DNA from: a virus
Virus record (IMG/VR): IMGVR_UViG_3300035698_013060
Location: 1 to 64,000 of that record
DNA: 64,000 bases
Reading direction: 5' to 3' (one strand)
This document shows positions 1 to 64,000 of the stretch, one piece after another (within the stretch, counting starts at the first letter, position 1; each line of letters begins with the position of its first letter). Made by a program: the position numbers and the translations under genes. The notes beneath the pieces were generated by a model. The model searched no databases. It was not told the origin of the DNA and worked only from the letters and a program-made list of their open reading frames with translations.

Positions 1-23
1 CTAAACTTAAGGAGGAATGAGCA

Positions 24-2168
24 TTGGATACGTTGAAAGTAACAAGTAAGCTGATCAAGAAGATACGGCGAGGAGAGGACTTCTCTGCCGCGAATCTCAA
101 GAATTGCCGGAAGGTCTTAGAGGCTGCTAACGTCCAGTACATTAGTACTGGTAAGACCTTTTTGACAGATGAGGAATTCGATGCACTGCGGGCAGAGTAC
201 AATCTGTATGACACCGCAATCCCTCTGAACCTTTCGGTTCAAGCAACCGGAAAGAAAGTAGAGCACACCAACTCTAACTTGCTCGGCTCGTTGGACAACG
301 TCTTCGACTGTGACCAGTTGACCGACTGGGTATCCAAACGTGCCAATGTTGGAGTCCCTGTTCCAAAGGGCGCTGTTCTGATAGCCTCATTCAAGTATGA
401 TGGTTGCTCGGTGGCGTTTGACGTTGGAAAAGAAGACGACATCATCAAAGCGTATTCCAGAGGTCAAGACGGCATCGGGGAAGACTTCACCCATATCTTT
501 GAAGGGTGGAAGTACATGTCAGATGAAGGGTGTACGAACAAGTGTGAGTGTATCATGCTCTGGGACGACTTTGAGGAATATTCGAAGTTGTACGCAGAGG
601 AAAATGGAAGGGCTTTGGCCAATCCACGCACCGCTGTGGCTGGTATACTCGGATCCAACGATGGAGCCAAGTACGCTAAGTTCCTAACGCTTGTTCCTCT
701 CGACTTCGTCCACTCTGGATCTGAAAAGTTCTCCAGACTGGAACGACTCTCACAGATGGCGAGCTCAGCTGAGTGCTCTAATGGCTTCATGCCGATGGAG
801 TACGCTACTCTCAAGTGGAACGGTAAGAAGCTCTACTGGGAGTTCGAAGGGAAGCGTCATCCGGTCAGTGACCTGTACGAGCAAGTCATTGATGATCGGA
901 ACAGTGACACATTCGGCTACATGATCGACGGCATCGTCGTTGAGCTAGCCTCTGAAGCCACCAGAACGAGTCTGGGTTTCAAAGAGAGTGACGGTAAACC
1001 GGTTCCCAAGTGGGCCGTGGCATTGAAGTTCCCCTACAAATCCGCGATCACCAGGATCAAAGAGTTTCAGTTCGACGTGGCAGGTAGCCGCTCGGGCCGG
1101 ATCACCCCGGTTGTGATGATTGACCCAGTCACTATCGACGGTAAGGAATACAGTCGTGTAAGTCTTTCCAACTTCAGTCGAGTGATGAAAGAAGACCTCA
1201 GGCACGGTGAGGAGGTTGAACTCACTATTCGAGGTGACGTTCTCGGGTACGTAGCTAGACCTGAAGGGAGAGAGGTTAACACCGATCAACCCAAGGTCCA
1301 GATCCCCAACTCTTGCCCGGTCTGTGAGGGTGACGTCGAGTTCAATGAGAGCGGAGCATGGCTGTTCTGCCAAAACTCAGAGTGTATGAGTAAGGCAACT
1401 GGCTGGGTTTTGAACTACCTCCGAAGGATGCGTATCAAAGGCATCGCAGAGGAAACAGTCCAGAAGCTCTACGATGAAGGTTGGCTCGACGATGGACCAA
1501 CTTGCTTGTATGACATTTCCAACAACGAAGAGGAGATAGCGTTAATCGAAGGCCTCGGACCAAGGTCCGTAGCTGATATGGTGGAAGCGATCGATGCCCG
1601 TCGGGAACCATGGGACTACGAGGTCGTGGGTTCAATGGGCTGGACTGGTCTCGGTCGAAGTATGATGAAGAGGGTATTCCAGGAGATGACCTGGGCTGAC
1701 CTGACGACCATGTTCAATACGTCCTCCAAGACGGAGTTTGTAGAAACCGCTAAAGGATTCAAGGACTTCGGTAAGGGCAGAGCTCAGAAACTCTATGAGT
1801 GCTGTCGAGACCAAGGAGCTTACGTAGATGCTCTCTTCGGAGAGCTCGATGTGAGGCTCTGGAGCAGGGAAGACCATTCCATACCGGAAAAGAGTCTGAC
1901 GTTTGTCATTACCGGAGACCTGCATAGGTGGGACCGAGACGATCTGAAGATCGAGCTGACACAGATGGGACACCGTCTGACCAGTTCCGTATCGGGTAAG
2001 ACCGACTATCTCGTTACGAATTTCCCTGATTCAGGGACCACGAAGATCACAAAGGCTCGCTCTCTAGGCAAGCCGGTGATTTCCGAAGAAGAGTTCATGA
2101 ATCTGCTCGGTCTCGGTCCTGCTGAGAATGTGAAGATAGGATCGGATGTCAGCGATGTCCCGTTCTGA
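24..2168 (+). CDS. ligA: NAD-dependent DNA ligase
   Basis: This enzyme seals nicks in duplex DNA using NAD and would act in phage replication and repair. The 714-residue protein has the LigA order: an N-terminal NMN-binding-like segment, the adenylation motif KYDG with the nucleophile Lys at residue 124, an OB-type region, a four-cysteine zinc site (Cys431, 434, 449, 454), helix-hairpin-helix repeats and a C-terminal BRCT domain from about residue 628. It is slightly longer than the usual 670 or so residues. The start is a TTG because AAGGAGG lies just upstream and no better ATG exists. The last residues, SDVPF, resemble the acidic tip of SSB proteins. A strong terminator follows directly. 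The family call is firm; the start is likely. Confidence 0.96.
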   Translation: MDTLKVTSKLIKKIRRGEDFSAANLKNCRKVLEAANVQYISTGKTFLTDEEFDALRAEYNLYDTAIPLNLSVQATGKKVEHTNSNLLGSLDNVFDCDQLTDWVSKRANVGVPVPKGAVLIASFKYDGCSVAFDVGKEDDIIKAYSRGQDGIGEDFTHIFEGWKYMSDEGCTNKCECIMLWDDFEEYSKLYAEENGRALANPRTAVAGILGSNDGAKYAKFLTLVPLDFVHSGSEKFSRLERLSQMASSAECSNGFMPMEYATLKWNGKKLYWEFEGKRHPVSDLYEQVIDDRNSDTFGYMIDGIVVELASEATRTSLGFKESDGKPVPKWAVALKFPYKSAITRIKEFQFDVAGSRSGRITPVVMIDPVTIDGKEYSRVSLSNFSRVMKEDLRHGEEVELTIRGDVLGYVARPEGREVNTDQPKVQIPNSCPVCEGDVEFNESGAWLFCQNSECMSKATGWVLNYLRRMRIKGIAEETVQKLYDEGWLDDGPTCLYDISNNEEEIALIEGLGPRSVADMVEAIDARREPWDYEVVGSMGWTGLGRSMMKRVFQEMTWADLTTMFNTSSKTEFVETAKGFKDFGKGRAQKLYECCRDQGAYVDALFGELDVRLWSREDHSIPEKSLTFVITGDLHRWDRDDLKIELTQMGHRLTSSVSGKTDYLVTNFPDSGTTKITKARSLGKPVISEEEFMNLLGLGPAENVKIGSDVSDVPF

Positions 2169-2179
2169 TGAGGAACTAA

Positions 2180-2222
2180 AGGCCCCCGGCCAAACGGCCG
2201 GGGGCTGGAGGTCCTTTTCTTC
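2180..2222 (+). terminator. Rho-independent terminator after ligase
   Basis: A perfect 10-bp GC stem (GCCCCCGGCC with its complement, AAAC loop) starts 14 bases after the ligase stop and is followed by a T-rich stretch. It should end the ligase transcript. Confidence 0.85.
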
Positions 2223-2246
2223 CTACCGTATATGAAAGGTATCGAG

Positions 2247-2257
2247 ACATATATTAG
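2247..2257 (+). promoter_or_regulatory. Candidate phage promoter, ACATATATTAG
   Basis: This is a variant of the ATATTA motif found repeatedly in front of plus-strand genes in this window. It follows the ligase terminator, and the nearest possible gene starts 80 bases downstream. The assignment rests only on the repeated motif. Confidence 0.4.
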
Positions 2258-2334
2258 AAACTTGGAATGGCTTCAATCCTTATAGTCAGCGTACCCAATA
2301 ACCCCCAACAAAAGAGGAGATTTTTGAGAGTCCA

Positions 2335-2517
2335 ATGCAAGCCATTTCACCGGGAGCTGGCTCGGGAGCAAAATGGAAACGGCTTGGGACCAAAGAGGGA
2401 ATCGTTGAAGTGGCTAAGAACAGTGAAACAACACGGAAAAATCGGCGGAAACAATTGAAAGATGAAAAGGTAAAAGGGTGTATAGATCTAATTGCCCTAT
2501 TACTGTTCCTATTATAG
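2335..2517 (+). CDS. Hypothetical small basic protein with hydrophobic C-terminus
   Basis: This 60-residue reading frame lies between the ATATTAG motif and a large hairpin. The product is Lys/Arg-rich in the middle and ends in a short hydrophobic stretch (LIALLLFLL) that could be membrane-associated. A GAGGAGA sequence lies about 15 bases before the ATG, a longer spacing than usual. An overlapping 63-residue frame starting at 2267 is the alternative. I do not recognise either product, and neither may be real. Confidence 0.35.
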   Translation: MQAISPGAGSGAKWKRLGTKEGIVEVAKNSETTRKNRRKQLKDEKVKGCIDLIALLLFLL

Positions 2518-2542
2518 GGATAGTATAGCCACTAAAGAGAAC

Positions 2543-2574
2543 AGCCGCCATCGGGTCGGGACCCGATGGCGGCT
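2543..2574. terminator. Strong hairpin between convergent transcripts
   Basis: A perfect inverted repeat (AGCCGCCATCGGGTC and its complement) lies between the end of the minus-strand HU gene and the plus-strand small gene. The minus-strand side is followed by a modest T-rich tail. It probably ends the HU transcript and may work in both directions. Confidence 0.7.
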
Positions 2575-2604
2575 AACTCGTTCTGAAATTCTTTGGTCTG
2601 CGAC

Positions 2605-2886
2605 CTAACGGCCGTTGACGGAGTCCTTGAGACCCTGACCGGCGCGGAAGCCGACGACATTGACGGGGCCGATGTCAATTTCTTCCATCGTCTGCGGATT
2701 GATACCCTTACGGGCGGCACGTTCGCTGACGGTGAAAGTACCGAAGCCAGCCAGTTGAACCTGACCTTCTTCAGTCAGATTGGTCTGCACGGCGGACAGC
2801 ACGGAGTTGACGATGATTGCAGCGTCTTTCTTCGTCACGTCCAGGTCTTCACACACGGCGTTGATGATGTCTTGGCGATTCGGCAT
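2605..2886 (-). CDS. HU/IHF-family DNA-binding protein
   Basis: A 93-residue histone-like protein that would bind and bend DNA as a dimer. It has the family's N-terminal helices (INAVCEDLDVTKKDAA), the GFGTF turn at about residues 47-51, and the ARKGINPQT beta-arm segment with its intercalating proline. Length matches HU (about 90 residues). The ATG follows a good AGGAGG site. Its upstream region holds a perfect 12-bp palindrome, and a strong terminator follows. HU and IHF cannot be told apart by eye. Phage copies commonly organise DNA during replication or packaging. Confidence 0.93.
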   Translation of the reverse strand: MPNRQDIINAVCEDLDVTKKDAAIIVNSVLSAVQTNLTEEGQVQLAGFGTFTVSERAARKGINPQTMEEIDIGPVNVVGFRAGQGLKDSVNGR

Positions 2887-2924
2887 TTTGGTACTAGCCT
2901 CCTGTTTCGCTTCTTTTGTATTTT

Positions 2925-2936
2925 GACCGATCGGTC
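2925..2936. promoter_or_regulatory. Palindrome GACCGATCGGTC, possible operator
   Basis: A perfect 12-base palindrome flanked by T runs lies 39 bases upstream of the HU start codon, within the expected promoter region of that minus-strand gene. It could bind a dimeric regulator. The 322 bases between HU and the RNA polymerase beta gene hold this site, a short hairpin near 2944 and the CATATTAG motif. I see no gene there. Confidence 0.35.
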
Positions 2937-3099
2937 TTTTGGAGGGTGCGAAGTAACACCCAATGCTTAATTTCTTGTTTCTACACAGGAGCCCTCAACC
3001 GGGACTTTCCCTAGGGTGATGAGTAGGAGCATAGAAATATCTTTACACTCAAGGCGCTTTTGAGGTTCCCTTTGACCTGAGCAACCCGACGGGAGAACT

Positions 3100-3107
3100 C
3101 ATATTAG
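3100..3107 (+). promoter_or_regulatory. Candidate phage promoter, CATATTAG
   Basis: An exact copy of the window's repeated motif, 102 bases upstream of the RNA polymerase beta fragment. It resembles the TATATTAC early promoter reported for phiKZ-like phages. A leader of about 100 bases would precede the gene. Confidence 0.6.
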
Positions 3108-3208
3108 ACCGAGAAGACTCTGGACCCTATTCAGGTATAGACCTACGGTCTTCACCTGAACTATCCCATTGAAATCCCTATCCGTGGAATGAAAAGAGAG
3201 GAACTACC

Positions 3209-4708
3209 ATGAATCAATCGGAACTCGTCTCCGCTGTCTCTGACAAGTCGGAGCCGTTCAACGAAGAAATGATCTTCTACAGAGAGCGAGAATCCATCAT
3301 CGCTCATCTCGAAAATATATGCAGGGCACTCGAGGTCATTGAATACATCAAATTCGTCGGCCTCGATTGGGAAGACGATGAGAGCAAGATGACTGCTTTC
3401 TCCACGGTGGACATCAAGCAAGCCAGGTTCGCCGAAGTTACGATGCGCTTCAGAGTAACGTACAAAGGGGAAACCCAAGACGTTATCAAGAAGACCTTCA
3501 TCCCGAGACTTGTCGACAACTTCTTCTTCATCATCAACGGCATACGCTACTATCCGATTTATCAGATAGTGGATCGAGGAGTATTCGTCACGCCGAAGGT
3601 GTATTCGTTGAAGACACTGCTCATGCCTATCCGCTTCAAATACAAACGGGTAGCAATGGCCGATGCGCACGACCAAGAGTTTGAAGCTCATGAGTTCGAG
3701 CTGAATCTGTTCAAAAACAGTATCAGTTATCTGTACTACTTCTTCGCAAAAATGGGTCTTCACGGGACTCTGGGATACTTCGGTTACGAGTACGGCGACG
3801 GTGCAGACCTGCTTCTCGTCGAGGCTGATGAACTGGAAGACTTGTCAGCGTACAAGAAGAGCATTTTCTATTCGTTCTGGTTAAAGGGTGATCTCTGGTT
3901 GATAGCCAAGAAGAAGACCTTTAAGACCGAAGAACAGAAGAGCTTTCTCTACTCGCTTGTCGAGGTCCTATCTGTGATAGGAGATGTCGAGGACATTGAA
4001 GAGGAATGGCTTCGTGTACTCGGAAGCCTCTTCACCAAGAGTGCTAACAGCAGGGTCGACAAGGCCCGCAAGGTTCTGTTCTCGTTGGAGAGGATTCTGG
4101 ACGACGAGACCAAGCGTATCCTCAGCGAGATCAAGCCGGAAGACAAGGAAGACACTTATTCCATCATCAGGTGGATGCTTCGTGAATTCGAAACACATCA
4201 GTACCAGGACAACGTTAGCCTCCGCTGCAAGCGGATGCAGTGTTGGGAGTATCTCACCAATCCACTTCTACGGTTTTTCAGTAACGCTACCTATCGCATT
4301 CTCAACACGAGAAACCTTACTATCAGGACTCTGACCGGTGTATTCAACATCGGCCCGAACTTCTTGACAAAGAGGTTACTCAGCAACGAACTGGTCAGAT
4401 ATGAAGGTGGAGTAAATGCCATCGACCTCTTCGGGGCATCTTTGAAAGTGACCATGCGTGGGGCTGGATCTATCGGTGGCTCCGGTGGAGACGTCTCTGA
4501 CAGATACCGAGGAGTGCACAAGAGTTACGTTGGAAATCTGTCGTTGGTTACAGCCAGCCCAGGTGATCCTGGACTGAGTGCAGTACTCACCCCATTTGCC
4601 AATGTTGAAGAAGGTGTGTTCAACATGTTGGAAGATGAGCTGGCGGACAAACCTACTAAGAAGGCTAAGAAGCCCGCGACTAAGAAAAGAGGAAGGGAAA
4701 AGAAGTGA
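3209..4708 (+). CDS. RNA polymerase beta subunit, N-terminal part
   Basis: This is the N-terminal half of a split multisubunit RNA polymerase beta subunit. Around residues 105-125, FFFIINGIRYYP followed by QIVDRGVFVTPK matches the cellular pattern FIVNG...VSQ..RSPGVF. Near residues 430-465, RGVHKSYVGNLSL and then SPGDPGLSAVLTPF matches the conserved stretch [20 protein letters not shown]. The frame stops soon after, and the 499-residue product ends in a Lys-rich tail, so the catalytic C-terminal half of beta must be encoded elsewhere. I did not find it in this window. The next gene overlaps by four bases. Split beta genes are known in phiKZ-like phages. Whether this belongs to the virion or the non-virion enzyme cannot be told from here. 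Confidence 0.85.
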   Translation: MNQSELVSAVSDKSEPFNEEMIFYRERESIIAHLENICRALEVIEYIKFVGLDWEDDESKMTAFSTVDIKQARFAEVTMRFRVTYKGETQDVIKKTFIPRLVDNFFFIINGIRYYPIYQIVDRGVFVTPKVYSLKTLLMPIRFKYKRVAMADAHDQEFEAHEFELNLFKNSISYLYYFFAKMGLHGTLGYFGYEYGDGADLLLVEADELEDLSAYKKSIFYSFWLKGDLWLIAKKKTFKTEEQKSFLYSLVEVLSVIGDVEDIEEEWLRVLGSLFTKSANSRVDKARKVLFSLERILDDETKRILSEIKPEDKEDTYSIIRWMLREFETHQYQDNVSLRCKRMQCWEYLTNPLLRFFSNATYRILNTRNLTIRTLTGVFNIGPNFLTKRLLSNELVRYEGGVNAIDLFGASLKVTMRGAGSIGGSGGDVSDRYRGVHKSYVGNLSLVTASPGDPGLSAVLTPFANVEEGVFNMLEDELADKPTKKAKKPATKKRGREKK

Positions 4709-5580
4709 TTGATCGAACGTCAACGATGATCAAAGTCAGAACTGCAGCGGCCATCGCTAACGTCGGTCTTCCTACTTACTACTTCTCATCAGAGGTGGCC
4801 CCGCTTGGGGTCACCTTTCCGGGGTGTAAGAATGTTCTGAAGACCATAAAGGCCATTCTAAAAGAAGGTTACACTGGCTTTTGCTTAAGAACAGAATGGC
4901 CAGATAACGCTCATCTGGAGCAGTGTAAGGGATTCCAATGGCCTCTATACCCTGTCAATCTAAACAGTCGCCTGAAGTTTTACATCTTTAGGAACATTCA
5001 ACCAGGTTCAACTGATACGACTTACGCTATTGACTATCTTGAGGCCATACTAGATGGAGGGGTTAGCAAGTACGGAAGGATGGATCCGTCCCTTGATCTT
5101 TCAAACACCGTAGACTTTAATGAGATTGTCCAGCCTTTCGGGGCGTTCCCTTTCATATACGAACATGTGAGTTGTTATCAGATGAGGATAGCCATTCAAG
5201 ACTCCTCTAAGATATCTCATTGGAACGCTACGGTGGCATGGGATAGAATCAATGGAAGAATGGATGGAAGGTACGGACTGGTCGGCGAGGTCAACCCCAC
5301 AAGCGATATCTCTCATAGGGAGGCTTTGAGTTCAGGAGGATTAAAGGCCACGGGCGTCCTCCCAGTCAGTCAATGGTTCTCTGAGGACAGAGGCAAGCTC
5401 AGATACATCATGCGAGACCATGCCATTCCAGGTATCTGGTATGAGTGTTCTAAGATTGATGGTTCTCGTTTTCAGTTTTGGGACATTGCTGAAGACTCCA
5501 CTAGAGCTTACAGTTCTTGGTGTCTGAATCACCTGAAAGACATCGATCTGATAGAGTATCATCTGGACTACCGTAAATAA
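4705..5580 (+). CDS. Hypothetical protein
   Basis: A 291-residue protein that I do not recognise. It starts at a GTG overlapping the stop of the RNA polymerase beta fragment (GTGA), with GGAAGGG upstream. An ATG seven codons further in is an alternative. The sequence is rich in aromatic residues and Trp, with no membrane segment, signal peptide or clear catalytic motif. The tight coupling suggests co-expression with the polymerase fragment. It is followed at once by a CATATTAG motif and a folded non-coding stretch. Confidence 0.8.
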   Translation: MIDRTSTMIKVRTAAAIANVGLPTYYFSSEVAPLGVTFPGCKNVLKTIKAILKEGYTGFCLRTEWPDNAHLEQCKGFQWPLYPVNLNSRLKFYIFRNIQPGSTDTTYAIDYLEAILDGGVSKYGRMDPSLDLSNTVDFNEIVQPFGAFPFIYEHVSCYQMRIAIQDSSKISHWNATVAWDRINGRMDGRYGLVGEVNPTSDISHREALSSGGLKATGVLPVSQWFSEDRGKLRYIMRDHAIPGIWYECSKIDGSRFQFWDIAEDSTRAYSSWCLNHLKDIDLIEYHLDYRK

Positions 5581-5594
5581 ACCATACGGTTGAT

Positions 5595-5603
5595 ACATAT
5601 TAG
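5595..5603 (+). promoter_or_regulatory. Candidate phage promoter, ACATATTAG
   Basis: An exact motif copy 15 bases after the preceding stop codon. No convincing gene follows. What follows is a 350-base folded stretch ending in a terminator, so this may drive a non-coding RNA. Confidence 0.6.
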
Positions 5604-5957
5604 TAATGTATCGCGAACGATGACGTTCGTGTTGCAAAGGTACCTGGTGGACCAATGCGTAAAAAGGAAGGTTATTGATCCGTGCGCTAATGGAAGCGTG
5701 TGCACGGGGAGACTATGCCAGCCTCTGTATCCCGTCGCCTTCGGGTGTACGCTGGGATCAGGTGCAGAGGAGTCAGGAATATTGTGATCTAAGGCCCAGC
5801 AACAATTGTGGATTAAGTCGCCCTGGCAGCGATACCACGACCTAGACCAATGGAAAAAGGTTTCCAACCACTGGTCGATCCGCCGAGGTATATCGGTTTT
5901 TAAGTAATCCGCCGATAGGGTCCTGAAAGGGGCCTTATCGGTATTCCTTTTTCTTTT
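5604..5957 (+). ncRNA. Candidate structured non-coding RNA
   Basis: About 350 bases without a credible gene, bounded by a CATATTAG motif and a terminator (stem CCGATA with TATCGG at 5912-5941, then a T-rich tail). Several hairpins can be drawn by hand. They are CGAACG/CGTTCG near 5612-5628, CCGTGC/GCACGG near 5680-5708, CCTCTG/CAGAGG enclosing ATCCC/GGGAT near 5723-5772, and ACCA-TGGAAA/TTTCCA-TGGT near 5846-5877. This density of nested stems suggests a folded RNA. I do not recognise it as tmRNA, RNase P RNA, 6S RNA or a group I intron. A 65-codon frame inside looks accidental. Confidence 0.6.
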
Positions 5958-5981
5958 CTATGCTCCCTTTAGAAAGAAGAA

Positions 5982-6009
5982 GGCCCCTATCCCGTGAAGG
6001 ATAGGGGCC
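5982..6009 (-). terminator. Terminator after major capsid gene
   Basis: A perfect 11-bp stem (GGCCCCTATCC and complement). On the minus strand it follows the capsid gene stop by about 40 bases and is followed by TTCTTCTTTCT. It faces the plus-strand terminator at 5912-5957. Confidence 0.85.
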
Positions 6010-6047
6010 AACTCGAACTTCAGACCGAAAGGTCTGCTGGGACTCCG

Positions 6048-7715
6048 TTACGGAGTGGGCCAGCTGACGGCGCCGGTGTTGTTCTTGATCTCAATGCGGA
6101 AAATCGCATCGTTGAAGTACTCAGTCAGATGCCGCTTCGCGATCATGATGCTCGGGACCAAGCTGTACTGGGGATCCGAGTAACCCTTCTCGACGTTGAA
6201 GCTGTAGGGGAAGTACTTGTAGGTCATCTGCTCGTCCTGGGACGAGACAAAGATCACGTACAGGTAGCCCTGAGGCATCGCCGGGGTAGACACGATCTCG
6301 TAGCGATTTGCACCGCTGATAGCGCCGAGGCTGTAGTCTGCTTCCACACCCGAGCGTTCGCCAGCGGAACCAACAAAGGTCCAGGTGACATTCGGGAGCA
6401 GGTTGCAGTCCAGATCATTGCCGATGATCACGAACTTGCCGCCCGTGAACATACGATCCTGCTTGAGCTTCGTGGCGTAATGGTCGATCACGTCCTTCAG
6501 CATTTCGCGCCAGGCCTTCGGCGTACCGGAGAACTGTGCGTAGGGCTTCAGGTCGAATTCGGCCGGATAACGCTGGTCGCGGGCATAGCCCTCGACGATG
6601 AAGTCGCGCAGCTCGTGGTCGAGCTTCAGTGCCAGGGTGTTGGTCATGATATCGACGACCTTCGCGGCACCGTCGATATTGTACATGGCCATCACGTCTT
6701 GCAGGAACTCGATGGGAAGCGGGGCGTTCAAGTGTGTGCCGGTTCCGATCGTCAGGTCGCGAGTCTGAATGTCAAACGAGATACTCTCGGTATGCATGTT
6801 GAATTCAGAGCTGAGCTTACCCTTGATCTTCACTCCCAAGACGAAACCGCCGGTGGTCGCCAGCGTCAACGTCCCTGTCACACGATCCACACGGCCGAAC
6901 AGGTTGTCGGTCGTAGGAACTGCACCAGTCAAGGGGTTGCCGTCGACATCCAGGTCACTGGGATGGTACGCAGAGACGGCGTAGAAAACATCACCGTTCA
7001 GGCCACAACCGATACGTAGCTGTTCCACATCCACTGGTGCATCAGCATCACCGCCGAGGCTATGAGTGGTGGTGATCCGAACTGCGATCACATGGAAATC
7101 CGGATCAACACTGTCACCGACTGCCGCAGAGGCAACTGCCGCACCGGGAAGAGTCCCCAACAGGTCGAAGCCCTTGGTGGCACCGTCTACAATACCAGCA
7201 CCGTAATCGGTGTCGGCCAAGAACAGCCAATCATTCCAGAGAGACTGGCCTTCGACCAGACCTTCTGCACTGCCGCCGTCCATGATGGCTTCGGGCAGGT
7301 AATGGCGAACGCCATTCTTGATGATGTACGGAAGCAGGTAGCTGACCGAGAACTTCGGCAGCTTCACAACTTCGGTCGGAATGGCGTTCTTCATCGCCAT
7401 CCGGGGCCAAAGCTTCCTGATCGTCGGAACGCTCAGGCTGCTGATCGGGGTAACGCCGCTGAGGCTCTCTTGGAGAGTCGTCATCCGGCTGTTGTCAATG
7501 AGTTGCGCCAAGGAGTCCTGCTCATCGGCATCGACGCCCTTAAGCATCGCGGCCTTGTAGTCCTCGAACAGCCCGTTGTCGCTCAAGATCTCCTGGTAAC
7601 CTTCACCCAGGATATTGACGTGCTGTTCATCGAACAGGGCTTTTGCCTCATTCAGGACTTGGCTGTAGCCATCCTGTTTGGGCGCACCGAGATTGGTGGT
7701 CTTGTATGAAATCAT
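6048..7715 (-). CDS. Major capsid protein (T4 gp23-like)
   Basis: The main shell protein of the head, 555 residues. The body has gp23-type features: the stretch after residue 90 (VPTIRKLWPRMAMKN) and the C-terminal region with VTWTFVGSAGERSG, then YKYFPYSFNVEKG and LVPSIMIAKRHL, which matches the end of T4-type capsid proteins. The ATG follows GAGGAA. Codons are more GC-ended than in neighbours, as expected for very high expression. The first residues are MISYKTTN, and VLNE ends at residue 23. Other phage proteins here share this kind of N-terminus, and the prohead protease may cut at that site. A promoter must lie in the 205 bases upstream, which hold no gene. A terminator follows. Confidence 0.88.
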   Translation of the reverse strand: MISYKTTNLGAPKQDGYSQVLNEAKALFDEQHVNILGEGYQEILSDNGLFEDYKAAMLKGVDADEQDSLAQLIDNSRMTTLQESLSGVTPISSLSVPTIRKLWPRMAMKNAIPTEVVKLPKFSVSYLLPYIIKNGVRHYLPEAIMDGGSAEGLVEGQSLWNDWLFLADTDYGAGIVDGATKGFDLLGTLPGAAVASAAVGDSVDPDFHVIAVRITTTHSLGGDADAPVDVEQLRIGCGLNGDVFYAVSAYHPSDLDVDGNPLTGAVPTTDNLFGRVDRVTGTLTLATTGGFVLGVKIKGKLSSEFNMHTESISFDIQTRDLTIGTGTHLNAPLPIEFLQDVMAMYNIDGAAKVVDIMTNTLALKLDHELRDFIVEGYARDQRYPAEFDLKPYAQFSGTPKAWREMLKDVIDHYATKLKQDRMFTGGKFVIIGNDLDCNLLPNVTWTFVGSAGERSGVEADYSLGAISGANRYEIVSTPAMPQGYLYVIFVSSQDEQMTYKYFPYSFNVEKGYSDPQYSLVPSIMIAKRHLTEYFNDAIFRIEIKNNTGAVSWPTP

Positions 7716-7920
7716 GCTAGTTTCCTCGCTTAGGTCCTTTCGTCACACTTGCACACGGCCCCATTCTCTGGCAAAGTCTGGGATTTGTGTCGGTTTGAGA
7801 GAAGGCTTTGTTTTCCTGCCGGACCAATCCCCGAACCCCCAGCGCACGCATGGGCAGTGCAGGGATAGGAAACAGCCGATAGAAGTCATCAATTCAATGT
7901 TACGTCTACACTAGGAATAG

Positions 7921-8541
7921 CTACTCAGCGGGCTTCCTGCTAACCCGTTCGAGGACATCAGCAATAATCTTCACCTGTTCTTTGATAGCGATGAAGGAAA
8001 GAAGAAGGTTCTTGTATTCTGCCTTCGCAAACTTCTTGGTGAGTAGAATCCCGATCTTTTCTTGGATATCGAATGAGTGATCCTTCAGGACGGTCAAGAC
8101 CTCCTTGACGGTCAAGTCGGATGTAGTAGATGTCACTCTGAGAATGGAATCCAGAAGCTCTTCAGCCATCCCATTGAGGCCTTCGTACTCAGAGAAGAGC
8201 TTTTTTCGCTTCTCTACCTCAGCCTCGTCAAACTCTGGCTCTTCCATAGCGGGATCTTCTTCGCCGCCGCCGCCAAAGTCGCCTCCAGCATCATCATCAT
8301 CATCACCAGCACCTGCTCCAGCAGCATCATCATCGCCAGCACCTGCTCCATCCCCTAGATCATCTCCCCCGGTATCCCCTGCACCAGTGTCTTCCTTCTT
8401 TTCTTTCTTCTTTTCAGCGCCTCCAGCGTCCTCCCCTTCAGCTTTACCGGCAGGATCGTCTTCAGGTTTACCTACAGCTGTATCGTCTTTGTCCTCAGGA
8501 GCCTCATTAAGGAGGCTTTTATTCTTATAAAAAATGGCCAT
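7921..8541 (-). CDS. Acidic low-complexity protein, possible prohead core/scaffold
   Basis: A 206-residue protein directly upstream of the major capsid gene on the same strand. It starts MAIFYKNKSLLNE, close to the MLFY-type start shared by several proteins here, with an LLNE site ending at residue 13. Residues 15-110 are very rich in Asp, Glu, Gly and Ala with DDD and GAG repeats. The last 90 residues look helical. Position and composition suggest a prohead core or scaffold protein removed by the prohead protease, but no family is recognised. The ATG has a strong AGGAGG site. The repeats include runs of CATCATCAT on the plus strand. Confidence 0.8.
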   Translation of the reverse strand: MAIFYKNKSLLNEAPEDKDDTAVGKPEDDPAGKAEGEDAGGAEKKKEKKEDTGAGDTGGDDLGDGAGAGDDDAAGAGAGDDDDDAGGDFGGGGEEDPAMEEPEFDEAEVEKRKKLFSEYEGLNGMAEELLDSILRVTSTTSDLTVKEVLTVLKDHSFDIQEKIGILLTKKFAKAEYKNLLLSFIAIKEQVKIIADVLERVSRKPAE

Positions 8542-8551
8542 CGGCGCCTCC

Positions 8552-9223
8552 TCATTCCGGTGAAGTAACTCTTGAGACTTCTGAAGCTTTCTTACAGTTG
8601 TGAGAGTAAAGCATCAGAGAACAGTTCAAAACAATGATGTAAGAAACCATCTTACAGTTATGTGAAATGACAAAAGCCGTATCGAATAGTTTCGTAGAGA
8701 ACATTATCACTATGCCTGATATCATACTGGCGCAAACCTGCCACTTTAAGATCCTACCCCATGCCGAGTATGTATCTATCATTCTTCCAAAGATGATTGC
8801 AGCCACAACAACACTGAGCAATGCTTGCGGTCTTCCTATGAGCATTCCATCTCTAATCATCATAGGACATAACAACGAACCGTATACACACACAAGGGCA
8901 TACATTAGTGGCGTGAGTTTCAGTATCTTGAATCGCTTCTCAAAACTGTGTCCATTGTTACCTGAGTAAACACATAGCATGACGATTACTGGGTCAGCGA
9001 TTCTTTCAGGAAGGTATGTGAACGTAATCCAGAAAGAAGGATTATCACTGAAGTATGAAAAAAGGATATGGACTAAAGTAAGTCCTCCCATTAATGCTCC
9101 CCAAGTACTAAACCAGAAGAGGGATTTCAGTTCCCTGTTCTGGCGGTACATCTTCAATGATAGCCCGAAAACGGACAACCCCATGAGAACACAGAGTATC
9201 TCTTGAAATAAGTGTAGTTCCAT
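8552..9223 (-). CDS. Multi-pass membrane protein
   Basis: A 223-residue protein with about six or seven hydrophobic segments spread along its length (for example ILCVLMGLSVFGLSL, VVVAAIIFGRMI and YIIVLNCSLMLY), so it should be an integral inner-membrane protein. The ATG at 9223 follows AAAGGAAG and abuts the stop of the upstream coiled-coil gene. A longer frame to 9265 exists without a better start. I do not recognise the family. Its pairing with a membrane-anchored coiled-coil protein could mean a lysis or membrane-remodelling role. Confidence 0.72.
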   Translation of the reverse strand: MELHLFQEILCVLMGLSVFGLSLKMYRQNRELKSLFWFSTWGALMGGLTLVHILFSYFSDNPSFWITFTYLPERIADPVIVMLCVYSGNNGHSFEKRFKILKLTPLMYALVCVYGSLLCPMMIRDGMLIGRPQALLSVVVAAIIFGRMIDTYSAWGRILKWQVCASMISGIVIMFSTKLFDTAFVISHNCKMVSYIIVLNCSLMLYSHNCKKASEVSRVTSPE

Positions 9224-9224
9224 T

Positions 9225-9671
9225 TCAACTTCCTTTGATAGCAGGAATGTCGTGTCTACTATCATCCATTTTCTTGAGGGCCTTTTCTAACTCGGAAAAG
9301 CTGTCCAGCTTCGCCAGAAGGTTTGTATTTTTCTTCTTCTCAAGATCGAGTTCCTTCCGGAGCTGAGCGTTTTCTTCTTGGAGCTTTTTGACCGAATCTT
9401 CAAGGATGTCTACTCTCTCCCTGAGAGCCCCAATGAGGTTCCGATACTCTTCACAGATCTGGGTTACGTTAGGCTCCTCGGTCATTCCCTTGAGAAGCTT
9501 GGCTCTCTTGATCTTTTCGTTAACAATCTCTTCCTCAGCTACATCAGCTTCTGCGTTTTCCTTCCGCACCTGGCTTTTTCGTACATGAACGGCCCCTATA
9601 ACTCCTAGAGCGATAGTAGTTACCAGAGTTAGGATTTTATGTATGGTGTCTGCGCTGAGGTTGAACGTCAT
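9225..9671 (-). CDS. Membrane-anchored coiled-coil protein
   Basis: A 148-residue protein with one N-terminal membrane segment (about residues 11-28, ILTLVTTIALGVIGAV) and a long charged heptad-rich region (ALRERVDILEDSVKKLQEEN and beyond). This layout is seen in Rz-type inner-membrane spanins and in structural membrane anchors. The chosen ATG starts MTFNLSADT. A longer frame from 9731 has no ribosome site. The next gene begins two bases after its stop. A spanin role is only a suggestion; no outer-membrane partner gene was seen. Confidence 0.7.
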   Translation of the reverse strand: MTFNLSADTIHKILTLVTTIALGVIGAVHVRKSQVRKENAEADVAEEEIVNEKIKRAKLLKGMTEEPNVTQICEEYRNLIGALRERVDILEDSVKKLQEENAQLRKELDLEKKKNTNLLAKLDSFSELEKALKKMDDSRHDIPAIKGS

Positions 9672-9804
9672 TTTGCTATACTCTACCCTTTGATAACTAT
9701 TTATGATTTCTTGGAGATGGCTTGTCCCCATAACTAATTACTTAGTTACAGGGAACGAAGCCTGAATCGGCAGAGTTTCTTGGGTCTGGTTCAACCCGTG
9801 GGAC

Positions 9805-10200
9805 TTACGCTCTGTCGACGGGATCGGCCAGAATGAGCTTGGCTCTCTCAACTGACAACCTGCCTTCTTTCGACTTGTTGATGAGATTCACTGCGTATGA
9901 CAGGATGACCTTGATGACCATACCGTCAGCGATCTCCAAGTACCACGGCAGTTTCAGCATGTCATCGAGAAGATCGACGGCAGCATCGAGTTTGTCACCG
10001 CTCTGTACGTCCTCTATGACCTCGGAGGCCAATTCGGTAAGAGAGATGACATCGTTGACGATCCGTGAGAACGAATCGATGTTCTTCAGAATGTCTTCGA
10101 CTGAGCGAAACTTAATCCGCTGAAGAGGACCTTCGTCCGCTCTGTACTCGTCCCAGAGCTCTTTCACTTTTTCCACGAGTTGTTTCACGGTGTCTGCCAT
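9805..10200 (-). CDS. Hypothetical helical protein
   Basis: A 131-residue protein that I do not recognise. It appears all-helical, with acidic N-terminal helices and a hydrophobic patch (MVIKVILSYAVNLI) near residue 100 that is too short and amphipathic to be a sure membrane helix. The ATG at 10200 has a strong GGAGGAA site, which rules out a longer frame starting 17 codons earlier. It is the first gene of the minus-strand run that ends with the capsid protein. It diverges from the prohead protease gene across about 250 bases. Confidence 0.72.
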   Translation of the reverse strand: MADTVKQLVEKVKELWDEYRADEGPLQRIKFRSVEDILKNIDSFSRIVNDVISLTELASEVIEDVQSGDKLDAAVDLLDDMLKLPWYLEIADGMVIKVILSYAVNLINKSKEGRLSVERAKLILADPVDRA

Positions 10201-10377
10201 TTTTCGTTCCTCCGTTTTTCCATTGAGGTTTGGTTTCCCGCGATTGGGCATTAAGACAATTTGTTGTTCTCACACGGCCAAAGCGAATGGTTCCAACTTC
10301 TAGCTGATACTTCTCTATATATAAACCTCACGATAGCAACTATAGAGGGCCTCTTCAGCGAATTCCCTTTTCGGGAG

Positions 10378-10412
10378 CTGGGTGACTCAACAACAGATTG
10401 ACAGTCACCCAG
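10378..10412 (+). promoter_or_regulatory. Hairpin in the leader of the protease gene
   Basis: A perfect 10-bp stem (CTGGGTGACT/AGTCACCCAG) with a 15-base loop lies 43 bases before the protease start. There is no T tail, so a structured leader or protein-binding site is likelier than a terminator. An AT-rich TATATATAAA box lies upstream at about 10316-10326. Confidence 0.4.
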
Positions 10413-10454
10413 TCGTCTGGGATCTAGCAGAGAACATTACGGAGATCCGTTACT

Positions 10455-11279
10455 ATGAGTGAAAGAACAGTTGCTTATCTGATCACAGAGGGTAGGGGTC
10501 CTGAGACTCAGCCGAAAATCCTCCGTTCTGGAAACCCGAATGTCTGCCGGTTTAAGGTGGACACGCTCCAAGAGGGTGGTATCATCAATAGGAATAAACG
10601 GCGTTACCGCTGGGATCTCCTGGTTGATGCATGTAATCATCCTTACGTTCAGGAACGCTTGAGCACGGGAACCTTTTACTGCGAGTCCGGGCACCCGCGC
10701 GAGAAGACCGTGGCGAGGCAACTCAGGATTGAACAGGATCGGGTTTCCTGCATCATTAAAGAAATCGCTCTGAACAAACCCAGGGTCGGAGGTCCGATTG
10801 TCGAGACTGCCTCCACCCGTCGTGGTAAGGACCTGATGGGTTTGATCAGAGACAACGGTTGTAAAGTGGCGTTCTCCATGAGAGGCCTTGGTAAGGTCCA
10901 AGAATCTTCAGGTATTATTGATGTCGTTCCACCTCTACGTATCGTGTGCTGGGATGAGGTTGTTCACCCATCCGTCCCGAACGCCTACATGGGTGAGATC
11001 CTCACCGACGACGTGTTTGAGCCTGGAAAGGTTGATGAAGAATCTCTGATCATCCTGGCCGAAGACGACTTCGCCAGATACGTTCTGGACGCTTCTCCTG
11101 ACGCTAAGAATGCTTTGGATGCTTTGGAAGTTGATCCTCATGCATCTGGTAACAAGATCATCGTCAACGAGGACGGTACGCTCTCGATACAGCAGGAAAG
11201 CGAAACAGTCATCTGTCTTACAGAGACATTCGTCCGTCGTGAGATCGCCAATTACTTCTCAAACAGAACCGACGCTTAA
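10455..11279 (+). CDS. Prohead maturation protease (T4 gp21-like)
   Basis: The protease that cuts head proteins during capsid maturation, 274 residues. It has the family pattern of serine-type prohead proteases: INRNKRRYRWD near residue 45, a catalytic His in ESGHP (His80), and the catalytic Ser in AFSMRG (Ser141) after a glycine-containing loop (VGGPIVETASTRRGKDL). A third catalytic residue is not assigned. The ATG has ACGGAGAT upstream. It diverges from the head gene run and precedes a probable virion protein. Substrates here may carry the L/V/I-L/I/V-N/D-E tetrapeptide seen in several proteins including the capsid protein, which is an inference. Confidence 0.85.
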   Translation: MSERTVAYLITEGRGPETQPKILRSGNPNVCRFKVDTLQEGGIINRNKRRYRWDLLVDACNHPYVQERLSTGTFYCESGHPREKTVARQLRIEQDRVSCIIKEIALNKPRVGGPIVETASTRRGKDLMGLIRDNGCKVAFSMRGLGKVQESSGIIDVVPPLRIVCWDEVVHPSVPNAYMGEILTDDVFEPGKVDEESLIILAEDDFARYVLDASPDAKNALDALEVDPHASGNKIIVNEDGTLSIQQESETVICLTETFVRREIANYFSNRTDA

Positions 11280-11311
11280 TGTCGTGAATAATTGAGTAGA
11301 GGGATAGAGAT

Positions 11312-12067
11312 ATGCCAGTAGACGAACCGCAAGTCGCCCTCTCCATGGACTACTTTATCGGCCGCATTCTGAGTCGATTTGGTGCATCCAATAGGAAGGT
11401 CGAGATCAAAGGCCTGGATATGGCAAAGGTGATTGCTGAAGACACCTTGCCCCTCTACTCGAAATTCTTTCCATGGGAATATCTCTTTGACATAACGACA
11501 GAAAGTGCTGTTCCAGGTAGACAAGGGTTCTACTTCATCACAGCACCGACTGCTATCATGAGCGTTGCCAGAATTGTTGGAGGATTGAGCAGTCAATCTG
11601 CCATCGGTAACATTGGTGGAGTGACTACTTCAACGTATCAGGCTGACGTTCATATCGGAAGTAGAGGCATAGCCTTTAGTCTAATGGACGCCATGAACCA
11701 GAATACGCTCAACGCAGCTACATCCTTACCAGTGACAACTAGGTTTTGGCCTCCGCAGACATTGGAGATCACTCCTAAAGGACCGTATAACGGAAACGTA
11801 GCGATCATTAACTGCATTCATCCAGTCACTCTCCATACAATTCCATGGAACATGGCTGATGAGTTCTTTCAACGAGCTCTCACTGATGTGTGTCTATCTC
11901 TCAGAGGTCTCCGTAGGAAGTTTGAGAGGATCAACACAATCTACGGTGAGATTAACTTGTCGATGGAAGATATCGACAAGGAGGCGGACAAGGACGCTGA
12001 AATCACCGAGAAATGGCGAGCTTGGGCTCCAAAGAGAGCTAATCGAAAGAGATGGTTCGTCGGATAA
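11312..12067 (+). CDS. Probable virion structural protein
   Basis: A 251-residue protein of unknown exact role. The N-terminal half (MDYFIGRILSRFGA, then LPLYSKFFPWEYLFDIT and PGRQGFYFITAP) resembles, by pattern only, neck or tail-completion type proteins of large myoviruses, where a helical start is followed by beta-rich stretches. The C-terminus is basic (APKRANRKRWFVG). It follows the prohead protease by 32 bases with its own GAGGGATAGAG site and is followed by a strong terminator. A structural role is likely from context; the specific role is unknown. Confidence 0.75.
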   Translation: MPVDEPQVALSMDYFIGRILSRFGASNRKVEIKGLDMAKVIAEDTLPLYSKFFPWEYLFDITTESAVPGRQGFYFITAPTAIMSVARIVGGLSSQSAIGNIGGVTTSTYQADVHIGSRGIAFSLMDAMNQNTLNAATSLPVTTRFWPPQTLEITPKGPYNGNVAIINCIHPVTLHTIPWNMADEFFQRALTDVCLSLRGLRRKFERINTIYGEINLSMEDIDKEADKDAEITEKWRAWAPKRANRKRWFVG

Positions 12068-12083
12068 CAAGAAAGATCTATAA

Positions 12084-12118
12084 GGGGCTAACGGTATTAC
12101 CGTTAGCCTCTTTTCTTT
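12084..12118 (+). terminator. Terminator after the protease operon
   Basis: A 12-bp stem (GGGGCTAACGGT, loop ATT) followed by TTTTCTTT, 17 bases after the preceding stop codon. The stop codon of the opposite small gene lies inside this stem. Confidence 0.88.
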
Positions 12119-12264
12119 CGCATAGCACATACTCTACATCTAGTTATCTTTTTCCGTCTCCAGTCAGAAAGCCTCTTAAGAGGTATCTTCGGTTTCTTTT
12201 GGAGTTTCGATGAAGTCTTTTCAGTCTTCTTCCCTCTGAAAACGATTGTCTTTAGAGCTTTCAT
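12103..12264 (-). CDS. Small very basic protein with a CxxC motif
   Basis: A 53-residue protein with about 40 percent Lys and Arg, ending in CRVCAMRKKRG. The single CxxC pair could bind zinc as a dimer or be a redox or RNA-contact site. The ATG follows AGGA at a good distance. The end of the gene overlaps the opposing terminator. Composition suggests nucleic-acid binding. I do not recognise it. Confidence 0.6.
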   Translation of the reverse strand: MKALKTIVFRGKKTEKTSSKLQKKPKIPLKRLSDWRRKKITRCRVCAMRKKRG

Positions 12265-12282
12265 AAAAAAATCCTAAAAGAT

Positions 12283-12306
12283 GCGGGGGAGGTTGTCCTC
12301 CCCCGC
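12283..12306 (-). terminator. Terminator on the minus strand
   Basis: A perfect 10-bp stem (GCGGGGGAGG/CCTCCCCCGC, loop TTGT). On the minus strand it follows the gene ending at 12328 and is followed by ATCTTTTAGGATTTTTTT. The ribosome site of the next small gene lies in that tail. Confidence 0.85.
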
Positions 12307-12327
12307 TAAATACGCTTTCCGCCCTAC

Positions 12328-12717
12328 CTAGAGGATCCCAAGCTTGATTTGAAGAAGGACCGTATCAGGGTCTTCTTTTTCATCAGACTCAGTGCTTTCC
12401 TCGGGGAACAGATCGACCACATAGTCCGGATCGATTCTATCCTCCTCGATGATGAAGTTATCCACTATGAAATCTGGAGTAAATTTCCCAACAAGAGCAG
12501 CGATCTTACAAGCATCACATGCCTCTACTCCAAACCTCTTGAGTTTCATTGCCACGGATGCCGCTTCTGCGACTAATCCGATTTCATTTAAGGCCTCAAG
12601 GATAAATCTCCTTCTACGTTCTTCCTGATCCTCCCAGTCTGACACCGCGTCGATTTCCGCCTCCCACCAATCTTGGCCAGAAGTGCGATCCTCGTTCTGC
12701 AGTGCCCGTGTCCTCAT
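12328..12717 (-). CDS. Hypothetical acidic protein
   Basis: A 129-residue acidic protein that I do not recognise. The first half is Trp- and Arg-containing helix (WWEAEIDAVSDWEDQEERRRR). The middle carries CDACK, a lone Cys pair. The C-terminal third is strongly acidic (FPEESTESDEKEDPD). The ATG follows AGGAGGTATG, a strong site. A terminator follows. Nothing points to a function. Confidence 0.75.
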   Translation of the reverse strand: MRTRALQNEDRTSGQDWWEAEIDAVSDWEDQEERRRRFILEALNEIGLVAEAASVAMKLKRFGVEACDACKIAALVGKFTPDFIVDNFIIEEDRIDPDYVVDLFPEESTESDEKEDPDTVLLQIKLGIL

Positions 12718-12818
12718 AACATACCTCCTCTTTTTCCTCTTCGGTTACTGTCTCCTTCCTAGTAGAACACCGTCTATAGGCGTCCTCGATCTACATTGCG
12801 TAATATCTGTCTGTTAGG

Positions 12819-13448
12819 TTACTTCAGTTTGACAGGAGCCATCCTTTGCTCCATCATCTTTCGGTTCATATACTTCTCAGGCTCTTCTTCCTGAACCTGT
12901 GTCGCCTCATCAGCCATTCTTTGTAATTCTACAACTGGAACCTCCCTAATAGGTAGAGGTCTCGGCATCGGGTTCACTCTAGATACTAGATCCGGTTTAG
13001 GTTCCAAAGGCCTCAATTTGACCACTGGTTCATCTGGAATGTAAGGTAGCATCCTGTCTACCATTAGGTTCGTTATGGCCTTGTTGGTGCCGATCTGGAT
13101 CTCACCTTTAAGGAGCCTCCGATCGACACTCTGGACTACTCCCCATTGAACTAACAGACTTCTATTGAAGGTCATCATGTTTGATTGGAGCTCCATGAGG
13201 TTGGTCCCCATAGAGTCTATCTTGTCTTCTACGCGAGCAATACCCTCTTTACGGTTCTCAAGCTTTCCAATCCTATTATTAAACTGAATAGCTGTCCGAC
13301 AGAGCCATGACGCCGTGACGAGGATGCATGCAACAACAATCCTTTCCCATCCTCTTGTTGTGAGGAATAGAAACTTCTTAGGTCCAACGGCCTTTTTAGA
13401 GATCGAGTCTTCCAAGGCCTCTTCAGCGGCATCTATGATATCGCTCAT
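12819..13448 (-). CDS. Single-pass membrane protein with coiled coil
   Basis: A 209-residue protein with a basic N-terminal cytoplasmic-type segment, one membrane helix at about residues 36-54 (RIVVACILVTASWLC), then a heptad-like region (ENRKEGIARVEDKIDSMGTNLMELQ) and a proline-rich segment (PMPRPLPIREVP). Topology suggests a type II membrane anchor with an extracytoplasmic coiled coil. It overlaps the methyltransferase gene upstream by four bases, so the two are translated together. Function is not recognised. A spanin-like or structural role is possible. Confidence 0.75.
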   Translation of the reverse strand: MSDIIDAAEEALEDSISKKAVGPKKFLFLTTRGWERIVVACILVTASWLCRTAIQFNNRIGKLENRKEGIARVEDKIDSMGTNLMELQSNMMTFNRSLLVQWGVVQSVDRRLLKGEIQIGTNKAITNLMVDRMLPYIPDEPVVKLRPLEPKPDLVSRVNPMPRPLPIREVPVVELQRMADEATQVQEEEPEKYMNRKMMEQRMAPVKLK

Positions 13449-14080
13449 ACGTCAATCTCCTGCCCACAGACGAACTGTGTGACTTTTGCCAAGATCACTG
13501 AGTTCCTGTATACTCTCATGAATACGTCATGGTTGACCCTGGCAAACTCATCTACTGCTTTGGCAACTCCGACGAATTTAGGATGAGGATAGTCATGAAC
13601 GAACAAAATTCCCCCTGGAGAAAGCCTGGGCCAGACATGTTCGAGAGATACCTTTATAGACGAATAGTAGTCTCCATCAAGAAATCCAAAACAAATTCTT
13701 TCAGGGAGACCAGTAGGAAGAGTATCTTCAAACCATCCCTTGTGGATTTTCGGCATCCTACATCCTTTAAGATTGTTCCTGAAAACATCTATACTTGAGA
13801 TGAGTAGCCCTTTCTCATAGAGTGGAGTCCCATCTTCTTTAGTCTTCTCAGGTAAACCTTCAAAGCTGTCGTACACATGTAGTTGCTTTTCCGACCCGAA
13901 TCTTTCCAAAGCCATCTGAAGCAACCTGGAGGTACATCCTTTGAAGCACCCTACTTCCACAACGTCTCCTTCCAAGTGAAGACATGACCGCATGGAAAGC
14001 AACATCGGTAATCCGTTGGATCTGGAAACATATCCTGTTTTATCGGCTGTCAGAATGAATTCTTGGAGAGAATTTTTCAT
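13445..14080 (-). CDS. SAM-dependent methyltransferase, TylF/MycF-like
   Basis: A class I methyltransferase of 211 residues. The SAM-binding motif GDVVEVGCFKGCTS lies at residues 38-51. VYDSFEGLP near 79 and FLDGDYYSSIKVSLEHV followed by LSPGGILFVHDYPH complete the pattern of the macrocin O-methyltransferase (TylF) family, which methylates sugar hydroxyls and often sits in glycan pathways. In a phage it might modify a surface glycan or a small molecule; the substrate is unknown. It sits in a minus-strand run with a nuclease and a lipase-like enzyme and overlaps the downstream membrane protein gene. Confidence 0.85.
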   Translation of the reverse strand: MKNSLQEFILTADKTGYVSRSNGLPMLLSMRSCLHLEGDVVEVGCFKGCTSRLLQMALERFGSEKQLHVYDSFEGLPEKTKEDGTPLYEKGLLISSIDVFRNNLKGCRMPKIHKGWFEDTLPTGLPERICFGFLDGDYYSSIKVSLEHVWPRLSPGGILFVHDYPHPKFVGVAKAVDEFARVNHDVFMRVYRNSVILAKVTQFVCGQEIDV

Positions 14081-14127
14081 TTGGATTTTTCACTATCTAA
14101 AATTACACTTGAGATACTAGATTCTTG

Positions 14128-14694
14128 TCAGTACTCTTCAGCTAATCCTTCTCGGATTAACAGATTGTTGACGTTCGTTGATCCAATGAAGAGGGTTGCC
14201 AGGTACCGACCGTATTTCCCTGTTTTATCCTTGACAGTCTCAACGATGATTCTCTTTCCGAGAGTCAAGTCCATGAGTCTGTCCCTAGCTTCCAGGCCCT
14301 TCAGTTTGACAGCCTTAGATACACCTCTGAGCTCCGGAGTATTGATTCCAGCGAGTCTGAGTGTCGTAACGAAGTTGGCTCTCAATCCGAGGTCGATATC
14401 AGCAGCTGTCACAGTATCACCATCGTAGATCCTGATGATGTGGGTATGATACCAATATGTCTTACTCCAGTTTCCCTCAACCGGCACGGCAGACCATATT
14501 ACGTTGTTCCCTCTACCCCTCTTACCGATATCAAGAACGCAGTCGCCAGGACCTTTATCCTTTTTCAAACGAGCGTATATGATTTGACCTCTTTTGAAAC
14601 CGAGATCCACCCAAATGGGAACCAGACCACGGGAGCGACGAGCATCCAGTCTCTTACAAAAATACCTGTGTAGTTTAGGTCTTATAGATCTCAT
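14128..14694 (-). CDS. Staphylococcal-nuclease-like (thermonuclease) protein
   Basis: A 188-residue protein whose C-terminal 100 residues form an SNase fold. RIYDGDTVTA gives a catalytic Asp, TLRLAGINTPELRG carries an Arg and Glu, GLEARDRL follows, and KDKTGKYGRYLATLF carries the second Arg. The product would cut DNA or RNA with calcium. The first 90 residues are basic and may bind nucleic acid. The start at 14694 is chosen for the AAGGGAGAA site and the close fit to the upstream stop. No secretion signal is visible, unlike many cellular SNases. It might degrade host DNA after infection. Confidence 0.9.
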   Translation of the reverse strand: MRSIRPKLHRYFCKRLDARRSRGLVPIWVDLGFKRGQIIYARLKKDKGPGDCVLDIGKRGRGNNVIWSAVPVEGNWSKTYWYHTHIIRIYDGDTVTAADIDLGLRANFVTTLRLAGINTPELRGVSKAVKLKGLEARDRLMDLTLGKRIIVETVKDKTGKYGRYLATLFIGSTNVNNLLIREGLAEEY

Positions 14695-14695
14695 A

Positions 14696-15016
14696 TCACG
14701 TTCTCCCTTCGGTGAACACTTCTCTGGCTCGGAGCGCATCCGGTGCTGACAAGTTGCTCGGTCGGTTTTTCTGTTCTTCTGTATCAGACATCATCTTTTC
14801 GTAAATCTCATCAAGGGTCTTGTGTTTAGAGTAACTTCTGAAGAAAGCTTTTACAGTCTTATCAGAGATCCCATGGATTCTTGATAAGGACTTAACTTTG
14901 TCTTTGAAGCTTTGGCCTGGTCCAATCTTTATCCCGAATACATTCCTTATGAACGCCACTACGCTTATGTCTCTGCGGAGTGAGTTAATCGGGCTTTTGA
15001 CCCTTATATCAGTCAT
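14696..15016 (-). CDS. Hypothetical protein
   Basis: A 106-residue basic, helical protein that I do not recognise. A segment around residues 45-80 (SRIHGISDKTVKAFFRSYSKHKTLDEI) looks like a helix-turn-helix arrangement, suggesting nucleic-acid contact. It overlaps the lipase-like gene by four bases and is followed directly by the nuclease gene, so these genes form one translationally coupled run. Confidence 0.7.
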   Translation of the reverse strand: MTDIRVKSPINSLRRDISVVAFIRNVFGIKIGPGQSFKDKVKSLSRIHGISDKTVKAFFRSYSKHKTLDEIYEKMMSDTEEQKNRPSNLSAPDALRAREVFTEGRT

Positions 15017-15801
15017 CTTACATTTCCAAATTTCCCAGTCCTAAGAAATCTGTCGACCACTGTCCTGGATCTAGGATGACTGATGAGTTGATTATGAGTC
15101 ATTTCCAAAGTAGCTGTGTCTACTACCCCATGTGCAGTAGGAAGGCCATGAGCCGACCTAACTGTAACTGATCCATCGTTCGGACCCTTAAGGCCTTTGA
15201 TTCTGAAATCAAGTTCTTTCTGAGATCTTGTCAACAACTCACTTACATTCGAGTAAGGTTGACTTCCAGCCACAAGACCGATCTTGAACTTACTTTTAGG
15301 TTTATCACTCATCACAGCTTTGAGGATTTCGTCCATATACTTGATGATGAAAGTTTTACTCAATGTCGGACGGATGTCTTCTATTCTTTGGAACAACGGA
15401 CTCCCCTTGAATGGAGTACCAAGAGAGACAACCTTTCCAGGATTCTTAAACCTCCACCTAGAAAGAATATCAAAGACAATGAGTCCACCGAGAGAATGTC
15501 CGATGAAATGGACCTTTTTGTAATCTCTACCGAAGTTTACTTTCTCCAACTGTTCACCGGCTTCACCCATAAGTCCTTCCCAGGAGGTAAATACCGTTGA
15601 GAGATCCATTCTGAAAACTGACCAACCGAAATCTTGTTGGAGACCAACACCCATAACCTTAGTGACATTAGCACTCCCAATCCAACCGTGGACGACGAAG
15701 ACGATTTCATCTTTATGCTCTTTACCCCCTACAACCTTAGGGGTGTAAAAAAGCATTGTCATTGGATCCCTCTCATTGAGGAATAATTTCTTGTCACTCA
15801 T
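15013..15801 (-). CDS. Alpha/beta hydrolase, lipase-like
   Basis: A 262-residue alpha/beta-hydrolase with the oxyanion stretch VFVVHGW at residues 34-40 and the nucleophile elbow GHSLGG (Ser103). SLGTPFKGS follows, as in lipases of the triacylglycerol or PGAP1-like type, and a candidate catalytic His lies near the C-terminus (MTHNQLISHP). It would cleave an ester, perhaps a membrane lipid. The start MSDKKLFLNE is chosen for its AAAAGGACG site. LFLNE at residues 6-10 and MLFYTPK at 16-22 echo the N-termini of the cargo-like proteins. It overlaps the upstream small gene by eight bases. Confidence 0.85.
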   Translation of the reverse strand: MSDKKLFLNERDPMTMLFYTPKVVGGKEHKDEIVFVVHGWIGSANVTKVMGVGLQQDFGWSVFRMDLSTVFTSWEGLMGEAGEQLEKVNFGRDYKKVHFIGHSLGGLIVFDILSRWRFKNPGKVVSLGTPFKGSPLFQRIEDIRPTLSKTFIIKYMDEILKAVMSDKPKSKFKIGLVAGSQPYSNVSELLTRSQKELDFRIKGLKGPNDGSVTVRSAHGLPTAHGVVDTATLEMTHNQLISHPRSRTVVDRFLRTGKFGNVR

Positions 15802-16015
15802 CGTCCTTTTTTCCTTTGCCTGTCGGCCCGGACTTCTTCCCGGACTTCTTAGCTTCTTCCTTAGAACGCCAGGAGTCGTCAACTCGCCCGAAGAATTCCT
15901 TCTTGTCGGCTTCGCTCATGCCAGCCACCGGATCTCCTTCAAGATTGCCCGCCTTGTCCTTGAGCATCGACTTGAAGTGCTTTTGGTATTTGGTTTCCTC
16001 AGTGAATATCGACAT
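15794..16015 (-). CDS. Small lysine-rich protein, MSIF start
   Basis: A 73-residue protein with an acidic and basic first part (MSIFTEETKYQKH) and a C-terminal half dominated by Lys, Gly and Ser, ending GKGKKDDE. It is not a known family. Its MSIF start matches that of the paralog at 42134-42559 and resembles the MLFY-type starts. The ATG follows ACAGGAG. The downstream lipase-like gene starts within it, so the two are coupled. Confidence 0.7.
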   Translation of the reverse strand: MSIFTEETKYQKHFKSMLKDKAGNLEGDPVAGMSEADKKEFFGRVDDSWRSKEEAKKSGKKSGPTGKGKKDDE

Positions 16016-16105
16016 TTCGAGGACTCCTGTTGTGTTCTGTGAAAAAAAGAGAGAACTACTCAATTCACTGTTCAAGGTGGTGTAGAAATGAAGTCAAGAG
16101 AAATG

Positions 16106-16142
16106 GGCCCGGGCGACTCTCATGAGCCACCCAGACCCGGGC
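16106..16142 (-). terminator. Possible terminator or structured spacer
   Basis: A GCCCGGG/CCCGGGC stem with a long loop of about 20 bases lies between the minus-strand gene ending at 16199 and the next one starting at 16015. There is no clear T tail next to it, so the role is uncertain. Confidence 0.35.
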
Positions 16143-16198
16143 GGAATATGTTTTTTATATAAGGTATTAATATCAGTTTTTCAGGTGCTGTAGATTCG

Positions 16199-16855
16199 TT
16201 AGAAGTTTATTGTCAGCACCAACTTGGCAGCTTCCTTCCCCTTCCGGTTGATATTGAGGACGATCTCGATGGGACCTTCGTCTTCAGTCATCGTCACTAC
16301 TTTCTTCTTAGGTCTTTTCCTCGCATCTACTTTCTTCAGAGGTTTGGTTCGAGCTCTGAATTGAATCAACTTCTCGAGAAGGTCAGGTCTTCTGTTCTTG
16401 AGCCTGCTTATGAAAAGAGCATCTTTCACGGCGATGTGAGCCTGTTTTGTAGAACCACACCGATGACAATTCCGTATGATTCCATGAACCCGTACGGATA
16501 ACCGGTTCCTCTCCTCAGAGCACCCAGCGCAGAACTTTTTTCGAAGACTGATCTTATTACTGCAATCGTTAGCCAAGCAAATTCTTGTCTTCGTCTTCAT
16601 CTTCTTGATCTCCCTAGGCTTTTGTATTTCTTTTCCCCATTCGGAGGCGATCCCCTCGCCTCTCTCCCTTAAACTCTTTTTAAGGATGCACAACCCAATG
16701 CGCATTTCGTAAGAGTTCCTCGGGTACTCGAATGTTCGTGGCTCTCTGCCATTGAGTCTGAAGAACACCCTCTCGAAGTGGGTGTAACTCCGTTTCGATA
16801 TCCCTGTCTTTTTTGGATCTGGTCTGTTGATCTCTAGTCTGACTTCCCTACTCAA
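16199..16855 (-). CDS. Basic protein with zinc-finger-like cysteines
   Basis: A 218-residue very basic protein. Residues 93-135 hold cysteine pairs (CLANDCSNK, CAGC, then CHRCGS) that could bind one or two zinc ions. A TTG start is chosen because GGGGGA lies six bases upstream. An internal ATG 86 codons in, just before the cysteines, also has an AGGGAG site, so a shorter product is possible. The C-terminus is beta-like and rich in Lys and Val. Nucleic-acid binding is likely from composition, but no family is recognised. It diverges from the terminase gene. Confidence 0.62.
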   Translation of the reverse strand: MSREVRLEINRPDPKKTGISKRSYTHFERVFFRLNGREPRTFEYPRNSYEMRIGLCILKKSLRERGEGIASEWGKEIQKPREIKKMKTKTRICLANDCSNKISLRKKFCAGCSEERNRLSVRVHGIIRNCHRCGSTKQAHIAVKDALFISRLKNRRPDLLEKLIQFRARTKPLKKVDARKRPKKKVVTMTEDEGPIEIVLNINRKGKEAAKLVLTINF

Positions 16856-16966
16856 CTCAATCCCCCTATCTGGTGTAGTTTACGACTATACGGCTTCGAT
16901 ACTCTTTCATTATATGAGTTCGAAGGAACTAACCATTGGAAGATGAGCTTAATATAGGATGACGAC

Positions 16967-19003
16967 ATGTCTAAAACTAACACCCAGTCCGGTCCTATTC
17001 TGGACATACGCACCAAGAACTTGAGCTTTCTAGCTACAGTCCATGAGCTCAAAACTTTCGGAGTAAAGAACTATGCGTTCTTTCTCAGGCTTAACGATCC
17101 GAGCCTGGTGGGAGTAGACCCGTTTGACGAGAATTTATCCAACGATATGAAGGGTAGGATCCTTAAAGAAGTCATGACCAATCCGTGGTACTACTTCAGA
17201 GAGGTTACCCGAATCCCAGTCCCTGGTAGAAAGAGTGGTATACGATTCAAGCTTCATAGAGGGAATTTGGCTCTCCTATGGTGTCTACTCAATAACTTAA
17301 ATACAATCATAGTTCTACCCCGTCAGAATTACAAGACAGTATCAGCTTGTTGCTACTACGGCTATCAATTTGAGTTTGGAACAGAGTCGTCAGTCTTCAC
17401 GTTCGGAAACAAGGAGTACGGAGACGCTAAGAAGAATTTGCGGATCATGAAGGATATTCTCCTTCTAAATCCAGAATGGTTAACTTTTCGACAGGGTTCT
17501 CAAGACCAAAATAACATAGAGTTCTATATTCTCAAACATACCAAGAATGAAGTCAAAACGATTTCATGTGGTAAAGATCCCGAACACGCTGATACTATTG
17601 GTCGCGGTCTGACCGCTCCTAATGAATGGTGGGATGAGTTCTCATTCTTACGTTACAACCAGATCACATATAATGCCGCCGCTCCAGCCTTTTCAGAAGC
17701 TGCTGATATGGCGAAATCGAATGGTAGATGTTACGGCAAACTCATCTCGACCACGCCTAACAACACTGACCTAGCTTCTGGTAGATATTGTAAAGACCTC
17801 ATCAACATGGCGGCTGACTTTACTGAGAAGATGTACGACATGGATCGGACGGAGATCGACGAGTTCGTCGATAGAAACTCGTCCAATGACTTTGTATATA
17901 TCTTCTTTGACTACAAACAACTTAGGCGTGGTCCTCAATGGTTCCGATCGCAGTGCAGGAATCTTAACAACGAACTGGATGTCATCCGCCGAGAGATATT
18001 GTGCGCATGGTCTCCATCATCAGACGTTAATCCATTCTCAGATGAGGAAATCCTGGAGATAGAAAACTTCCAAAGGGATCCCATCAGTACAGTGATGCTT
18101 CAAGGGTTTTACGAACTCCAGTATTTCGCAGAGCTCCAGAGAGGGATAAATTACTTAACTACAGTAGACGTTGCTGGTGGACTAGACCGAGACAGCTCTG
18201 CTATTGTACTTTCAGATCCTGATTCACTAGAAACAGTAGCTTGTCTAAAGAACAACAAGATCAGTACTGCTGAACTTGAGGATGCTCTTAGAGAACTTCA
18301 TCGGATGTACCCTGACGTTATTTTCATAATAGAAAGGAATAGTTACGGGTTAAACATCATCCAGAGGTTTGAAAAAGAACCAGACTTGAAGAAGTCTCTC
18401 TTCTATACAGAGACAAAGACTAAGGCGGAAAAACTTTCTAAATCCAAGAAAGGCAAAAGAGTATACGGGATTAATACGACTTCTACGACTAGACCTCTCA
18501 TCATCGAGTGCATCAAGACCATGGTTTCCGATATGCCAGAAGTCTTAGTGGCAAAAGCTATCATAGACGACGTTAAAACCTTGGAAATGAAGAAGAGCAA
18601 TAAAATCGAACATGCTAACGGCGAGCACGACGATGCTATCTTCTCCAAGGCGTTCGCCCTGTATGTGAAGGATTACCATTGGGAAACTCTCAAAAGGTTC
18701 TTGAAGGGCGGAAGGTCAGCTATGTTCAAAGCAGTCCGCCGAATCTCTGTAAACAATAGACGTAACGATGGTAGGAAGGACTCTAGTAGGTTTATCACAG
18801 AGTCTGAGGTACAGCTCGAAAAGCGAAAACCTAAGAAGGAGGAGACCTTCCTAGCTCAAGTCATTGCTCTAAATAAAGGGGATTCAAAAAAAGGACCGAG
18901 CCCTCTCGGAGCCGTTCGAACCAAACCCGTGAGCGGGCTTGGGGACTACCTCGAACCGCAACCTGAAGAAGAGAATAATACCGCCCTGATAAAACACCGG
19001 TAA
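16967..19003 (+). CDS. Large terminase subunit
   Basis: The ATPase-nuclease that pumps DNA into the prohead, 678 residues. The ATPase part has a divergent Walker A (VLPRQNYKTVS, residues 117-126), the Walker B-like WWDEFSF near 222 and the coupling motif LISTTPN near 261. The RNase H-like nuclease has TTVDVAGGLDRDSS near 403, IIERNSYG near 454 and an acidic GEHDDAIF near 555. The ATG follows TAGGATGACGAC, a weak site. Three unknown genes, the sheath and the tube follow, an order also seen in phiKZ-type phages. The long C-terminal tail is basic and low-complexity. Confidence 0.94.
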   Translation: MSKTNTQSGPILDIRTKNLSFLATVHELKTFGVKNYAFFLRLNDPSLVGVDPFDENLSNDMKGRILKEVMTNPWYYFREVTRIPVPGRKSGIRFKLHRGNLALLWCLLNNLNTIIVLPRQNYKTVSACCYYGYQFEFGTESSVFTFGNKEYGDAKKNLRIMKDILLLNPEWLTFRQGSQDQNNIEFYILKHTKNEVKTISCGKDPEHADTIGRGLTAPNEWWDEFSFLRYNQITYNAAAPAFSEAADMAKSNGRCYGKLISTTPNNTDLASGRYCKDLINMAADFTEKMYDMDRTEIDEFVDRNSSNDFVYIFFDYKQLRRGPQWFRSQCRNLNNELDVIRREILCAWSPSSDVNPFSDEEILEIENFQRDPISTVMLQGFYELQYFAELQRGINYLTTVDVAGGLDRDSSAIVLSDPDSLETVACLKNNKISTAELEDALRELHRMYPDVIFIIERNSYGLNIIQRFEKEPDLKKSLFYTETKTKAEKLSKSKKGKRVYGINTTSTTRPLIIECIKTMVSDMPEVLVAKAIIDDVKTLEMKKSNKIEHANGEHDDAIFSKAFALYVKDYHWETLKRFLKGGRSAMFKAVRRISVNNRRNDGRKDSSRFITESEVQLEKRKPKKEETFLAQVIALNKGDSKKGPSPLGAVRTKPVSGLGDYLEPQPEEENNTALIKHR

Positions 19004-19097
19004 AGTAGGAGGGGCTAGGATAGCACCTTAAAAGAGTGAGATCCCATCGAACAGGTAATGGAATCACATCAGCGAAAAAACCAGGAGGTTAACTAAG

Positions 19098-19940
19098 ATG
19101 GCAGTTGAAATGACAGAGAATATGATAGATCAGATGCTTGGAAGAGAAGTCGATGAAAGCGCCTTCTTCAAAGTAGCTGAAGGCAATGACGAAGAAATGG
19201 GGCTTTCCATAGGGCTTCTCTACCGAACTTTTCTCAAGGAGCAGATCGAAACTGAGATCATCGAAGCAACGGTAGAAACTCCTCCAAAAGATTTCCTCAC
19301 CCAGATCACTGAGAGGATTGATCTGATCCGTATCAAGGCGGAACAAGAGGAAGAGGATGTCAATATTGACGAGATCGATGGAGAGTATCGTGCCCTATTG
19401 GTAGACGTAGTAGAGGCGCTAGAGAAGCGTTTCGATTTCGACTTCTCAGCTGGGACAGAAATGACTGCTGAAGACATGGACCTGTCGGACTTAGAGTCCA
19501 GGGTCTCTGGTCTCTACGAGTTCTTCGTCGTCAAGCGTATCAAGAACATGGTTACGTTTTTCCAGAAGTTCATCTTTTCCAATAGGAAGGTCTTGGCACG
19601 AGAGTACCGACCCCGCTTGGAGAACAAGAAGGACTTTTCTCTTACCTCCTTGAAGGAGACATTCAAGAACTTTGATGATGTCGTAGTGATGTATTTCCTC
19701 AAGGATATCATGGTCGATGCCGTCGAATCTGGATTACCATTTTCTGACTTGATTTCTCTTCTTGAGACCGAGAATGAAGGAGAGATATCGTTGGTGGTTG
19801 CTAAAGGAGCTATCGACGGAGAAGAGAGCGATGTAGTGAGGAATTACTTAGCTCCCATCGTGAATGACGACGAAGTTCTACAAGCCATAACGGCTAAGGT
19901 AAGAATGGAGCTCATCGAGGACCTCCCGAAGAAAGACTAG
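19098..19940 (+). CDS. Hypothetical protein between terminase and sheath
   Basis: A 280-residue acidic, mostly helical protein. There is no recognised domain, membrane segment or signal. The ATG follows CAGGAGG at a somewhat long spacing. The next gene starts 16 bases after its stop. Position between terminase and tail sheath suggests a structural or assembly role such as neck or connector, but this is inference from order only. Confidence 0.8.
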   Translation: MAVEMTENMIDQMLGREVDESAFFKVAEGNDEEMGLSIGLLYRTFLKEQIETEIIEATVETPPKDFLTQITERIDLIRIKAEQEEEDVNIDEIDGEYRALLVDVVEALEKRFDFDFSAGTEMTAEDMDLSDLESRVSGLYEFFVVKRIKNMVTFFQKFIFSNRKVLAREYRPRLENKKDFSLTSLKETFKNFDDVVVMYFLKDIMVDAVESGLPFSDLISLLETENEGEISLVVAKGAIDGEESDVVRNYLAPIVNDDEVLQAITAKVRMELIEDLPKKD

Positions 19941-19955
19941 AACCAGGAGCCAGAC

Positions 19956-20699
19956 ATGGACGACACAAGAAAAACGGACATTGAAGACTCGGACCTGACA
20001 CTCATCGAGCATCCAGGAGCTGGAGGAGTGATAAGTCATCCAACAGCGTTGTCGGGACCAAAAGGAGAACTCACCGTATCAGACTCGATACCGGCGATAT
20101 CCGATCTTGACATGATGAGTATGGGGGTTTCGGACGAGACTGAGCAAGCCATGCGGGGAGGTCGAGATATTGCCAAGGAGCTTTCTCTCAATAACATCAG
20201 CAAAAGTCTCGTTGAAAAGATCAACGCCGCTATTGTTGTCGCTGAGAAAGAGGGAGCCCCGGAAGACAAAATTGAGAGGCTCAGACAGTCCAAGCGGCAA
20301 TTCGAAGCTGTTTCCACACTAGGGCCACTCAGAGACCACATCGTAGCGAGGGGTTCCAAGTATGATAAGATGAATGATGTTCAGAAGGCTAGACGACTGA
20401 AGAGTTTGACGTCCAAGGCCACCAAGAAGCTGAAAGATGACAAAGAAAATCGTTATCTTCCAGTCCATACATCTTGTCGACACCTGAAGGGTTCTCTCCC
20501 CAAAGGTCGGGAGCACTATGCAGATGAGTTCATCGAGAGGTTTTCTGACTTCATCTGTCGTAGGAAGCTTAAGGAATGGGCGGTCTTCATCTCCCAGACC
20601 TTGAACAACCTACACAGACTGAGAAAACCATTCCCAACCAACGGTGACTTTGTTCAGCTGGTTATCGACGTCATCGAGGGTAATGAGACTAGCGAGTGA
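19956..20699 (+). CDS. Hypothetical protein between terminase and sheath
   Basis: A 247-residue protein that I do not recognise. The first 70 residues look disordered and Gly/Pro-containing. The middle is helical and charged (KEGAPEDKIERLRQSKRQFE), and the C-terminal 80 residues contain Cys and His (TSCRHLKG). The ATG has CAGGAGCC upstream. It follows its neighbour closely, and a long hairpin lies after it. Probably a virion or assembly protein by position. Confidence 0.8.
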   Translation: MDDTRKTDIEDSDLTLIEHPGAGGVISHPTALSGPKGELTVSDSIPAISDLDMMSMGVSDETEQAMRGGRDIAKELSLNNISKSLVEKINAAIVVAEKEGAPEDKIERLRQSKRQFEAVSTLGPLRDHIVARGSKYDKMNDVQKARRLKSLTSKATKKLKDDKENRYLPVHTSCRHLKGSLPKGREHYADEFIERFSDFICRRKLKEWAVFISQTLNNLHRLRKPFPTNGDFVQLVIDVIEGNETSE

Positions 20700-20733
20700 C
20701 ACAGCACAGAACTCTCTTGAAGATTCTTCTAAA

Positions 20734-20787
20734 TCCCCTTCTCCGAAGACTTGGATGGTCCATCATCTCTGTCATTGGAGAAGGGGA
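20734..20787 (+). terminator. Long hairpin after the terminase gene block
   Basis: An 11-bp stem (TCCCCTTCTCC/GGAGAAGGGGA) encloses a 32-base loop that itself contains GATGG/CCATC. It lies between two same-strand genes and lacks a clean T tail, so partial termination or transcript processing is as likely as full termination. Confidence 0.5.
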
Positions 20788-20841
20788 ACAATTCATTAAA
20801 TACGAGCTAAGAAGATATCCTGAGAACTGCCGGAGGGTGTA

Positions 20842-21570
20842 ATGAGATTCAAGTTTTTCAAGAAGAGAGACGGTAAGGTCATAGTCAATGCGGCCTCACT
20901 GGAAATACTGGTGCCGAGGGAATACTTCGACACTGACATAGCTGAGATCTCAGGCGACAAGTTAATCGTCTTAGGGATCTTTCGCTTCCGGGTCAGGATG
21001 GATCCGAAAAGTCAACCAACACTGTATACTGTGAACATTCCCAGTCCACTCTCTATACAGTACAGTTCTGAGCATTCTCTCAGAGAAGCTGTTGGGAAAG
21101 ATAAGGACAAAATTCCTTACAGAGTTTTCACACTGGAAAGGGGTGATGTCTTTCTTGAGAGTGAGACCATCGTCACTAGCGCTAAGAACGTTGAGTCTTT
21201 CGTGAAACTTCTTCACTCTGGTAAACTTCCGACAATGGTGTATGCAGACGTCTACCGCCAGTATATGCAGGTACAGGACGATAACGAGACTTCCCTTGGA
21301 GTGTCATCTGCAACATTGGAAGCTATTGTCTCTGAACTGTGTCGGTACGAGAAAGACCATGACATTCCTTTCCGTTTGGCCCTTGCCAAGGCCGGAACTA
21401 CTGAGAGAGATTTCGAAATGGTGACTCTTAAGACCCTCCCTGAGCTCACCAGTACATTTAGTGGGATCTCTTTCGAAAATGTGAACAAGGCGCTCGCGTC
21501 AAGCGTGAATAATAAAAGAAAGAAGAAAAAGGAGAAAATCACTCCCATGGAGGCTGCCATCAGGAGGTAA
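20842..21570 (+). CDS. Hypothetical protein before tail sheath
   Basis: A 242-residue protein. The first 120 residues look beta-rich, with a Pro-containing stretch (PSPLSIQYSSEHS). The last 40 are disordered and Lys-rich (NNKRKKKKEKI). The ATG follows CGGAGGGTGTA. It lies two genes upstream of the tail tube, directly before the sheath promoter region. I do not recognise the family. A tail or neck role is suggested only by position. Confidence 0.8.
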   Translation: MRFKFFKKRDGKVIVNAASLEILVPREYFDTDIAEISGDKLIVLGIFRFRVRMDPKSQPTLYTVNIPSPLSIQYSSEHSLREAVGKDKDKIPYRVFTLERGDVFLESETIVTSAKNVESFVKLLHSGKLPTMVYADVYRQYMQVQDDNETSLGVSSATLEAIVSELCRYEKDHDIPFRLALAKAGTTERDFEMVTLKTLPELTSTFSGISFENVNKALASSVNNKRKKKKEKITPMEAAIRR

Positions 21571-21605
21571 GCTGTCTTAAAAACTATTGGTTTTATGCAT
21601 TTGAT

Positions 21606-21637
21606 GGTCCTTTCAGGCACACCTGCTTGAAAGGGCC
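21606..21637 (+). terminator. Hairpin before the sheath gene
   Basis: An imperfect stem (GGTCCTTTCAGGC with GCTTGAAAGGGCC) lies 35 bases after the preceding stop. The tail is only weakly T-rich. Probably a terminator that isolates the sheath transcript. Confidence 0.55.
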
Positions 21638-21653
21638 TTCCAAACCGCTCAGT

Positions 21654-21663
21654 ACATATTTAC
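21654..21663 (+). promoter_or_regulatory. Candidate promoter, ACATATTTAC
   Basis: A one-base variant of the repeated ACATATTAG/C motif, 125 bases before the tail sheath start and just after a hairpin. Weaker than the exact copies. Confidence 0.4.
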
Positions 21664-21787
21664 GGCAAGGGAAACAAGCGACCTACCCCTTCGAGCGAAT
21701 CAGACTAGTCAACAGTAAATTGAGTGATTCCTATTAGCGTCGGCGAGAAGCAAGTGTGAAACCCCAAATTGTGGAGAGAGTTGGATT

Positions 21788-24694
21788 ATGCCTGATCTTT
21801 ACCTTCACCCGTCAGTCACCTCGTACATCACGGACCAGAGCCAGGTCTTTCAGACCGCAGCTGGAGTGACGACCCTGTTCTGCCCTCTGATCAGTCAGAA
21901 GGGTCGGGACAATGTCCTCCAGGTCGTGGACGGTCCCAGTGATGATGATTTCGTGGACAAACATGGAGACCCGGACAGCTCCAAGTACGGCCAAGCCCAG
22001 CTGAATGTTCTTGAGTGGATCAAGGCAGGCGGGACTGTGGTCACAATGCGTGTCCTTCCGGAAGATGCCCTGTACGCGCATGCCATCATTGACCTCCAAA
22101 CCAAGGACGTCGATATCAAGAAGTGGCAATTCTTCGGTATGGACATCCAGAAGGTTGTCCAGAGTGCCGGGAACTATTACTTCTCAGTGATCGAAGAGGA
22201 CGGCAACGAGCTTATCCTCATCACTGCTGAGAAACTCCAGGAATGGTACGACGGCACGGATACGGGAAGCGGCGGTATTTACCTCGACATCCCGATCTAT
22301 GACGACGACGAAGCCATCATTCGTCTCAACGGCGGATATGGTACTGGCGTATTCGGTTCTGGTCCTTACTCGACCACTCCCACCAAGGTGGCAGAAGTCG
22401 ATGAGAGCCGTGTTCTGATTCGTTCCAGGACCAAGAGAGTCGTAGGCGGTGCTGCTTCTGAGTCTGCCATTCTCGCGTACGCCGAATCGATCGACGGCGA
22501 CCTCATCATTGCAGACGGCTTCATGCATCATGCAGTAGGCTACTTCCGGGCCGACGGTCGGGGAGCAGAATACTACAATGAGCTGGAGTTCAAGCTCACT
22601 GCCAACGACGCACTGGACGATACGTACCAGTTCCGCGTGTTCGACCTCGAAGTCTACCACCAGAAAGATGGTGTGAATGTTGTGGTCGAAGGACCGTATC
22701 AGGTCGCTTTCGATGAGACTGCACTGGATCGTAGTGGTGAAAGCATGTTCATCAGTAACGTGCTGGAACGCTATGGAAAGGGTACCACGTTCGTCCTGAT
22801 CGATGACGGTTACGAAGCCCTGTGTGAAGAGCTCAACGCTACCACAGATCCCGCACTTCAGGATCCCTTCTTCCTGAGTGAGAGAAACCTGTACAGCGGC
22901 GTGACCGACATCCATGGTCTCAACGTTCTGTCGAGTGGGCAAACTACCCTCTCCATGGACGTTTCTCCGAACGACGACAAAGCCTACGTCGAAGAGCCCA
23001 ACCTGTTGTACCCTGGTGGCCCGATCGTGGCTGCTGGAGTCGATGCACTTGAGATCGGTTCTGTCATCAATGTCACCACTGGTCGGATTGAGTTCGTTGC
23101 ACCGATCTTCACTGATGAGCTGAAAGCAGTGACTCACGTCTGGGAAGATGCGACTACTGTACTGGCTATCGGTGCGGTTGCAGTACCTACTGACATCGTG
23201 AAGCTTACCTTGGCTTCCATGACGAATAACCTCGGTCGTGGTGTATTTGCAGTTGGCGACTGTCTGTTGGAAGTCAATGACGGCGTGAATGACAGCATCG
23301 TTGAGAACTCTATCACAGCCATCGATCTGACGGCTATGACAGTGACGCTCGGTACGGTCCTGCCGATCGATGCAGGCTACACTATCAACCTCAAACAGGT
23401 GAAGTACGAAGCTGGTGACGTCATCACTGAATCGGCCCTGCCTGAGTTCAGTGAAGCCAACTTGATCAAGAGATCCTTGGATGGCGTGACGTACATGACT
23501 CCCACTGACGCAGATGTGGCAGCAACGGCTCTCTTCATCAGCGTAACTGCTGCGCAAGCCGCGACATTCGTGGTTGGTGGAAGTGTTGAGTTGGAAGTCT
23601 TCCAGAACGGAGTCGATTCCGTGATGGTTGATGCTGAAATCGTCGAGATCGACGAAATCGATGCTGTCGACAGCTACTTGAAGCTGGCAGATGCAGTTGA
23701 CATTCCGGCTGGTGCAGTTAGCGTGTTCACTCCAGGTATCAAGGTCGTACAGACCATGAATGCTGACAGTGACGGTTCGAGTGATGTCAACTTCGATGAG
23801 AGCGTTCCCCTGTCTGGCGGTTCCGTGGGATCTCTGATGACAGCCAATGGCCTAATCGATACCACTGTCCGTGACCAGCTCCTGGTCCAAGCGTACACAG
23901 GTGCGATCAACGAGGAAATCCTCCAGAAGAAGCTGTGGCCCATCGACATGGTTCTCGACGCGAACTACAACAAGTCCGTGAAGGATGCGTGTAACGACTT
24001 TGTCGCCACACTACGTCAGGACTGTGTGTTCTGTGCAGACCTTGGCTTCACAGCCAATCCGCAACAGGCGTTGGATATGAGAGCAACCCTCGGCTACAGC
24101 ACGTTCTTCACAGCGATGTTCTCTCAGGACGCTTCGGTGTTCGATGAGTACATTGGTCGGAACGTCAAGGTCACGGTCCCGTTCTTCATCGCTGGTAAGG
24201 TTCCGCTCAATGACAAGAATAACGGCTTGCACTGGCCCTTCGTCGGTCCCCGGCGTGGAGTCATCAGCGGCTTCGAGAACTTGTCATGGAATCCGACAGA
24301 CCAGTGGCAGGAACGTCTGTACCGCAAGCAGGTGAACTATGTCAAGAAGGACCCGAGACGGACGATGCTGTATGGACAGCTGACTTCGCAGACGGTCACG
24401 TCGGCCTTGTCAGACCTCAACCACGTTCGCGCTCTTCTCCGGATGCAGCGTGAGGTCGAGGAAATGATGGAGGACTACAACTTCGAGTTCATCTCGGACG
24501 CGACCCTCGGTACCATGAACTACAACCTGAACAACTATCTCGCCAAGTGGCGTGACAATGGTGCTTGCAGCTCCATCAGTGGTCAGGTGTATTCTTCGGA
24601 CTACGACAGGAAGCAGAAGACTGCGCGTGTGAGAATCGAGATGGTCTTCACGGCCGTCCTGGAACGCGTCATCATCAACTTCGTCGTCAAGTAA
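21788..24694 (+). CDS. Contractile tail sheath protein
   Basis: The sheath subunit of a myovirus tail, 968 residues. The N-terminus has the family's opening (DLYLHPSVTSYITDQSQVFQTAAG). The C-terminal 250 residues hold the conserved core: GPRRGVISGFENLSWNP, then the helix with LYRKQVNYVKKDPRRTMLYGQ, and the last strands (ARVRIEMVFTAVLERVIINFVVK without gaps at the end). It is much longer than T4 gp18 (659), the extra length being a beta-rich Ala/Val/Asp/Thr region at about residues 300-700, probably surface domains. Codon use is GC-ended as in other abundant virion genes. The ATG follows GGAGAGAG. Confidence 0.93.
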   Translation: MPDLYLHPSVTSYITDQSQVFQTAAGVTTLFCPLISQKGRDNVLQVVDGPSDDDFVDKHGDPDSSKYGQAQLNVLEWIKAGGTVVTMRVLPEDALYAHAIIDLQTKDVDIKKWQFFGMDIQKVVQSAGNYYFSVIEEDGNELILITAEKLQEWYDGTDTGSGGIYLDIPIYDDDEAIIRLNGGYGTGVFGSGPYSTTPTKVAEVDESRVLIRSRTKRVVGGAASESAILAYAESIDGDLIIADGFMHHAVGYFRADGRGAEYYNELEFKLTANDALDDTYQFRVFDLEVYHQKDGVNVVVEGPYQVAFDETALDRSGESMFISNVLERYGKGTTFVLIDDGYEALCEELNATTDPALQDPFFLSERNLYSGVTDIHGLNVLSSGQTTLSMDVSPNDDKAYVEEPNLLYPGGPIVAAGVDALEIGSVINVTTGRIEFVAPIFTDELKAVTHVWEDATTVLAIGAVAVPTDIVKLTLASMTNNLGRGVFAVGDCLLEVNDGVNDSIVENSITAIDLTAMTVTLGTVLPIDAGYTINLKQVKYEAGDVITESALPEFSEANLIKRSLDGVTYMTPTDADVAATALFISVTAAQAATFVVGGSVELEVFQNGVDSVMVDAEIVEIDEIDAVDSYLKLADAVDIPAGAVSVFTPGIKVVQTMNADSDGSSDVNFDESVPLSGGSVGSLMTANGLIDTTVRDQLLVQAYTGAINEEILQKKLWPIDMVLDANYNKSVKDACNDFVATLRQDCVFCADLGFTANPQQALDMRATLGYSTFFTAMFSQDASVFDEYIGRNVKVTVPFFIAGKVPLNDKNNGLHWPFVGPRRGVISGFENLSWNPTDQWQERLYRKQVNYVKKDPRRTMLYGQLTSQTVTSALSDLNHVRALLRMQREVEEMMEDYNFEFISDATLGTMNYNLNNYLAKWRDNGACSSISGQVYSSDYDRKQKTARVRIEMVFTAVLERVIINFVVK

Positions 24695-24804
24695 GGAATT
24701 TTCAGAGTTGCTTCCACCGGGTTGGGTATGGAACCCTTCCCGGAGGGAGTTGCGATGACTAGGGCACAAAGAGACTGAATGAGAACGAAAGGGAGTAGAG
24801 TATC

Positions 24805-25575
24805 ATGAGCATTGTCAGACCCGGCGAGGGCATGAATAGTGGCTCCGAGGAAATTTACGCGGAAGCCAATTCAGCCCAGGAAAACTTCTACACTGGTGGG
24901 TTCAACAGCGACGTGCTGTACTTCGATCCCCTACTGGTGGGAATGGCGTTCATCGTTTGGACGCGGTTTCCTTCATGGGTGACCGATGAGTATCCCAACA
25001 TCAAACTTCTGACCCAGAAGAATTTTGCGGGCTTTGATGGCCTGGCAGATCTCGAAATCACTCCGGCCGATGTGACCGAAGGATTCGCGACGAATGCCTA
25101 TCAGATCGCTCAGAACATGGGTCCGAAGCCGAACAACTTCACCCTGCGGCACCTGGAGTACTCCGGGAGTCCTATCAAGAATGCGTACCAGCACTGGGTC
25201 ACTGGCATCCGGGATCCCGAGACCGGCATTGCCACGTATCCCAAGCAGTACGGCATGGATTACCGGGCCAAGAACCACACCGGTGAGCTCATGTACATCG
25301 TCACGCGTCCGGATGCGGACAACCTCGAGAAAAAGATCATCGAGTTCGCGTGCTACTGGACTGCAGTGTTCCCCCGGCGGATTCCGCTGGCTCACTTCGT
25401 CTACACCAAGGGTACGCAGAACGCGCCGGTCGAGATCGAGCAACCGTTCTCTGGTGTGATGCACATCAGTTCCAAGGTCGACGAGGCTGCGGTGCAGCTG
25501 TTGAAGAACAGTCAGCATGGTTTCGACTTCCGCGAGGAAAATGAGTACGAGGCGCCAAACGCCGTCAACGCTTAA
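24805..25575 (+). CDS. Tail tube protein
   Basis: A 256-residue tail tube subunit that forms the inner channel inside the sheath. It follows the sheath gene, has the right size for large phages, and shows a gp19-like pattern: TRFPSWVTDEY near residue 50, then FTLRHLEYSGSPI and a late stretch (FACYWTAVFPRRIPL, then EIEQPFSGVMHIS) typical of tube beta-barrels. The ATG has AAAGGGAGTAG upstream. Codon bias is strong. Convergent terminators follow. Confidence 0.88.
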   Translation: MSIVRPGEGMNSGSEEIYAEANSAQENFYTGGFNSDVLYFDPLLVGMAFIVWTRFPSWVTDEYPNIKLLTQKNFAGFDGLADLEITPADVTEGFATNAYQIAQNMGPKPNNFTLRHLEYSGSPIKNAYQHWVTGIRDPETGIATYPKQYGMDYRAKNHTGELMYIVTRPDADNLEKKIIEFACYWTAVFPRRIPLAHFVYTKGTQNAPVEIEQPFSGVMHISSKVDEAAVQLLKNSQHGFDFREENEYEAPNAVNA

Positions 25576-25612
25576 TCTCTGAGCCCAAGCCGGACTGAGA
25601 TGACAAATGATT

Positions 25613-25645
25613 CCCCTATCCCGTTGCCCTCGGGATAGGGGGATT
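25613..25645 (+). terminator. Terminator after tail tube gene
   Basis: A perfect 11-bp stem (CCCCTATCCCG and complement) followed by GATTTATTTT, 38 bases after the tube stop codon. Confidence 0.85.
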
Positions 25646-25670
25646 TATTTTCTCTAAGAAGAATAAGAGA

Positions 25671-25694
25671 CAGGAGAACCCGAAGGTTCTCCTG
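25671..25694 (-). terminator. Terminator after portal gene
   Basis: A perfect 10-bp stem (GGAGAACC core, TTCG-type loop). On the minus strand it lies 30 bases after the portal stop and is followed by TCTCTTATTCTT. Confidence 0.8.
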
Positions 25695-25724
25695 CCAATC
25701 CGTCCATTGTAACGGTTTTATACG

Positions 25725-28160
25725 TTAGAACTCTTCGTCTTCTCCGTCTTTTCTATCGAGAGTCTTCTTAGCTTTTTTCTCCTCGACTTCCTTGAGAATC
25801 TTCTCAACCTTGTCCCATGGGATAGTGGTCATGAGTTCCTTAGCCATGGCTAACCTGAAGTATCTAACCTTGGCTTCGTCATTGTCTCCAACGGTCAAGG
25901 ATACCAAGAAGTCCATCACTATAGACATGTTGTTAATCTGGTCACTCAAGTTAGTGACATTCAAAGAAGCTGGCGGAGGGAATCTGACGAAGAGCTTATA
26001 GATGTCGATGAGAACGACGGCGTCATTGCTATCAACTTTCTTTTCAATCTTCTCAGCTTCAGTCTTCTTGGTTTTCTTTTTCTTCTCTTTGTCAGTACTT
26101 TCCTGAGCTTCAATATCGCCGTACTCATTCCGGTACAGGATTTGAATCAAGATGGAGAACTGTTCACCATAGTTCTGCTGACGTCTAACGACGGAGCGTA
26201 GAAACTTGGCATTCTCCATGGTCAGGGACCTAGCGAACTGCACGGCTTCCGAGTCGGCAATGAACGCATGCGGGATGCCAGTCCCAGCCGTCAGCGCCTT
26301 CATCAACCATTCCATGAACTCGTCCTGCATCTGCGGCGAGTTCTCTTCAATGGTCTCCACGTCCACTGGCTTCTCCGAAGAGACGACAGGAACGAAGATG
26401 TCGTTGAATGACCCAATGAGGGCCAGAAGATGGTTGATAGACGACGAAGCAATATCGTCAAAGGTCAACTCCTTGGACCTAAGGTCCCGTATAAAGGTGT
26501 TGACTGCCGCTCCTTCATCGTTATCCAAACCTGTCTCGATGTAGAAAATCCGCTTGGATGGAGCCCTAACGAGTCTGTGCATCAAGGTTGCAGTCAGGAT
26601 GGAGATGTAGAGCTTTGCCGTGAACAGAATGGACTGGAACAAGGAGTCGTAGTAGACACCTTCACCTGTATCGTCACCGAAGTGAACACATTCGTTCGGG
26701 GTCAGGTACGTAACCCTAACCTTCTTACGAATCAGGTAATCCTGTTGGAGAAGGTTATAGATGACATCAGCGAACTGCTTGTTCTTCTCCAGGACATCGC
26801 GGTTTAGCCTCTTGGCGATTCCTTTGATAAAGAGCTTGTGAATGAAATTCTGCTTGGCAGCTTGGACCTTGTTGGTATTACTCCGACCAACGAGGGCATC
26901 CCATGTACTACCAGCGTTGACTGTATTCCGGATAAGGTATTCACCAGAGTCGACGCCCTCAGAACAAGGTTCGAAATACAAGTAGCCGTAACAGACGTCA
27001 TTGACCTCGAGCTTAACTACCCTCTCAGGCATAAGGGTTCTAAGCACAGATCCAGCTACTTCGACCGGCTTACCGTCTTTGTCCTTCTTCTTGTTCTTAG
27101 GATCGAACGGATTATGAAGAAGAGTGCTCTTCTCTTCGTCCTTTTCTCCAAGATTCCTAGCATCTTCAGAAGCTTCAGCAAGGAAAAGACTGGAATTGTT
27201 TGCCACTAGGAGATTACTGTTCAGGCCATCGATAGTAGCTTTAATAACATCTTCCGAAAAGCCATTAATCTCAGTTTTACCTTTTTCCGATTCTTTCTTT
27301 GCCTTTTCATCTTCTTCTTCGTCGATGTCGAAAGCCTCATCAATGGCTTTCTCAAAACCTTCCATCACTTTGACGAATGCGCCTTCTGTCAGTCTGTTCT
27401 GTTTGAAGATTCTGGCGTTTTCCGGATCCCAAAGAGAATCACCCTCGAATGCCGCCGAGTCTACACCATCTTCAGATAGAAGTTTGGTCAGTTCCTTCTT
27501 GAGAGAAATGACTGCGAGGAAGTAATCCCCGTCTATCAAAGAGTTCCTGAGAATCTTTCTGGCGCGTTTGCTCAGACTGTACTTGGTATCCAGAAATTTC
27601 AGGTTAGTTTGAGTCCTGTCCCGATCGCTTTCCTCAAGTTCCTCTCCCTCATATCCGTAGGTGAGAGAAATCTTAGTGAAGTCGTCCGGACTCATAATGT
27701 TGTCGACATAGGTATCAACAGCTTGGGACATCTGTGGAATCATGTCCTTAATCCGACGGTAATCATGATAGAGAGCAACTCTTTCGCTCTCTGCTATCAA
27801 AAGCTTGTTCAGTCCCTTGACTTCAGCTTTCTCCACAAGCTTCTGGATGTCGACGAGGTTCTTAGCCCCATCAGGATCTAGCTTCCCATTGACCGGGTCA
27901 TTGGCCTTCTGAATCGTGACAGCTGAGAAGAATTCACAAATGTCAGATCCGACTGCATCTTTGATCCGACTGGAGGCTCTGTTGATAGCCGTCCTAATGT
28001 CCCGATCATCCTTCCTGTTTTGTTCCAGGAACTTCTCGTCCATCCCTAGGATAGATGACGTTGTCATTCGCCTAAGTGAACTCAGGCTCTTGAATTCAAC
28101 GCCGAACAGGCCCTTACCCGGACCTTTCGGTTTCTTTTTCTCTTCGGTGGTCACTGCCAT
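25725..28160 (-). CDS. Portal protein
   Basis: The head portal through which DNA enters and leaves, 811 residues. The central region matches T4 gp20-type portals: LTATLMHRLVRAPSKRIFYIETG near residue 520, a long helical stem region (FNDIFVPVVSSEKPVDVETIEE) and the stretch around TAGTGIPHAFIADSEAVQFARSL. The N-terminus and two Lys/Glu-rich insertions (near residues 280 and 690) make it longer than T4 gp20 (about 520). The ATG follows TAGGGATA. Three related unknown genes lie upstream on the same strand, close enough to be one operon. Confidence 0.88.
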   Translation of the reverse strand: MAVTTEEKKKPKGPGKGLFGVEFKSLSSLRRMTTSSILGMDEKFLEQNRKDDRDIRTAINRASSRIKDAVGSDICEFFSAVTIQKANDPVNGKLDPDGAKNLVDIQKLVEKAEVKGLNKLLIAESERVALYHDYRRIKDMIPQMSQAVDTYVDNIMSPDDFTKISLTYGYEGEELEESDRDRTQTNLKFLDTKYSLSKRARKILRNSLIDGDYFLAVISLKKELTKLLSEDGVDSAAFEGDSLWDPENARIFKQNRLTEGAFVKVMEGFEKAIDEAFDIDEEEDEKAKKESEKGKTEINGFSEDVIKATIDGLNSNLLVANNSSLFLAEASEDARNLGEKDEEKSTLLHNPFDPKNKKKDKDGKPVEVAGSVLRTLMPERVVKLEVNDVCYGYLYFEPCSEGVDSGEYLIRNTVNAGSTWDALVGRSNTNKVQAAKQNFIHKLFIKGIAKRLNRDVLEKNKQFADVIYNLLQQDYLIRKKVRVTYLTPNECVHFGDDTGEGVYYDSLFQSILFTAKLYISILTATLMHRLVRAPSKRIFYIETGLDNDEGAAVNTFIRDLRSKELTFDDIASSSINHLLALIGSFNDIFVPVVSSEKPVDVETIEENSPQMQDEFMEWLMKALTAGTGIPHAFIADSEAVQFARSLTMENAKFLRSVVRRQQNYGEQFSILIQILYRNEYGDIEAQESTDKEKKKKTKKTEAEKIEKKVDSNDAVVLIDIYKLFVRFPPPASLNVTNLSDQINNMSIVMDFLVSLTVGDNDEAKVRYFRLAMAKELMTTIPWDKVEKILKEVEEKKAKKTLDRKDGEDEEF

Positions 28161-28171
28161 GGTTTTTATCC

Positions 28172-29269
28172 CTAGATGTCGGTGCTGGTTACTTTCAACC
28201 TACTCGCGGACTCGGAGCGGATAAGAGCCGCCATGTTCACGAGAGCTTCGAGCTTTCCTCTCAGCACTGTTATTCCGTTCTCTATATCACTGACCTGCTG
28301 CGTTGACAACGTCCCATCAGTTAGAGAAACGATTTTGTAGAACAGCAGAAATCTGTTAAGCGCCCTAGAAGGGGCATGTTCAAAGCTCTCATCTCCTATG
28401 AATGTCGAGATGTCAGCTATCGTTTGACTAAACTCGTCAATGGTATCATCACTGTTCTCTACCATAAGAGCGACAACCTCATCAAGGACGTTCCTAGTGT
28501 TCCTATAAGGGAAGAACCAATCCAGGGCACTAGATGAGACCGCTGAGTCAGAGTCAACCTTGGAAAAGAGCGATGGTGACGAGATACAAAGGCGACTGAC
28601 AAGATTGTTCTCTAGCACTGGGAGAAAGTATGAGAATAGCCTTTCGTAAGCATTTGCGAAGGCCAACTTCATTCCCGCGTCAATGATAGGGTTCCCCGAA
28701 TCAGTCATGGCAATGTCCCCGTCGAGCGGGAATACATCTCTAACGTCTGTTGCTGATATGTCTGTGAAGTCGTCGGAAGCGAGGATTTCAGGAAGAACCT
28801 CAGTCTCGAAGGCGTCGTCGAACTCAGTAGAGTCAACGTAGGACCGATAGCTTCTCCGTGTCATGAAGAACTCGTACCTCAATCCGTGGTTAGAAGAAGG
28901 TTTCTGTGGATTTCCTGAAGAGAGAGCATCAGCTTCGTCAGCTGTGTCTCCAAGATTGATACCAGTATCGGTGAATACAAAGTTTTTCTTGACTAGATCC
29001 CCAGCTTGGTGTACCATGAGGAAATTCCTGGAGAGGACTTCCTCGATGAACAAGTCTACGGTAGCTTGATCTAGAGTATTGAGTCCAGCTAAATCTTCCA
29101 TACTGATCAGTTCCAGAAGAAGACAGTTTGTCAACGGGATAAAAGAATCCCTAGACAAATTAGCCAGTCTCGACATCTGGGTATACTCTCCAGGACGAGT
29201 CTTGCTTTCGAAGAAATCTTGTACTTCCTGCGCTGTAAAGAGCGAGGAGCTTGTTATGTCTACACTCAC
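28172..29269 (-). CDS. Portal-operon protein, third of three related genes
   Basis: A 365-residue helical acidic protein directly upstream of the portal. The opening (AQEVQDFFESKTRPGEYTQMSRLANLS) aligns by pattern with the openings of the two genes before it, suggesting an ancient tandem duplication. It starts at GTG with GGAGGAAGAC upstream; the next gene begins 11 bases after its stop. No family is recognised. It may be part of the portal vertex or neck, given position. No membrane segment is visible. Confidence 0.78.
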   Translation of the reverse strand: MSVDITSSSLFTAQEVQDFFESKTRPGEYTQMSRLANLSRDSFIPLTNCLLLELISMEDLAGLNTLDQATVDLFIEEVLSRNFLMVHQAGDLVKKNFVFTDTGINLGDTADEADALSSGNPQKPSSNHGLRYEFFMTRRSYRSYVDSTEFDDAFETEVLPEILASDDFTDISATDVRDVFPLDGDIAMTDSGNPIIDAGMKLAFANAYERLFSYFLPVLENNLVSRLCISSPSLFSKVDSDSAVSSSALDWFFPYRNTRNVLDEVVALMVENSDDTIDEFSQTIADISTFIGDESFEHAPSRALNRFLLFYKIVSLTDGTLSTQQVSDIENGITVLRGKLEALVNMAALIRSESASRLKVTSTDI

Positions 29270-29279
29270 GTCTTCCTCC

Positions 29280-30587
29280 TTACACGTTTGATGGGACTAA
29301 CAAGAGCTCAAGTCTCTCATTAAGGAGAACTAAGAGATCTCTAACAGAGGCTAAATCTGTCCTCATCAGAGATATTTTATCAGTCCATTCAGTATCAATG
29401 GCCGTCTGTTCTCCGGCACTCTTAGCAAAGTAGTCTAGAGATGGAAGGTAATACCGAAGGATCTGCGCTCTCCACCACTGCTTTTGAAAGTCCATCTCAA
29501 TGAGACGAACGCTAGCTGTTCCCGATCTGGCTTCTTCAAACCCGATAACAGTTTCTCCAGGATTCCAGCTGACAGATTCCACAGTCAGTATTTCACCCAA
29601 ATCATCTCTGGCTCTTATCTCCTCAAGACTGATATCGAACTCATAGGGGATAATCCATGTGATAGACGTGGCAGCTTGGATATGCCTGTACTTCAACGTC
29701 TCGATCGACCCCCATACAGAGTCATCAAAGAGATACCCGTCAGAGGCATCTAGTAAAACATGTCTGGCGCTCTCTTGGTGCGTCTCGGCTCCAGCCTGGT
29801 CAACGTATCTCTGAGCCGCTTCTTCCAAGAAAGTTCTGACTTCAATGTCCCATACTCCAGGAGAACCGTACGTATAAAGCTCGCTGAGAGAGAAGTCAAC
29901 GAATGGGTCATCTTTCATGATGGATGAAACGCCGAGAGTGTCTACCATGACATGAGGTAAACTAAAACAATAGTCAATGGACTCTTCCTGTAGTAGGTAC
30001 GGAGCATCCAAAAACATGTTGGTGGCTTTTTGGGTAGAGTACTCCGACTGAATAAGAGCGTCTCCCAATGTGGGATTGGTGAGAATCTCAGAGAACTTGT
30101 TGATGAGAGTCGAGTATGACCAGAACTTCGTAGTGTCGGCTTTAGTCTCGTCTATCACCCTCTCCACAATGTACCTATCGTTTCTTTGCATGGAACGAAC
30201 GACGTACTTCTCAAATGCTTCAGGATCTACGGTCCCACTGATCTCAGCTCCGGAGACAAAAGAAAAACGTAAGGCGTCGTACCCGTAGATGGCATCTGTG
30301 CTGACTTTGATCTCAGCCATAATGATGGCTCTGGCGTCAGCCAACTCAGATGATCCGGTAGCTAGTTCCTCAAGTTTGAGGGATACGCTCTCGTCGTCTA
30401 TCACCGTCAAAGAATAAAAGTCACTAATGACTACTCCGCTACCGATATCGACAAGCTTCTCCATCAACTCAGTGAAGACTTCATTCGAGAGAAGGGTAAA
30501 GCGGTTGAAGGCCTCGTACGCCTCTGCGTCTTCGTCTAGACTCAACCCCTTGATGTATTCTACTATCTCAAGTTCTGTGAGTGGCAT
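29280..30587 (-). CDS. Portal-operon protein, second of three related genes
   Basis: A 435-residue acidic, largely helical protein. The first 60 residues (EIVEYIKGLSLDEDAEAYEAF, then LSNEVFTELMEKLVD) match the start of its upstream neighbour in spacing and hydrophobic pattern, so the two look paralogous. Tyr and Trp are frequent in the middle. The ATG has TAGGAGAT upstream and lies four bases after the neighbour's stop. Function is not recognised; head or neck structure is likely from context. Confidence 0.78.
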   Translation of the reverse strand: MPLTELEIVEYIKGLSLDEDAEAYEAFNRFTLLSNEVFTELMEKLVDIGSGVVISDFYSLTVIDDESVSLKLEELATGSSELADARAIIMAEIKVSTDAIYGYDALRFSFVSGAEISGTVDPEAFEKYVVRSMQRNDRYIVERVIDETKADTTKFWSYSTLINKFSEILTNPTLGDALIQSEYSTQKATNMFLDAPYLLQEESIDYCFSLPHVMVDTLGVSSIMKDDPFVDFSLSELYTYGSPGVWDIEVRTFLEEAAQRYVDQAGAETHQESARHVLLDASDGYLFDDSVWGSIETLKYRHIQAATSITWIIPYEFDISLEEIRARDDLGEILTVESVSWNPGETVIGFEEARSGTASVRLIEMDFQKQWWRAQILRYYLPSLDYFAKSAGEQTAIDTEWTDKISLMRTDLASVRDLLVLLNERLELLLVPSNV

Positions 30588-30590
30588 CTC

Positions 30591-31259
30591 TTATCTCCTA
30601 CCTTTCGATATCGCCATCCGAAGGATCTTCTTGGCTTTATTGTATGCAACGGTCTTGGCGGCATACATCGACCTGATGGGTGAATTACTGGGGTTAGCAT
30701 CGTGACGGGATTGAGCTTCGTCCATGACTTCTCGGGCTTCTCTAGCTTTTCTCTCCGCCTCAATAACTTCCAAGGACTTACCAGCCTCTTCCTCGCTCAT
30801 ATTGAGGATGATATCGTCAAGGTCTATATCACCTGGATCCTTTCCAGCATCGGTAGCAATAGCTACCTGCATGTTATACCTTGCCTCAGATCTCCCTACT
30901 GGAAGAACGGCGTTAGATGGGACCACCTCTTTATCATCAATCTTTCGCATAGCAGACCCAAGAAGGACGTTCTCCATGTCATTGAGAATCGCACTTCTAG
31001 CAGCACCGGCTGTGGAATTAAGTAAGTCGATGAAGCTGACAGGATCCGCCCCTGAAGAAAACTCTTTCTCGTATTTCGAGAGAGTTGAGTTAAAGTCATC
31101 CATTGATACTGACCCATCGATCAACCTGTTGATCACCTCTACGAACACCGTGTACGGAAGACCTAGTACGCGGTCGTACCTATCAAAGTTGGACGAATCG
31201 ATGCTGAAGCCCTCGATGAAGGCCTCCACAACCGCTCTCGGCTTTAGGTTCTCAGGCAT
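30591..31259 (-). CDS. Portal-operon protein, first of three related genes
   Basis: A 222-residue helical protein that opens the portal operon. Its start (VVEAFIEGFSIDSSNFDRYD, then LPYTVFVEVINRLID) parallels the next gene. The C-terminal 60 residues are Ala/Lys/Arg-rich helix (KAREAREVMDEAQSRHDA). The ATG has CCGGAGATA upstream. No known domain. Confidence 0.75.
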   Translation of the reverse strand: MPENLKPRAVVEAFIEGFSIDSSNFDRYDRVLGLPYTVFVEVINRLIDGSVSMDDFNSTLSKYEKEFSSGADPVSFIDLLNSTAGAARSAILNDMENVLLGSAMRKIDDKEVVPSNAVLPVGRSEARYNMQVAIATDAGKDPGDIDLDDIILNMSEEEAGKSLEVIEAERKAREAREVMDEAQSRHDANPSNSPIRSMYAAKTVAYNKAKKILRMAISKGRR

Positions 31260-31304
31260 GGCTTATCTCCGGTAAGCTGTATACACTTTCCACTAATTGT
31301 AATG

Positions 31305-31340
31305 TTCGGGAAAAAAGTCAGCACCCCCCAGAATGGGGGG
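31305..31340 (-). terminator. Terminator on the minus strand
   Basis: A CCCCCC/GGGGGG stem with a short loop, followed on the minus strand by TGCTGACTTTTTT. It ends the run of genes that starts at the polymerase gene (35962) and lies just before the portal operon. Confidence 0.8.
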
Positions 31341-31383
31341 TACCGACGGTTCCCGCGCAGGGCTTTTAAACCCTGGCGTCACT

Positions 31384-32127
31384 TTACAGTTGGACGGTCA
31401 TGAAATACTGTTCCCAACGGTACCTCTTCTCTTCACAATCTATTCCCACGAGGACTCTACCGTCTTCCATGTCGATGACATGCACGAGCATCCCAGCCTT
31501 CTTTGAAATTGGCAAAAGGAACTTCCGATCGAGTATGACTTGTATCAGTCCCTTTTCACCAGGTCTTAGCTTCTTATCTACGCTAAGGAAGCGGCCTTTC
31601 TCGATGATGACTACAGGGAAATCCCCTGAAGTTAGTGCTTCTTGGACTCCATCCGGTATCTCGAAGGAATTCACATCTTGATCCCCGACATACATGTCAT
31701 ATGTATTTTTGTGCCTCTTGTGTAGACTCGAGTTACTTATGAAGGTAGTCTTCTTCATCGAGTCAGCAAGAGCTCTATCCGGGAATCCCCTTTTCTCTAG
31801 TTCGTCATCCGGAACTGACCCGCCAAGTATTCGAATCATACGATCATGAACGACAACGTCTTCCACGAACGACTTGTACTGCTTGTATGCTTGGAACAGT
31901 TCACCACCGTTTGCTGCATAGTTCAGTTCGAGCAATGGGTACTTCTTCTGATCTGGTGTCAGCTCAAGCTTGACAATAGAAAACCATGTGGTTCCCACAC
32001 CTGGAGCATGGTAACAGACGTTATTCTCCATAGCGTATTCGGAACCAATATTCTTCAAAACCTGGTTGACGTCCCAGACCCATCCGAATAGTGCCTTACC
32101 ATGACTCTGACCTGCTTTAGGCTTCAT
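31384..32127 (-). CDS. Hypothetical protein
   Basis: A 247-residue protein of mixed alpha/beta character that I do not recognise. Features include GKALFGWVWDV at the start, LGGSVPDDELEKRGFPDRALADSM in the middle and beta-rich C-terminal 80 residues with several charged turns. No catalytic motif stands out. The upstream gene overlaps by four bases (ATGA), so they are coupled. A terminator follows. Confidence 0.75.
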   Translation of the reverse strand: MKPKAGQSHGKALFGWVWDVNQVLKNIGSEYAMENNVCYHAPGVGTTWFSIVKLELTPDQKKYPLLELNYAANGGELFQAYKQYKSFVEDVVVHDRMIRILGGSVPDDELEKRGFPDRALADSMKKTTFISNSSLHKRHKNTYDMYVGDQDVNSFEIPDGVQEALTSGDFPVVIIEKGRFLSVDKKLRPGEKGLIQVILDRKFLLPISKKAGMLVHVIDMEDGRVLVGIDCEEKRYRWEQYFMTVQL

Positions 32128-32387
32128 GTCAGTTCTCCTATTCTTTCTTCAATCATGTTCCCAAGGACGATGAGTGCTCCTAAAGCGTGAACTCCGCACC
32201 TCATATCACTATGTGCAGAAACACAGTGATCCCACTCATCGATACTGACAGAGACCTTGAGGTATACTCCCATGTCATCTTTTCTACAAGCTGATGCTGA
32301 CACTAGAGCTTTCATATCCCCTTTCGTCACAGTCCCCGTAAAGGAAAAGGACATCTCACTACCAGAGAATTCATAATCATCCTTCAC
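32124..32387 (-). CDS. Hypothetical small protein
   Basis: An 87-residue protein starting at a GTG four bases after the preceding small gene. It looks beta-rich in the first half (EMSFSFTGTVTKGD) and ends with a helix (GALIVLGNMIEERIGEL). A small Cys-containing stretch (MRCGVHA) is visible. Its stop overlaps the next gene's start. I do not recognise it. Confidence 0.6.
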   Translation of the reverse strand: MKDDYEFSGSEMSFSFTGTVTKGDMKALVSASACRKDDMGVYLKVSVSIDEWDHCVSAHSDMRCGVHALGALIVLGNMIEERIGELT

Positions 32388-32390
32388 ATG

Positions 32391-32504
32391 TCACCCTCTT
32401 CCAGGGAGGCCGATGGCTCTGAATCCGATTTCGAGACTGGTGTATGAATGAAAGGACAACTTGGCAATATCACCTGACTTACTAAGCTTCGCTTTGTCAG
32501 TCAT
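32391..32504 (-). CDS. Very small hypothetical protein
   Basis: A 37-residue frame filling the space between two genes in the same direction (MTDKAKLSKSGDIAK...GLPGRG). It begins 12 bases after the preceding stop, with GGTAGGTAG upstream as a weak site, and ends three bases before the next start. Its fit in the gap supports translation, but its size makes this uncertain. Confidence 0.45.
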   Translation of the reverse strand: MTDKAKLSKSGDIAKLSFHSYTSLEIGFRAIGLPGRG

Positions 32505-32515
32505 AACTACCTACC

Positions 32516-32968
32516 TCACTTTCCGTAAAGAGCCCATGTTTTCCGAATTTCAAAGATAGCTCCGTAACCATGCTCAGAGTCAGTCGATGAGAACCACAAG
32601 GCATTGTCAGGATCTTTATGTCTGAAGTTGGACACGATCCAACCTTTCTTTCGACTCCCATCAAAGGAACTCTCATCGAATTCTGGGTACAAACCGTCTC
32701 CCATGAGCCACGAATAGATGAATCCTTTAATGGCTTCTCGGTCCATAGCGAATGGCAAACACGTCGGATCTTTTTCCTTTGGAGGATTGCGAGGCTTGTA
32801 CTGCGTGAACAGAAGCATCGTACATCCGTTGTCTCGGATTTGATACCACGTCAAGACCTCTCCGATCTTCTCTCCACACATTACCATGTCAATGGATTGA
32901 TCCAAGAGATTCCGACCTTCTCTATCGGAAAGACCAGTCACCATGATATGCTGATTGTCGAACTTCAT
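32516..32968 (-). CDS. Hypothetical protein
   Basis: A 150-residue protein with many aromatic residues and a beta-rich look (GCTMLLFTQYKPRN, KGWIVSNFRHKD). It is not recognised. It lies between two unknown genes with one-base spacing upstream, in the minus-strand run that starts with the polymerase half gene. Confidence 0.7.
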   Translation of the reverse strand: MKFDNQHIMVTGLSDREGRNLLDQSIDMVMCGEKIGEVLTWYQIRDNGCTMLLFTQYKPRNPPKEKDPTCLPFAMDREAIKGFIYSWLMGDGLYPEFDESSFDGSRKKGWIVSNFRHKDPDNALWFSSTDSEHGYGAIFEIRKTWALYGK

Positions 32969-32969
32969 T

Positions 32970-33341
32970 CTATTCTTCTATCTTGTTTTTCAACATCTCC
33001 TGTAACTGTTCCGTCTCCCGAACCTTCGGAGCTAACTTCATCGCCACTTTAGCAGCGTTAGCATCGAAGTCGCCCGATAGGAGAGTAGTCAAGTTTATCA
33101 ATATAAGTTTCTCCAGCATAGCTGCGAGACGACCATTAGTCTTGATCGCCGTTCGTAGCTTCTTGAGAGCATTGCAGTGGTCCTTCTCAACAAGATCCCA
33201 CTGATCATCGACTTGAATGCATCCGAGTTTGGTCCGAGTGCATACATCCAAGTCTCGTGTGAGTTCTCTGACGATCTGCTCTTTGTTTCTGAGCATCGAC
33301 ATGAAGAGATTGTATGCTTGTTCGCTGCTCATCTTTGGCAT
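32970..33341 (-). CDS. Hypothetical helical protein
   Basis: A 123-residue basic helical protein of unknown role. The N-terminal third (SSEQAYNLFMSMLRNKEQI) and C-terminal third (KVRETEQLQEMLKNKIEE) are amphipathic. Its start codon overlaps the stop of the deaminase gene by one base, so the two are coupled. Confidence 0.7.
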   Translation of the reverse strand: MPKMSSEQAYNLFMSMLRNKEQIVRELTRDLDVCTRTKLGCIQVDDQWDLVEKDHCNALKKLRTAIKTNGRLAAMLEKLILINLTTLLSGDFDANAAKVAMKLAPKVRETEQLQEMLKNKIEE

Positions 33342-34333
33342 CAGTGTTTAACCTTTTGGATTTTACACATATGGATTCCGTGGTCACAATCCTCACACTC
33401 AAAGGATTTCCGGCTAGCGATGCAGTCATGACAGACTTTGATCTCACACTTAGTGCAGACTAGTTCAGCAGACTTCATTTCCTTGCATTTTTCGCAACGA
33501 AAATGAGTCTTCTCAGGAACTTTCAGACCACGATGCTTGACTGCTGATGGCCATTCATCTGGGAAGTACCAGATATCATTACTTGGTACATCGCACGAGT
33601 AAATGGGGATTGCACCTCCAGCCTCTTTGACGAACCTGTCTGTTTCCGGGTCGTCGTAGCATCCGCAGACGTAGACTTTCACGATTCCCGCAGCTGCCAA
33701 GGCTTTGTAACAAGGGATACATGGAGTGTACGTCATATACGCGATCGCACCATCAGTACTCACACCCCTCTTAGCGGCCTGTCCGATAGCGTTGATCTCG
33801 GCATGTATGGTTCGAACACACCCTTTAGTACCGTCTTCCTCGTTCATAACGAGATGACCGACCTCGTTACAGTGTGGTGTTCCAGGCATGGAACCGTTAT
33901 ACCCTGTCGCCAGTACGAAGTTGTTCTTCACTAAGACACATCCTACGTGAATCTTATCGCACGTAGACCTCTCACTAGCGAGCATTGCCTGTTTGAGGAA
34001 GTACTGTCCCCATGAGGGACGGTCTACATGCTTTTCAGCTGCGAGAGCATCGACTTCTGGACCCATTTTTTGAGCCACACCCAGAATCTCAGCCACAGCA
34101 GTATCTATATTCGAGACACTGACACTCCCTCCGAAGCAGTCGATTCTTGATTCGTCACAAATCCTGGCCTTGACCCATGTATTCTCCGAGTGCATGGGGT
34201 TGATCAATTCCATCATCTTTTCCCCGTGGATATTCCTGACCTCAGGATACCACGAAAGTACCCCAATCGCCACCTCCTTGATGGTTTTAAGGTCCAACCC
34301 GCTTGTGATCTCCAGTCCGTAAAGTTTCGCCAT
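33341..34333 (-). CDS. Deoxycytidylate (dCMP) deaminase with extra domains
   Basis: A 330-residue enzyme whose central part (about residues 105-245) is a zinc-dependent dCMP deaminase. HAEINA (His177, Glu179) and PCIPC (Cys205, Cys208) give the active site, and the GYNGSMPGTPHC loop is typical. It makes dUMP for thymidylate synthesis. It has about 105 extra N-terminal residues of unknown fold and a C-terminal stretch from about 278 with paired cysteines (CEKCK, CTKC, CHDC, CEDC) that could bind two zinc ions like a B-box or ZZ-type finger. These extensions are unusual. The gene sits next to the DNA polymerase exonuclease half. Confidence 0.9.
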   Translation of the reverse strand: MAKLYGLEITSGLDLKTIKEVAIGVLSWYPEVRNIHGEKMMELINPMHSENTWVKARICDESRIDCFGGSVSVSNIDTAVAEILGVAQKMGPEVDALAAEKHVDRPSWGQYFLKQAMLASERSTCDKIHVGCVLVKNNFVLATGYNGSMPGTPHCNEVGHLVMNEEDGTKGCVRTIHAEINAIGQAAKRGVSTDGAIAYMTYTPCIPCYKALAAAGIVKVYVCGCYDDPETDRFVKEAGGAIPIYSCDVPSNDIWYFPDEWPSAVKHRGLKVPEKTHFRCEKCKEMKSAELVCTKCEIKVCHDCIASRKSFECEDCDHGIHMCKIQKVKH

Positions 34334-34336
34334 TCT

Positions 34337-35962
34337 TCAAGTCTCCAGTATTTTCAACAGTTCATCCTTGGCCGGGAGTCCTAGCCATCGGTGTCCTAGC
34401 TTCAGCATATCTCCTCTAAGGAGATCAGCTGTCAACTTGTATCCTAGTTCGTCACCAGGGTCATTGTCGCTTTTAAACATCAATCTACCAATCTGGTTAG
34501 ACGGGTCTATCATACACGACAGAATGATAGATGGATACAGAGAAGACAAGTCCAAATCACAGACATTCTCGAAGATCGAGTTCAGTAGGTGACCCATGAC
34601 CCTCACCCCGAGGGACGCATTATTTTCAGGGCTCATCACCCACGCTCCTCTGAATTTTCCTCCATGCTTTCTCCCGACGTTTCTGTTGTTACTCATTATG
34701 AGTCCCTGATCAAACATGTGTTTCAGGGCCAGGTTTCTCAAGGACACCGTCTTCCTCCATGCCTTATGCACTCTGGTACGAGTGATCATGGCGATCTGAT
34801 AGATGAGGTCGATGTCTTTGGTCTTCTGTTCGATCTTGTGCAACAGAATCGAGTCGTTCATGTTGTAGAAGACGTATTTCTTGTAATCCGTCCTCGAGAA
34901 TTCTCTCATTGAGCAATCCATGGGATCTTTACCACTGCCGACCTTTTCTTCTTCTGCAATGTCGTCAAGACCGTAACCGTCCTTCTTACCAAGAGTAGCT
35001 CTCAAGTTTGCATACGTAATGAGCTGGTCGATGTAATTCGTCCATCCTGCTACGACAGCATAGTCACCCTTCGTGCTCCAATCCTGGTTCCGTGTATCCT
35101 CATAGTAGTAGGCCTTCTTAAAGGGGAAGTCCTTAGGACACATGATCTCCGAAGGTTCACACCTAAAGAGTTTCTTGATTCTCCCTTCCATATAGCAAAA
35201 ATCATAGCCCTGGTTCCATGCTCCGAGGAAGTCCGGACGAAGCTCTTCGTTAACGGTTCTGAAGAATGACAAGATCAGCTTCCGCTCATCTTCGAAGAAT
35301 GTAATGCGACACTCGTCTAGATCGAAGCGATCAATCGCTTCATCAGCGTTTGCCTCTAGATTCTTCTCAAACTCTTCTACCAGAGGATTATCCTCATTCC
35401 GGAGTAGAAAGACATACAGCGTGTTCAACTTTCCACTGTACAACGAGATAGCGTCAATCGGACATGGAGCGTTCTCTCTGTCAAAAGGATTACCATCCCA
35501 ACTGTCAACCTCAATGTCCCAGTGGGCTTTGTGTAGATTTGGAGCTATATTGATCTCCCCTTGATATCTGTCAATCCACCGGCCGATATAATGATCTTCT
35601 ACGTGGATATCAGTACCATGAAAGAATGGCAGCTTCCGCATGTACTCTTTCATATTCCAGCTCGTCCGGTCACGAATACTACGCTCCCACTCCGTCTCTA
35701 GTCCTGCCAACTCAGCCATGGTCCGACCGACGTCTCCATACGGAACTTTCTCTATTGGTACGACCTCGTCGATGGGGACGAACGTCGCTCCTCTATCTCT
35801 TTCGATATCGTCCATATCCACAAAGAAACTTAAGGTTGGTTTCTTGTCGACATGAAGCTTCTTTTCACCGTCAATACATTCGGTAAGTAGGAGCTTACCA
35901 GTGGAGTTGGAACCACGGCGACTGTTAACGTAAGTTACTGTTGAAAGGTATCTCTCCGGCAT
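34337..35962 (-). CDS. DNA polymerase family B, exonuclease half
   Basis: The N-terminal part of a split family-B replicative polymerase, 541 residues. The 3'-5' exonuclease is intact: DIE (Asp149, Glu151), NQGYD, and YNMNDSILL near residue 390. The frame continues into the palm and contains motif A (DLDLSSLYPS near residue 468), then ends about 70 residues later. Motifs B and C are in the gene at 43323-45302 on the opposite strand, 7.4 kb away. Split family-B polymerases exist in some T4-like phages, but opposite strands are unusual. The two parts would have to assemble. I see no intein at the break. The ATG follows AGGAGG. Confidence 0.9.
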   Translation of the reverse strand: MPERYLSTVTYVNSRRGSNSTGKLLLTECIDGEKKLHVDKKPTLSFFVDMDDIERDRGATFVPIDEVVPIEKVPYGDVGRTMAELAGLETEWERSIRDRTSWNMKEYMRKLPFFHGTDIHVEDHYIGRWIDRYQGEINIAPNLHKAHWDIEVDSWDGNPFDRENAPCPIDAISLYSGKLNTLYVFLLRNEDNPLVEEFEKNLEANADEAIDRFDLDECRITFFEDERKLILSFFRTVNEELRPDFLGAWNQGYDFCYMEGRIKKLFRCEPSEIMCPKDFPFKKAYYYEDTRNQDWSTKGDYAVVAGWTNYIDQLITYANLRATLGKKDGYGLDDIAEEEKVGSGKDPMDCSMREFSRTDYKKYVFYNMNDSILLHKIEQKTKDIDLIYQIAMITRTRVHKAWRKTVSLRNLALKHMFDQGLIMSNNRNVGRKHGGKFRGAWVMSPENNASLGVRVMGHLLNSIFENVCDLDLSSLYPSIILSCMIDPSNQIGRLMFKSDNDPGDELGYKLTADLLRGDMLKLGHRWLGLPAKDELLKILET

Positions 35963-36111
35963 AATTATCCTCCTTGATTGTTTTTCTTAAGTAATCCCAT
36001 GTTTTCATAAGGGCTTTTAACCTATAGGCGACACCGGATCAGTTGGTTAGTCTTCGAACAGTCTATTGAGTAAGACCGTTAATATACGTTTGAACAGAAG
36101 GGGAGTCCGAC

Positions 36112-36810
36112 ATGTCTGATCAAGAAAAAGACGCTATCTCGCTGGGCAAGTACGTCGACCACTTTACCGCCGAGATGGAGCTCATCATCGCTGAGCTCGA
36201 AAAGCTCCAGAGAGATGCCGACGACATATCCTCTGAGATAACGGAGAAGAAGGCTGCTGCTAAGAAAAATCGCGCTCGGCATAATTCGGGACCGAGTCCG
36301 CTGACATACATGTACAATATGTACGCCAATCTAAACAACGTCAGAGGTAACCGAATTTCATTGATGACGCTTCTTGTGAATATCAAGAGACTGATAGCTG
36401 ACCTGAGCATTAAGGATGTAAAGGTGGAACAGGATGTCTCTAAATTCGCTGGTCTTGCTGCCGAACTCTATGCACGCATATCTCAGGACAGAGACCCCTC
36501 CACAGAACCTGCCACAGATAAAGCAGCTGTGTTAGTAGCTGATGCAATCGAAGGGCTCGATGAAGCTGGAGAAACCGCATACCAAGACTTGACCGAAGAT
36601 GTCGTCGAAATGGAAGGTCAATACGTCTGTACGGATGAAGGCGTCATCCTCAGAGTCGATGATGACTATGAGCTCTTGGAAGAAGTTTCAGGGGCAGACA
36701 TGAATGACTTTAGGATAGCTTTGAATAGAGACAAGTCAGTTCGAAAGGCTACCTGGATTAGCGGAGATCAAGAACTTGAGATCGTTGAGATTGGTGATGA
36801 GGAGGAGTAG
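36112..36810 (+). CDS. Hypothetical coiled-coil protein
   Basis: A 232-residue acidic protein. The first 130 residues are helical with heptad-like runs (AEMELIIAELEKLQRDADDISSEI), and the rest is more acidic and strand-rich. The ATG follows AGGGGAG. An AATATACG box 30 bases upstream may be a promoter related to the ATATTA motif. It starts a plus-strand run of small genes. The function is unknown. Confidence 0.75.
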   Translation: MSDQEKDAISLGKYVDHFTAEMELIIAELEKLQRDADDISSEITEKKAAAKKNRARHNSGPSPLTYMYNMYANLNNVRGNRISLMTLLVNIKRLIADLSIKDVKVEQDVSKFAGLAAELYARISQDRDPSTEPATDKAAVLVADAIEGLDEAGETAYQDLTEDVVEMEGQYVCTDEGVILRVDDDYELLEEVSGADMNDFRIALNRDKSVRKATWISGDQELEIVEIGDEEE

Positions 36811-36816
36811 AACATC

Positions 36817-37044
36817 ATGTTGAATCTAGACGAATACGCAAAAGAGTTTGAGATTACTCCCATGCTCTCGGATGTGGATGAGAGAGAACTCGTTACCTTA
36901 CTTCATGCTGCCAAGACAAAACTTTATCTTATGAGAAGAGACATGTTGAGCAACGATGCTCTTAAGTTAGTTCAACATGAACTTGAAGTACTCTCCGGAT
37001 ACTACACTGAAGAGTACAAGAACGATGAAGATGGAGGAGCATAG
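36817..37044 (+). CDS. Hypothetical small acidic protein
   Basis: A 75-residue helical acidic protein six bases after its neighbour, with GAGGAGTAGAAC before the ATG. It contains EREL and KTKLYLMRRDML helices. The next gene starts five bases later. No function is visible. Confidence 0.68.
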   Translation: MLNLDEYAKEFEITPMLSDVDERELVTLLHAAKTKLYLMRRDMLSNDALKLVQHELEVLSGYYTEEYKNDEDGGA

Positions 37045-37048
37045 AAAG

Positions 37049-37639
37049 ATGTTATTTTACGAGCAAGTAGATATAGATTCAAAGAGACAAGGACGGTCTG
37101 CCTACGAAGAAGTCGATGATCTCCTAGACGATTGGAGAGATATGACTCGAGAGGCTAACTCGTATTGCGGAAGCAAAGTTTTGAAGATAATCGACCCTAG
37201 CGGTAAATACAAAGGGCCGTTCAATGGAACTGAGTCTGATCGACTGAAAGCTGTAGAACTTGTAACGTCAACTCTTTCCAAGGTGAAGAAGGTCGTTCCG
37301 AAGATGAAGAAGGCTCTTCGTCCAATGATTCAGAAGTTGGAAAAGGGTATCGAGTCAGGAGAGTTTCCAGACGAACGAGAATTTCTGATCTTTAAGTCCA
37401 AAGGGGAAGAGCAACGAATTCGAGCTGATCAACTTCTGGCTAGAATGAAGGCCTTTATGAAGGTTTCCGACTCAGAAATCTCGTTGGTTCTTTCCGATGT
37501 GACAATTATGTGGCAACAATTTGGAGATCTTAAAGCTAAAACAGAAGGTCTTCCTAAGAAAGCATCTGAAAAGAATAGTTTAACAGTCATGAATCTTTTC
37601 GGTTCTCAATCCTTGAGTAGTCAACATTTCCGGAATTAA
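37049..37639 (+). CDS. MLFY-start protein, function unknown
   Basis: A 196-residue basic, mostly helical protein that opens MLFYEQVDIDSK, the N-terminus shared by several proteins here. The ATG at 37049 is chosen over an in-frame ATG 24 codons earlier because GGAGG lies upstream and the MLFY start is conserved. The body is rich in Lys and Glu helices (KKVVPKMKKALRPMIQKLEKG) and ends SLSSQHFRN. It lacks the full L/V/I-L/I/V-N/D-E site but has DDLLDD at about residue 27. Function unknown; a head-delivered cargo role is a guess. Confidence 0.72.
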   Translation: MLFYEQVDIDSKRQGRSAYEEVDDLLDDWRDMTREANSYCGSKVLKIIDPSGKYKGPFNGTESDRLKAVELVTSTLSKVKKVVPKMKKALRPMIQKLEKGIESGEFPDEREFLIFKSKGEEQRIRADQLLARMKAFMKVSDSEISLVLSDVTIMWQQFGDLKAKTEGLPKKASEKNSLTVMNLFGSQSLSSQHFRN

Positions 37640-37645
37640 GCAATC

Positions 37646-37796
37646 ATGCTGTTTTATGAGAAAGCAGAGGTCATTGGATTCCACTCCATGACATGGCCTC
37701 AAAGTTCGGATGCAAGGAAGTAAGAAGAATGCCTGGGCTCTTTTGGGGACGAAGTTCACGAAACTCACCTTGAAGCAGGTCAAAAACAGCTTCTAA
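37646..37796 (+). pseudogene. Frame-broken short MLFY protein
   Basis: The frame starts at an ATG six bases after the previous gene and reads MLFYEKAEVIGFHSM before stopping at 37723 after 25 residues. A different frame of the same strand continues without a stop from before 37710 to 37796 and encodes a basic stretch ending KQVKNSF. One frameshift would join them into a short MLFY-type protein of about 50 residues. It may be a decayed gene, a sequencing error or a deliberate short peptide. Confidence 0.45.
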
Positions 37797-37816
37797 TATT
37801 CATAGGAGATTGAGAG

Positions 37817-38989
37817 ATGCCATTCGCAGGAGTTACAGACGCCATGGAGCGTCACCCAAATCTAAGCAAGTACTCTCCTAAAGCCCGCAAAGCGTGGTTC
37901 AAGGTGTGGAATGAGTGTGAGATCAGAGAGCTCAAGAAAGAAGGCAACTCTGATAAGAACCGGAAGAATTGGGAGGGGAAGTGCTTCGCCACAGCCTACA
38001 AGGTTGCCAACCGAGTTGATGGAAAGAAGTCCATCGATGAGGGGACCATCTTCAAAGGAACGATCCAAGAAGCCATTATGGCTAACGTGATCTCGAAGTC
38101 GGTTCTCGACGAGGCTATGGGTAATGTCACTTCTGATGACTCTTCACTCGCTGTTCATAGACTCAAAAATTTTCATGAAGATTTAGCTTTCCTGAAAGAC
38201 GAGCTTGAGAGGGGTAGATCCATCTATGTGGCTCGCGATGGAGTGGATCAGGGTAAGTTCAAGATCGGTGACCTCGTCGGGGTACCGTTCTGGCACAGAG
38301 CCCTAGAGGTCACTTCTGTAGAAGAACATGCGAGTGAAGAAGAGCTCCTACCTGACGCTGGCGAAGGTCCAGAAGGTCATACATCGGACGAGAAAGGTAA
38401 TACGGTGGACATGTTCGATGTTCTGGAGCTCTCTGACATGCATCAAGTAAGAGAAAACCGCTCTCTTATGTTCCTCAAGGAAGTTGACGTCGAGGGAGCC
38501 TTAAAGGGTATCGCTAAGAAAGTCGGCTTTGGTGTCGAGGAGCACAAGGAAGGACAGAATCCTGAGAAGTTCATTGCTGAACAGAGCGCCTTCTTGAAGG
38601 AGATCAAACATCTCCTTTCCCTTGGAGAAAAAGCCAAGGACATGTCTGATCCTGAAGATGAGGTCGTCCTGAAATGGCAGGGATTGATCTACGACGTCGT
38701 CAAGACCCAGGACAGCGACCGGGAAGAAGACAAAGAGATCGCTGGCAAACGTCTCAACTTCATGAAGAGCAAAGATGCCAAGTACGTTGGCAGAGGTATT
38801 GGAAGATTCGACGGGTGGTTGATCTTTGTCAGTTCGAATGGACGAGTGTTTTCTCCTGACAGAAAAGGTATCAGAGTTCTGTGGGATCTGAAGAAGGCGA
38901 AGAACACTATCTTCTGGGTAGAGAAGAATATTCAGGAAGCCAGAGACGCTTTGAAAAAAGGGAAGAAAGAAGAAGGGTCGAAAGAGTAA
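37817..38989 (+). CDS. Protein with ChaB-like N-terminus
   Basis: A 390-residue protein. The first 70 residues (SKYSPKARKAWFKVWNEC, then GKCFATAYKVAN) resemble the ChaB-like domain seen in several phage proteins. After that comes VISKSVLDEA (residues 91-100), a site of the L/V-L-N/D-E type found in other proteins here. The rest is charged helix with a beta-rich C-terminal region (GRGIGRFDGWLIFVSSNGRVFS) and a Lys/Glu-rich tail. The ATG follows GGAGATTGAG. Function is unknown. Confidence 0.72.
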   Translation: MPFAGVTDAMERHPNLSKYSPKARKAWFKVWNECEIRELKKEGNSDKNRKNWEGKCFATAYKVANRVDGKKSIDEGTIFKGTIQEAIMANVISKSVLDEAMGNVTSDDSSLAVHRLKNFHEDLAFLKDELERGRSIYVARDGVDQGKFKIGDLVGVPFWHRALEVTSVEEHASEEELLPDAGEGPEGHTSDEKGNTVDMFDVLELSDMHQVRENRSLMFLKEVDVEGALKGIAKKVGFGVEEHKEGQNPEKFIAEQSAFLKEIKHLLSLGEKAKDMSDPEDEVVLKWQGLIYDVVKTQDSDREEDKEIAGKRLNFMKSKDAKYVGRGIGRFDGWLIFVSSNGRVFSPDRKGIRVLWDLKKAKNTIFWVEKNIQEARDALKKGKKEEGSKE

Positions 38990-39004
38990 CAGCCTTTTCG
39001 AACG

Positions 39005-39012
39005 GATATTAG
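39005..39012 (+). promoter_or_regulatory. Candidate promoter, GATATTAG
   Basis: A close variant of the repeated ATATTAG motif, about 40 bases before a 24-codon frame and 106 bases before tRNA-Arg. It could drive both. Confidence 0.45.
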
Positions 39013-39052
39013 GCTGTTGTCTCCGATTCCTACTCTTTTGGAGGATTCTGAG

Positions 39053-39127
39053 ATGAGGACGGACGTAAAGTCGGTAATCGAAGAATATTGGAAAAAGAGC
39101 GAATTCAAGCTCAAAGTACCCTGGTAG
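39053..39127 (+). CDS. Possible 24-residue peptide before tRNA-Arg
   Basis: A short frame (MRTDVKSVIEEYW...) with GGAGGATT upstream, 40 bases after a GATATTAG motif. Its stop codon lies inside the tRNA-Arg 5' end. The good ribosome site argues for translation, but such a short product is doubtful. Confidence 0.3.
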   Translation: MRTDVKSVIEEYWKKSEFKLKVPW

Positions 39128-39194
39128 CTCAGCTGGATAGAGCAACGGCCTTCTAAGCCGTAGGTCCCGCGTTCGAGTCGCGGCCGGGGTGCCA
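39118..39194 (+). tRNA. tRNA-Arg (anticodon TCT)
   Basis: A full cloverleaf can be drawn. The acceptor is ACCCTGG with CCGGGGT, and the D arm is closed by GCTC/GAGC. The anticodon loop is CTTCTAA (anticodon TCT) on an ACGGC/GCCGT stem, and the T arm is CCGCG-TTCGAGT-CGCGG. The 3' CCA is encoded. It reads AGA, a codon used often in these genes. Confidence 0.95.
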
Positions 39195-39216
39195 GTAGTC
39201 TAAAAGGAAGTCACAT

Positions 39217-39735
39217 ATGCTGGACCTCGAATTGTTAGCCAGATGGTTTTGGCTACTTCCACTGTCTATACTTCTAGCAATATCGTATGTATCATACATG
39301 CTTAAGAAATGTGAAAAGTGTGAACACGTCGTAACTCTAACTCTAGCTCGAGAGGCCTTTAAAAGGTCCAGGGAGTTTGTCCTCGTGTTCTCTTCAGAAG
39401 GGAGGATTCTCTTTGTCAACAAAGTGTTTCCTCACATGAGTAAGCTTATCGGTATCACGAGTATTAATGGGACATTAGTAGATGAGTGGTTAGCGAGCTC
39501 TTGCATTAAACGACATAACACGATGATATCTGAAGTGTTGAAGGATGGACAAGAGAGGGCGATGTTGATCGAGATGAAGTTCGGTAACTTTCTGATTACT
39601 AGAATATCTAAGTTCTCCTTAGGGAAAGATCGAGAGCTTGTCATCGCCATTGCGCATGACGTGACTGATGAGTTCAAAGATCTAGAGGAACAAGAGAGGG
39701 AGACGATCATGAAAAATGGATGGAGGCTCCCATGA
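39217..39735 (+). CDS. Membrane-anchored PAS domain protein
   Basis: A 172-residue protein with one N-terminal membrane helix (about residues 10-28, WFWLLPLSILLAISYVSYM), a short Cys-containing linker (KKCEKCEH) and a PAS fold. The PAS region runs from FVLVFSSEGRILFVNKVF near residue 53 to IAIAHDVTDEFKDLEEQE, the classic PAS/PAC ending. PAS domains sense small molecules, redox or light, or mediate dimerisation. No kinase, cyclase or other output domain is attached, so it would signal through a partner. The next gene's ATG overlaps its stop codon. Membrane PAS proteins are rare in phages. The CxxC next to the membrane could hold haem or zinc. Confidence 0.78.
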   Translation: MLDLELLARWFWLLPLSILLAISYVSYMLKKCEKCEHVVTLTLAREAFKRSREFVLVFSSEGRILFVNKVFPHMSKLIGITSINGTLVDEWLASSCIKRHNTMISEVLKDGQERAMLIEMKFGNFLITRISKFSLGKDRELVIAIAHDVTDEFKDLEEQERETIMKNGWRLP

Positions 39736-39944
39736 ATGTAGGAGATAAAGCGATATTCCCTCGCAGGAAAATTTCCTCTGGTGGGAAGACACTGTACGAC
39801 ACCAGATGGACGGTCTCTGAGATTCAGGATGACATATTCACTCTGACAAATCGAAGAGGTCGGACTATCAAGGTTAGAAAGACTGCAATTGGTTTCAGAG
39901 AGCCGACTCCAGCCGAACTGGTCAAGTACCGGAAGAGTTGGTAA
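39732..39944 (+). CDS. Hypothetical small protein
   Basis: A 70-residue basic, beta-rich protein (KTLYDTRWTVSEIQDDIFTLTNRRGRTIKV split by turns). The spacing of strands resembles an SH3-like or KOW-type barrel, which is a guess. It overlaps the PAS gene by four bases, so they are expressed together. A strong hairpin follows. Confidence 0.65.
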   Translation: MNVGDKAIFPRRKISSGGKTLYDTRWTVSEIQDDIFTLTNRRGRTIKVRKTAIGFREPTPAELVKYRKSW

Positions 39945-39965
39945 CAAGTTTGTGTTCGCAACACA

Positions 39966-40002
39966 GTCAGTCCCCCATCCCCTTAAAGGGATGGGGACTG
40001 AC
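39966..40002 (+). terminator. Strong hairpin, possible terminator
   Basis: A stem of about 15 bp (GTCAGTCCCC...CATCCC with GGGATGGGGACTGAC) lies 22 bases after the preceding stop. The following ATTCTGTCC is not a proper T tail, so termination is uncertain. Confidence 0.5.
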
Positions 40003-40029
40003 ATTCTGTCCGGACATGAAAGGAAGAAC

Positions 40030-40245
40030 ATGCCGATCTTGAAGAGCAGTTATTCGTGCGTGTCTTGTGGGAACACGATGTACGGTATGAGATGTGGGAT
40101 GAGAGACCCACGACTGCCAGGGATCAGCGTGGTAAAGTGTAATAAGTGTTCAGCAAAGACCTTCATTTGCTTGAGGACTGGAGACAGAATACCCAGACCT
40201 CAGATCATTTCTATGCTCGGATTAGAGCTTTGGGAATCGATCTAA
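40030..40245 (+). CDS. Small zinc-ribbon-like protein
   Basis: A 71-residue protein with CVSCG near residue 10 and CNKC near residue 39, the two cysteine knuckles of a zinc ribbon. The start MPILKSSYS is chosen for its GAAAGGAAG site; an upstream in-frame ATG has none. Such ribbons often bind nucleic acid or protein partners. It lies directly before the tmRNA gene. No family is assigned. Confidence 0.65.
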   Translation: MPILKSSYSCVSCGNTMYGMRCGMRDPRLPGISVVKCNKCSAKTFICLRTGDRIPRPQIISMLGLELWESI

Positions 40246-40263
40246 CACATGATTGGGCCGCTA

Positions 40264-40310
40264 GGGGTGGACCGATGATCCGGGGGTGATTCCCCGAGGA
40301 GGTCCACCCC
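40264..40310 (+). other. Hairpin before the tmRNA gene
   Basis: A 10-bp stem (GGGGTGGACC/GGTCCACCCC) encloses a second hairpin (CGGGG/CCCCG). It lies 19 bases before the tmRNA 5' end. It may terminate the preceding gene or take part in 5' processing of the tmRNA. Confidence 0.5.
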
Positions 40311-40328
40311 AGGCCGCCACACCTTTTC

Positions 40329-40780
40329 GGGGGCGAATATGGTCTCGACTGGGTAGACTAAGGTGATAGCTGCGTTCAGAGGATGGGTCGTTGGCCTCTG
40401 TAAAAACATCGACCTGCAAACACAACTGCCAAAACCACACCGGTTATGCAGTTCCCCGCTCCTCTTGCCCTCGCGGCATAAGGAACTAGTTGACGAGACA
40501 ATGCCCGGCCGAACTCGCCGCCCTAGAGGCACAGAGTTTCGTCACGTCAGCGAAAAGAACATAGGTATCGGGTAAAGAACCCACGGGTCGTGTAGCTAAC
40601 GTACACGTGGACGGTCCTTCGGGACCACTAGCTCGACTCACAATGTCGCTCTTCGGAGCGGTGGAGTGTCTTTCCATGCCTGTAATAAGGTGAGTCGTAT
40701 CGGCACAAACATAGACTATAACGTAGACGCTATTACTAAGTGTATCTAGGACCCGGGTTCGACTCCCGGCGCCTCCACCA
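40329..40780 (+). ncRNA. ssrA: Transfer-messenger RNA (tmRNA)
   Basis: A one-piece tmRNA of 452 bases. The 5' end GGGGGCGAATATGGTCTCGAC pairs its first seven bases with CGCCTCC at the 3' end, followed by ACCA, forming the alanine-tRNA-like acceptor. The T arm is GGGTTCGACTCCC. The tag reading frame starts at a GCA resume codon at 40416 and encodes 21 residues that begin ANTTAKTT and end PLALAA before TAA at 40479-40481, the typical degradation-tag ending. The tag is about twice the usual length. Several stems between 40560 and 40690 suit pseudoknots. tmRNA frees stalled ribosomes and marks the broken protein for proteolysis. Phage-borne tmRNA is rare. Confidence 0.93.
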
Positions 40781-40788
40781 TTCATCAA

Positions 40789-40814
40789 ATCCCCTATCCA
40801 TTTGGATAGGGGAT
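40789..40814 (+). terminator. Terminator after tmRNA
   Basis: A perfect stem (ATCCCCTATCCA with TGGATAGGGGAT) begins eight bases after the tmRNA 3' end. The tail is short and AT-rich. Confidence 0.65.
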
Positions 40815-40831
40815 CAATACTGAGGAAGAAA

Positions 40832-41194
40832 ATGACTGAACAAATTCTCACTCAAGAGGAAGTTCTGTATGCTCCGGGGACAATGGGAGAATGGATTAAG
40901 TCCCAGCTCATTTCAATGGGCATGTTCTCTCACCATGCTGATGCCATCATGAAGATGGTCGTCGAGGATCCCTCATACCAGAGTGTCATCCAGTGCTTGG
41001 ACAAGAGGAAGGATGGATATCCTGAAATACTTCCGAAAATTGTCCTTCGATCCTTCAGAGCGGCAACCTTGAAGTGGATCGACGCAAACATACCAGAACA
41101 TTTTGCTCGGCCAATGTTTTCGGGAGAGCTCGATGACATTAAGAACAATCCCCCTCAATGGCTAGTCGATCAGATGTCTAAAGAATCCTCTTAG
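40832..41194 (+). CDS. Hypothetical protein
   Basis: A 120-residue protein. It has helical stretches (GEWIKSQLISMGMFSHHADAIMKM) and a conserved-looking Trp/Pro-rich middle, but is not recognised. The ATG at 40832 has TGAGGAAG upstream. It lies between the tmRNA and tRNA-Lys. Confidence 0.7.
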   Translation: MTEQILTQEEVLYAPGTMGEWIKSQLISMGMFSHHADAIMKMVVEDPSYQSVIQCLDKRKDGYPEILPKIVLRSFRAATLKWIDANIPEHFARPMFSGELDDIKNNPPQWLVDQMSKESS

Positions 41195-41266
41195 GATTTT
41201 CCGTTTAGACGATTCGGGAACTCCATATCATTGAGGCAAATGATCCGATCCATCCCCGACGACGCG

Positions 41267-41347
41267 CTCGGTGACCGCTCCCACAGGCGGTCTACCGAGG
41301 ACCTTCACTCAGATCATGTCCCCAGGCGTTCCAGGACGCTTGGGGAC
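41267..41347 (+). terminator. Two tandem hairpins after a gene
   Basis: Stem one (CTCGGT...ACCGAG with an inner ACCGC-type pairing) spans 41267-41299 and stem two (GTCCCCAGGCGT with its near complement) spans 41318-41347. They lie between a gene and tRNA-Lys. Termination or RNA processing is likely. Confidence 0.5.
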
Positions 41348-41382
41348 TTGGTTTGGCTTTGGTTCCATAACAGTATTCATGT

Positions 41383-41458
<76 letters not shown>

Positions 41459-41473
41459 CTTTTAGGAGAGACC

Positions 41474-41737
41474 ATGGAGCTTGGAAACGGAGATTTGGAT
41501 AGGATTTCATTACACTGTCATGCTGTAGCGGTTCACCATTTCGCAACATTCTACAATCCAAAGAACAGAGGCCCAAACTTTACATGAGAAAAGTTTCCTG
41601 AGATGTTGGCTGAGTTTTGTGAGACACAAGCATTCTGTATCTGTCGGAATGACAGAAAGAAGAAAGAGTACAGAGAGCATGGTCGAAGGACTGGTCTAGA
41701 GATAGGCCAGAGAATGTTGAAATGGATGACAGAGTAG
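41474..41737 (+). pseudogene. Small gene interrupted by an in-frame TGA
   Basis: The frame starts at an ATG with TTTAGGAGAG upstream and runs MELGNGDLDRISL...NRGPNFT to a TGA at 41585-41587, then continues without further stops as EKFPEMLAEF... to TAG at 41735-41737. Joined, it would encode about 87 residues with helical, Cys-containing second half (CETQAFCICRNDRKKKEY). A single base change (TGG to TGA) would explain it, as would readthrough. I see no suppressor tRNA. Confidence 0.5.
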
Positions 41738-41766
41738 ATATAAATCTTCAACTCAGGAGTTTAACC

Positions 41767-41970
41767 ATGGTGAATCAGTGCTCTGATAGCACCGGAAATC
41801 ACATAGTCGTGAAGGGAAGCAGAGTCCGATGTCGTGGTAGAGATTATACGGTCAAGAATATCATTCCTGGAGGTGGTAGGCACGGGACCTGCGCTTTGGA
41901 GTTCGAAGAGGAATTCCATATTAAAGGAATTGAGGTCCCAGATGAGATCTCGATCGATTTGATCCATTGA
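41767..41970 (+). CDS. Hypothetical small protein
   Basis: A 67-residue protein with a beta-rich, KOW-like or SH3-like look (KGSRVRCRGRDYTVKNIIPGG) and an acidic C-terminus. The ATG at 41767 has CTCAGGAG upstream. A longer frame from 41722 overlaps the broken gene and is less likely. No function is assigned. Confidence 0.65.
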   Translation: MVNQCSDSTGNHIVVKGSRVRCRGRDYTVKNIIPGGGRHGTCALEFEEEFHIKGIEVPDEISIDLIH

Positions 41971-42063
41971 ACAATCAATCAGACAAGAATCGGGGTTCAC
42001 GTTCGTCCCTCCCTCCTTCCCCCTCTTCCCCAGCGGACGTGAACCCCTTATTTTCGGAATGAA

Positions 42064-42094
42064 AAACCCCCAGGCCAATGAGGCCTGGGGGTTT
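42064..42094. terminator. Bidirectional terminator
   Basis: A perfect 13-bp stem (AAACCCCCAGGCC with GGCCTGGGGGTTT) between convergent genes, A-rich on the left and T-rich on the right. It should end transcripts from both sides. Confidence 0.88.
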
Positions 42095-42133
42095 CTCTTC
42101 GTCTTCTTCCACCGGAGCCGCCGGGGAGAAAGA

Positions 42134-42559
42134 TCAGGTCTTGTTAGCGCCTGCGCCCTTGGGCAGATCAGACGACTTCTTGTTACCCTCCGAACCGGAA
42201 AGGATTTCACGAGCGGCGGAAGTGGCCTTACTCCGGTACTTGGTCTCGATTTTCTTCCGGAAATTCTCAGCCATCGCCCGGTGCTTCTTCCACTGGACCC
42301 AGTTGGCATCCTTGTTGCGAGAAGCCATTTCCATGGCAGTCCTCTGCACCAACCGACCAATCTTTTGCTTCTTTGTGATCTTGACGCGCTTGATCTCCGT
42401 AGAGAAGCTAGCACGCTTCCGTTCGGTCAGGATCTGTTCGTCAGAGATCTCTTTGCCAGATTCATCCAAAAGGCCAAGGTCTTGTGCCTCCTCGACGATA
42501 ATGGCGATAAGGGCGTCTTCCTGAACTTGCTCTTCTGCTTCGTTTCCAAAAATGCTCAT
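42134..42559 (-). CDS. Basic protein, paralog of the next upstream gene
   Basis: A 141-residue protein. It starts MSIFGNEAEEQ, has LLDE at residues 30-33, and continues as a Lys/Arg-rich helix. The C-terminal part (MASRNKDANWVQWKKH, then FRKKIETKYRSKATSAAREILSG) aligns with the neighbour's LREQIEKKYKSKARQTVQQTISG, so the two are duplicates. Strong ribosome site (GAGAGGA) and biased codons suggest high expression. An acidic, removable N-terminus with a basic DNA-binding-type body would suit an internal head protein, which is only a hypothesis. Confidence 0.75.
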   Translation of the reverse strand: MSIFGNEAEEQVQEDALIAIIVEEAQDLGLLDESGKEISDEQILTERKRASFSTEIKRVKITKKQKIGRLVQRTAMEMASRNKDANWVQWKKHRAMAENFRKKIETKYRSKATSAAREILSGSEGNKKSSDLPKGAGANKT

Positions 42560-42622
42560 GGGGCCTTCCTCTCCTGTATTTCGGCTCCGGAATTATCCTC
42601 TACTCCCGGTGGGAGAGCGGTA

Positions 42623-43099
42623 TTACTTCTTCTCTGAGGCTGCTTTCTTCTTCTTCTTGCCGCCGCCAGAGATGGTCTGTTGAACCGTCTGACGCGCTTT
42701 GGATTTGTACTTCTTCTCAATCTGCTCACGGAGCTTGAGCTCCATCTTACGAGCTTTCTCGTAACGCTTGTACAGACCGCCGCCCTCAGCTTTGGCCAAC
42801 TTCATCGTGGCCTGTTGACGCATGAGCGACAACTTCTGTTTCCGCGTCTTCACGACAATCTTGCGACTCATCTTCGGCGCAGCTTCCGACAAGAGTTCGT
42901 CAAAGAAGCTCTTGTCTTCTTCGGTGAGACTCTCAGTACTGTCGTCGTCAATGAAGAGTACGGATTCGTTGATTTCGACCAGTGATTCACTGATCTCTTC
43001 AGCATCCATCTCGAGAGCGTCGAAGAGCTCGTCCATCTCATTCACGAGATCCTCGCTCAGCTGAACCTTTTCTTCCGGACCCGTGTTCAAGAACAACAT
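42623..43099 (-). CDS. Basic protein with acidic N-terminus, paralog pair
   Basis: A 158-residue protein. The start MLFLNTGPEEK is chosen because GGAG lies upstream; an earlier in-frame ATG lacks one. The first 75 residues are very acidic (MDELFDALEMDAEEISES), include LVNE near residue 21, and the rest is very basic helix ending GGGKKKKKAASEKK. It is paralogous to the gene downstream. The split between an acidic leader and a basic body is typical of proteins processed during head maturation, but function is unproven. Confidence 0.75.
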   Translation of the reverse strand: MLFLNTGPEEKVQLSEDLVNEMDELFDALEMDAEEISESLVEINESVLFIDDDSTESLTEEDKSFFDELLSEAAPKMSRKIVVKTRKQKLSLMRQQATMKLAKAEGGGLYKRYEKARKMELKLREQIEKKYKSKARQTVQQTISGGGKKKKKAASEKK

Positions 43100-43207
43100 A
43101 GTCTTTGTCTCCGCTTTGTTTTCATCCCTTTTAGTCACTGTCAATAGACAGTTACTTAACGATAGAGTCAGGTAATTAGATGTTCCAGACAACGCCCCCC
43201 TTGGACA

Positions 43208-43215
43208 GATATTAG
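43208..43215 (+). promoter_or_regulatory. Candidate promoter, GATATTAG
   Basis: A close variant of the repeated motif, 108 bases before the DNA polymerase half gene and in the spacer between divergent genes. The 223-base spacer holds no gene. Confidence 0.45.
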
Positions 43216-43322
43216 ATACGAGGTTTCGGGTTCAAGGACCCTCAGAACTACTAATTAGTTAAAACAAAAATCGTCCATTAAATCGTCAAATTTCAGAGGA
43301 TTGGGCGCAGGAGAAATTACAC

Positions 43323-45302
43323 ATGAAGACTGGAGCTTTTCTAGACGAATACTCGGCGGAAGCCACTGCCATGCTTGAGACAGCAGCCGGAAGAAAACTC
43401 ACTGAGAGTGAGATTAATACTCTAAGTAAAACAATCCAAGGGGTAGAAGACACACAGATTGAACTCTCTAACACATATACTGAAACAGAGAGGACTTGTT
43501 CCTTACTATCGGTCCTAGACCGACTTCGAGAAGTGAAACCAATCATCACCGGCAATGGAACCCTCTTTAATAGGGAAGGGGCTGGAGGACACAACGTCGC
43601 TGGTGGTTTTGTGAAGAGTCTTTTAGATACCAGGAAGGCTTGTAAGAAACGGATGTTCGAGGTTCAAGACAAGGCTAAAGGAAAAAAGGGAAATGACAAG
43701 AAGGTTTTGGACCAGCAGAAAGAAGTGTTGGACATGCGCCAGAAGGTCTTTAAAGTCTTAGTAAATGCTTACTACGGCTCGATAGGAATGCCCGCCTTCA
43801 TATTCTATGATCCGAATTCTGCTCCAGCTGTGACTGGAACTGGTATGAACGTAGTCACTAGTCTAGTACAGTCGTTCGAACAGTTCCTTGATGATAACTG
43901 GGCTTTCGAATGTTGGGGTGACGTCTTCGAGTTCGTACAAGCCTCTCTCGACAAAGATTCCTCTTATGAGATCGAATTGTCAACTGACATTAATGTCTCT
44001 GATATCCATGAGAGACTGACGAGAAAGCTTCCAGAAGGATTACATCCTTCAGAGGGTGAAGAGATCTTGTCTCAGATGTCTGCAAGACTTCAGACCCTTC
44101 TTGAATCCTTGGATGATGATCAACTCGCAAGGTTGTATTACAGGAACAATCTTTATGCGTTTCTGGTAGAGAGTGACGTCTCTGATCTCCTTGTAGAAAT
44201 TCTGGGATATGATATCCCATCCGGTAATCCTGGAGAAGTTGATGATCCAACGCTCAAGAAAAATTTAGATACTCTGTGGGCGGTGGTGAATGATTACGTA
44301 GTTCTACTAACGTTCCATCAGGACAGGATGGACTTCTGTGAGCACTCTGAGAAAAGGTCTGTCCTTGTAGTGGACACTGATTCGACATTCCTGTTGATGG
44401 ACACGTTCGTCAAGTGGGTAGTTGACACCTACGATATTGGAGAACTCGATCCTAACAGAAGAATCAGCCTATGTAACATAGTGGTTTTCATGATGGCTGG
44501 ATACTCTGATATTATCCTAGAGGACTATGCTCGTAGGACCAATATCGAAGCATCAGAACATCTGGATTTGAAGAATGAATTCATCTTCTCCAGAATCATG
44601 CTAACTCCTAACAAAAAGTCATATGCTGGAAGCATCATGTCTCGAGAAGGTAAACTACTTAGTCCTCCAAAATTCGAGATCACCGGTCTAAAGATCAAGA
44701 CAATTAATGTGAACAAGAAAACGAGGGAGTACTTCAAGCGCGTATTGAAGGATAAGATAGTTGAGTGTAAAGAGATCGATATCCAAGATCTCTTAGGGGA
44801 ATTTGTAGCTTATGAGGTTATGGTCGCTGAAAGCATCGAGAACGGCGAGCTAGTGTTCGCTCAACCGACGAAATACAGCGGCTTCAGCTTTTATAAGGAA
44901 CCATACAGACAGGCAGTTGTACGGGGAACAGTCGTGTGGAACGATATTTACCCAGAGACTCCAATCCAAGCACTTGACAACGTCAGAATGCTTAAGTGTG
45001 CTGGAATCTCCGAAGGGGATTTCGACGCTATTGTTACTAACTTGAAAAAAGAGGATGCAAAGATAGCCGCCAGGGTCCGTGACCTGGTATTTGAGAATGA
45101 AAAGACTGCTCACCACGGATTCAGCAGAGTTTGTTTACCAAGGTCTGTCAAGGAAATCCCATCCTGGGTCAAGCCGTTTGTGGACGTTGAAATGATCGTC
45201 CATGACAACGTGAGGAACGCGCTCATCCTCCTGGAATCTGTCGGCATTGTAGTGCTCGACGCCAGGAATCGTTCGCGGTACTCCAACATCGTCCGGTTTT
45301 GA
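43323..45302 (+). CDS. DNA polymerase family B, polymerase half
   Basis: The C-terminal part of the split replicative polymerase, 659 residues. The fingers helix (FVKSLLDTRKACKKRMFE, about residues 96-113) and motif B (KVLVNAYYGSIG, Lys144 to Gly154) are present, followed by motif C with the catalytic VDTDS (Asp351, Asp353). Motif A is in the other half gene on the opposite strand. A long insertion of about 190 residues between motifs B and C looks helical and acidic. The ATG follows GCGCAGGAG. The first 90 residues have no obvious counterpart in T4 gp43 and may help the halves associate. Confidence 0.92.
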   Translation: MKTGAFLDEYSAEATAMLETAAGRKLTESEINTLSKTIQGVEDTQIELSNTYTETERTCSLLSVLDRLREVKPIITGNGTLFNREGAGGHNVAGGFVKSLLDTRKACKKRMFEVQDKAKGKKGNDKKVLDQQKEVLDMRQKVFKVLVNAYYGSIGMPAFIFYDPNSAPAVTGTGMNVVTSLVQSFEQFLDDNWAFECWGDVFEFVQASLDKDSSYEIELSTDINVSDIHERLTRKLPEGLHPSEGEEILSQMSARLQTLLESLDDDQLARLYYRNNLYAFLVESDVSDLLVEILGYDIPSGNPGEVDDPTLKKNLDTLWAVVNDYVVLLTFHQDRMDFCEHSEKRSVLVVDTDSTFLLMDTFVKWVVDTYDIGELDPNRRISLCNIVVFMMAGYSDIILEDYARRTNIEASEHLDLKNEFIFSRIMLTPNKKSYAGSIMSREGKLLSPPKFEITGLKIKTINVNKKTREYFKRVLKDKIVECKEIDIQDLLGEFVAYEVMVAESIENGELVFAQPTKYSGFSFYKEPYRQAVVRGTVVWNDIYPETPIQALDNVRMLKCAGISEGDFDAIVTNLKKEDAKIAARVRDLVFENEKTAHHGFSRVCLPRSVKEIPSWVKPFVDVEMIVHDNVRNALILLESVGIVVLDARNRSRYSNIVRF

Positions 45303-45335
45303 GCCGGAAGAACAAGAAAAACGAGGAGAATGAAG

Positions 45336-46130
45336 ATGGCGAGAAGAAGAGGAAGCGGAATGTTCACGAGATCGGCGCAGGTCTATAACTCCCAGGTTGG
45401 AGCCTTGGAGTTGGGATTTGCTGATTTCGTCGGGTACGTGAAAGTCACAAACGTCAATGAGGACTCGAAGGGCAAGAAAGCTCGGCGTGGTGCTCAGATG
45501 TACGATTATGACCACAGCGTGATGCTGACACTGAATCAAGAAGAACTGGCGATGCTCTCAGCGTCCGTTGAGGACCTGATTGCTGGTGGTCTCGACATGA
45601 TTGAGTTCAGCCACAAGAGCGGGAACAGTATCAAGTCCGTCAGTTTCGGCATCGGTCTGGATGGTGAATCCAAAGAGTTCCAAGTCTGTATGACCGAACT
45701 CGAAAGAGATGATCCTGATCCGGAGAATCCGATTGAGCAATCGTGGTATGAAGTTCCTGTCGAAACCCTCGGATCTGAGGGGAATGAACGGGAATATCGT
45801 CCGGCACTCGAAATCTTCAGATCCTGGATCAGGAGTGCTTTGGCTGTCAGCCTAATGGGCGTGGCCCATTCAACTAACTGCTCGCTTCCGGAGCGTGGAA
45901 GAAGTGGCAGGGGTCCCGGAGGTGGTGACCGCGAAGATGATCGTAGTGGTGGTGACCGTGGAGGAAACCGCGAAGATGATCGTGGTGGTGGTGACCGTGG
46001 AGGAAGTCGCACGGCCGACAGGTCTTCCAGGCCCCGCAGACCAGCACCGAGGCGAGATGAAGGTGATGGTGGAAATGACAATCGCGGTAACGACAACGAT
46101 GGACGTGGTAAAGACGACATTCCGTTCTAG
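45336..46130 (+). CDS. Single-stranded DNA-binding-like protein with RGG tail
   Basis: A 264-residue protein. The C-terminal 70 residues are a low-complexity Gly/Arg/Asp region with repeated GGDRGG and DREDDR-type units, and the chain ends GKDDIPF, the acidic tip by which bacterial SSB recruits replication partners. The first 180 residues are mixed alpha/beta and could hold a divergent OB-type DNA-binding domain, but this fold cannot be proved by eye. The second ATG (45336) is better spaced from GAGGAG than the first. It directly follows the DNA polymerase half gene. A replication SSB is the most likely role. Confidence 0.72.
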   Translation: MARRRGSGMFTRSAQVYNSQVGALELGFADFVGYVKVTNVNEDSKGKKARRGAQMYDYDHSVMLTLNQEELAMLSASVEDLIAGGLDMIEFSHKSGNSIKSVSFGIGLDGESKEFQVCMTELERDDPDPENPIEQSWYEVPVETLGSEGNEREYRPALEIFRSWIRSALAVSLMGVAHSTNCSLPERGRSGRGPGGGDREDDRSGGDRGGNREDDRGGGDRGGSRTADRSSRPRRPAPRRDEGDGGNDNRGNDNDGRGKDDIPF

Positions 46131-46153
46131 GACGGGATTGATCTAATGAATTA

Positions 46154-46188
46154 AGAGGACTGGACGGGAAGCCGTCCGGTCCTCTTTC
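46154..46188 (+). terminator. Terminator after SSB-like gene
   Basis: A stem of about 14 bp (AAGAGGAC-TGGACGG with complement, GAAG loop) followed by TTTC, just before the ribosome site of the next gene. Confidence 0.75.
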
Positions 46189-46203
46189 ACTGGAGGAATA
46201 AAG

Positions 46204-46950
46204 ATGAAAAGATCTGAGCAGGCGCACCTAAGTGTAGGTTCGCCTACAATGCTCGAGTTCGAGAAAGACCCGAAGGTCCTGGAGAAGAAAGTAACAGAAT
46301 TCCTTCCTGGGATCGTGAAAGAGAGTCCCATAAAGCTCATGGTATGTGACTTGGACGAAGTCCTAGTCCGCATCTGTCCGAAATGGCTTGTAGAGGCTTT
46401 CAAAGTCGGGATGGTTGATGAAGAATTAGTCAACCCTCTGGCAGTAGATGCCAGAACGAAGTACAACATTAGCGAGTACATGGGGGTATCTCAAGAAGAG
46501 GCCCTCAGGGTCTATGACACCTTGGACTTCTACGATGACCTCGTTCCTACTAAGTTGGGAGCAGCTCTCTCGTTTGCCTCTTCTAAAGAGGTGATAAAAC
46601 TGGCCATTGTCTCACACAATACTCCGAGGAACCTGGAGAGTAAGAGGAGATTCTGTAAGAAATTCTGGCCCAGAGCTAGTAGGTTCTTTCTTCCGTTGGA
46701 CCAGCCTAAGTCCGATATCATCAATGAGAAAGGCCTTGGAGGATACTGCACATTCTGTGACGATAGCGTAGCCGTAATGTGTGACGTGGTAGCCAACACC
46801 GATCCAATAGGAAAAGAATTCCTTATGCCCCTATACGGATACAACGGGGAGGATTCCTTTCCAGACGTTCTCATCCAGGCTATGGCTGAATCAGGGGCGA
46901 CCCTTAGGTACTACTCTCCAAGTTCAGAGGGGCCATCCCCGGTAATCTAG
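46204..46950 (+). CDS. HAD-superfamily phosphatase-like protein
   Basis: A 248-residue protein of the HAD fold. Motif I is VCDLDEVLV with Asp49 and Asp51, motif II is AIVSHNTP, and motif IV is CDDSVAVMCDV. It might be a 5'-nucleotidase, a polynucleotide phosphatase or another phosphohydrolase; the substrate is not clear. The insert between motifs looks like a helical cap domain. The ATG follows TGGAGGAAT. It sits between the SSB-like and RNA polymerase genes. Confidence 0.8.
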   Translation: MKRSEQAHLSVGSPTMLEFEKDPKVLEKKVTEFLPGIVKESPIKLMVCDLDEVLVRICPKWLVEAFKVGMVDEELVNPLAVDARTKYNISEYMGVSQEEALRVYDTLDFYDDLVPTKLGAALSFASSKEVIKLAIVSHNTPRNLESKRRFCKKFWPRASRFFLPLDQPKSDIINEKGLGGYCTFCDDSVAVMCDVVANTDPIGKEFLMPLYGYNGEDSFPDVLIQAMAESGATLRYYSPSSEGPSPVI

Positions 46951-47012
46951 GTCCGAACAGGATATTGACTACACCTCACTCAAATTCCAAGAGCCGGAGA
47001 GAGTCGAGACGC

Positions 47013-48563
47013 ATGAAGACGGACATATTCCAAATAGACACGTTCGTGGAGGTCAACAGCCTGAAGGCCGTTACCAACCCGATCTACCTCAATCCCGACA
47101 GGACACCCACGTCCAACGGGATCTTTTCGTTTGAGATCTTCGGTACTCCGGGGACTAGGGATAGGAAAGAAAGGTTCGGGTATATCGACCTCAATGCACA
47201 CGTCATACACCCGTTCCTGTACAAACATCTCGTTCAGATGGACCGGAAAATCCGGGCCGTGGCCGAAGGGATGAACTTGTTCAAGGTTGATAAGGCTGGA
47301 GATCTTGCCAAAGCAGAAGAAGGTGATAAGGATGCTGGTACAGGATTGGAGTGGCTATACTCTGTCTTTAAGACCATCAAGTGGAAGCCTTCCGGGACTA
47401 AGTCTCGTGATACGAAGATCTCAATGTTTCGCCAACTGAAGGTGGATGAGATCTTCGTGACCAAGTGGCCGATAATTCCATGTCACTACAGAGATCTGAA
47501 CTTTGCCAAATTAGATACCGGACGTATCGGTATTGGTGAAGTGAATGAGTTCTATGTTAGGGTCCTTGGAGCATCTGAAGCAGTCAAGAGGAACCCTCCT
47601 GGTCTTGGTTTGGTTGGTCACTCAGCGTCGTACAGGATGCAGACTGTCTTAGTTGAGCTCTATGATCATCTGATGTCCCGTATGACCTTTGGTAAGCGGG
47701 GCTACATTCGTCGGTTCCTTATGGGTAAGAACCTAGACTATACGGCTCGGGTAGTCATCACAACCAGTAAGATGTCCGAGGCTGATAGGTACACTGATAC
47801 TGAAGTGCCTCTTTCTCACATGGGCGTTCCTTTGCACATCTGCTGTGTTGCCTTTCAACCATTCGTGGTAAAGGCAGTACAGGAGATGCTTGGGTCCATC
47901 CTAGCTGGAAAGAGGCGTATCATCATGGGGCAGAAGTCTGTCGAGGGTATAGATCTTCTCTCCGAGAATATCTCGGATGATGGAGTCGAACAGATGATCT
48001 CCATGTTCGCCAGATCCCAGGAAGAGCGGTTCAGTCCGATCCTCTTGGAAGATGCTGAAGGGAACAAGACGGAACTCAAGTTGTTTGAACAGTTTCTGGG
48101 CCGTAGCTTTACGGTGTGCGATCTTCTTTTTCTTGCCTGCCGAGAGGCTATCAAAGGCAAGTACATGTACATCACTCGTTATCCAGTAACGTCACATCAG
48201 TCAACCAACGTTGTCAAACCAGTCATTGTCACTACCGAGAAAACTACTACGATCGACTTCACCCCAGGTGGAACTGCCGAAGGACGTAGATCTATTCTTG
48301 GAAAGATTGACAATTACCCGGATATCAATTACGGTCACCTGTGGCGTGAAGCTGCAGTGATGGACAATACTATGACTGGAATCACTGGCGCAGACTTCGA
48401 CGGAGATCAAATGAGTCTCGTCGGGATGTTCACCCAGGAAGCCAACGCTGAAGCTGAAAAGATCATGAAGAGTAAGATGAGTCTCGTGACGGCTGACGGA
48501 CGTCCGTCCAGAAACGTTAGTAATGAGGCTGTGCTTTCGTTGTACATGATGACAAAGGATTGA
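47013..48563 (+). CDS. RNA polymerase beta-prime subunit, N-terminal part
   Basis: The N-terminal part of a split beta-prime subunit, about 516 residues, carrying the catalytic centre. It opens with NGIFSFEIFG and ERFGYIDL...HVIHPFLYKHL, matching the cellular GLFC.RIFG and MGHIELA.PV.HIWF stretches, but lacks the zinc ribbon between them. GKRGYIRRFLMGKNLDYTARVVI matches GKRVDYSGRSVI. The magnesium-binding motif is GADFDGDQMSL (residues 459-469 of this start). The ATG at 47013 is preferred over a TTG at 46965 because a GGAGAG site precedes it. The C-terminal part is the gene at 60977-62821. Confidence 0.92.
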   Translation: MKTDIFQIDTFVEVNSLKAVTNPIYLNPDRTPTSNGIFSFEIFGTPGTRDRKERFGYIDLNAHVIHPFLYKHLVQMDRKIRAVAEGMNLFKVDKAGDLAKAEEGDKDAGTGLEWLYSVFKTIKWKPSGTKSRDTKISMFRQLKVDEIFVTKWPIIPCHYRDLNFAKLDTGRIGIGEVNEFYVRVLGASEAVKRNPPGLGLVGHSASYRMQTVLVELYDHLMSRMTFGKRGYIRRFLMGKNLDYTARVVITTSKMSEADRYTDTEVPLSHMGVPLHICCVAFQPFVVKAVQEMLGSILAGKRRIIMGQKSVEGIDLLSENISDDGVEQMISMFARSQEERFSPILLEDAEGNKTELKLFEQFLGRSFTVCDLLFLACREAIKGKYMYITRYPVTSHQSTNVVKPVIVTTEKTTTIDFTPGGTAEGRRSILGKIDNYPDINYGHLWREAAVMDNTMTGITGADFDGDQMSLVGMFTQEANAEAEKIMKSKMSLVTADGRPSRNVSNEAVLSLYMMTKD

Positions 48564-48566
48564 GAT

Positions 48567-49733
48567 ATGTTATTTTACAGCGAAGTTAATAGTATTCCAA
48601 CGAACTGGGAACCTATTGATGAAATGGCTTTCCCTTTCTTTGGGACTATGGACCTGTACCATGGATCCAGATACGAGATCAATGGAGGTTTCCTTGACGC
48701 TCAAATGTGGGTCAGTAGTAATAATCTAGAGGAAAACTCTGGGTTGGGAGTATTCTTTTAGGATAACAAGGCTTCTGCTGCTAACTGGGCTCTAGAAACA
48801 TACGCTAACTGGGTATTTGACGAGTACAGGAAGTCTAAGACTAAGAAGGTTCTTACGTTCAAGAAAGTACGATACGCCGGAGGGTATATACTTCCTATTT
48901 TCGCTACGAGACCTAACGCTAGTGAACTTTTGATCATGGACGACAATGATTCAGCTTGGGATGGATTCTATTCTGAGAACGAGGATAGCTCGAAGTTCTT
49001 AGATAAAGACGGCAATAGGAATCTGATGGGGGGATTTGTAGATTGGTTGTGGACACATAAGAAACACAATAACAAACTTTGGATCTTCAAAGCTACTGAG
49101 AATAGGAGTAATATCACTCACGGTCATAGCCTAGATTACTCTGAATACACTGTTGTTCAGGACAAAGTGAAGATACAGTCTAAGAAGAGTATAAGTCCTA
49201 GTGACTTGAAAAGACCGAGAGTAGTTAGTGGTGGTGAATTCTACCATTATTTCCAAAGCGAACGTATATTCGGTAGAATATTCCTCAGTCCGAAAAAGTC
49301 GATACATAATCTCAACACTTCTAGGATAATCGCTGGAGAGGCGAAGGTGGTGGGGACCAAAAATGTGATGCGTGTTGATGATCCGAGAAGAATAGCTCAC
49401 ATCAAAATGAGGAACTACATATTCTCCGATGGAATTGGACTGACGTTTAAGGAAGCTTCTGGAGGATATAGTCCAAAAAGTGATGTGAAGGAAGGCTACA
49501 GAGATGTAGTTTTGAAGGGTGGAATTGACAGAACAGCTCTCGTAGCTGCTGTTAAAGCTGCTCTTAACACTGAGCTTGTGAACGAAGAAATCATAGTTTT
49601 AGTATACGTCCCATCTGATTCCCAGATAATAAAATGGGGTAGAATCAGGATTATGAGCTTCCAGAAGAAAAAGAAGGGTGGAGTCTTTCTTGTGATTACC
49701 AACCCTAAAAAGTTTTACTGTTTGGGGAAGTAA
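48567..49733 (+). pseudogene. ADP-ribosyltransferase-like gene with an in-frame amber codon
   Basis: The frame starts MLFYSEVNSI with PIDEM at residues 16-20. It has LYHGS (His32) and then, at about residue 60, GLGVFF, the pattern of PARP/diphtheria-toxin-type ADP-ribosyltransferases (YHGS and G-GVYF). A TAG stands at 48759-48761 directly after GVFF. The same frame then continues DNKASAANWAL to 49733 with no other stop, about 324 codons more. A restored protein would have about 388 residues. Decay, readthrough or a sequencing error are all possible. TAG ends other genes here, so general reassignment is unlikely. A stop within the conserved core should kill the enzyme unless read through. T4 Alt is an ADP-ribosyltransferase packed in the head, a useful parallel. 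Confidence 0.65.
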
Positions 49734-49735
49734 TC

Positions 49736-50365
49736 ATGCTTTTCTACAACAAAGACATCATTACTGAAGTAGTACACGGAAGTTTAAAGCTTCCGGTATC
49801 TACTCCGGAAGAGCTCTTAGAGTGGATGGACAGACTCGAATACGGGTGGATCGGTAAAGATGGAACAGAGCATTCTTCACCAAAAGGCGACAGTGACATC
49901 TTCGAGAAATGGTGGGACGAGTATGCTCTTCTACTTCCAAAGGACGTCGCTAAGAAAAAGATAGGGACGTGCTACGAGCAGACTATTTTTGCGGCTCACG
50001 TCTTCAAAACCCAGTTCGAGATACAACACAAACTTGTTCATATTCAGCAGTACCTTACCAGCAATCATGCTTTCCTAGTCTTTAAAAGAGACAGGAAGTG
50101 GTACCACTTCGAGCATTCCTTCGCCATGTTCAGAGGGATACATGGTCCATTCAACTCAGTGAAAGAGATCGCTGAGAGGGTCTACGTGATGATGAACTCT
50201 CATACCCAGGGAGGCCATGGATTTGAATGGCATTACATGGATCCGAAGAAGTTTAAGAAGAAGATGTCAGCTCGAGAATTCTATAGAGAAGTGAAATACA
50301 ACTGGAAATACTCCGAAGGGGATACCTCTAAGGAACCTCTTGAAACTGAACCCAAGGAGACATGA
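49736..50365 (+). CDS. Transglutaminase-like (cysteine protease fold) protein
   Basis: A 209-residue protein that starts MLFYNKDIITEV three bases after the previous gene. GTCYEQTIFAAHVF (Cys79), NHAFLVFKRDRKWYHFEHSF (His111 and Glu126) give the Cys-His-acid order of transglutaminase-like enzymes. The GIHGPFNSVKEI ending is like that of a family found in Firmicutes and their phages. It could cross-link or cleave proteins; the substrate is unknown. The shared MLFY start suggests it may be a head-packaged cargo protein. No secretion signal is visible. Confidence 0.72.
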   Translation: MLFYNKDIITEVVHGSLKLPVSTPEELLEWMDRLEYGWIGKDGTEHSSPKGDSDIFEKWWDEYALLLPKDVAKKKIGTCYEQTIFAAHVFKTQFEIQHKLVHIQQYLTSNHAFLVFKRDRKWYHFEHSFAMFRGIHGPFNSVKEIAERVYVMMNSHTQGGHGFEWHYMDPKKFKKKMSAREFYREVKYNWKYSEGDTSKEPLETEPKET

Positions 50366-50367
50366 AT

Positions 50368-51408
50368 ATGATCGTTGGAATTGAAGAAAAAGTAAAAGAA
50401 GCCTCCGAGATGGATGCCATGCTCGAGGCTGCCCTGGAATTCCTTGACAAGGTTGCTGTCGTCGAGGGAACCAGTGAGCTCATGATGATGGAAGAGAGCA
50501 AGGAGCTCTTGGAAGCAATGGGTTTTGACGAGGGCGATATTACTCTCACTGAGGACTCTGAGTTCTACGAGGAGCTACTTGACGAGGGATTCAAATCATC
50601 CTTTGGAAAGTACTTCGGTAGGATGATTGGCAAGGGATCTGCTAAGGGAACAGAAGTAGCCGTTCCAGATACAGGGGGTTTCGCTGTAGAAAGAGCTGCA
50701 TCGAAAGCTGCTGGAGAACAAGCTAAAGCTCCGAAGAAGTCAATAGCTAACAGATTGATCGATTACGCAATGAAACCTATGCGTAAGGCTGTAGGAGAAG
50801 GAGCTAAAGATGCGGGGGATCAGGCTGCTGAAGGAGCTAAAGAGAATATCAAGGAATGGAAGAAGGAAATAGAAACCAAGGTACAGGACGCCAAGTCCGA
50901 AGCCTTGAGAAAAGCCTACTTCCTCGGAGGAGCCTCCCTTGTCGGTACTGCTGCGTCTTCAGCGATCCTTTATGACAAGAACAAGCTGATCGAAGATTCC
51001 AAGAGCTTCGTCAAACAAGTGCAGTTTCTCAGGAACTCAGCCACTGGTAATAGCGGAGAACTAAAGATTCAAGAGACCAGTATTCGCAAGAAAATAGGTC
51101 TCTTCATTCGGTTCTTCATCGAAGGCCTTGTGATAGCGATTTCATCAGCCCTGCTCGGAGGAGCGTTCGCCCTTATTTCGTTCCCTCTTGCCGTCGCTGT
51201 TGCTGTCTTAGTCCCGATCATCGCATCGATGCTTACCACAATGAAGAGAGGTGAAGCCGTCTCTGTCATGGTAAACAACGAGATCAAGGATTTTGACAGA
51301 TTCATGAAGTCAACGTCCGGAAAGCAACTTTCCAGAATCCAAAAGAAGTCACTGACAAAGTCCAGAGACAACTTGATGGAACTACAAAGAAGGCTGGTGA
51401 CAGGATGA
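50368..51408 (+). CDS. Membrane-active protein, MLFY cluster
   Basis: A 346-residue protein. The N-terminal 70 residues are acidic helix ending in EELLDEGFKSSFGKYFG, which carries LLDE at residues 70-73. After an Ala/Lys/Gly-rich middle come hydrophobic segments: one near residue 190 (FLGGASLVGTAASSAILY) and a hairpin at about 240-290 (FFIEGLVIAISSALLGGAFALISF, then AVAVAVLVPIIASML). This looks like a membrane-inserting protein. The start is the second ATG of ATGAATATG; the first overlaps the previous stop. Its place in the MLFY cluster suggests a role at the host membrane during entry. No family is recognised. Confidence 0.7.
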   Translation: MIVGIEEKVKEASEMDAMLEAALEFLDKVAVVEGTSELMMMEESKELLEAMGFDEGDITLTEDSEFYEELLDEGFKSSFGKYFGRMIGKGSAKGTEVAVPDTGGFAVERAASKAAGEQAKAPKKSIANRLIDYAMKPMRKAVGEGAKDAGDQAAEGAKENIKEWKKEIETKVQDAKSEALRKAYFLGGASLVGTAASSAILYDKNKLIEDSKSFVKQVQFLRNSATGNSGELKIQETSIRKKIGLFIRFFIEGLVIAISSALLGGAFALISFPLAVAVAVLVPIIASMLTTMKRGEAVSVMVNNEIKDFDRFMKSTSGKQLSRIQKKSLTKSRDNLMELQRRLVTG

Positions 51409-51770
51409 TTTTTTATGACAAAACGGATACAAGTAAAACTACCATTGGTGGGTCCGATGATCTTGTCGAGATCTTCGCTGAAATGACTTTCCATGAAGCG
51501 AAAGATGTCGAGCTTCTCAATGAGATTCCTAAGCCGACGCTTGGAGAAGGTGAGTGGGCTGTCGCTAAAAGGGTGAAGATCAAACACCGCAAGCGCAATC
51601 CTCGTACCGGCCGGATGAAGAAATTCAAGCAGCTTCAGTGGATTAAGACCAAGATCTCTCCGGAACAGCGGACCTTCAGGAATATGCCTAGATACGCTGA
51701 CAAGAAAGTCCATGGTTCATTTCTCAGACTGGTTGGGATTGACGAAGGGTGGCGGCAAGGCTGTGAGTAA
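51405..51770 (+). CDS. MIFY-start basic protein
   Basis: A 121-residue protein that starts MIFYDKTDTSKT, overlapping the previous gene by four bases. VELLNE ends at residue 40 and could be a processing site. The rest is very basic with aromatic residues (KIKHRKRNPRTGRMKKFKQLQ), suggesting nucleic-acid binding once the first 40 residues are removed. The family is unknown. Confidence 0.7.
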   Translation: MIFYDKTDTSKTTIGGSDDLVEIFAEMTFHEAKDVELLNEIPKPTLGEGEWAVAKRVKIKHRKRNPRTGRMKKFKQLQWIKTKISPEQRTFRNMPRYADKKVHGSFLRLVGIDEGWRQGCE

Positions 51771-52251
51771 TTACAGAACTGTTGACGCTGTTACTGGGAA
51801 ACTTATCAAAGAACCCGGAAGAATCAGTGTGGCGTCATATGAAAAGATATCTCAAAAACAGGGAATGATTTTCAAACCGTCGTCAATAATAGCAATCGAT
51901 CCAGGTGGAGAGTTTACTGCTGCTATCTGGTTGGAGTCTATCTATAGGTATATGGCTTTCTCAGCTTTCAATATGAAAGGAGAGAGTCTCGTTGACAAAA
52001 TGGCCAAACGGTTGAAGAAATCTCTTATGGTCAACAAGTATTGGGGTAAGCTCTCCGAGCTGATAGATCATCTCGAATACTACAAATCTTTGGAGCCGGA
52101 CGAAGAGTGGATTGCTGTACTCAGGGCCTTGAAAAGCAAAAATCATTTCGTGAAAGCAGCATTGGCTGATCTAGAATCGAAAGATGAAGTGAAGTTTGAC
52201 AAGAGTCTTATCAGGGCCTTGAAAAAGGAATCCTCAAGTAGGAAGAATTGA
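51763..52251 (+). CDS. Hypothetical protein, MLFY cluster
   Basis: A 162-residue protein starting at a GTG that overlaps the preceding stop codon, with GAAGGGTGG upstream. An ATG at 51712 in the same frame gives a longer product overlapping the neighbour by 59 bases. The region SSIIAIDPGGEFTAAIWLESIYRYMAFSAF reads like a beta strand with an acidic turn. The C-terminal half is helical and charged. Not recognised. Confidence 0.6.
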   Translation: MSNYRTVDAVTGKLIKEPGRISVASYEKISQKQGMIFKPSSIIAIDPGGEFTAAIWLESIYRYMAFSAFNMKGESLVDKMAKRLKKSLMVNKYWGKLSELIDHLEYYKSLEPDEEWIAVLRALKSKNHFVKAALADLESKDEVKFDKSLIRALKKESSSRKN

Positions 52252-52350
52252 CGTAAAGAAAGAAAGTACTTGGTGCTGTCACCGGACATCTTATCCATGA
52301 ACAACTCATTGCTCTGAATTCGAACTAAACAAACTGGAGAGGTAAGAGAA

Positions 52351-52719
52351 ATGCTGTTTTACGCAAAAGAACAAGAAGATGGAGAGCTCCTGGACGAGAT
52401 GTTCGGCGGCATTGGCTCTTGGCTCAAGCGCAATTGGCTCGGTAAGGATGAAGACCTCCTTACCGACATCAAAGACAAGATGAAGTCTGAGATCAAGACT
52501 CAGGAAGACAAGGACGAAGCTCTCGAGGATCTTGATGAGATCATCGATGCGACTCCGTCCTCCGGTAAGATCAGTTGGGGAGACGTTGCTTCCTTCTTGA
52601 TGACCAGTGGATGGATCTACCTCGTTATACGCATTATCCATGGACAGTCCAAGACGTCCAAGGATTTTCGGAAGAATCTCATGGACCTGCGGAGCAAGAT
52701 CAAGGCCATGAAGGTCTAG
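52351..52719 (+). CDS. MLFY-start protein with membrane segment
   Basis: A 122-residue protein that starts MLFYAKEQEDG, with ELLDEMF placing the L-L-D-E site at residues 13-16. A mid-length hydrophobic segment (VASFLMTSGWIYLVIRII, about 84-101) may span the membrane. The C-terminus is basic. The ATG follows GGAGAGGTAAGAG. It is the last of the cluster and is followed by a strong terminator. A delivered, membrane-interacting cargo protein is a hypothesis. Confidence 0.72.
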   Translation: MLFYAKEQEDGELLDEMFGGIGSWLKRNWLGKDEDLLTDIKDKMKSEIKTQEDKDEALEDLDEIIDATPSSGKISWGDVASFLMTSGWIYLVIRIIHGQSKTSKDFRKNLMDLRSKIKAMKV

Positions 52720-52787
52720 TAGCTCGAGAATTGAACATTTGATTGAGAGGACCAGAAGCTGCCGCGGGTCATCTCCTTTCTGCGACT

Positions 52788-52820
52788 AGCCCCACGGGTA
52801 AACCCCGTGGGGCTGGTTTT
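52788..52820 (+). terminator. Terminator after the MLFY cluster
   Basis: A perfect 11-bp stem (AGCCCCACGGG with complement, loop TAAAC) followed by GGTTTTTT. Confidence 0.9.
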
Positions 52821-52852
52821 TTCCGAAGCGTGCCAACTAGGCGCTTCGGGCA

Positions 52853-52860
52853 CATATTAC
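52853..52860 (+). promoter_or_regulatory. Candidate phage promoter, ACATATTA
   Basis: A copy of the motif 39 bases before the next start codon and 33 bases after a terminator tail. Well placed for a promoter. Confidence 0.6.
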
Positions 52861-52898
52861 GCCGACGTCCTGAGTCAACTCTAACAAAGGAGGTCGGT

Positions 52899-53597
52899 AT
52901 GATGAAGAGACTGAGGGAAGATGCGTCCACGATAAGGCGTATGTGGAAGCTGTTACTGTCGGACTTCGTTGTCGGCTTCGTATCGGCTGTGTTCATGGCT
53001 GTTTTCTTCAAACTCAAAGGAGAGTATTTGACGCTATCAACTATCGCTATGTTGGGATGCTTTGGCAGTTCAGCTGGAATACTCAGACCGATGTTCGCTA
53101 AAACGAGTTTGAAACGTCTCAGGACATGGGCTATAGCATTGGACCTTCTTAGTTCGTTCACCATGGTAGCGTTTGTATTCGTGAAGAATCCTCTGTGTTT
53201 AATCATAGCGACGATCAACAACATTGGAGTGGGAACGACATACGGAGCTATGGACGATGGTATTGAGCATAGCATTATGGAGGCAGGAATAATGTATCGA
53301 GTCCATAAGTCATGGGCTAGAACATTTGGGTGTGCCGGAGCTCTAACGGGAGGACTTGCTCTCACTTTATTGAATGGTATGGGACTAGTTGACAGCGATA
53401 CTGCTCTAGCATTTGCCTGCTCAGTCAATATACTGGTCCTACCAGTGACGTGGTGGGCTGTCGAAGAGTGGGTGAGGCGAATGCTTACTCTTCTGATACA
53501 TATTAGTAATTTAGACTGGAATGGTTTCAGTCTGTCGCAGGAGGCTCTAGGTGAACATCACCGAGACAATCCAGCGGGCAATAGCAGCGACCCGTGA
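52899..53597 (+). CDS. Multi-pass membrane protein
   Basis: A 232-residue protein with about six hydrophobic segments (for example LLLSDFVVGFVSAVFMAVFF split from LTLSTIAMLGCFGSSAGI, and ALAFACSVNILVLPVTWW). The ATG at 52899 has AAAGGAGG upstream. No family is recognised; a holin-like, transporter-fragment or signalling role cannot be told apart. The C-terminal 35 residues overlap the next promoter motif and the start of the next gene. Confidence 0.72.
   Translation: MMKRLREDASTIRRMWKLLLSDFVVGFVSAVFMAVFFKLKGEYLTLSTIAMLGCFGSSAGILRPMFAKTSLKRLRTWAIALDLLSSFTMVAFVFVKNPLCLIIATINNIGVGTTYGAMDDGIEHSIMEAGIMYRVHKSWARTFGCAGALTGGLALTLLNGMGLVDSDTALAFACSVNILVLPVTWWAVEEWVRRMLTLLIHISNLDWNGFSLSQEALGEHHRDNPAGNSSDP
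53498..53506 (+). promoter_or_regulatory. Candidate phage promoter, ACATATTAG
   Basis: An exact copy in the 3' end of the membrane protein gene, 45 bases before the next start codon. The same 9 bases followed by TAAT also occur at 5595. Confidence 0.6.
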
Positions 53598-54078
53598 GGT
53601 CATTCCTGACTACTTCGAGTCGACCCTGGTGATGCATCGTCAGGGCTCCGGCAAGGAGCAAGGGAGTGTCTTTGTGGGCTTCGGTTCCGATAAGGAACTT
53701 GAGGACGCGCTTGTGGCAGCCGAGTGGGAGTCTTACTCTCACCCGGACGTCATGGAAGGCTGTGAAGCCTTCAGAGCGCCAATCGAGGGACTACTCGGTA
53801 CCGTCGATCTCGCAGCTCTGCCCGGCGACCACGTCGTCATCCTCGAGGATCCGAAGGAGACCGGTCAGGTCTCTGCGGTGGTTCGAGGAGTTCCAGCTGA
53901 GAAGGTGGCGTTCTGCGCCATCATACTCGGTTTGGAGCAGGAGAAGACCGTGGTATTCACGGTTCATCCTGGCGATCCCGTCCGCCCTTCTCAGGTACCC
54001 GCGCAGGACCTGGCTGGGAAGACGGTTACCGTAAAGGAAGCCCTGGAACTGGGTCTCCCGATCGGTAAGTTCGCCTAG
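53551..54078 (+). CDS. Hypothetical protein
   Basis: A 175-residue protein starting at a GTG with CAGGAGG nine bases upstream. It has an acidic N-terminal half and a conserved-looking C-terminal block (VVRGVPAEKVAFCAIILG, then TVHPGDPVRPSQV and KEALELGLPIGKFA). GC-rich codons suggest high expression. I do not recognise the family. It overlaps the preceding gene and is followed by a folded non-coding stretch. Confidence 0.72.
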   Translation: MNITETIQRAIAATREVIPDYFESTLVMHRQGSGKEQGSVFVGFGSDKELEDALVAAEWESYSHPDVMEGCEAFRAPIEGLLGTVDLAALPGDHVVILEDPKETGQVSAVVRGVPAEKVAFCAIILGLEQEKTVVFTVHPGDPVRPSQVPAQDLAGKTVTVKEALELGLPIGKFA

Positions 54079-54290
54079 TCAACCTTCGGGTTGTACGAAG
54101 CGGAGTGGTCACTCGACTGGCTATTTGCTCACCGTACATACGGTGGCGGTAAGACCTGCCTAAAAATTGGTCAGTGCAGCCACGCAGAGCTACCATGCCT
54201 GCACAAGCCCTGAATGGCAATCAGGAAAAGGAGTGCGCCGGTTGCCAACCGCAGCTGCTCTCCTTTTTCTATGCCCCGTAGCTATACGCT
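54079..54290 (+). ncRNA. Candidate structured RNA ending in a terminator
   Basis: About 210 bases after a gene, with no credible frame. Hand-drawn stems are CAACC/GGTTG near 54080-54095, GAGTG/CACTC near 54104-54115, CACCG/CGGTG near 54131-54146, GTGCAG/CTGCAC near 54175-54205 and CCTGA/TCAGG near 54210-54227. The last stem (AAAAGGAG with CTCCTTTT around 54227-54270) ends in a T-rich tail. It could be a small RNA or a complex 3' end of the preceding transcript. I do not recognise its family. Confidence 0.5.
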
Positions 54291-54298
54291 TTTCGGTC

Positions 54299-54307
54299 TC
54301 ATATTAC
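54299..54307 (+). promoter_or_regulatory. Candidate phage promoter, TCATATTAC
   Basis: A copy of the motif 46 bases before the next start codon. Its TATTAC end is the closest in this window to the phiKZ-type sequence. Confidence 0.6.
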
Positions 54308-54352
54308 CGCATTGACTTGAAGAAACACGGAAACGAAAACTGGAGAAGATCA

Positions 54353-54820
54353 ATGCACAGCAGTAACAGAATCCTCAAGGCTCTTGGTGAAATCGCAGAA
54401 GTGATGACTGAGGTCGCTATAACTCCCGTCATACGGGAAGAAATCGTGGTGGTTCCCCGGGTACGGACAGTTCCTGTTCGCCGCATGGTAGTAGACACTG
54501 GCAGTGAAGAGATCGACGCCGCCCTCTGGATCCTGTACAACTGGAACCATAGTGACTGGTTGTCTGAACTGCGGGATGCCGAGGACGTCATCTGTCGGTA
54601 CTTGGAGCGGGCATACTGTCCCAACTCCAAGGAAACAGAAGTCGCCCGTGCCGTCCTGCTCTGCCCCAATCGACGTCAGATGTGGTCCAGTATTGTCAGG
54701 GCAGCTGAGAAGGTGATCGAGCGGGACAGCCGTCGGAGCCGCCAGGTCGTGGTTGAGCGTGTGGTGGTTCGCCGCCGTCGCAGTACCAGCCTCTTGGAAG
54801 AACTCCTCCGCACTCTCTAA
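54353..54820 (+). CDS. Hypothetical basic protein
   Basis: A 155-residue protein with valine- and arginine-rich ends (VVVPRVRTVPVRRMVV, and VVERVVVRRRRSTS). The middle is helical with Trp and Cys. The ATG follows CTGGAGAAG. Not recognised. A terminator follows it closely. Confidence 0.7.
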   Translation: MHSSNRILKALGEIAEVMTEVAITPVIREEIVVVPRVRTVPVRRMVVDTGSEEIDAALWILYNWNHSDWLSELRDAEDVICRYLERAYCPNSKETEVARAVLLCPNRRQMWSSIVRAAEKVIERDSRRSRQVVVERVVVRRRRSTSLLEELLRTL

Positions 54821-54843
54821 CGGAAAGGGACCGGTCAGGAGCC

Positions 54844-54875
54844 GGAAAGGGCCTTCGGGCCCTCCTTTCTTCTAT
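54844..54875 (+). terminator. Terminator
   Basis: A GC stem (AGGGCC/GGCCCT with TTCG loop) followed by CCTTTCTTCT, 25 bases after the preceding stop. Confidence 0.8.
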
Positions 54876-54904
54876 GATCCAACGTATGTGTAGAAGTGTC
54901 ATAT

Positions 54905-54912
54905 ACATATTA
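54905..54912 (+). promoter_or_regulatory. Candidate phage promoter, ACATATTA
   Basis: A copy of the motif 120 bases before the cell wall hydrolase gene. The leader holds no other gene. Confidence 0.5.
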
Positions 54913-55031
54913 TGGGACTATACTGAGTTAGTCTCTAGCTCTAAACCACAATTTGGCGAGGACCCTTTCTCCCTCCCTCCACCATTCCCTAGAGGGTCCT
55001 CGCCTCCCATTCCAACAAGGAGATTTGAAAG

Positions 55032-55502
55032 ATGAAGATTTGTATGGTTCTAGCAATGGTCTTCGCCGTCTCATGTACAGCGCAGGACAACACAGTAGCA
55101 CGTGTGATCTTCGCTGAAGCCGCCAATGCTGATCACTTGGAGAAGAAACTCGTGATGAGTGTGATCCTGAACCGGGTAGGACATATAGGTTTTGGTCGCA
55201 TTGAGTCGACACGAGGTGTAGTCCTCCAGTCGAAGGCCTTCTCATGTGTCAACGGGAAGGGTAGTACCCTTTGGACTATCTCAGGTAACCCGTCGAAGAT
55301 CGATGGGTTAAATCGAGATACCTGGAAAGAGTGTTTAGATGTAGCTAAGATGACAGTCCCGCTCAGGACTGATATTGTATACTATCATGATCACTCGATC
55401 AAAAAACCATCCAGTTGGAACAACGCATACTGGAACGCCATCGAAGTGGTAAGGACGAAGAAATTCGTCTTTTACCGTGTCGAAGAACAAAAGCATCAAT
55501 GA
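55032..55502 (+). CDS. Cell wall hydrolase (SleB-like) with signal sequence
   Basis: A 156-residue lysin-type enzyme. After a hydrophobic N-terminal signal (MKICMVLAMVFAVSC, which also resembles a lipobox) comes VARVIFAEAANADHLEK, ILNRVGHIGFG and VVLQSKAFSCVNG, the pattern of the SleB/cell wall hydrolase 2 family. The catalytic Glu is that in FAEA (about residue 29). The C-terminus ends KKFVFYRVE, the family's closing strand. It would cleave peptidoglycan, for lysis or for entry. The ATG has AACAAGGAGATT upstream. A terminator follows. Confidence 0.85.
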   Translation: MKICMVLAMVFAVSCTAQDNTVARVIFAEAANADHLEKKLVMSVILNRVGHIGFGRIESTRGVVLQSKAFSCVNGKGSTLWTISGNPSKIDGLNRDTWKECLDVAKMTVPLRTDIVYYHDHSIKKPSSWNNAYWNAIEVVRTKKFVFYRVEEQKHQ

Positions 55503-55518
55503 TGATCCTCCGCCTGGT

Positions 55519-55548
55519 AGGAGCCCCACCCGGGGCTCCTGCTTTTTC
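55519..55548 (+). terminator. Terminator after cell wall hydrolase
   Basis: A perfect 9-bp stem (AGGAGCCCC/GGGGCTCCT) followed by GCTTTTTCG, 17 bases after the stop codon. Confidence 0.88.
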
Positions 55549-55598
55549 GTTTTCATCCAACAAAAAATAGACAAATTAGTACAACAGGAGGAACTGTC

Positions 55599-58424
55599 GT
55601 GTACATATCTTATTTAAGACTCGTTAACTTTACAGGAGTCTTCTCGGGGACCGGTCGTAGTGACATCGAGATTGAATTTCCGGACCCAAAGTCAATGTCG
55701 TCTAGGGTAATCTTGTTCATGGGAGCCAATGGCTCAGGCAAGTCAACTACTATGTCTCACCTACATCCCTTTGCTGGGAGCTTCGATGGTCGTGAAGACA
55801 CTATGGTTAGGACCAATGAAGACGGTCTTAAACAGATCCAACTGATCGACGGTGATACTGTATACGACATTGAACACCATTATATACGTTCCGGTAAGAA
55901 GCCGAAGACTAAGAGCTTCATCCAGATTTCTCAGGTTGGTGACGAGAAATCGACTGAACTGAACGAGAATGGTGGAGTTGGTACCTTCAAGGATGTTTTA
56001 GTCGAACGCCTCGGATTGACGGAAGAATTTTTCAAGGTCGGTAGACTGGCTTCAACGACCTCCAACTTCGTGGAGTTGTCCGCAGCACAGAGGAAAGACT
56101 TCATTACGTCTCATCTTCCCAGAGTAGAGCCGTACTTGGAAGCTTTCGGGCATGTTAGGAAGAAGTGCTCGACTAGTGAAAAAACTATGAAGTATCTCGC
56201 CTCAGAGATCTCACGGTACGACGACAGAGAGCAAGTTAACACTGAGATGAACGACGCTAAAAGAGAACTGAAGCGTCGGGATAAAGCTCTGCGAATTCGA
56301 CAAGGTGACGTCTCTGTAACTCAGAGTAAGATTGATACTCTGGTTGAAAAGATCGGTGATGGTACGGAAACCAAAGCCGAGCTCGAGACTGAGCTTCAAG
56401 AATCTTTAGAGTCTTTGGAGGAAGAGCTGGAAACTGTTGTGGAAACGACTGGCGTAGATTACGAAGATGTAGAGACGGTTCAAACTTCGTCGAAAACAAC
56501 CGTAGCTAGGTTGGAACAGGACTTTGATACACAGGATTCACGAATGAGTGAACTGCGTAACGAATTGATCAAGATCGAGAAAGGTTTGGCTGTCAAGGAG
56601 CGCAGGCTTGCTTCTGTCGGAGAACGAGGAGTTGATATCAAGAAACTCCAGAAGGTAGCCAAGGACGAAAAGGTTGAGAAAAAGGCCTCTACTAAGAAGG
56701 CTCAATCTCTTCTGAAAAACTCGACTATCAAAAGGTTTCTTTCACTCGCTGACCATATTCCTGAGTCTCGTTACAGGGGCGAAGCTAGGATGGGTTTAAT
56801 TGAAGCCTCCAGACTCGTCGCTGAGATCTTTCAGTTCCATTCTTCTGTCGAAGCTGACGAAGATGACAACTTCTTTGAGAGTATCACTGAAGAGATCATT
56901 GATCCCAGTTGTAGAGAAGCTACGCTTACTGCAAAGCATGCAGCTGAAGGACTCAGAAAAGACTACATCAAGGCTAAAGAAGACTTGGAGGAACTGGAAC
57001 GTGCAGCCAAGGCTGCTGATGAACTCAATCTCAGACCAGAGGATTGCTCCATTGACTCATGTCATTTCCTCCAGGATGCTGTAGAAGGAAGTAAGAAAGC
57101 CAAGATGATTCCAAAGGCCAAGAGGAAACTGAAGGATATCAAAGAGAAAGGTTTGGAGCAGAAAGAAGCAGCTGAATACTATTCTGCTGTAATGAACGCA
57201 GCCGGGTATGTAAGACAGTTAGCAGAGTTATTAGCTCAAGGCGAAGCCTTTGAAGGTGTTATCCTTCAGAGTAAGAACAAGAAGAACAATCTTGTACCGT
57301 TCTCTCGAGCCATTTTCTCAGGGATGGATCCGTTTGATGTTCCTTCTGTCGCTTCGTACGTCGGTGAAACCGGTGAACTTCATTTCAGAAGTGCTGCTGA
57401 GTCATGTCAGGTTATCTTTGACTATCTGGAATACTTGGAAGACATCCAGAGACATAACGTGAATGCAACAGCTGCTGAAGAGAAGATTGCAACTGTTGAA
57501 GGAAGCGTGGAGTTGGTAACCGGATTGAAGACTGAGATAACCGAATCCAAGAATGATGTTACTAAAAGGAAGACTGCTATCTCTAAGAAGCTCAAAAAGC
57601 TAGTTGAGACTGAAAGACGTCGCAACGAAGCTAGAGAAGTCTGTAGAGGAGCTGATAGAGTAGCTATTCTTGTGAAGAAGTACTCTAAGGCTAAAGAAGA
57701 GCTGACTGAGGTATCGAAGTCTCTTGGTAAGGTTCGGAAGCAGATAAAGCAACTCTCTGATTTCAGAGAGAAGTTAACAGAACAAACTGAGAGTATGGAG
57801 ACTGATGAAAAGTCCAGGGATGCTGCCGCTGAGAAAACTAGACTCTTAGAGGTCAAGATCTCCAAACTGGACGAGTACCAAACTCGATACGATGAGTTCC
57901 AGGCCAGCTACGTTAAACAGGTTGCAGTCAGAGATGCCTGTGATCCTAAGAAGGGTCTCCCACTTGCATTCATGAGAGAATTCATGGCCTCTACTGAAGT
58001 GACAGCAAATACACTCTTCGACATGGCTTTTCGAGGCCGTTTCAGGGTCGGATTTGAAGTCAGTGAAAAGGAGTTCAAGGTCCCTGTTCTAAAGGATGAC
58101 GGTGACATTCTACCGGACGTCAGTTATGCCAGCGACGGAGAGCGAGCTTTGGTCAAGACCATCGTTTCACTTGCTTTACTCAGTCGATACGTCAATGTAT
58201 TCCCGATTCTCGCTATGGATGAGGTAGATGCTACCTTAGACGAAGAGCACAGAGGGAATTTCGCACAGATATTAGACAACCAGGTTGAGGAGCTTGACCT
58301 ATCACAGGTCTTCGCCATCAGCCACAACGAAAACTTCCGTGATCCTAGCGTTTCTGTTGTCCTATTTCCAGGACATACGCTCGGTGAGGGAGAGACAAAT
58401 CCGGTGTTGATGGACTTCTCATAA
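55599..58424 (+). CDS. SbcC/Rad50-like ATPase (gp46-type)
   Basis: The ATPase subunit of an SbcCD/Mre11-Rad50-type complex that trims and processes DNA ends, 941 residues. Walker A is GANGSGKST (residues 42-50). Long coiled-coil arms flank a central hook near residue 485 (DCSIDSCHF), whose cysteine spacing differs from the usual CxxC. The ABC signature SDGERALVKTIVSLAL and Walker B ILAMDEVDATLDE close the protein. GTG start with AGGAGGAACT upstream. The partner nuclease was not seen in this window. Confidence 0.92.
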   Translation: MYISYLRLVNFTGVFSGTGRSDIEIEFPDPKSMSSRVILFMGANGSGKSTTMSHLHPFAGSFDGREDTMVRTNEDGLKQIQLIDGDTVYDIEHHYIRSGKKPKTKSFIQISQVGDEKSTELNENGGVGTFKDVLVERLGLTEEFFKVGRLASTTSNFVELSAAQRKDFITSHLPRVEPYLEAFGHVRKKCSTSEKTMKYLASEISRYDDREQVNTEMNDAKRELKRRDKALRIRQGDVSVTQSKIDTLVEKIGDGTETKAELETELQESLESLEEELETVVETTGVDYEDVETVQTSSKTTVARLEQDFDTQDSRMSELRNELIKIEKGLAVKERRLASVGERGVDIKKLQKVAKDEKVEKKASTKKAQSLLKNSTIKRFLSLADHIPESRYRGEARMGLIEASRLVAEIFQFHSSVEADEDDNFFESITEEIIDPSCREATLTAKHAAEGLRKDYIKAKEDLEELERAAKAADELNLRPEDCSIDSCHFLQDAVEGSKKAKMIPKAKRKLKDIKEKGLEQKEAAEYYSAVMNAAGYVRQLAELLAQGEAFEGVILQSKNKKNNLVPFSRAIFSGMDPFDVPSVASYVGETGELHFRSAAESCQVIFDYLEYLEDIQRHNVNATAAEEKIATVEGSVELVTGLKTEITESKNDVTKRKTAISKKLKKLVETERRRNEAREVCRGADRVAILVKKYSKAKEELTEVSKSLGKVRKQIKQLSDFREKLTEQTESMETDEKSRDAAAEKTRLLEVKISKLDEYQTRYDEFQASYVKQVAVRDACDPKKGLPLAFMREFMASTEVTANTLFDMAFRGRFRVGFEVSEKEFKVPVLKDDGDILPDVSYASDGERALVKTIVSLALLSRYVNVFPILAMDEVDATLDEEHRGNFAQILDNQVEELDLSQVFAISHNENFRDPSVSVVLFPGHTLGEGETNPVLMDFS

Positions 58425-58461
58425 GAGAAAAAGATGCCAAAAAAGGCAGGAGGGTTGACAG

Positions 58462-58785
58462 TTGGCTGAGTACGAGAAACTGCAAAAGATCGAGAAAGCT
58501 CTGGACCACACGTTCAAAGCTTTGGGGTGGGACGAAGATGGTAACATGTTTGCGTTCATCGATGACGATGACGAAGACAACATGTTCATCAGTATCAGCG
58601 AAGATAGTGGTATTACCATCAAAATCAGAGAGACAATCCACACTAACCAGATCACGGTCTTTAAGGATGGGATCCCCCAACAGGGTAGGACCACTATCGC
58701 GGAGACCGTCAAAGTCGTCGTTGAAATGATGCTAAAGCCTTGGCTTGACGAGTTCTTGAAAGACATAGCACAGACTCTACTTTAG
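58462..58785 (+). CDS. Hypothetical acidic protein
   Basis: A 107-residue acidic protein with a run of aspartates (FIDDDDEDNMF) and helical ends. TTG start with AGGAGGGTTGACAG upstream. It follows the SbcC-like gene by 38 bases. Not recognised. Confidence 0.68.
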   Translation: MAEYEKLQKIEKALDHTFKALGWDEDGNMFAFIDDDDEDNMFISISEDSGITIKIRETIHTNQITVFKDGIPQQGRTTIAETVKVVVEMMLKPWLDEFLKDIAQTLL

Positions 58786-58962
58786 ACCCGGGTGTTGGGG
58801 GGTCAGGTCCGATTCCTTAGTATAATCCGCGAGCATCCCGGGTCCAAGGTCTAACAATCCTTGTCTCCTTATGTAAACGGCACCCCTTGCACTGGCGTGG
58901 AGCCATGTAATGGGAGGGCGACCGGAGCCCTTGCAGGACCACCGGTAAATTTTCAGGAGAGA
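58785..58962 (+). other. Structured leader or small RNA
   Basis: About 180 bases without a gene. A stem (GACCCGGGTG with CATCCCGGGTC) spans 58785-58842 and contains a TATAAT-like box in its loop. A second stem (ACCGG/CCGGT) lies near 58921-58945, just before the ribosome site of the next gene. It may be a regulated leader or attenuator. The cause of the structure is unknown. Confidence 0.4.
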
Positions 58963-59271
58963 ATGATGACAATCACAGACCATTTAAAGGCATACGTCGA
59001 GCAGGCCGGTTTAGTTCCTGGAACTATGGACTATTACCTGGCAGAAAATGCCTTTTGGTTTGCAGCAGCTAGTGTCTTTAATGAAATCCTTAGCGTAACC
59101 AATAAGCCAAAGCTCATCAGCAGTTACGTGCTCAGGGAGCAGCTAGAGGCAATGAGGGGAGAAATTGAGGGAGGAGCTAAGAAAGCTGTCATTGATGCCT
59201 TTCTATCTAGATTCAAAACTCAAGGAGAGGAAAACGATGAAATTGAACAACGACCAGATGGCAACCCTTAG
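58963..59271 (+). CDS. Hypothetical protein
   Basis: A 102-residue helical protein with a hydrophobic middle (NAFWFAAASVFNEIL). The two ATGs at 58963 and 58966 follow AGGAGA; the second has better spacing. It overlaps the next gene. Not recognised. Confidence 0.65.
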   Translation: MMTITDHLKAYVEQAGLVPGTMDYYLAENAFWFAAASVFNEILSVTNKPKLISSYVLREQLEAMRGEIEGGAKKAVIDAFLSRFKTQGEENDEIEQRPDGNP

Positions 59272-59605
59272 AGTAGCCTTTCAACACGGTCCTGAGAGAT
59301 GCATGGTACGCTTGAGAGCTTCTGACAAGAAGTGTACTCTCATGGTCCGCAAAGGACAAGCAAAGGCCGTCCCACTGAGAGAGCTTGGAGGCATGGCAGC
59401 TAGGGCTGTTCTCAACATGTGCACCGAGATTCGGAAAGACCGGATGGCTGTGTACTACAAGTTCAAGCAAGAGGCTCTCAACGCCTACCAGGAGGAAATG
59501 GATCGTGTGCGAAAAACCAAACAAGGTGAAGGTGGGAGTACTGGGACCGGGACACAACCAGGACAGACAAGCTCAGATGATGATAGAGGGGCTGAAACAA
59601 AGTAG
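59237..59605 (+). CDS. Hypothetical protein
   Basis: A 122-residue protein with a basic helical middle and a Gly/Thr/Ser-rich, disordered C-terminal tail (GGSTGTGTQPGQTSSDDD). The ATG at 59237 has AAGGAGAGG upstream. It overlaps both neighbours. Not recognised. Confidence 0.65.
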   Translation: MKLNNDQMATLRVAFQHGPERCMVRLRASDKKCTLMVRKGQAKAVPLRELGGMAARAVLNMCTEIRKDRMAVYYKFKQEALNAYQEEMDRVRKTKQGEGGSTGTGTQPGQTSSDDDRGAETK

Positions 59606-59918
59606 TTTGAATGAGATAATTCCGGTGAAGACAGAGATGGAGCTGGAACAAGAGGAAGCGAAGAAAAACTGGCCTGGTCCTGAGGAAGAGAAACCTCAAG
59701 TAGTCTTCCCTTTCAAAAAGACCCCAGACGCGTCAGCGGCTATGCTATTGGCAATGGCCTCCTCAATGGGCGGAGCTATGTATGGAGGATCAGGGAGAGG
59801 AGCCAAAGGAGTCGGCTTTGGATCCAAGCAAACGAAGAGTCGTTCCAAGAGCCAAAAGACCAAGCGCAACACGGCTAAGGCTAGTAAGCGAAGTAACAGG
59901 AGAAAGAAGAAGAAATGA
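59577..59918 (+). CDS. Hypothetical very basic protein
   Basis: A 113-residue protein. QSSLNEII near residue 9-16 resembles the L-N-E site found in other proteins here. The rest turns from acidic helix to a very basic Lys/Arg/Ser C-terminus (KQTKSRSKSQKTKRN...), which suggests DNA binding. The ribosome site is weak, so the start is uncertain. It overlaps the next gene by four bases (ATGA). Confidence 0.58.
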   Translation: MMIEGLKQSSLNEIIPVKTEMELEQEEAKKNWPGPEEEKPQVVFPFKKTPDASAAMLLAMASSMGGAMYGGSGRGAKGVGFGSKQTKSRSKSQKTKRNTAKASKRSNRRKKKK

Positions 59919-60919
59919 TTAATTTCATCCAGAAGGCATCTTATGACAGAGCTCTGAAACTGGCTTCAGCCAATTTCACCTCCGATACGAAGATTCCTGA
60001 CTGGACAACGGAGAAGGGCTGGGAGGCTGAGATCGGAATGGATTTAGCCTCCCTAGCTCTGCATCCTGGTCTGGTTTGGGACCATAATAGAGAGAAGGCT
60101 ATTCATTTTTCCAAGAGGGTGGTGTTTGCTACGAACATCAACAAGACCAATGGAGTGGCTCATATCATTCTTCCGGCGTTCGTCAGCGATCCTTTCACAG
60201 ATGATCGTCGAATTGACTACGATGAAATCGAGAACGCAGTGTGGTATGCCCACAGGGCCATGGAAAGAATCTATACCACCAAAAAAGATGATTCCTGGGT
60301 TAGACGGAAAGTCGGTATCACCGGTCTGGCTGATATGCTTCTCATGCTGAACATCAGGTATGATAGCATGGAGGGACTGGAAGTCTGCCGAGAAGTCTGT
60401 TACCATGTGGCAAGAGCTTCATGGATGGCGTCTATCGTTCATCATGGAGAGAATCTTTCATTCGATACGCATAGCTACATAAGGTCAGATAAGCTCGATA
60501 GGTTCTTGAACCAAGCCGGTCGTAGACTCGACAACGTTATCATGAAGCAGATGAGAACGTCATCCAAATTCAGATATTTTGACGGAACAACGGCTGACAG
60601 TCCTCCTGCTAACGCATGCGAGATTGCCAATTTTGTATCTTCCGGAGTGGGAGTTCTACAACCGACGAGGGCATGGTGGAAAGATAGTAACGACAGATCT
60701 GACACCGAGTTCGGTTACTCCTTTATGGAGTTCGTCAGATGGTTCTATGAGATCGAGTCAGGTGTTAGCATCTCTCGTGACAATCCTCCGGAATTCCTTG
60801 ATAGATGTTGGGCTATCGATCACAACGTCTACAATACTTGTTGTAAAGGGATCTCTGAACCGAATGTATGCATGAAGTATACATGGGTCTATGAGATCAT
60901 TGCCCTGGACCTGCTCTGA
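59915..60919 (+). CDS. Ribonucleotide reductase large-subunit C-terminal part
   Basis: A 334-residue protein that matches the C-terminal part of a ribonucleotide reductase catalytic subunit. RRKVGITGLADMLLMLNIRYDS (split here by position, about residues 130-151) matches the class I/II stretch RRIG.GVMGLADLL..LGI.YDS. ATNINKTNGVAHIILPAFV matches the preceding SNLCSINL-type stretch, and FVSSGVGVLQPT matches S.GIEP. The radical-site and substrate-binding residues of the N-terminal part are absent, so a partner gene must exist elsewhere. It makes deoxynucleotides if complete. Whether class I or II cannot be told. Confidence 0.68.
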   Translation: MINFIQKASYDRALKLASANFTSDTKIPDWTTEKGWEAEIGMDLASLALHPGLVWDHNREKAIHFSKRVVFATNINKTNGVAHIILPAFVSDPFTDDRRIDYDEIENAVWYAHRAMERIYTTKKDDSWVRRKVGITGLADMLLMLNIRYDSMEGLEVCREVCYHVARASWMASIVHHGENLSFDTHSYIRSDKLDRFLNQAGRRLDNVIMKQMRTSSKFRYFDGTTADSPPANACEIANFVSSGVGVLQPTRAWWKDSNDRSDTEFGYSFMEFVRWFYEIESGVSISRDNPPEFLDRCWAIDHNVYNTCCKGISEPNVCMKYTWVYEIIALDLL

Positions 60920-60923
60920 AACT

Positions 60924-60931
60924 CATATTAG
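60924..60931 (+). promoter_or_regulatory. Candidate phage promoter, CATATTAG
   Basis: An exact copy just after the preceding stop, 46 bases before the RNA polymerase beta-prime C-terminal gene. Confidence 0.6.
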
Positions 60932-60976
60932 GTCCAGGACGCTGGAACAACAAACCCTGAAATAGGAGATAGGTGC

Positions 60977-62821
60977 ATGGATATAACGCGCATGGAGATA
61001 GAACAGCTGCTGGAAGGCGGCAGAGACTTCCGTGATAGCACTAAGTGGATGGTCATGGGATCTCACTTCGATGACTATAGAAATGAGTCCCTTAGGATCG
61101 GCTTCCCGAATGGGGACGAGATTGAGACCACTCGCAAAGAGTTGATGGTCAACCTCATCGTACTTCCTATCTTCCCGAAGTTCGGAGTGGAGTTGGAGCC
61201 AGAGCTCTGGTTCGACTCGGAGGTCTATGGGTCCGACATGGCTGAGTACTTCGATATGGCCATCACAGCCCTTGGAGAGGTCGAGGACGTCGGGGCAGTC
61301 AACAGAGCGGTAGCTGAAGCCATCGCTGAGCTCTCATCGTTAGCGGTGGACGCTAACGTGAGAATAGGAAGCACCGTAAACCTCTGGGAGCTCGGACGTG
61401 TCTGTGACGAGGTTCCTAGGCTTGATGAGATTCTACACACGGACATGAGTGCTGTTGGGGATTTCCGTAAGGTTGAACTCCGCATCAACGAGCTCATGAG
61501 AGAAGCAGAAGATCTCCTCTCGGAGCACTCTCAGATCTATAAGGCGCTTCTACGGAATACCAATTCGGATCAGTTCAAACAGATTCTTGTCAGCATCGGT
61601 CCCAAGCCGAACTTGTTTGGAGAGGTCATTCCGGAGCTTCCGGACACCAACTTCATGCGAGGTCTGAGGAACGTTCAAGACTTCTTTCTGATGTCAGAGA
61701 CGGCCAGGAAGGTCCTGATCACGACTCACAGATCGGTCAGACAATCGGGCTATCTCACCAGGAAGCTCTCGTTACTAACCATCGACACACTACTCAGTGA
61801 AGAAGATGACTGTGGCACTCAGCACTGCGTGAAATTTGAGATCACTGACGAAGATGCTCTTTCTCGTATCAAGGGAAGATGGTATAAGGAGACCACCACA
61901 TCAGATGAGCTGGTTATGGTGGATCCTGACAACGAGTCGTTGATCGGAAAGACCATATTTCTGCGATCCCCGATGACGTGTGCAGGGACAGATGTCTGTC
62001 GGACTTGCTATGGTGATCTTTGGAGAGTTAACAAGGACATGCATGTCGGCATCGTTGCCGTACTGTTCTTGACCAGTCAGTTCACCCAGAGGCTTCTATC
62101 GGCAAAGCATCTACTTCAGACCCGTTCTCCTGACTTGGATTGGGGTGAGAAGTTCTTGATGGCATTTTCTGTTGATAGATCCATCGTCACAGTCCTCCCG
62201 GACTTCAATGCCACGTTGGTTTTAGATGACGATGACGTCGAAGACGACGAGAGTACTGGAGAGAAGTACATCACCGGCATGACCTTGACTACCTCGTCGA
62301 GGGAACTCAGGATTCCACTCCCAGCCCAACTGTATTTCACTGATGACTTTCAGAAAGCCCTACCAGGTTTCAGGACATCAGAGGGAAAGTTCGAAATCAA
62401 ACTCAAGGACTTCGTTGATGAGGTCATCTTCTCAGTGTTCATCCAGAACGAGGAGATCACTCAGTCTCTCAATCAGATCAAGGCGTTGATCGAAAACAAG
62501 GATCATCTTGGGGCCGAAACGATTGATGAGATGGTAAGCATGATGTTCGGTCTGCTCAGTGGCAACGGTATCTTGTTGGACATGATTCACATCGAGTGCA
62601 TCATGCGGAACTTGATACGGGATCCGGAAGACATCTCCGAAAGGCCGGACTTCCATACGGAATCACCGGACTACGTCATCTTAAGGCTGGCTGACTCCAT
62701 CCTTCACGGGAAGAGTGTCACCGTCGGTCTTTCGTTCGAAAATCTCAAACAGCAGCTTAACTCAGCCAGGACGTTCCGTAAGGAAGGTTCCTCATTGATA
62801 GACTGCTTCTTCGAAAGGTAG
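60977..62821 (+). CDS. RNA polymerase beta-prime subunit, C-terminal part
   Basis: The C-terminal part of the split beta-prime subunit, 614 residues. The stretch LRSPMTCAGTDVCRTCYGD near residues 330-350 matches the cellular zinc-site pattern RSP.TC....GVC..CYG, and VGIVAVLFLTSQFTQRLLSAKH matches VG..AAQSIGEPGTQLTMRTFH. The bridge helix and trigger loop region should lie around these blocks. The ATG has AGGAGATAGGTGC upstream. Its N-terminal partner is at 47013-48563. The beta C-terminal half is not in this window. Confidence 0.88.
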   Translation: MDITRMEIEQLLEGGRDFRDSTKWMVMGSHFDDYRNESLRIGFPNGDEIETTRKELMVNLIVLPIFPKFGVELEPELWFDSEVYGSDMAEYFDMAITALGEVEDVGAVNRAVAEAIAELSSLAVDANVRIGSTVNLWELGRVCDEVPRLDEILHTDMSAVGDFRKVELRINELMREAEDLLSEHSQIYKALLRNTNSDQFKQILVSIGPKPNLFGEVIPELPDTNFMRGLRNVQDFFLMSETARKVLITTHRSVRQSGYLTRKLSLLTIDTLLSEEDDCGTQHCVKFEITDEDALSRIKGRWYKETTTSDELVMVDPDNESLIGKTIFLRSPMTCAGTDVCRTCYGDLWRVNKDMHVGIVAVLFLTSQFTQRLLSAKHLLQTRSPDLDWGEKFLMAFSVDRSIVTVLPDFNATLVLDDDDVEDDESTGEKYITGMTLTTSSRELRIPLPAQLYFTDDFQKALPGFRTSEGKFEIKLKDFVDEVIFSVFIQNEEITQSLNQIKALIENKDHLGAETIDEMVSMMFGLLSGNGILLDMIHIECIMRNLIRDPEDISERPDFHTESPDYVILRLADSILHGKSVTVGLSFENLKQQLNSARTFRKEGSSLIDCFFER

Positions 62822-62827
62822 GGAAAC

Positions 62828-63256
62828 ATGGCGACGGAAGCGAAAAGAGAGTGGATGTCCGAAGCTCTGAAATACATGTGGGACAAACTGCTGGGAGTCG
62901 TCAGCGGGAATCTTCTCGAAGATGACGTTCTTGCCGTTATGCTTAAGATAGAGGAAACGATCCTCTATAACGGGTACTCTGTTAAGTACGGAAGGGCTAG
63001 AGACAAGGCTCCACACCAGATCATCAAGATCTATGAGACCCCAAAGGGATCCAAACAGTTTGCAGTGTTTACGATGCTGTTGGGTGGCGAATCCTCCAAA
63101 AAGATCATCGACGACAACAACCAGGAACGCCTTATGCTAGGTGAGATCTGGGATGATAGTCGAGGTAAGAAACGGAAGATTGGTCCTGGTAAAAAGGGTC
63201 ATCGGAGAGAGGAGAATGATAAGAATGCAAGTAATGATAAACCTCCTTCAGTCTGA
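62828..63256 (+). CDS. Hypothetical protein
   Basis: A 142-residue protein with a helical N-terminal half and a Lys/Gly/Asp-rich, disordered C-terminus. The ATG lies six bases after the RNA polymerase gene stop, with GTAGGGAAAC as a weak site. It overlaps the start of the next gene. Not recognised. Confidence 0.65.
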   Translation: MATEAKREWMSEALKYMWDKLLGVVSGNLLEDDVLAVMLKIEETILYNGYSVKYGRARDKAPHQIIKIYETPKGSKQFAVFTMLLGGESSKKIIDDNNQERLMLGEIWDDSRGKKRKIGPGKKGHRREENDKNASNDKPPSV

Positions 63257-64000
63257 AGAGACAGTGCTTAAAGAGACCTGGAATTCAATTCTGGATCTAT
63301 GTTATCATTGTGTGGCTGGAGATGTTAAAAGGGCTCGTGAAAGAACCCTTGAGGGTTTGGAACTCTATATCGCATCTCTAGGCTACTCCGTTGACTTCGT
63401 CTCTGCGGCAAAGGAACAAGGTCCTAACTACCTTGAGTTAGTACACTGGCCTCTAAAAGGGGAATGTCAGTTCATCAACTATAAGTTCTCAATTTGTAGG
63501 GGTCATCCCAACGACCCTCTCAAACTTATCATCGATGCCAACAACAACGCCAGAAAAGATTTGGTGGAACCTCTGAGAAGCGGAGCCAATAATCACCGCA
63601 AGGTGATTAGAGACAAGGCTGGAAGGCCCTTCAAGCCTCATCTCCCAGACCCGAAGCTGGATACTACATCCAAGGTTGAGGCTGATAGAGTCATAGCCAT
63701 GGAGATGTCTGAGGGAGACCCGATCGAATTCTGTGAGATCTGTCCTTCATTGGAAGGGTGTATCGTCAGAGTTGAGAAGTGCGACTTGAAACCTGAGAAA
63801 GTTGGAGTCGTGTATTGGGTGCAAGGTCAGAATGTCCATACCAAGAACAAGGGGACAACCATCGAGTTCAGGGTATGGGGAAAGACTCTCGACAAATCTG
63901 GGACCATCATTCGTATTCCAGACAAGAGCCAAAGTACAAGGAAAGAGAAAGATAAAGTCTCTACCTTTCCGTGCACCAACATCAAAGTGATCGCTGACAG
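63225..64000 (+). CDS. Hypothetical protein, cut by the window end
   Basis: An open frame of at least 258 residues that runs off the right edge. GAGAGAGGAG lies upstream; ATG codons at 63216 and 63225 are both possible. The product has a cysteine-containing region (FCEICPSLEGC) that could bind a metal and basic, Lys-rich stretches further on. It overlaps the preceding gene by about 30 bases. Not recognised. Confidence 0.6.
   Translation, partial: MQVMINLLQSEETVLKETWNSILDLCYHCVAGDVKRARERTLEGLELYIASLGYSVDFVSAAKEQGPNYLELVHWPLKGECQFINYKFSICRGHPNDPLKLIIDANNNARKDLVEPLRSGANNHRKVIRDKAGRPFKPHLPDPKLDTTSKVEADRVIAMEMSEGDPIEFCEICPSLEGCIVRVEKCDLKPEKVGVVYWVQGQNVHTKNKGTTIEFRVWGKTLDKSGTIIRIPDKSQSTRKEKDKVSTFPCTNIKVIAD

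Follow-up and report, generated by a model that had tools for sequence, protein, structure and literature searches.

Setting of the locus and its probable early promoter

The window analysed here comprises positions 1 to 64,000 of a 241,176-base virus record (a 241-kb jumbo phage), classed as AR9/PBS1-like from its sequence. The major capsid protein aligns with the Bacillus phage AR9/PBS1 counterpart over 98% of its length at 40% identity, and the AR9-group genes for the nvRNAP beta part, the head protease, and a terminase homologue are present. The genome GC content is 48%, far from that of the AT-rich AR9 relatives. The candidate RNA lies within an intergenic gap of 467 bases (5581-6047). 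This gap is flanked by a plus-strand ORF of 291 aa, for which a search for relatives returned none, and by the convergent capsid gene on the minus strand. The upstream operon begins with a homologue of the N-part of the nvRNAP beta subunit (35% identical to AR9 gp104), which is preceded by an early motif at 3099-3107. The features of the locus are as follows:

3209-4708, plus strand: 499-aa homologue of the N-part of the nvRNAP beta subunit (PHROG 2943, E 4e-43), with which the upstream operon begins
4705-5580, plus strand: 291-aa ORF without relatives; its stop lies 14 bases before the promoter motif, with no terminator between
5595-5603, plus strand: core ACATATTAG of a putative early promoter (virion RNA polymerase type), a genome-wide intergenic, gene-directed motif that fits the AR9 early consensus
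5610, plus strand: predicted transcription start (A), 6 bases past the motif as in AR9
5911-5957, plus strand: intrinsic-terminator-like hairpin (14 bp, stem 5911-5942) and T/C-rich tail, resembling the hairpins at other gene ends of the phage
5982-6009, minus strand: terminator hairpin of the capsid gene listed below
6048-7715, minus strand: major capsid protein gene, convergent

The early promoter of AR9, read by the virion RNA polymerase, has the form AAATATATATTAT-(6N)-G+1 with a core ending in TATATTAT (PMC5312081). The present genome was searched with the pattern N[CT]ATATTA[CG]. The seventh base past the motif (+1) is a purine in all 21 gene-directed intergenic copies (12 G and 9 A), whereas it is mixed in copies outside this set. 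The convergent orientation of the next gene kept the copy at 5595-5603 out of the gene-directed set; nevertheless, that copy reads ACATATTAG-TAATGT-A and also carries a purine at +1. The sequence ACATATTA occurs 10 times on the plus strand and once on the minus strand, in intergenic, gene-directed positions. Taken together, the invariant purine, the fit of the focal copy, and these counts make a promoter-type motif of the AR9 early class well supported at this site. As in an AR9-type early unit, an AT-rich core ending in TATATTAT is followed, after 6 bases, by a purine (CATATTAG-TAATGT-A). The promoter motif reported in the first-pass annotation, made from the letters alone, is therefore confirmed as one that recurs across the genome, and its suggestion of possible early expression gains support from the match to the AR9 early consensus (PMC5312081) and from the purine. 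Its start at 5604, on the other hand, should be moved to A5610, six bases past the motif, since a purine occupies +1 in the 21 gene-directed copies and at the focal site. The GATACATATTAGTAAT stretch of the focal promoter is repeated exactly at window positions 53496-53511, ahead of a gene whose start is at 53551.

At the other end of the unit, the hairpin at 5911-5942 is followed by the tail ATTCCTTTTTCTTTT. GC-rich hairpins were found near the end of 56 of the 220 called genes, commonly with a T/C-rich tail, and the GC-containing hairpin with a T-rich tail at 5911-5957, already noticed as a GC stem with a T tail, fits this style. Between the end of the 291-aa ORF (5580) and the promoter, no GC hairpin followed by a T tail was found, so transcripts of the operon, which carries its own early motif, should enter the RNA unit. 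This would make the region both a transcription unit of its own and, at least, the 3′ UTR of the nvRNAP-beta/291-aa operon. This operon context, with the unit directly downstream and no intervening terminator, had been overlooked previously.

Coding potential and predicted fold

The gap was scored with hexamer statistics trained on the genes of this phage, in which true frames reach 0.30 +/- 0.13 per codon and false frames -0.66 +/- 0.25. Three candidate frames on the plus strand and one on the minus strand score -0.20 to -0.29, and few of the phage's other long gaps look less coding than this one. Membrane proteins may escape a hexamer score, but the gap contains no hydrophobic ORF. A search for protein relatives of its small ORFs found none, so the earlier impression of no convincing frame holds. 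It might be proposed that the region encodes a small protein (TTG5675-5845, 56 aa) on an early mRNA whose 5′ leader is structured, as this 56-codon frame is open and lies just behind a Shine-Dalgarno-like AGGAAGG. However, its codon score is -0.27, the TTG is located about 3 nt from AGGAAGG, a spacing that is too short, and the frame has no homologue; we regard such a gene as very unlikely. The region thus has its own promoter motif with a predicted start, its own terminator-like hairpin, and no coding frame, which are the sequence-level marks of an independent ncRNA and can be read directly from the DNA.

The structure predicted between the two ends consists of the following elements, given with their pairing probabilities:

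5612-5631, plus strand: 5′ hairpin of 8 bp with an ATGA loop (0.95-1.0)
5662-5670, plus strand: AAAAAGGAA, complement of the 3′ tail and possible closing helix (five core pairs at 0.91-0.99)
5680-5707, plus strand: predicted hairpin CGUGCGC..GUGCACG (at least 0.97, single sequence)
5722-5770, plus strand: predicted long hairpin CCUCUG..CAGAGG (0.86-1.0, single sequence)
5772-5827, plus strand: predicted hairpin (about 0.92, single sequence)
5838-5877, plus strand: predicted hairpin GACCA..UGGUC (0.88-0.98, single sequence)

The stems described in the first-pass annotation were borne out in part. The whole region folds more stably than its shuffles (z -3.96), but the other strand is nearly equal (z -3.65), and the 271-nt body (5636-5906), with the end hairpins removed, gives z -0.91 on the plus strand (31 of 200 shuffles) and -2.03 on the minus strand. 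The excess stability comes mostly from the 5′ hairpin and the terminator, and the body is unremarkable. For 5610-5950, the ensemble diversity is 36.7 as compared to 85.3 +/- 23 in shuffles, and there are 71 confident pairs compared to 28 +/- 18, a number reached in none of 120 shuffles. When the ends were held fixed and the body alone was shuffled, energy, ensemble diversity, and the number of confident pairs each gave p ~0.05; the corresponding value for 3′-tail pairing was p ~0.017. These results indicate clearly structured ends and a body that exceeds chance weakly at best. The tail matches AAAAAGGAA perfectly over 9 nt, a match equalled by 1.6% of body shuffles (p about 0.02), and the predicted helix formed by 5662-5670 and 5944-5952 could close the RNA.

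The 5′ hairpin of the unit is not special, as hairpins of this kind are common to many early transcripts of the phage, a generality that had been missed. A fold of at least -8 kcal/mol stability within the first 35 nt is predicted for 55% of early promoters as compared to 19% of intergenic controls, although the rank test is weak (p 0.03). Stable hairpins at or near +1 are seen, for example, at sites 53498, 103330, 138605, 210499, 234817, and 236543. Such hairpins possibly protect the 5′ ends of early transcripts.

Relatives and other RNAs of the phage

A covariance search of the region against Rfam, as the first-pass annotation had suggested, gave no family match at gathering score (tmRNA, RNase P, 6S, group I/II introns, GOLLD, ROOL, and others), in agreement with its statement that the region is not tmRNA, RNase P, 6S, or a group I intron. 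The size and the predicted multi-branched fold would suit a diverged member of a catalogued class, such as RNase P RNA, 6S, tmRNA, a self-splicing intron, or a large ornate phage RNA. Nevertheless, a search at E up to 10 returned just three weak matches far under their gathering scores, and the tmRNA of the phage is located elsewhere, which leaves this assignment highly improbable. This tmRNA lies at window positions 40329-40780 on the plus strand (Rfam RF00023, 102 bits) and was missed by ARAGORN; it has a CCA end and a tRNA-like domain, its middle aligns poorly, and tRNA-Arg (39118) and tRNA-Lys (41383) are found nearby.

Comparison of the RNA region with phages and plasmids by blastn gave no match. 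Three segments of the RNA were used as exact patterns against IMG/VR; two had no match, and the one obtained with GGGGAGACTATGCCAGC was rejected as chance, being located in an unrelated contig of 60% GC. An 18-mer searched in GTDB genomes gave 10 matches against 7-8 expected by chance, as estimated from the collection size, and none extends past 24 nt. Whole-record searches of related phages revealed no homologue of the RNA region, and no comparable gap was found after the nvRNAP-beta gene in four distant relatives. The nearest capsid relative is one contig with 66% identity, and other capsid or nvRNAP-beta relatives, 31-40% identical, are without such a gap. In the 66% contig, a 483-aa repeat-bearing ORF (3634-5085, minus strand), endonuclease-like by eye, lies downstream of the capsid gene, and no RNA is seen there. 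The lack of relatives in the collections searched (Rfam, blastn sets, IMG/VR patterns, GTDB, and related records) is weak evidence. Antisense pairing to the translation starts of the phage gave best energies within the range of reversed controls, and no target stands out. The earlier designation as a new phage ncRNA can be kept insofar as the region is non-coding and uncatalogued by sequence; a new RNA family with conserved stems finds no support, as no homologue was found and body stability is close to chance.

These data also bear on the view that the RNA does no work of its own. The region would then be nothing more than the end of the early nvRNAP-beta/291-aa operon, comprising its 3′ UTR and terminator, or else what is left of a gene since lost; the promoter would be a relic of an early gene that was deleted. 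The absence of a terminator from 5580 to the RNA, the near-chance stability of the body (z -0.91), the lack of conservation and of any homologue, and the distant relatives without such a gap are what would be expected in that case. It is less easily reconciled with a promoter that is intact, with the expected spacing and start base, with the presence of a terminator, with the tail-to-body complementarity (p ~0.017), and with the fact that a decayed frame has left no trace. A mere UTR or remnant is considered unlikely.

It is also worth noticing that another region of the genome, 221550-224640 on the plus strand, contains eight structured RNA-like units, six of them within 223.5-224.6 kb and five of those in direct tandem. 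Their hairpins start at 221572, 222014, 223562, 223711, 223854, 224004, 224153, and 224490, with a spacing of ~143-150 nt in the main cluster. A triloop hairpin of the CCCRGG-UCU-CCYGGG type, showing compensatory changes, recurs in each unit and is surrounded by a closing helix of 7-10 bp that differs in sequence from unit to unit (e.g., TTCCCGCA/TGCGGGAA, CGATCGTA/TACGATCG, and TTCCAGTA/TACTGGAA); variable stems follow this first hairpin. No match was found in Rfam, by phage blastn, or in the AR9-like records tested, and the units look like a new multi-copy ncRNA family. Directly ahead of the unit at 222014 stands an early promoter motif, TCATATTAG (221988-222014); the virion RNA polymerase may therefore transcribe at least this one of the eight. 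Membership of the 5610-5950 RNA in this family was considered and rejected, as the hairpin motif of the family is absent from it. The 221-kb units show the internal covariation that this RNA lacks, and they are judged the better lead.

Proposed role and known systems

The region is a probable early non-coding RNA gene or 3′-UTR RNA, apparently lineage-specific and with a predicted structure. We consider it likely that an early non-coding transcription unit of ~340 nt extends from A5610 to about 5950 and operates by the following mechanism. Immediately downstream of the nvRNAP-beta/291-aa operon, the injected virion RNA polymerase would initiate at the early promoter that belongs to the RNA itself. 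It would stop at the hairpin 5911-5942, and read-through from the operon would add further copies as a 3′ UTR. A stable hairpin would block each end of the RNA, and the U-rich 3′ tail may pair with AAAAAGGAA near the 5′ end, closing the molecule. With both ends blocked and closure possible, the RNA would be expected to be stable and to have an early function in trans. We infer its transcription, stability, and closing helix; a function in trans is speculative and appears doubtful. Were it to exist, binding of a host or phage protein, or action as a sponge, would be the most likely form. The fuller picture of a lineage-specific, multi-branched, end-closed RNA that is made by the virion polymerase in the first minutes of infection and has a trans-acting effect on some factor of the host or the phage (e.g., RNA polymerase, a nuclease, or a defence protein) is quite unlikely. 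The RNA is a lead rather than a family, because it comes from one uncultivated phage without relatives. Few ncRNAs have been described in jumbo phages with their own RNA polymerases. If the proposal is true, an early RNA with a virion-polymerase promoter, encoded beside an nvRNAP gene, would offer a concrete candidate for a regulator that acts at the RNA level, either on the switch from early to late expression or on the takeover of the host.

The RNA can be compared with the GOLLD and ROOL large ornate RNAs (PMC12286853), which are likewise large structured ncRNAs of bacterial or phage association; in contrast to the present RNA, which has no Rfam match, these families are defined by comparative support. 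The early units of AR9 (PMC5312081) resemble it in the promoter, TATATTAT-(6N)-G+1, and in the related genes nearby (nvRNAP beta and capsid). However, short ORFs fill the place after gp104 in AR9, the present promoter is less AT-rich, and the word "noncoding" is absent from the text of the AR9 paper (PMC5312081). A likeness in general description is seen with phiKZ, a jumbo phage of the same wide group with two phage-encoded multisubunit RNA polymerases. A 3′-UTR ncRNA of ~100 nt and a 5′-UTR ncRNA of ~180 nt were confirmed there by Northern blotting (PMC8545117), and this kind of RNA is therefore already known. The 3′-UTR ncRNA, between PHIKZ298 and PHIKZ297, also lies behind a protein gene, ends in a terminator-like hairpin, and contains no small ORF (PMC8545117). 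Unlike the present RNA of ~340 nt with its own predicted early promoter, it has two stems and no mapped start of its own, and is thought to be processed from mRNA (PMC8545117).
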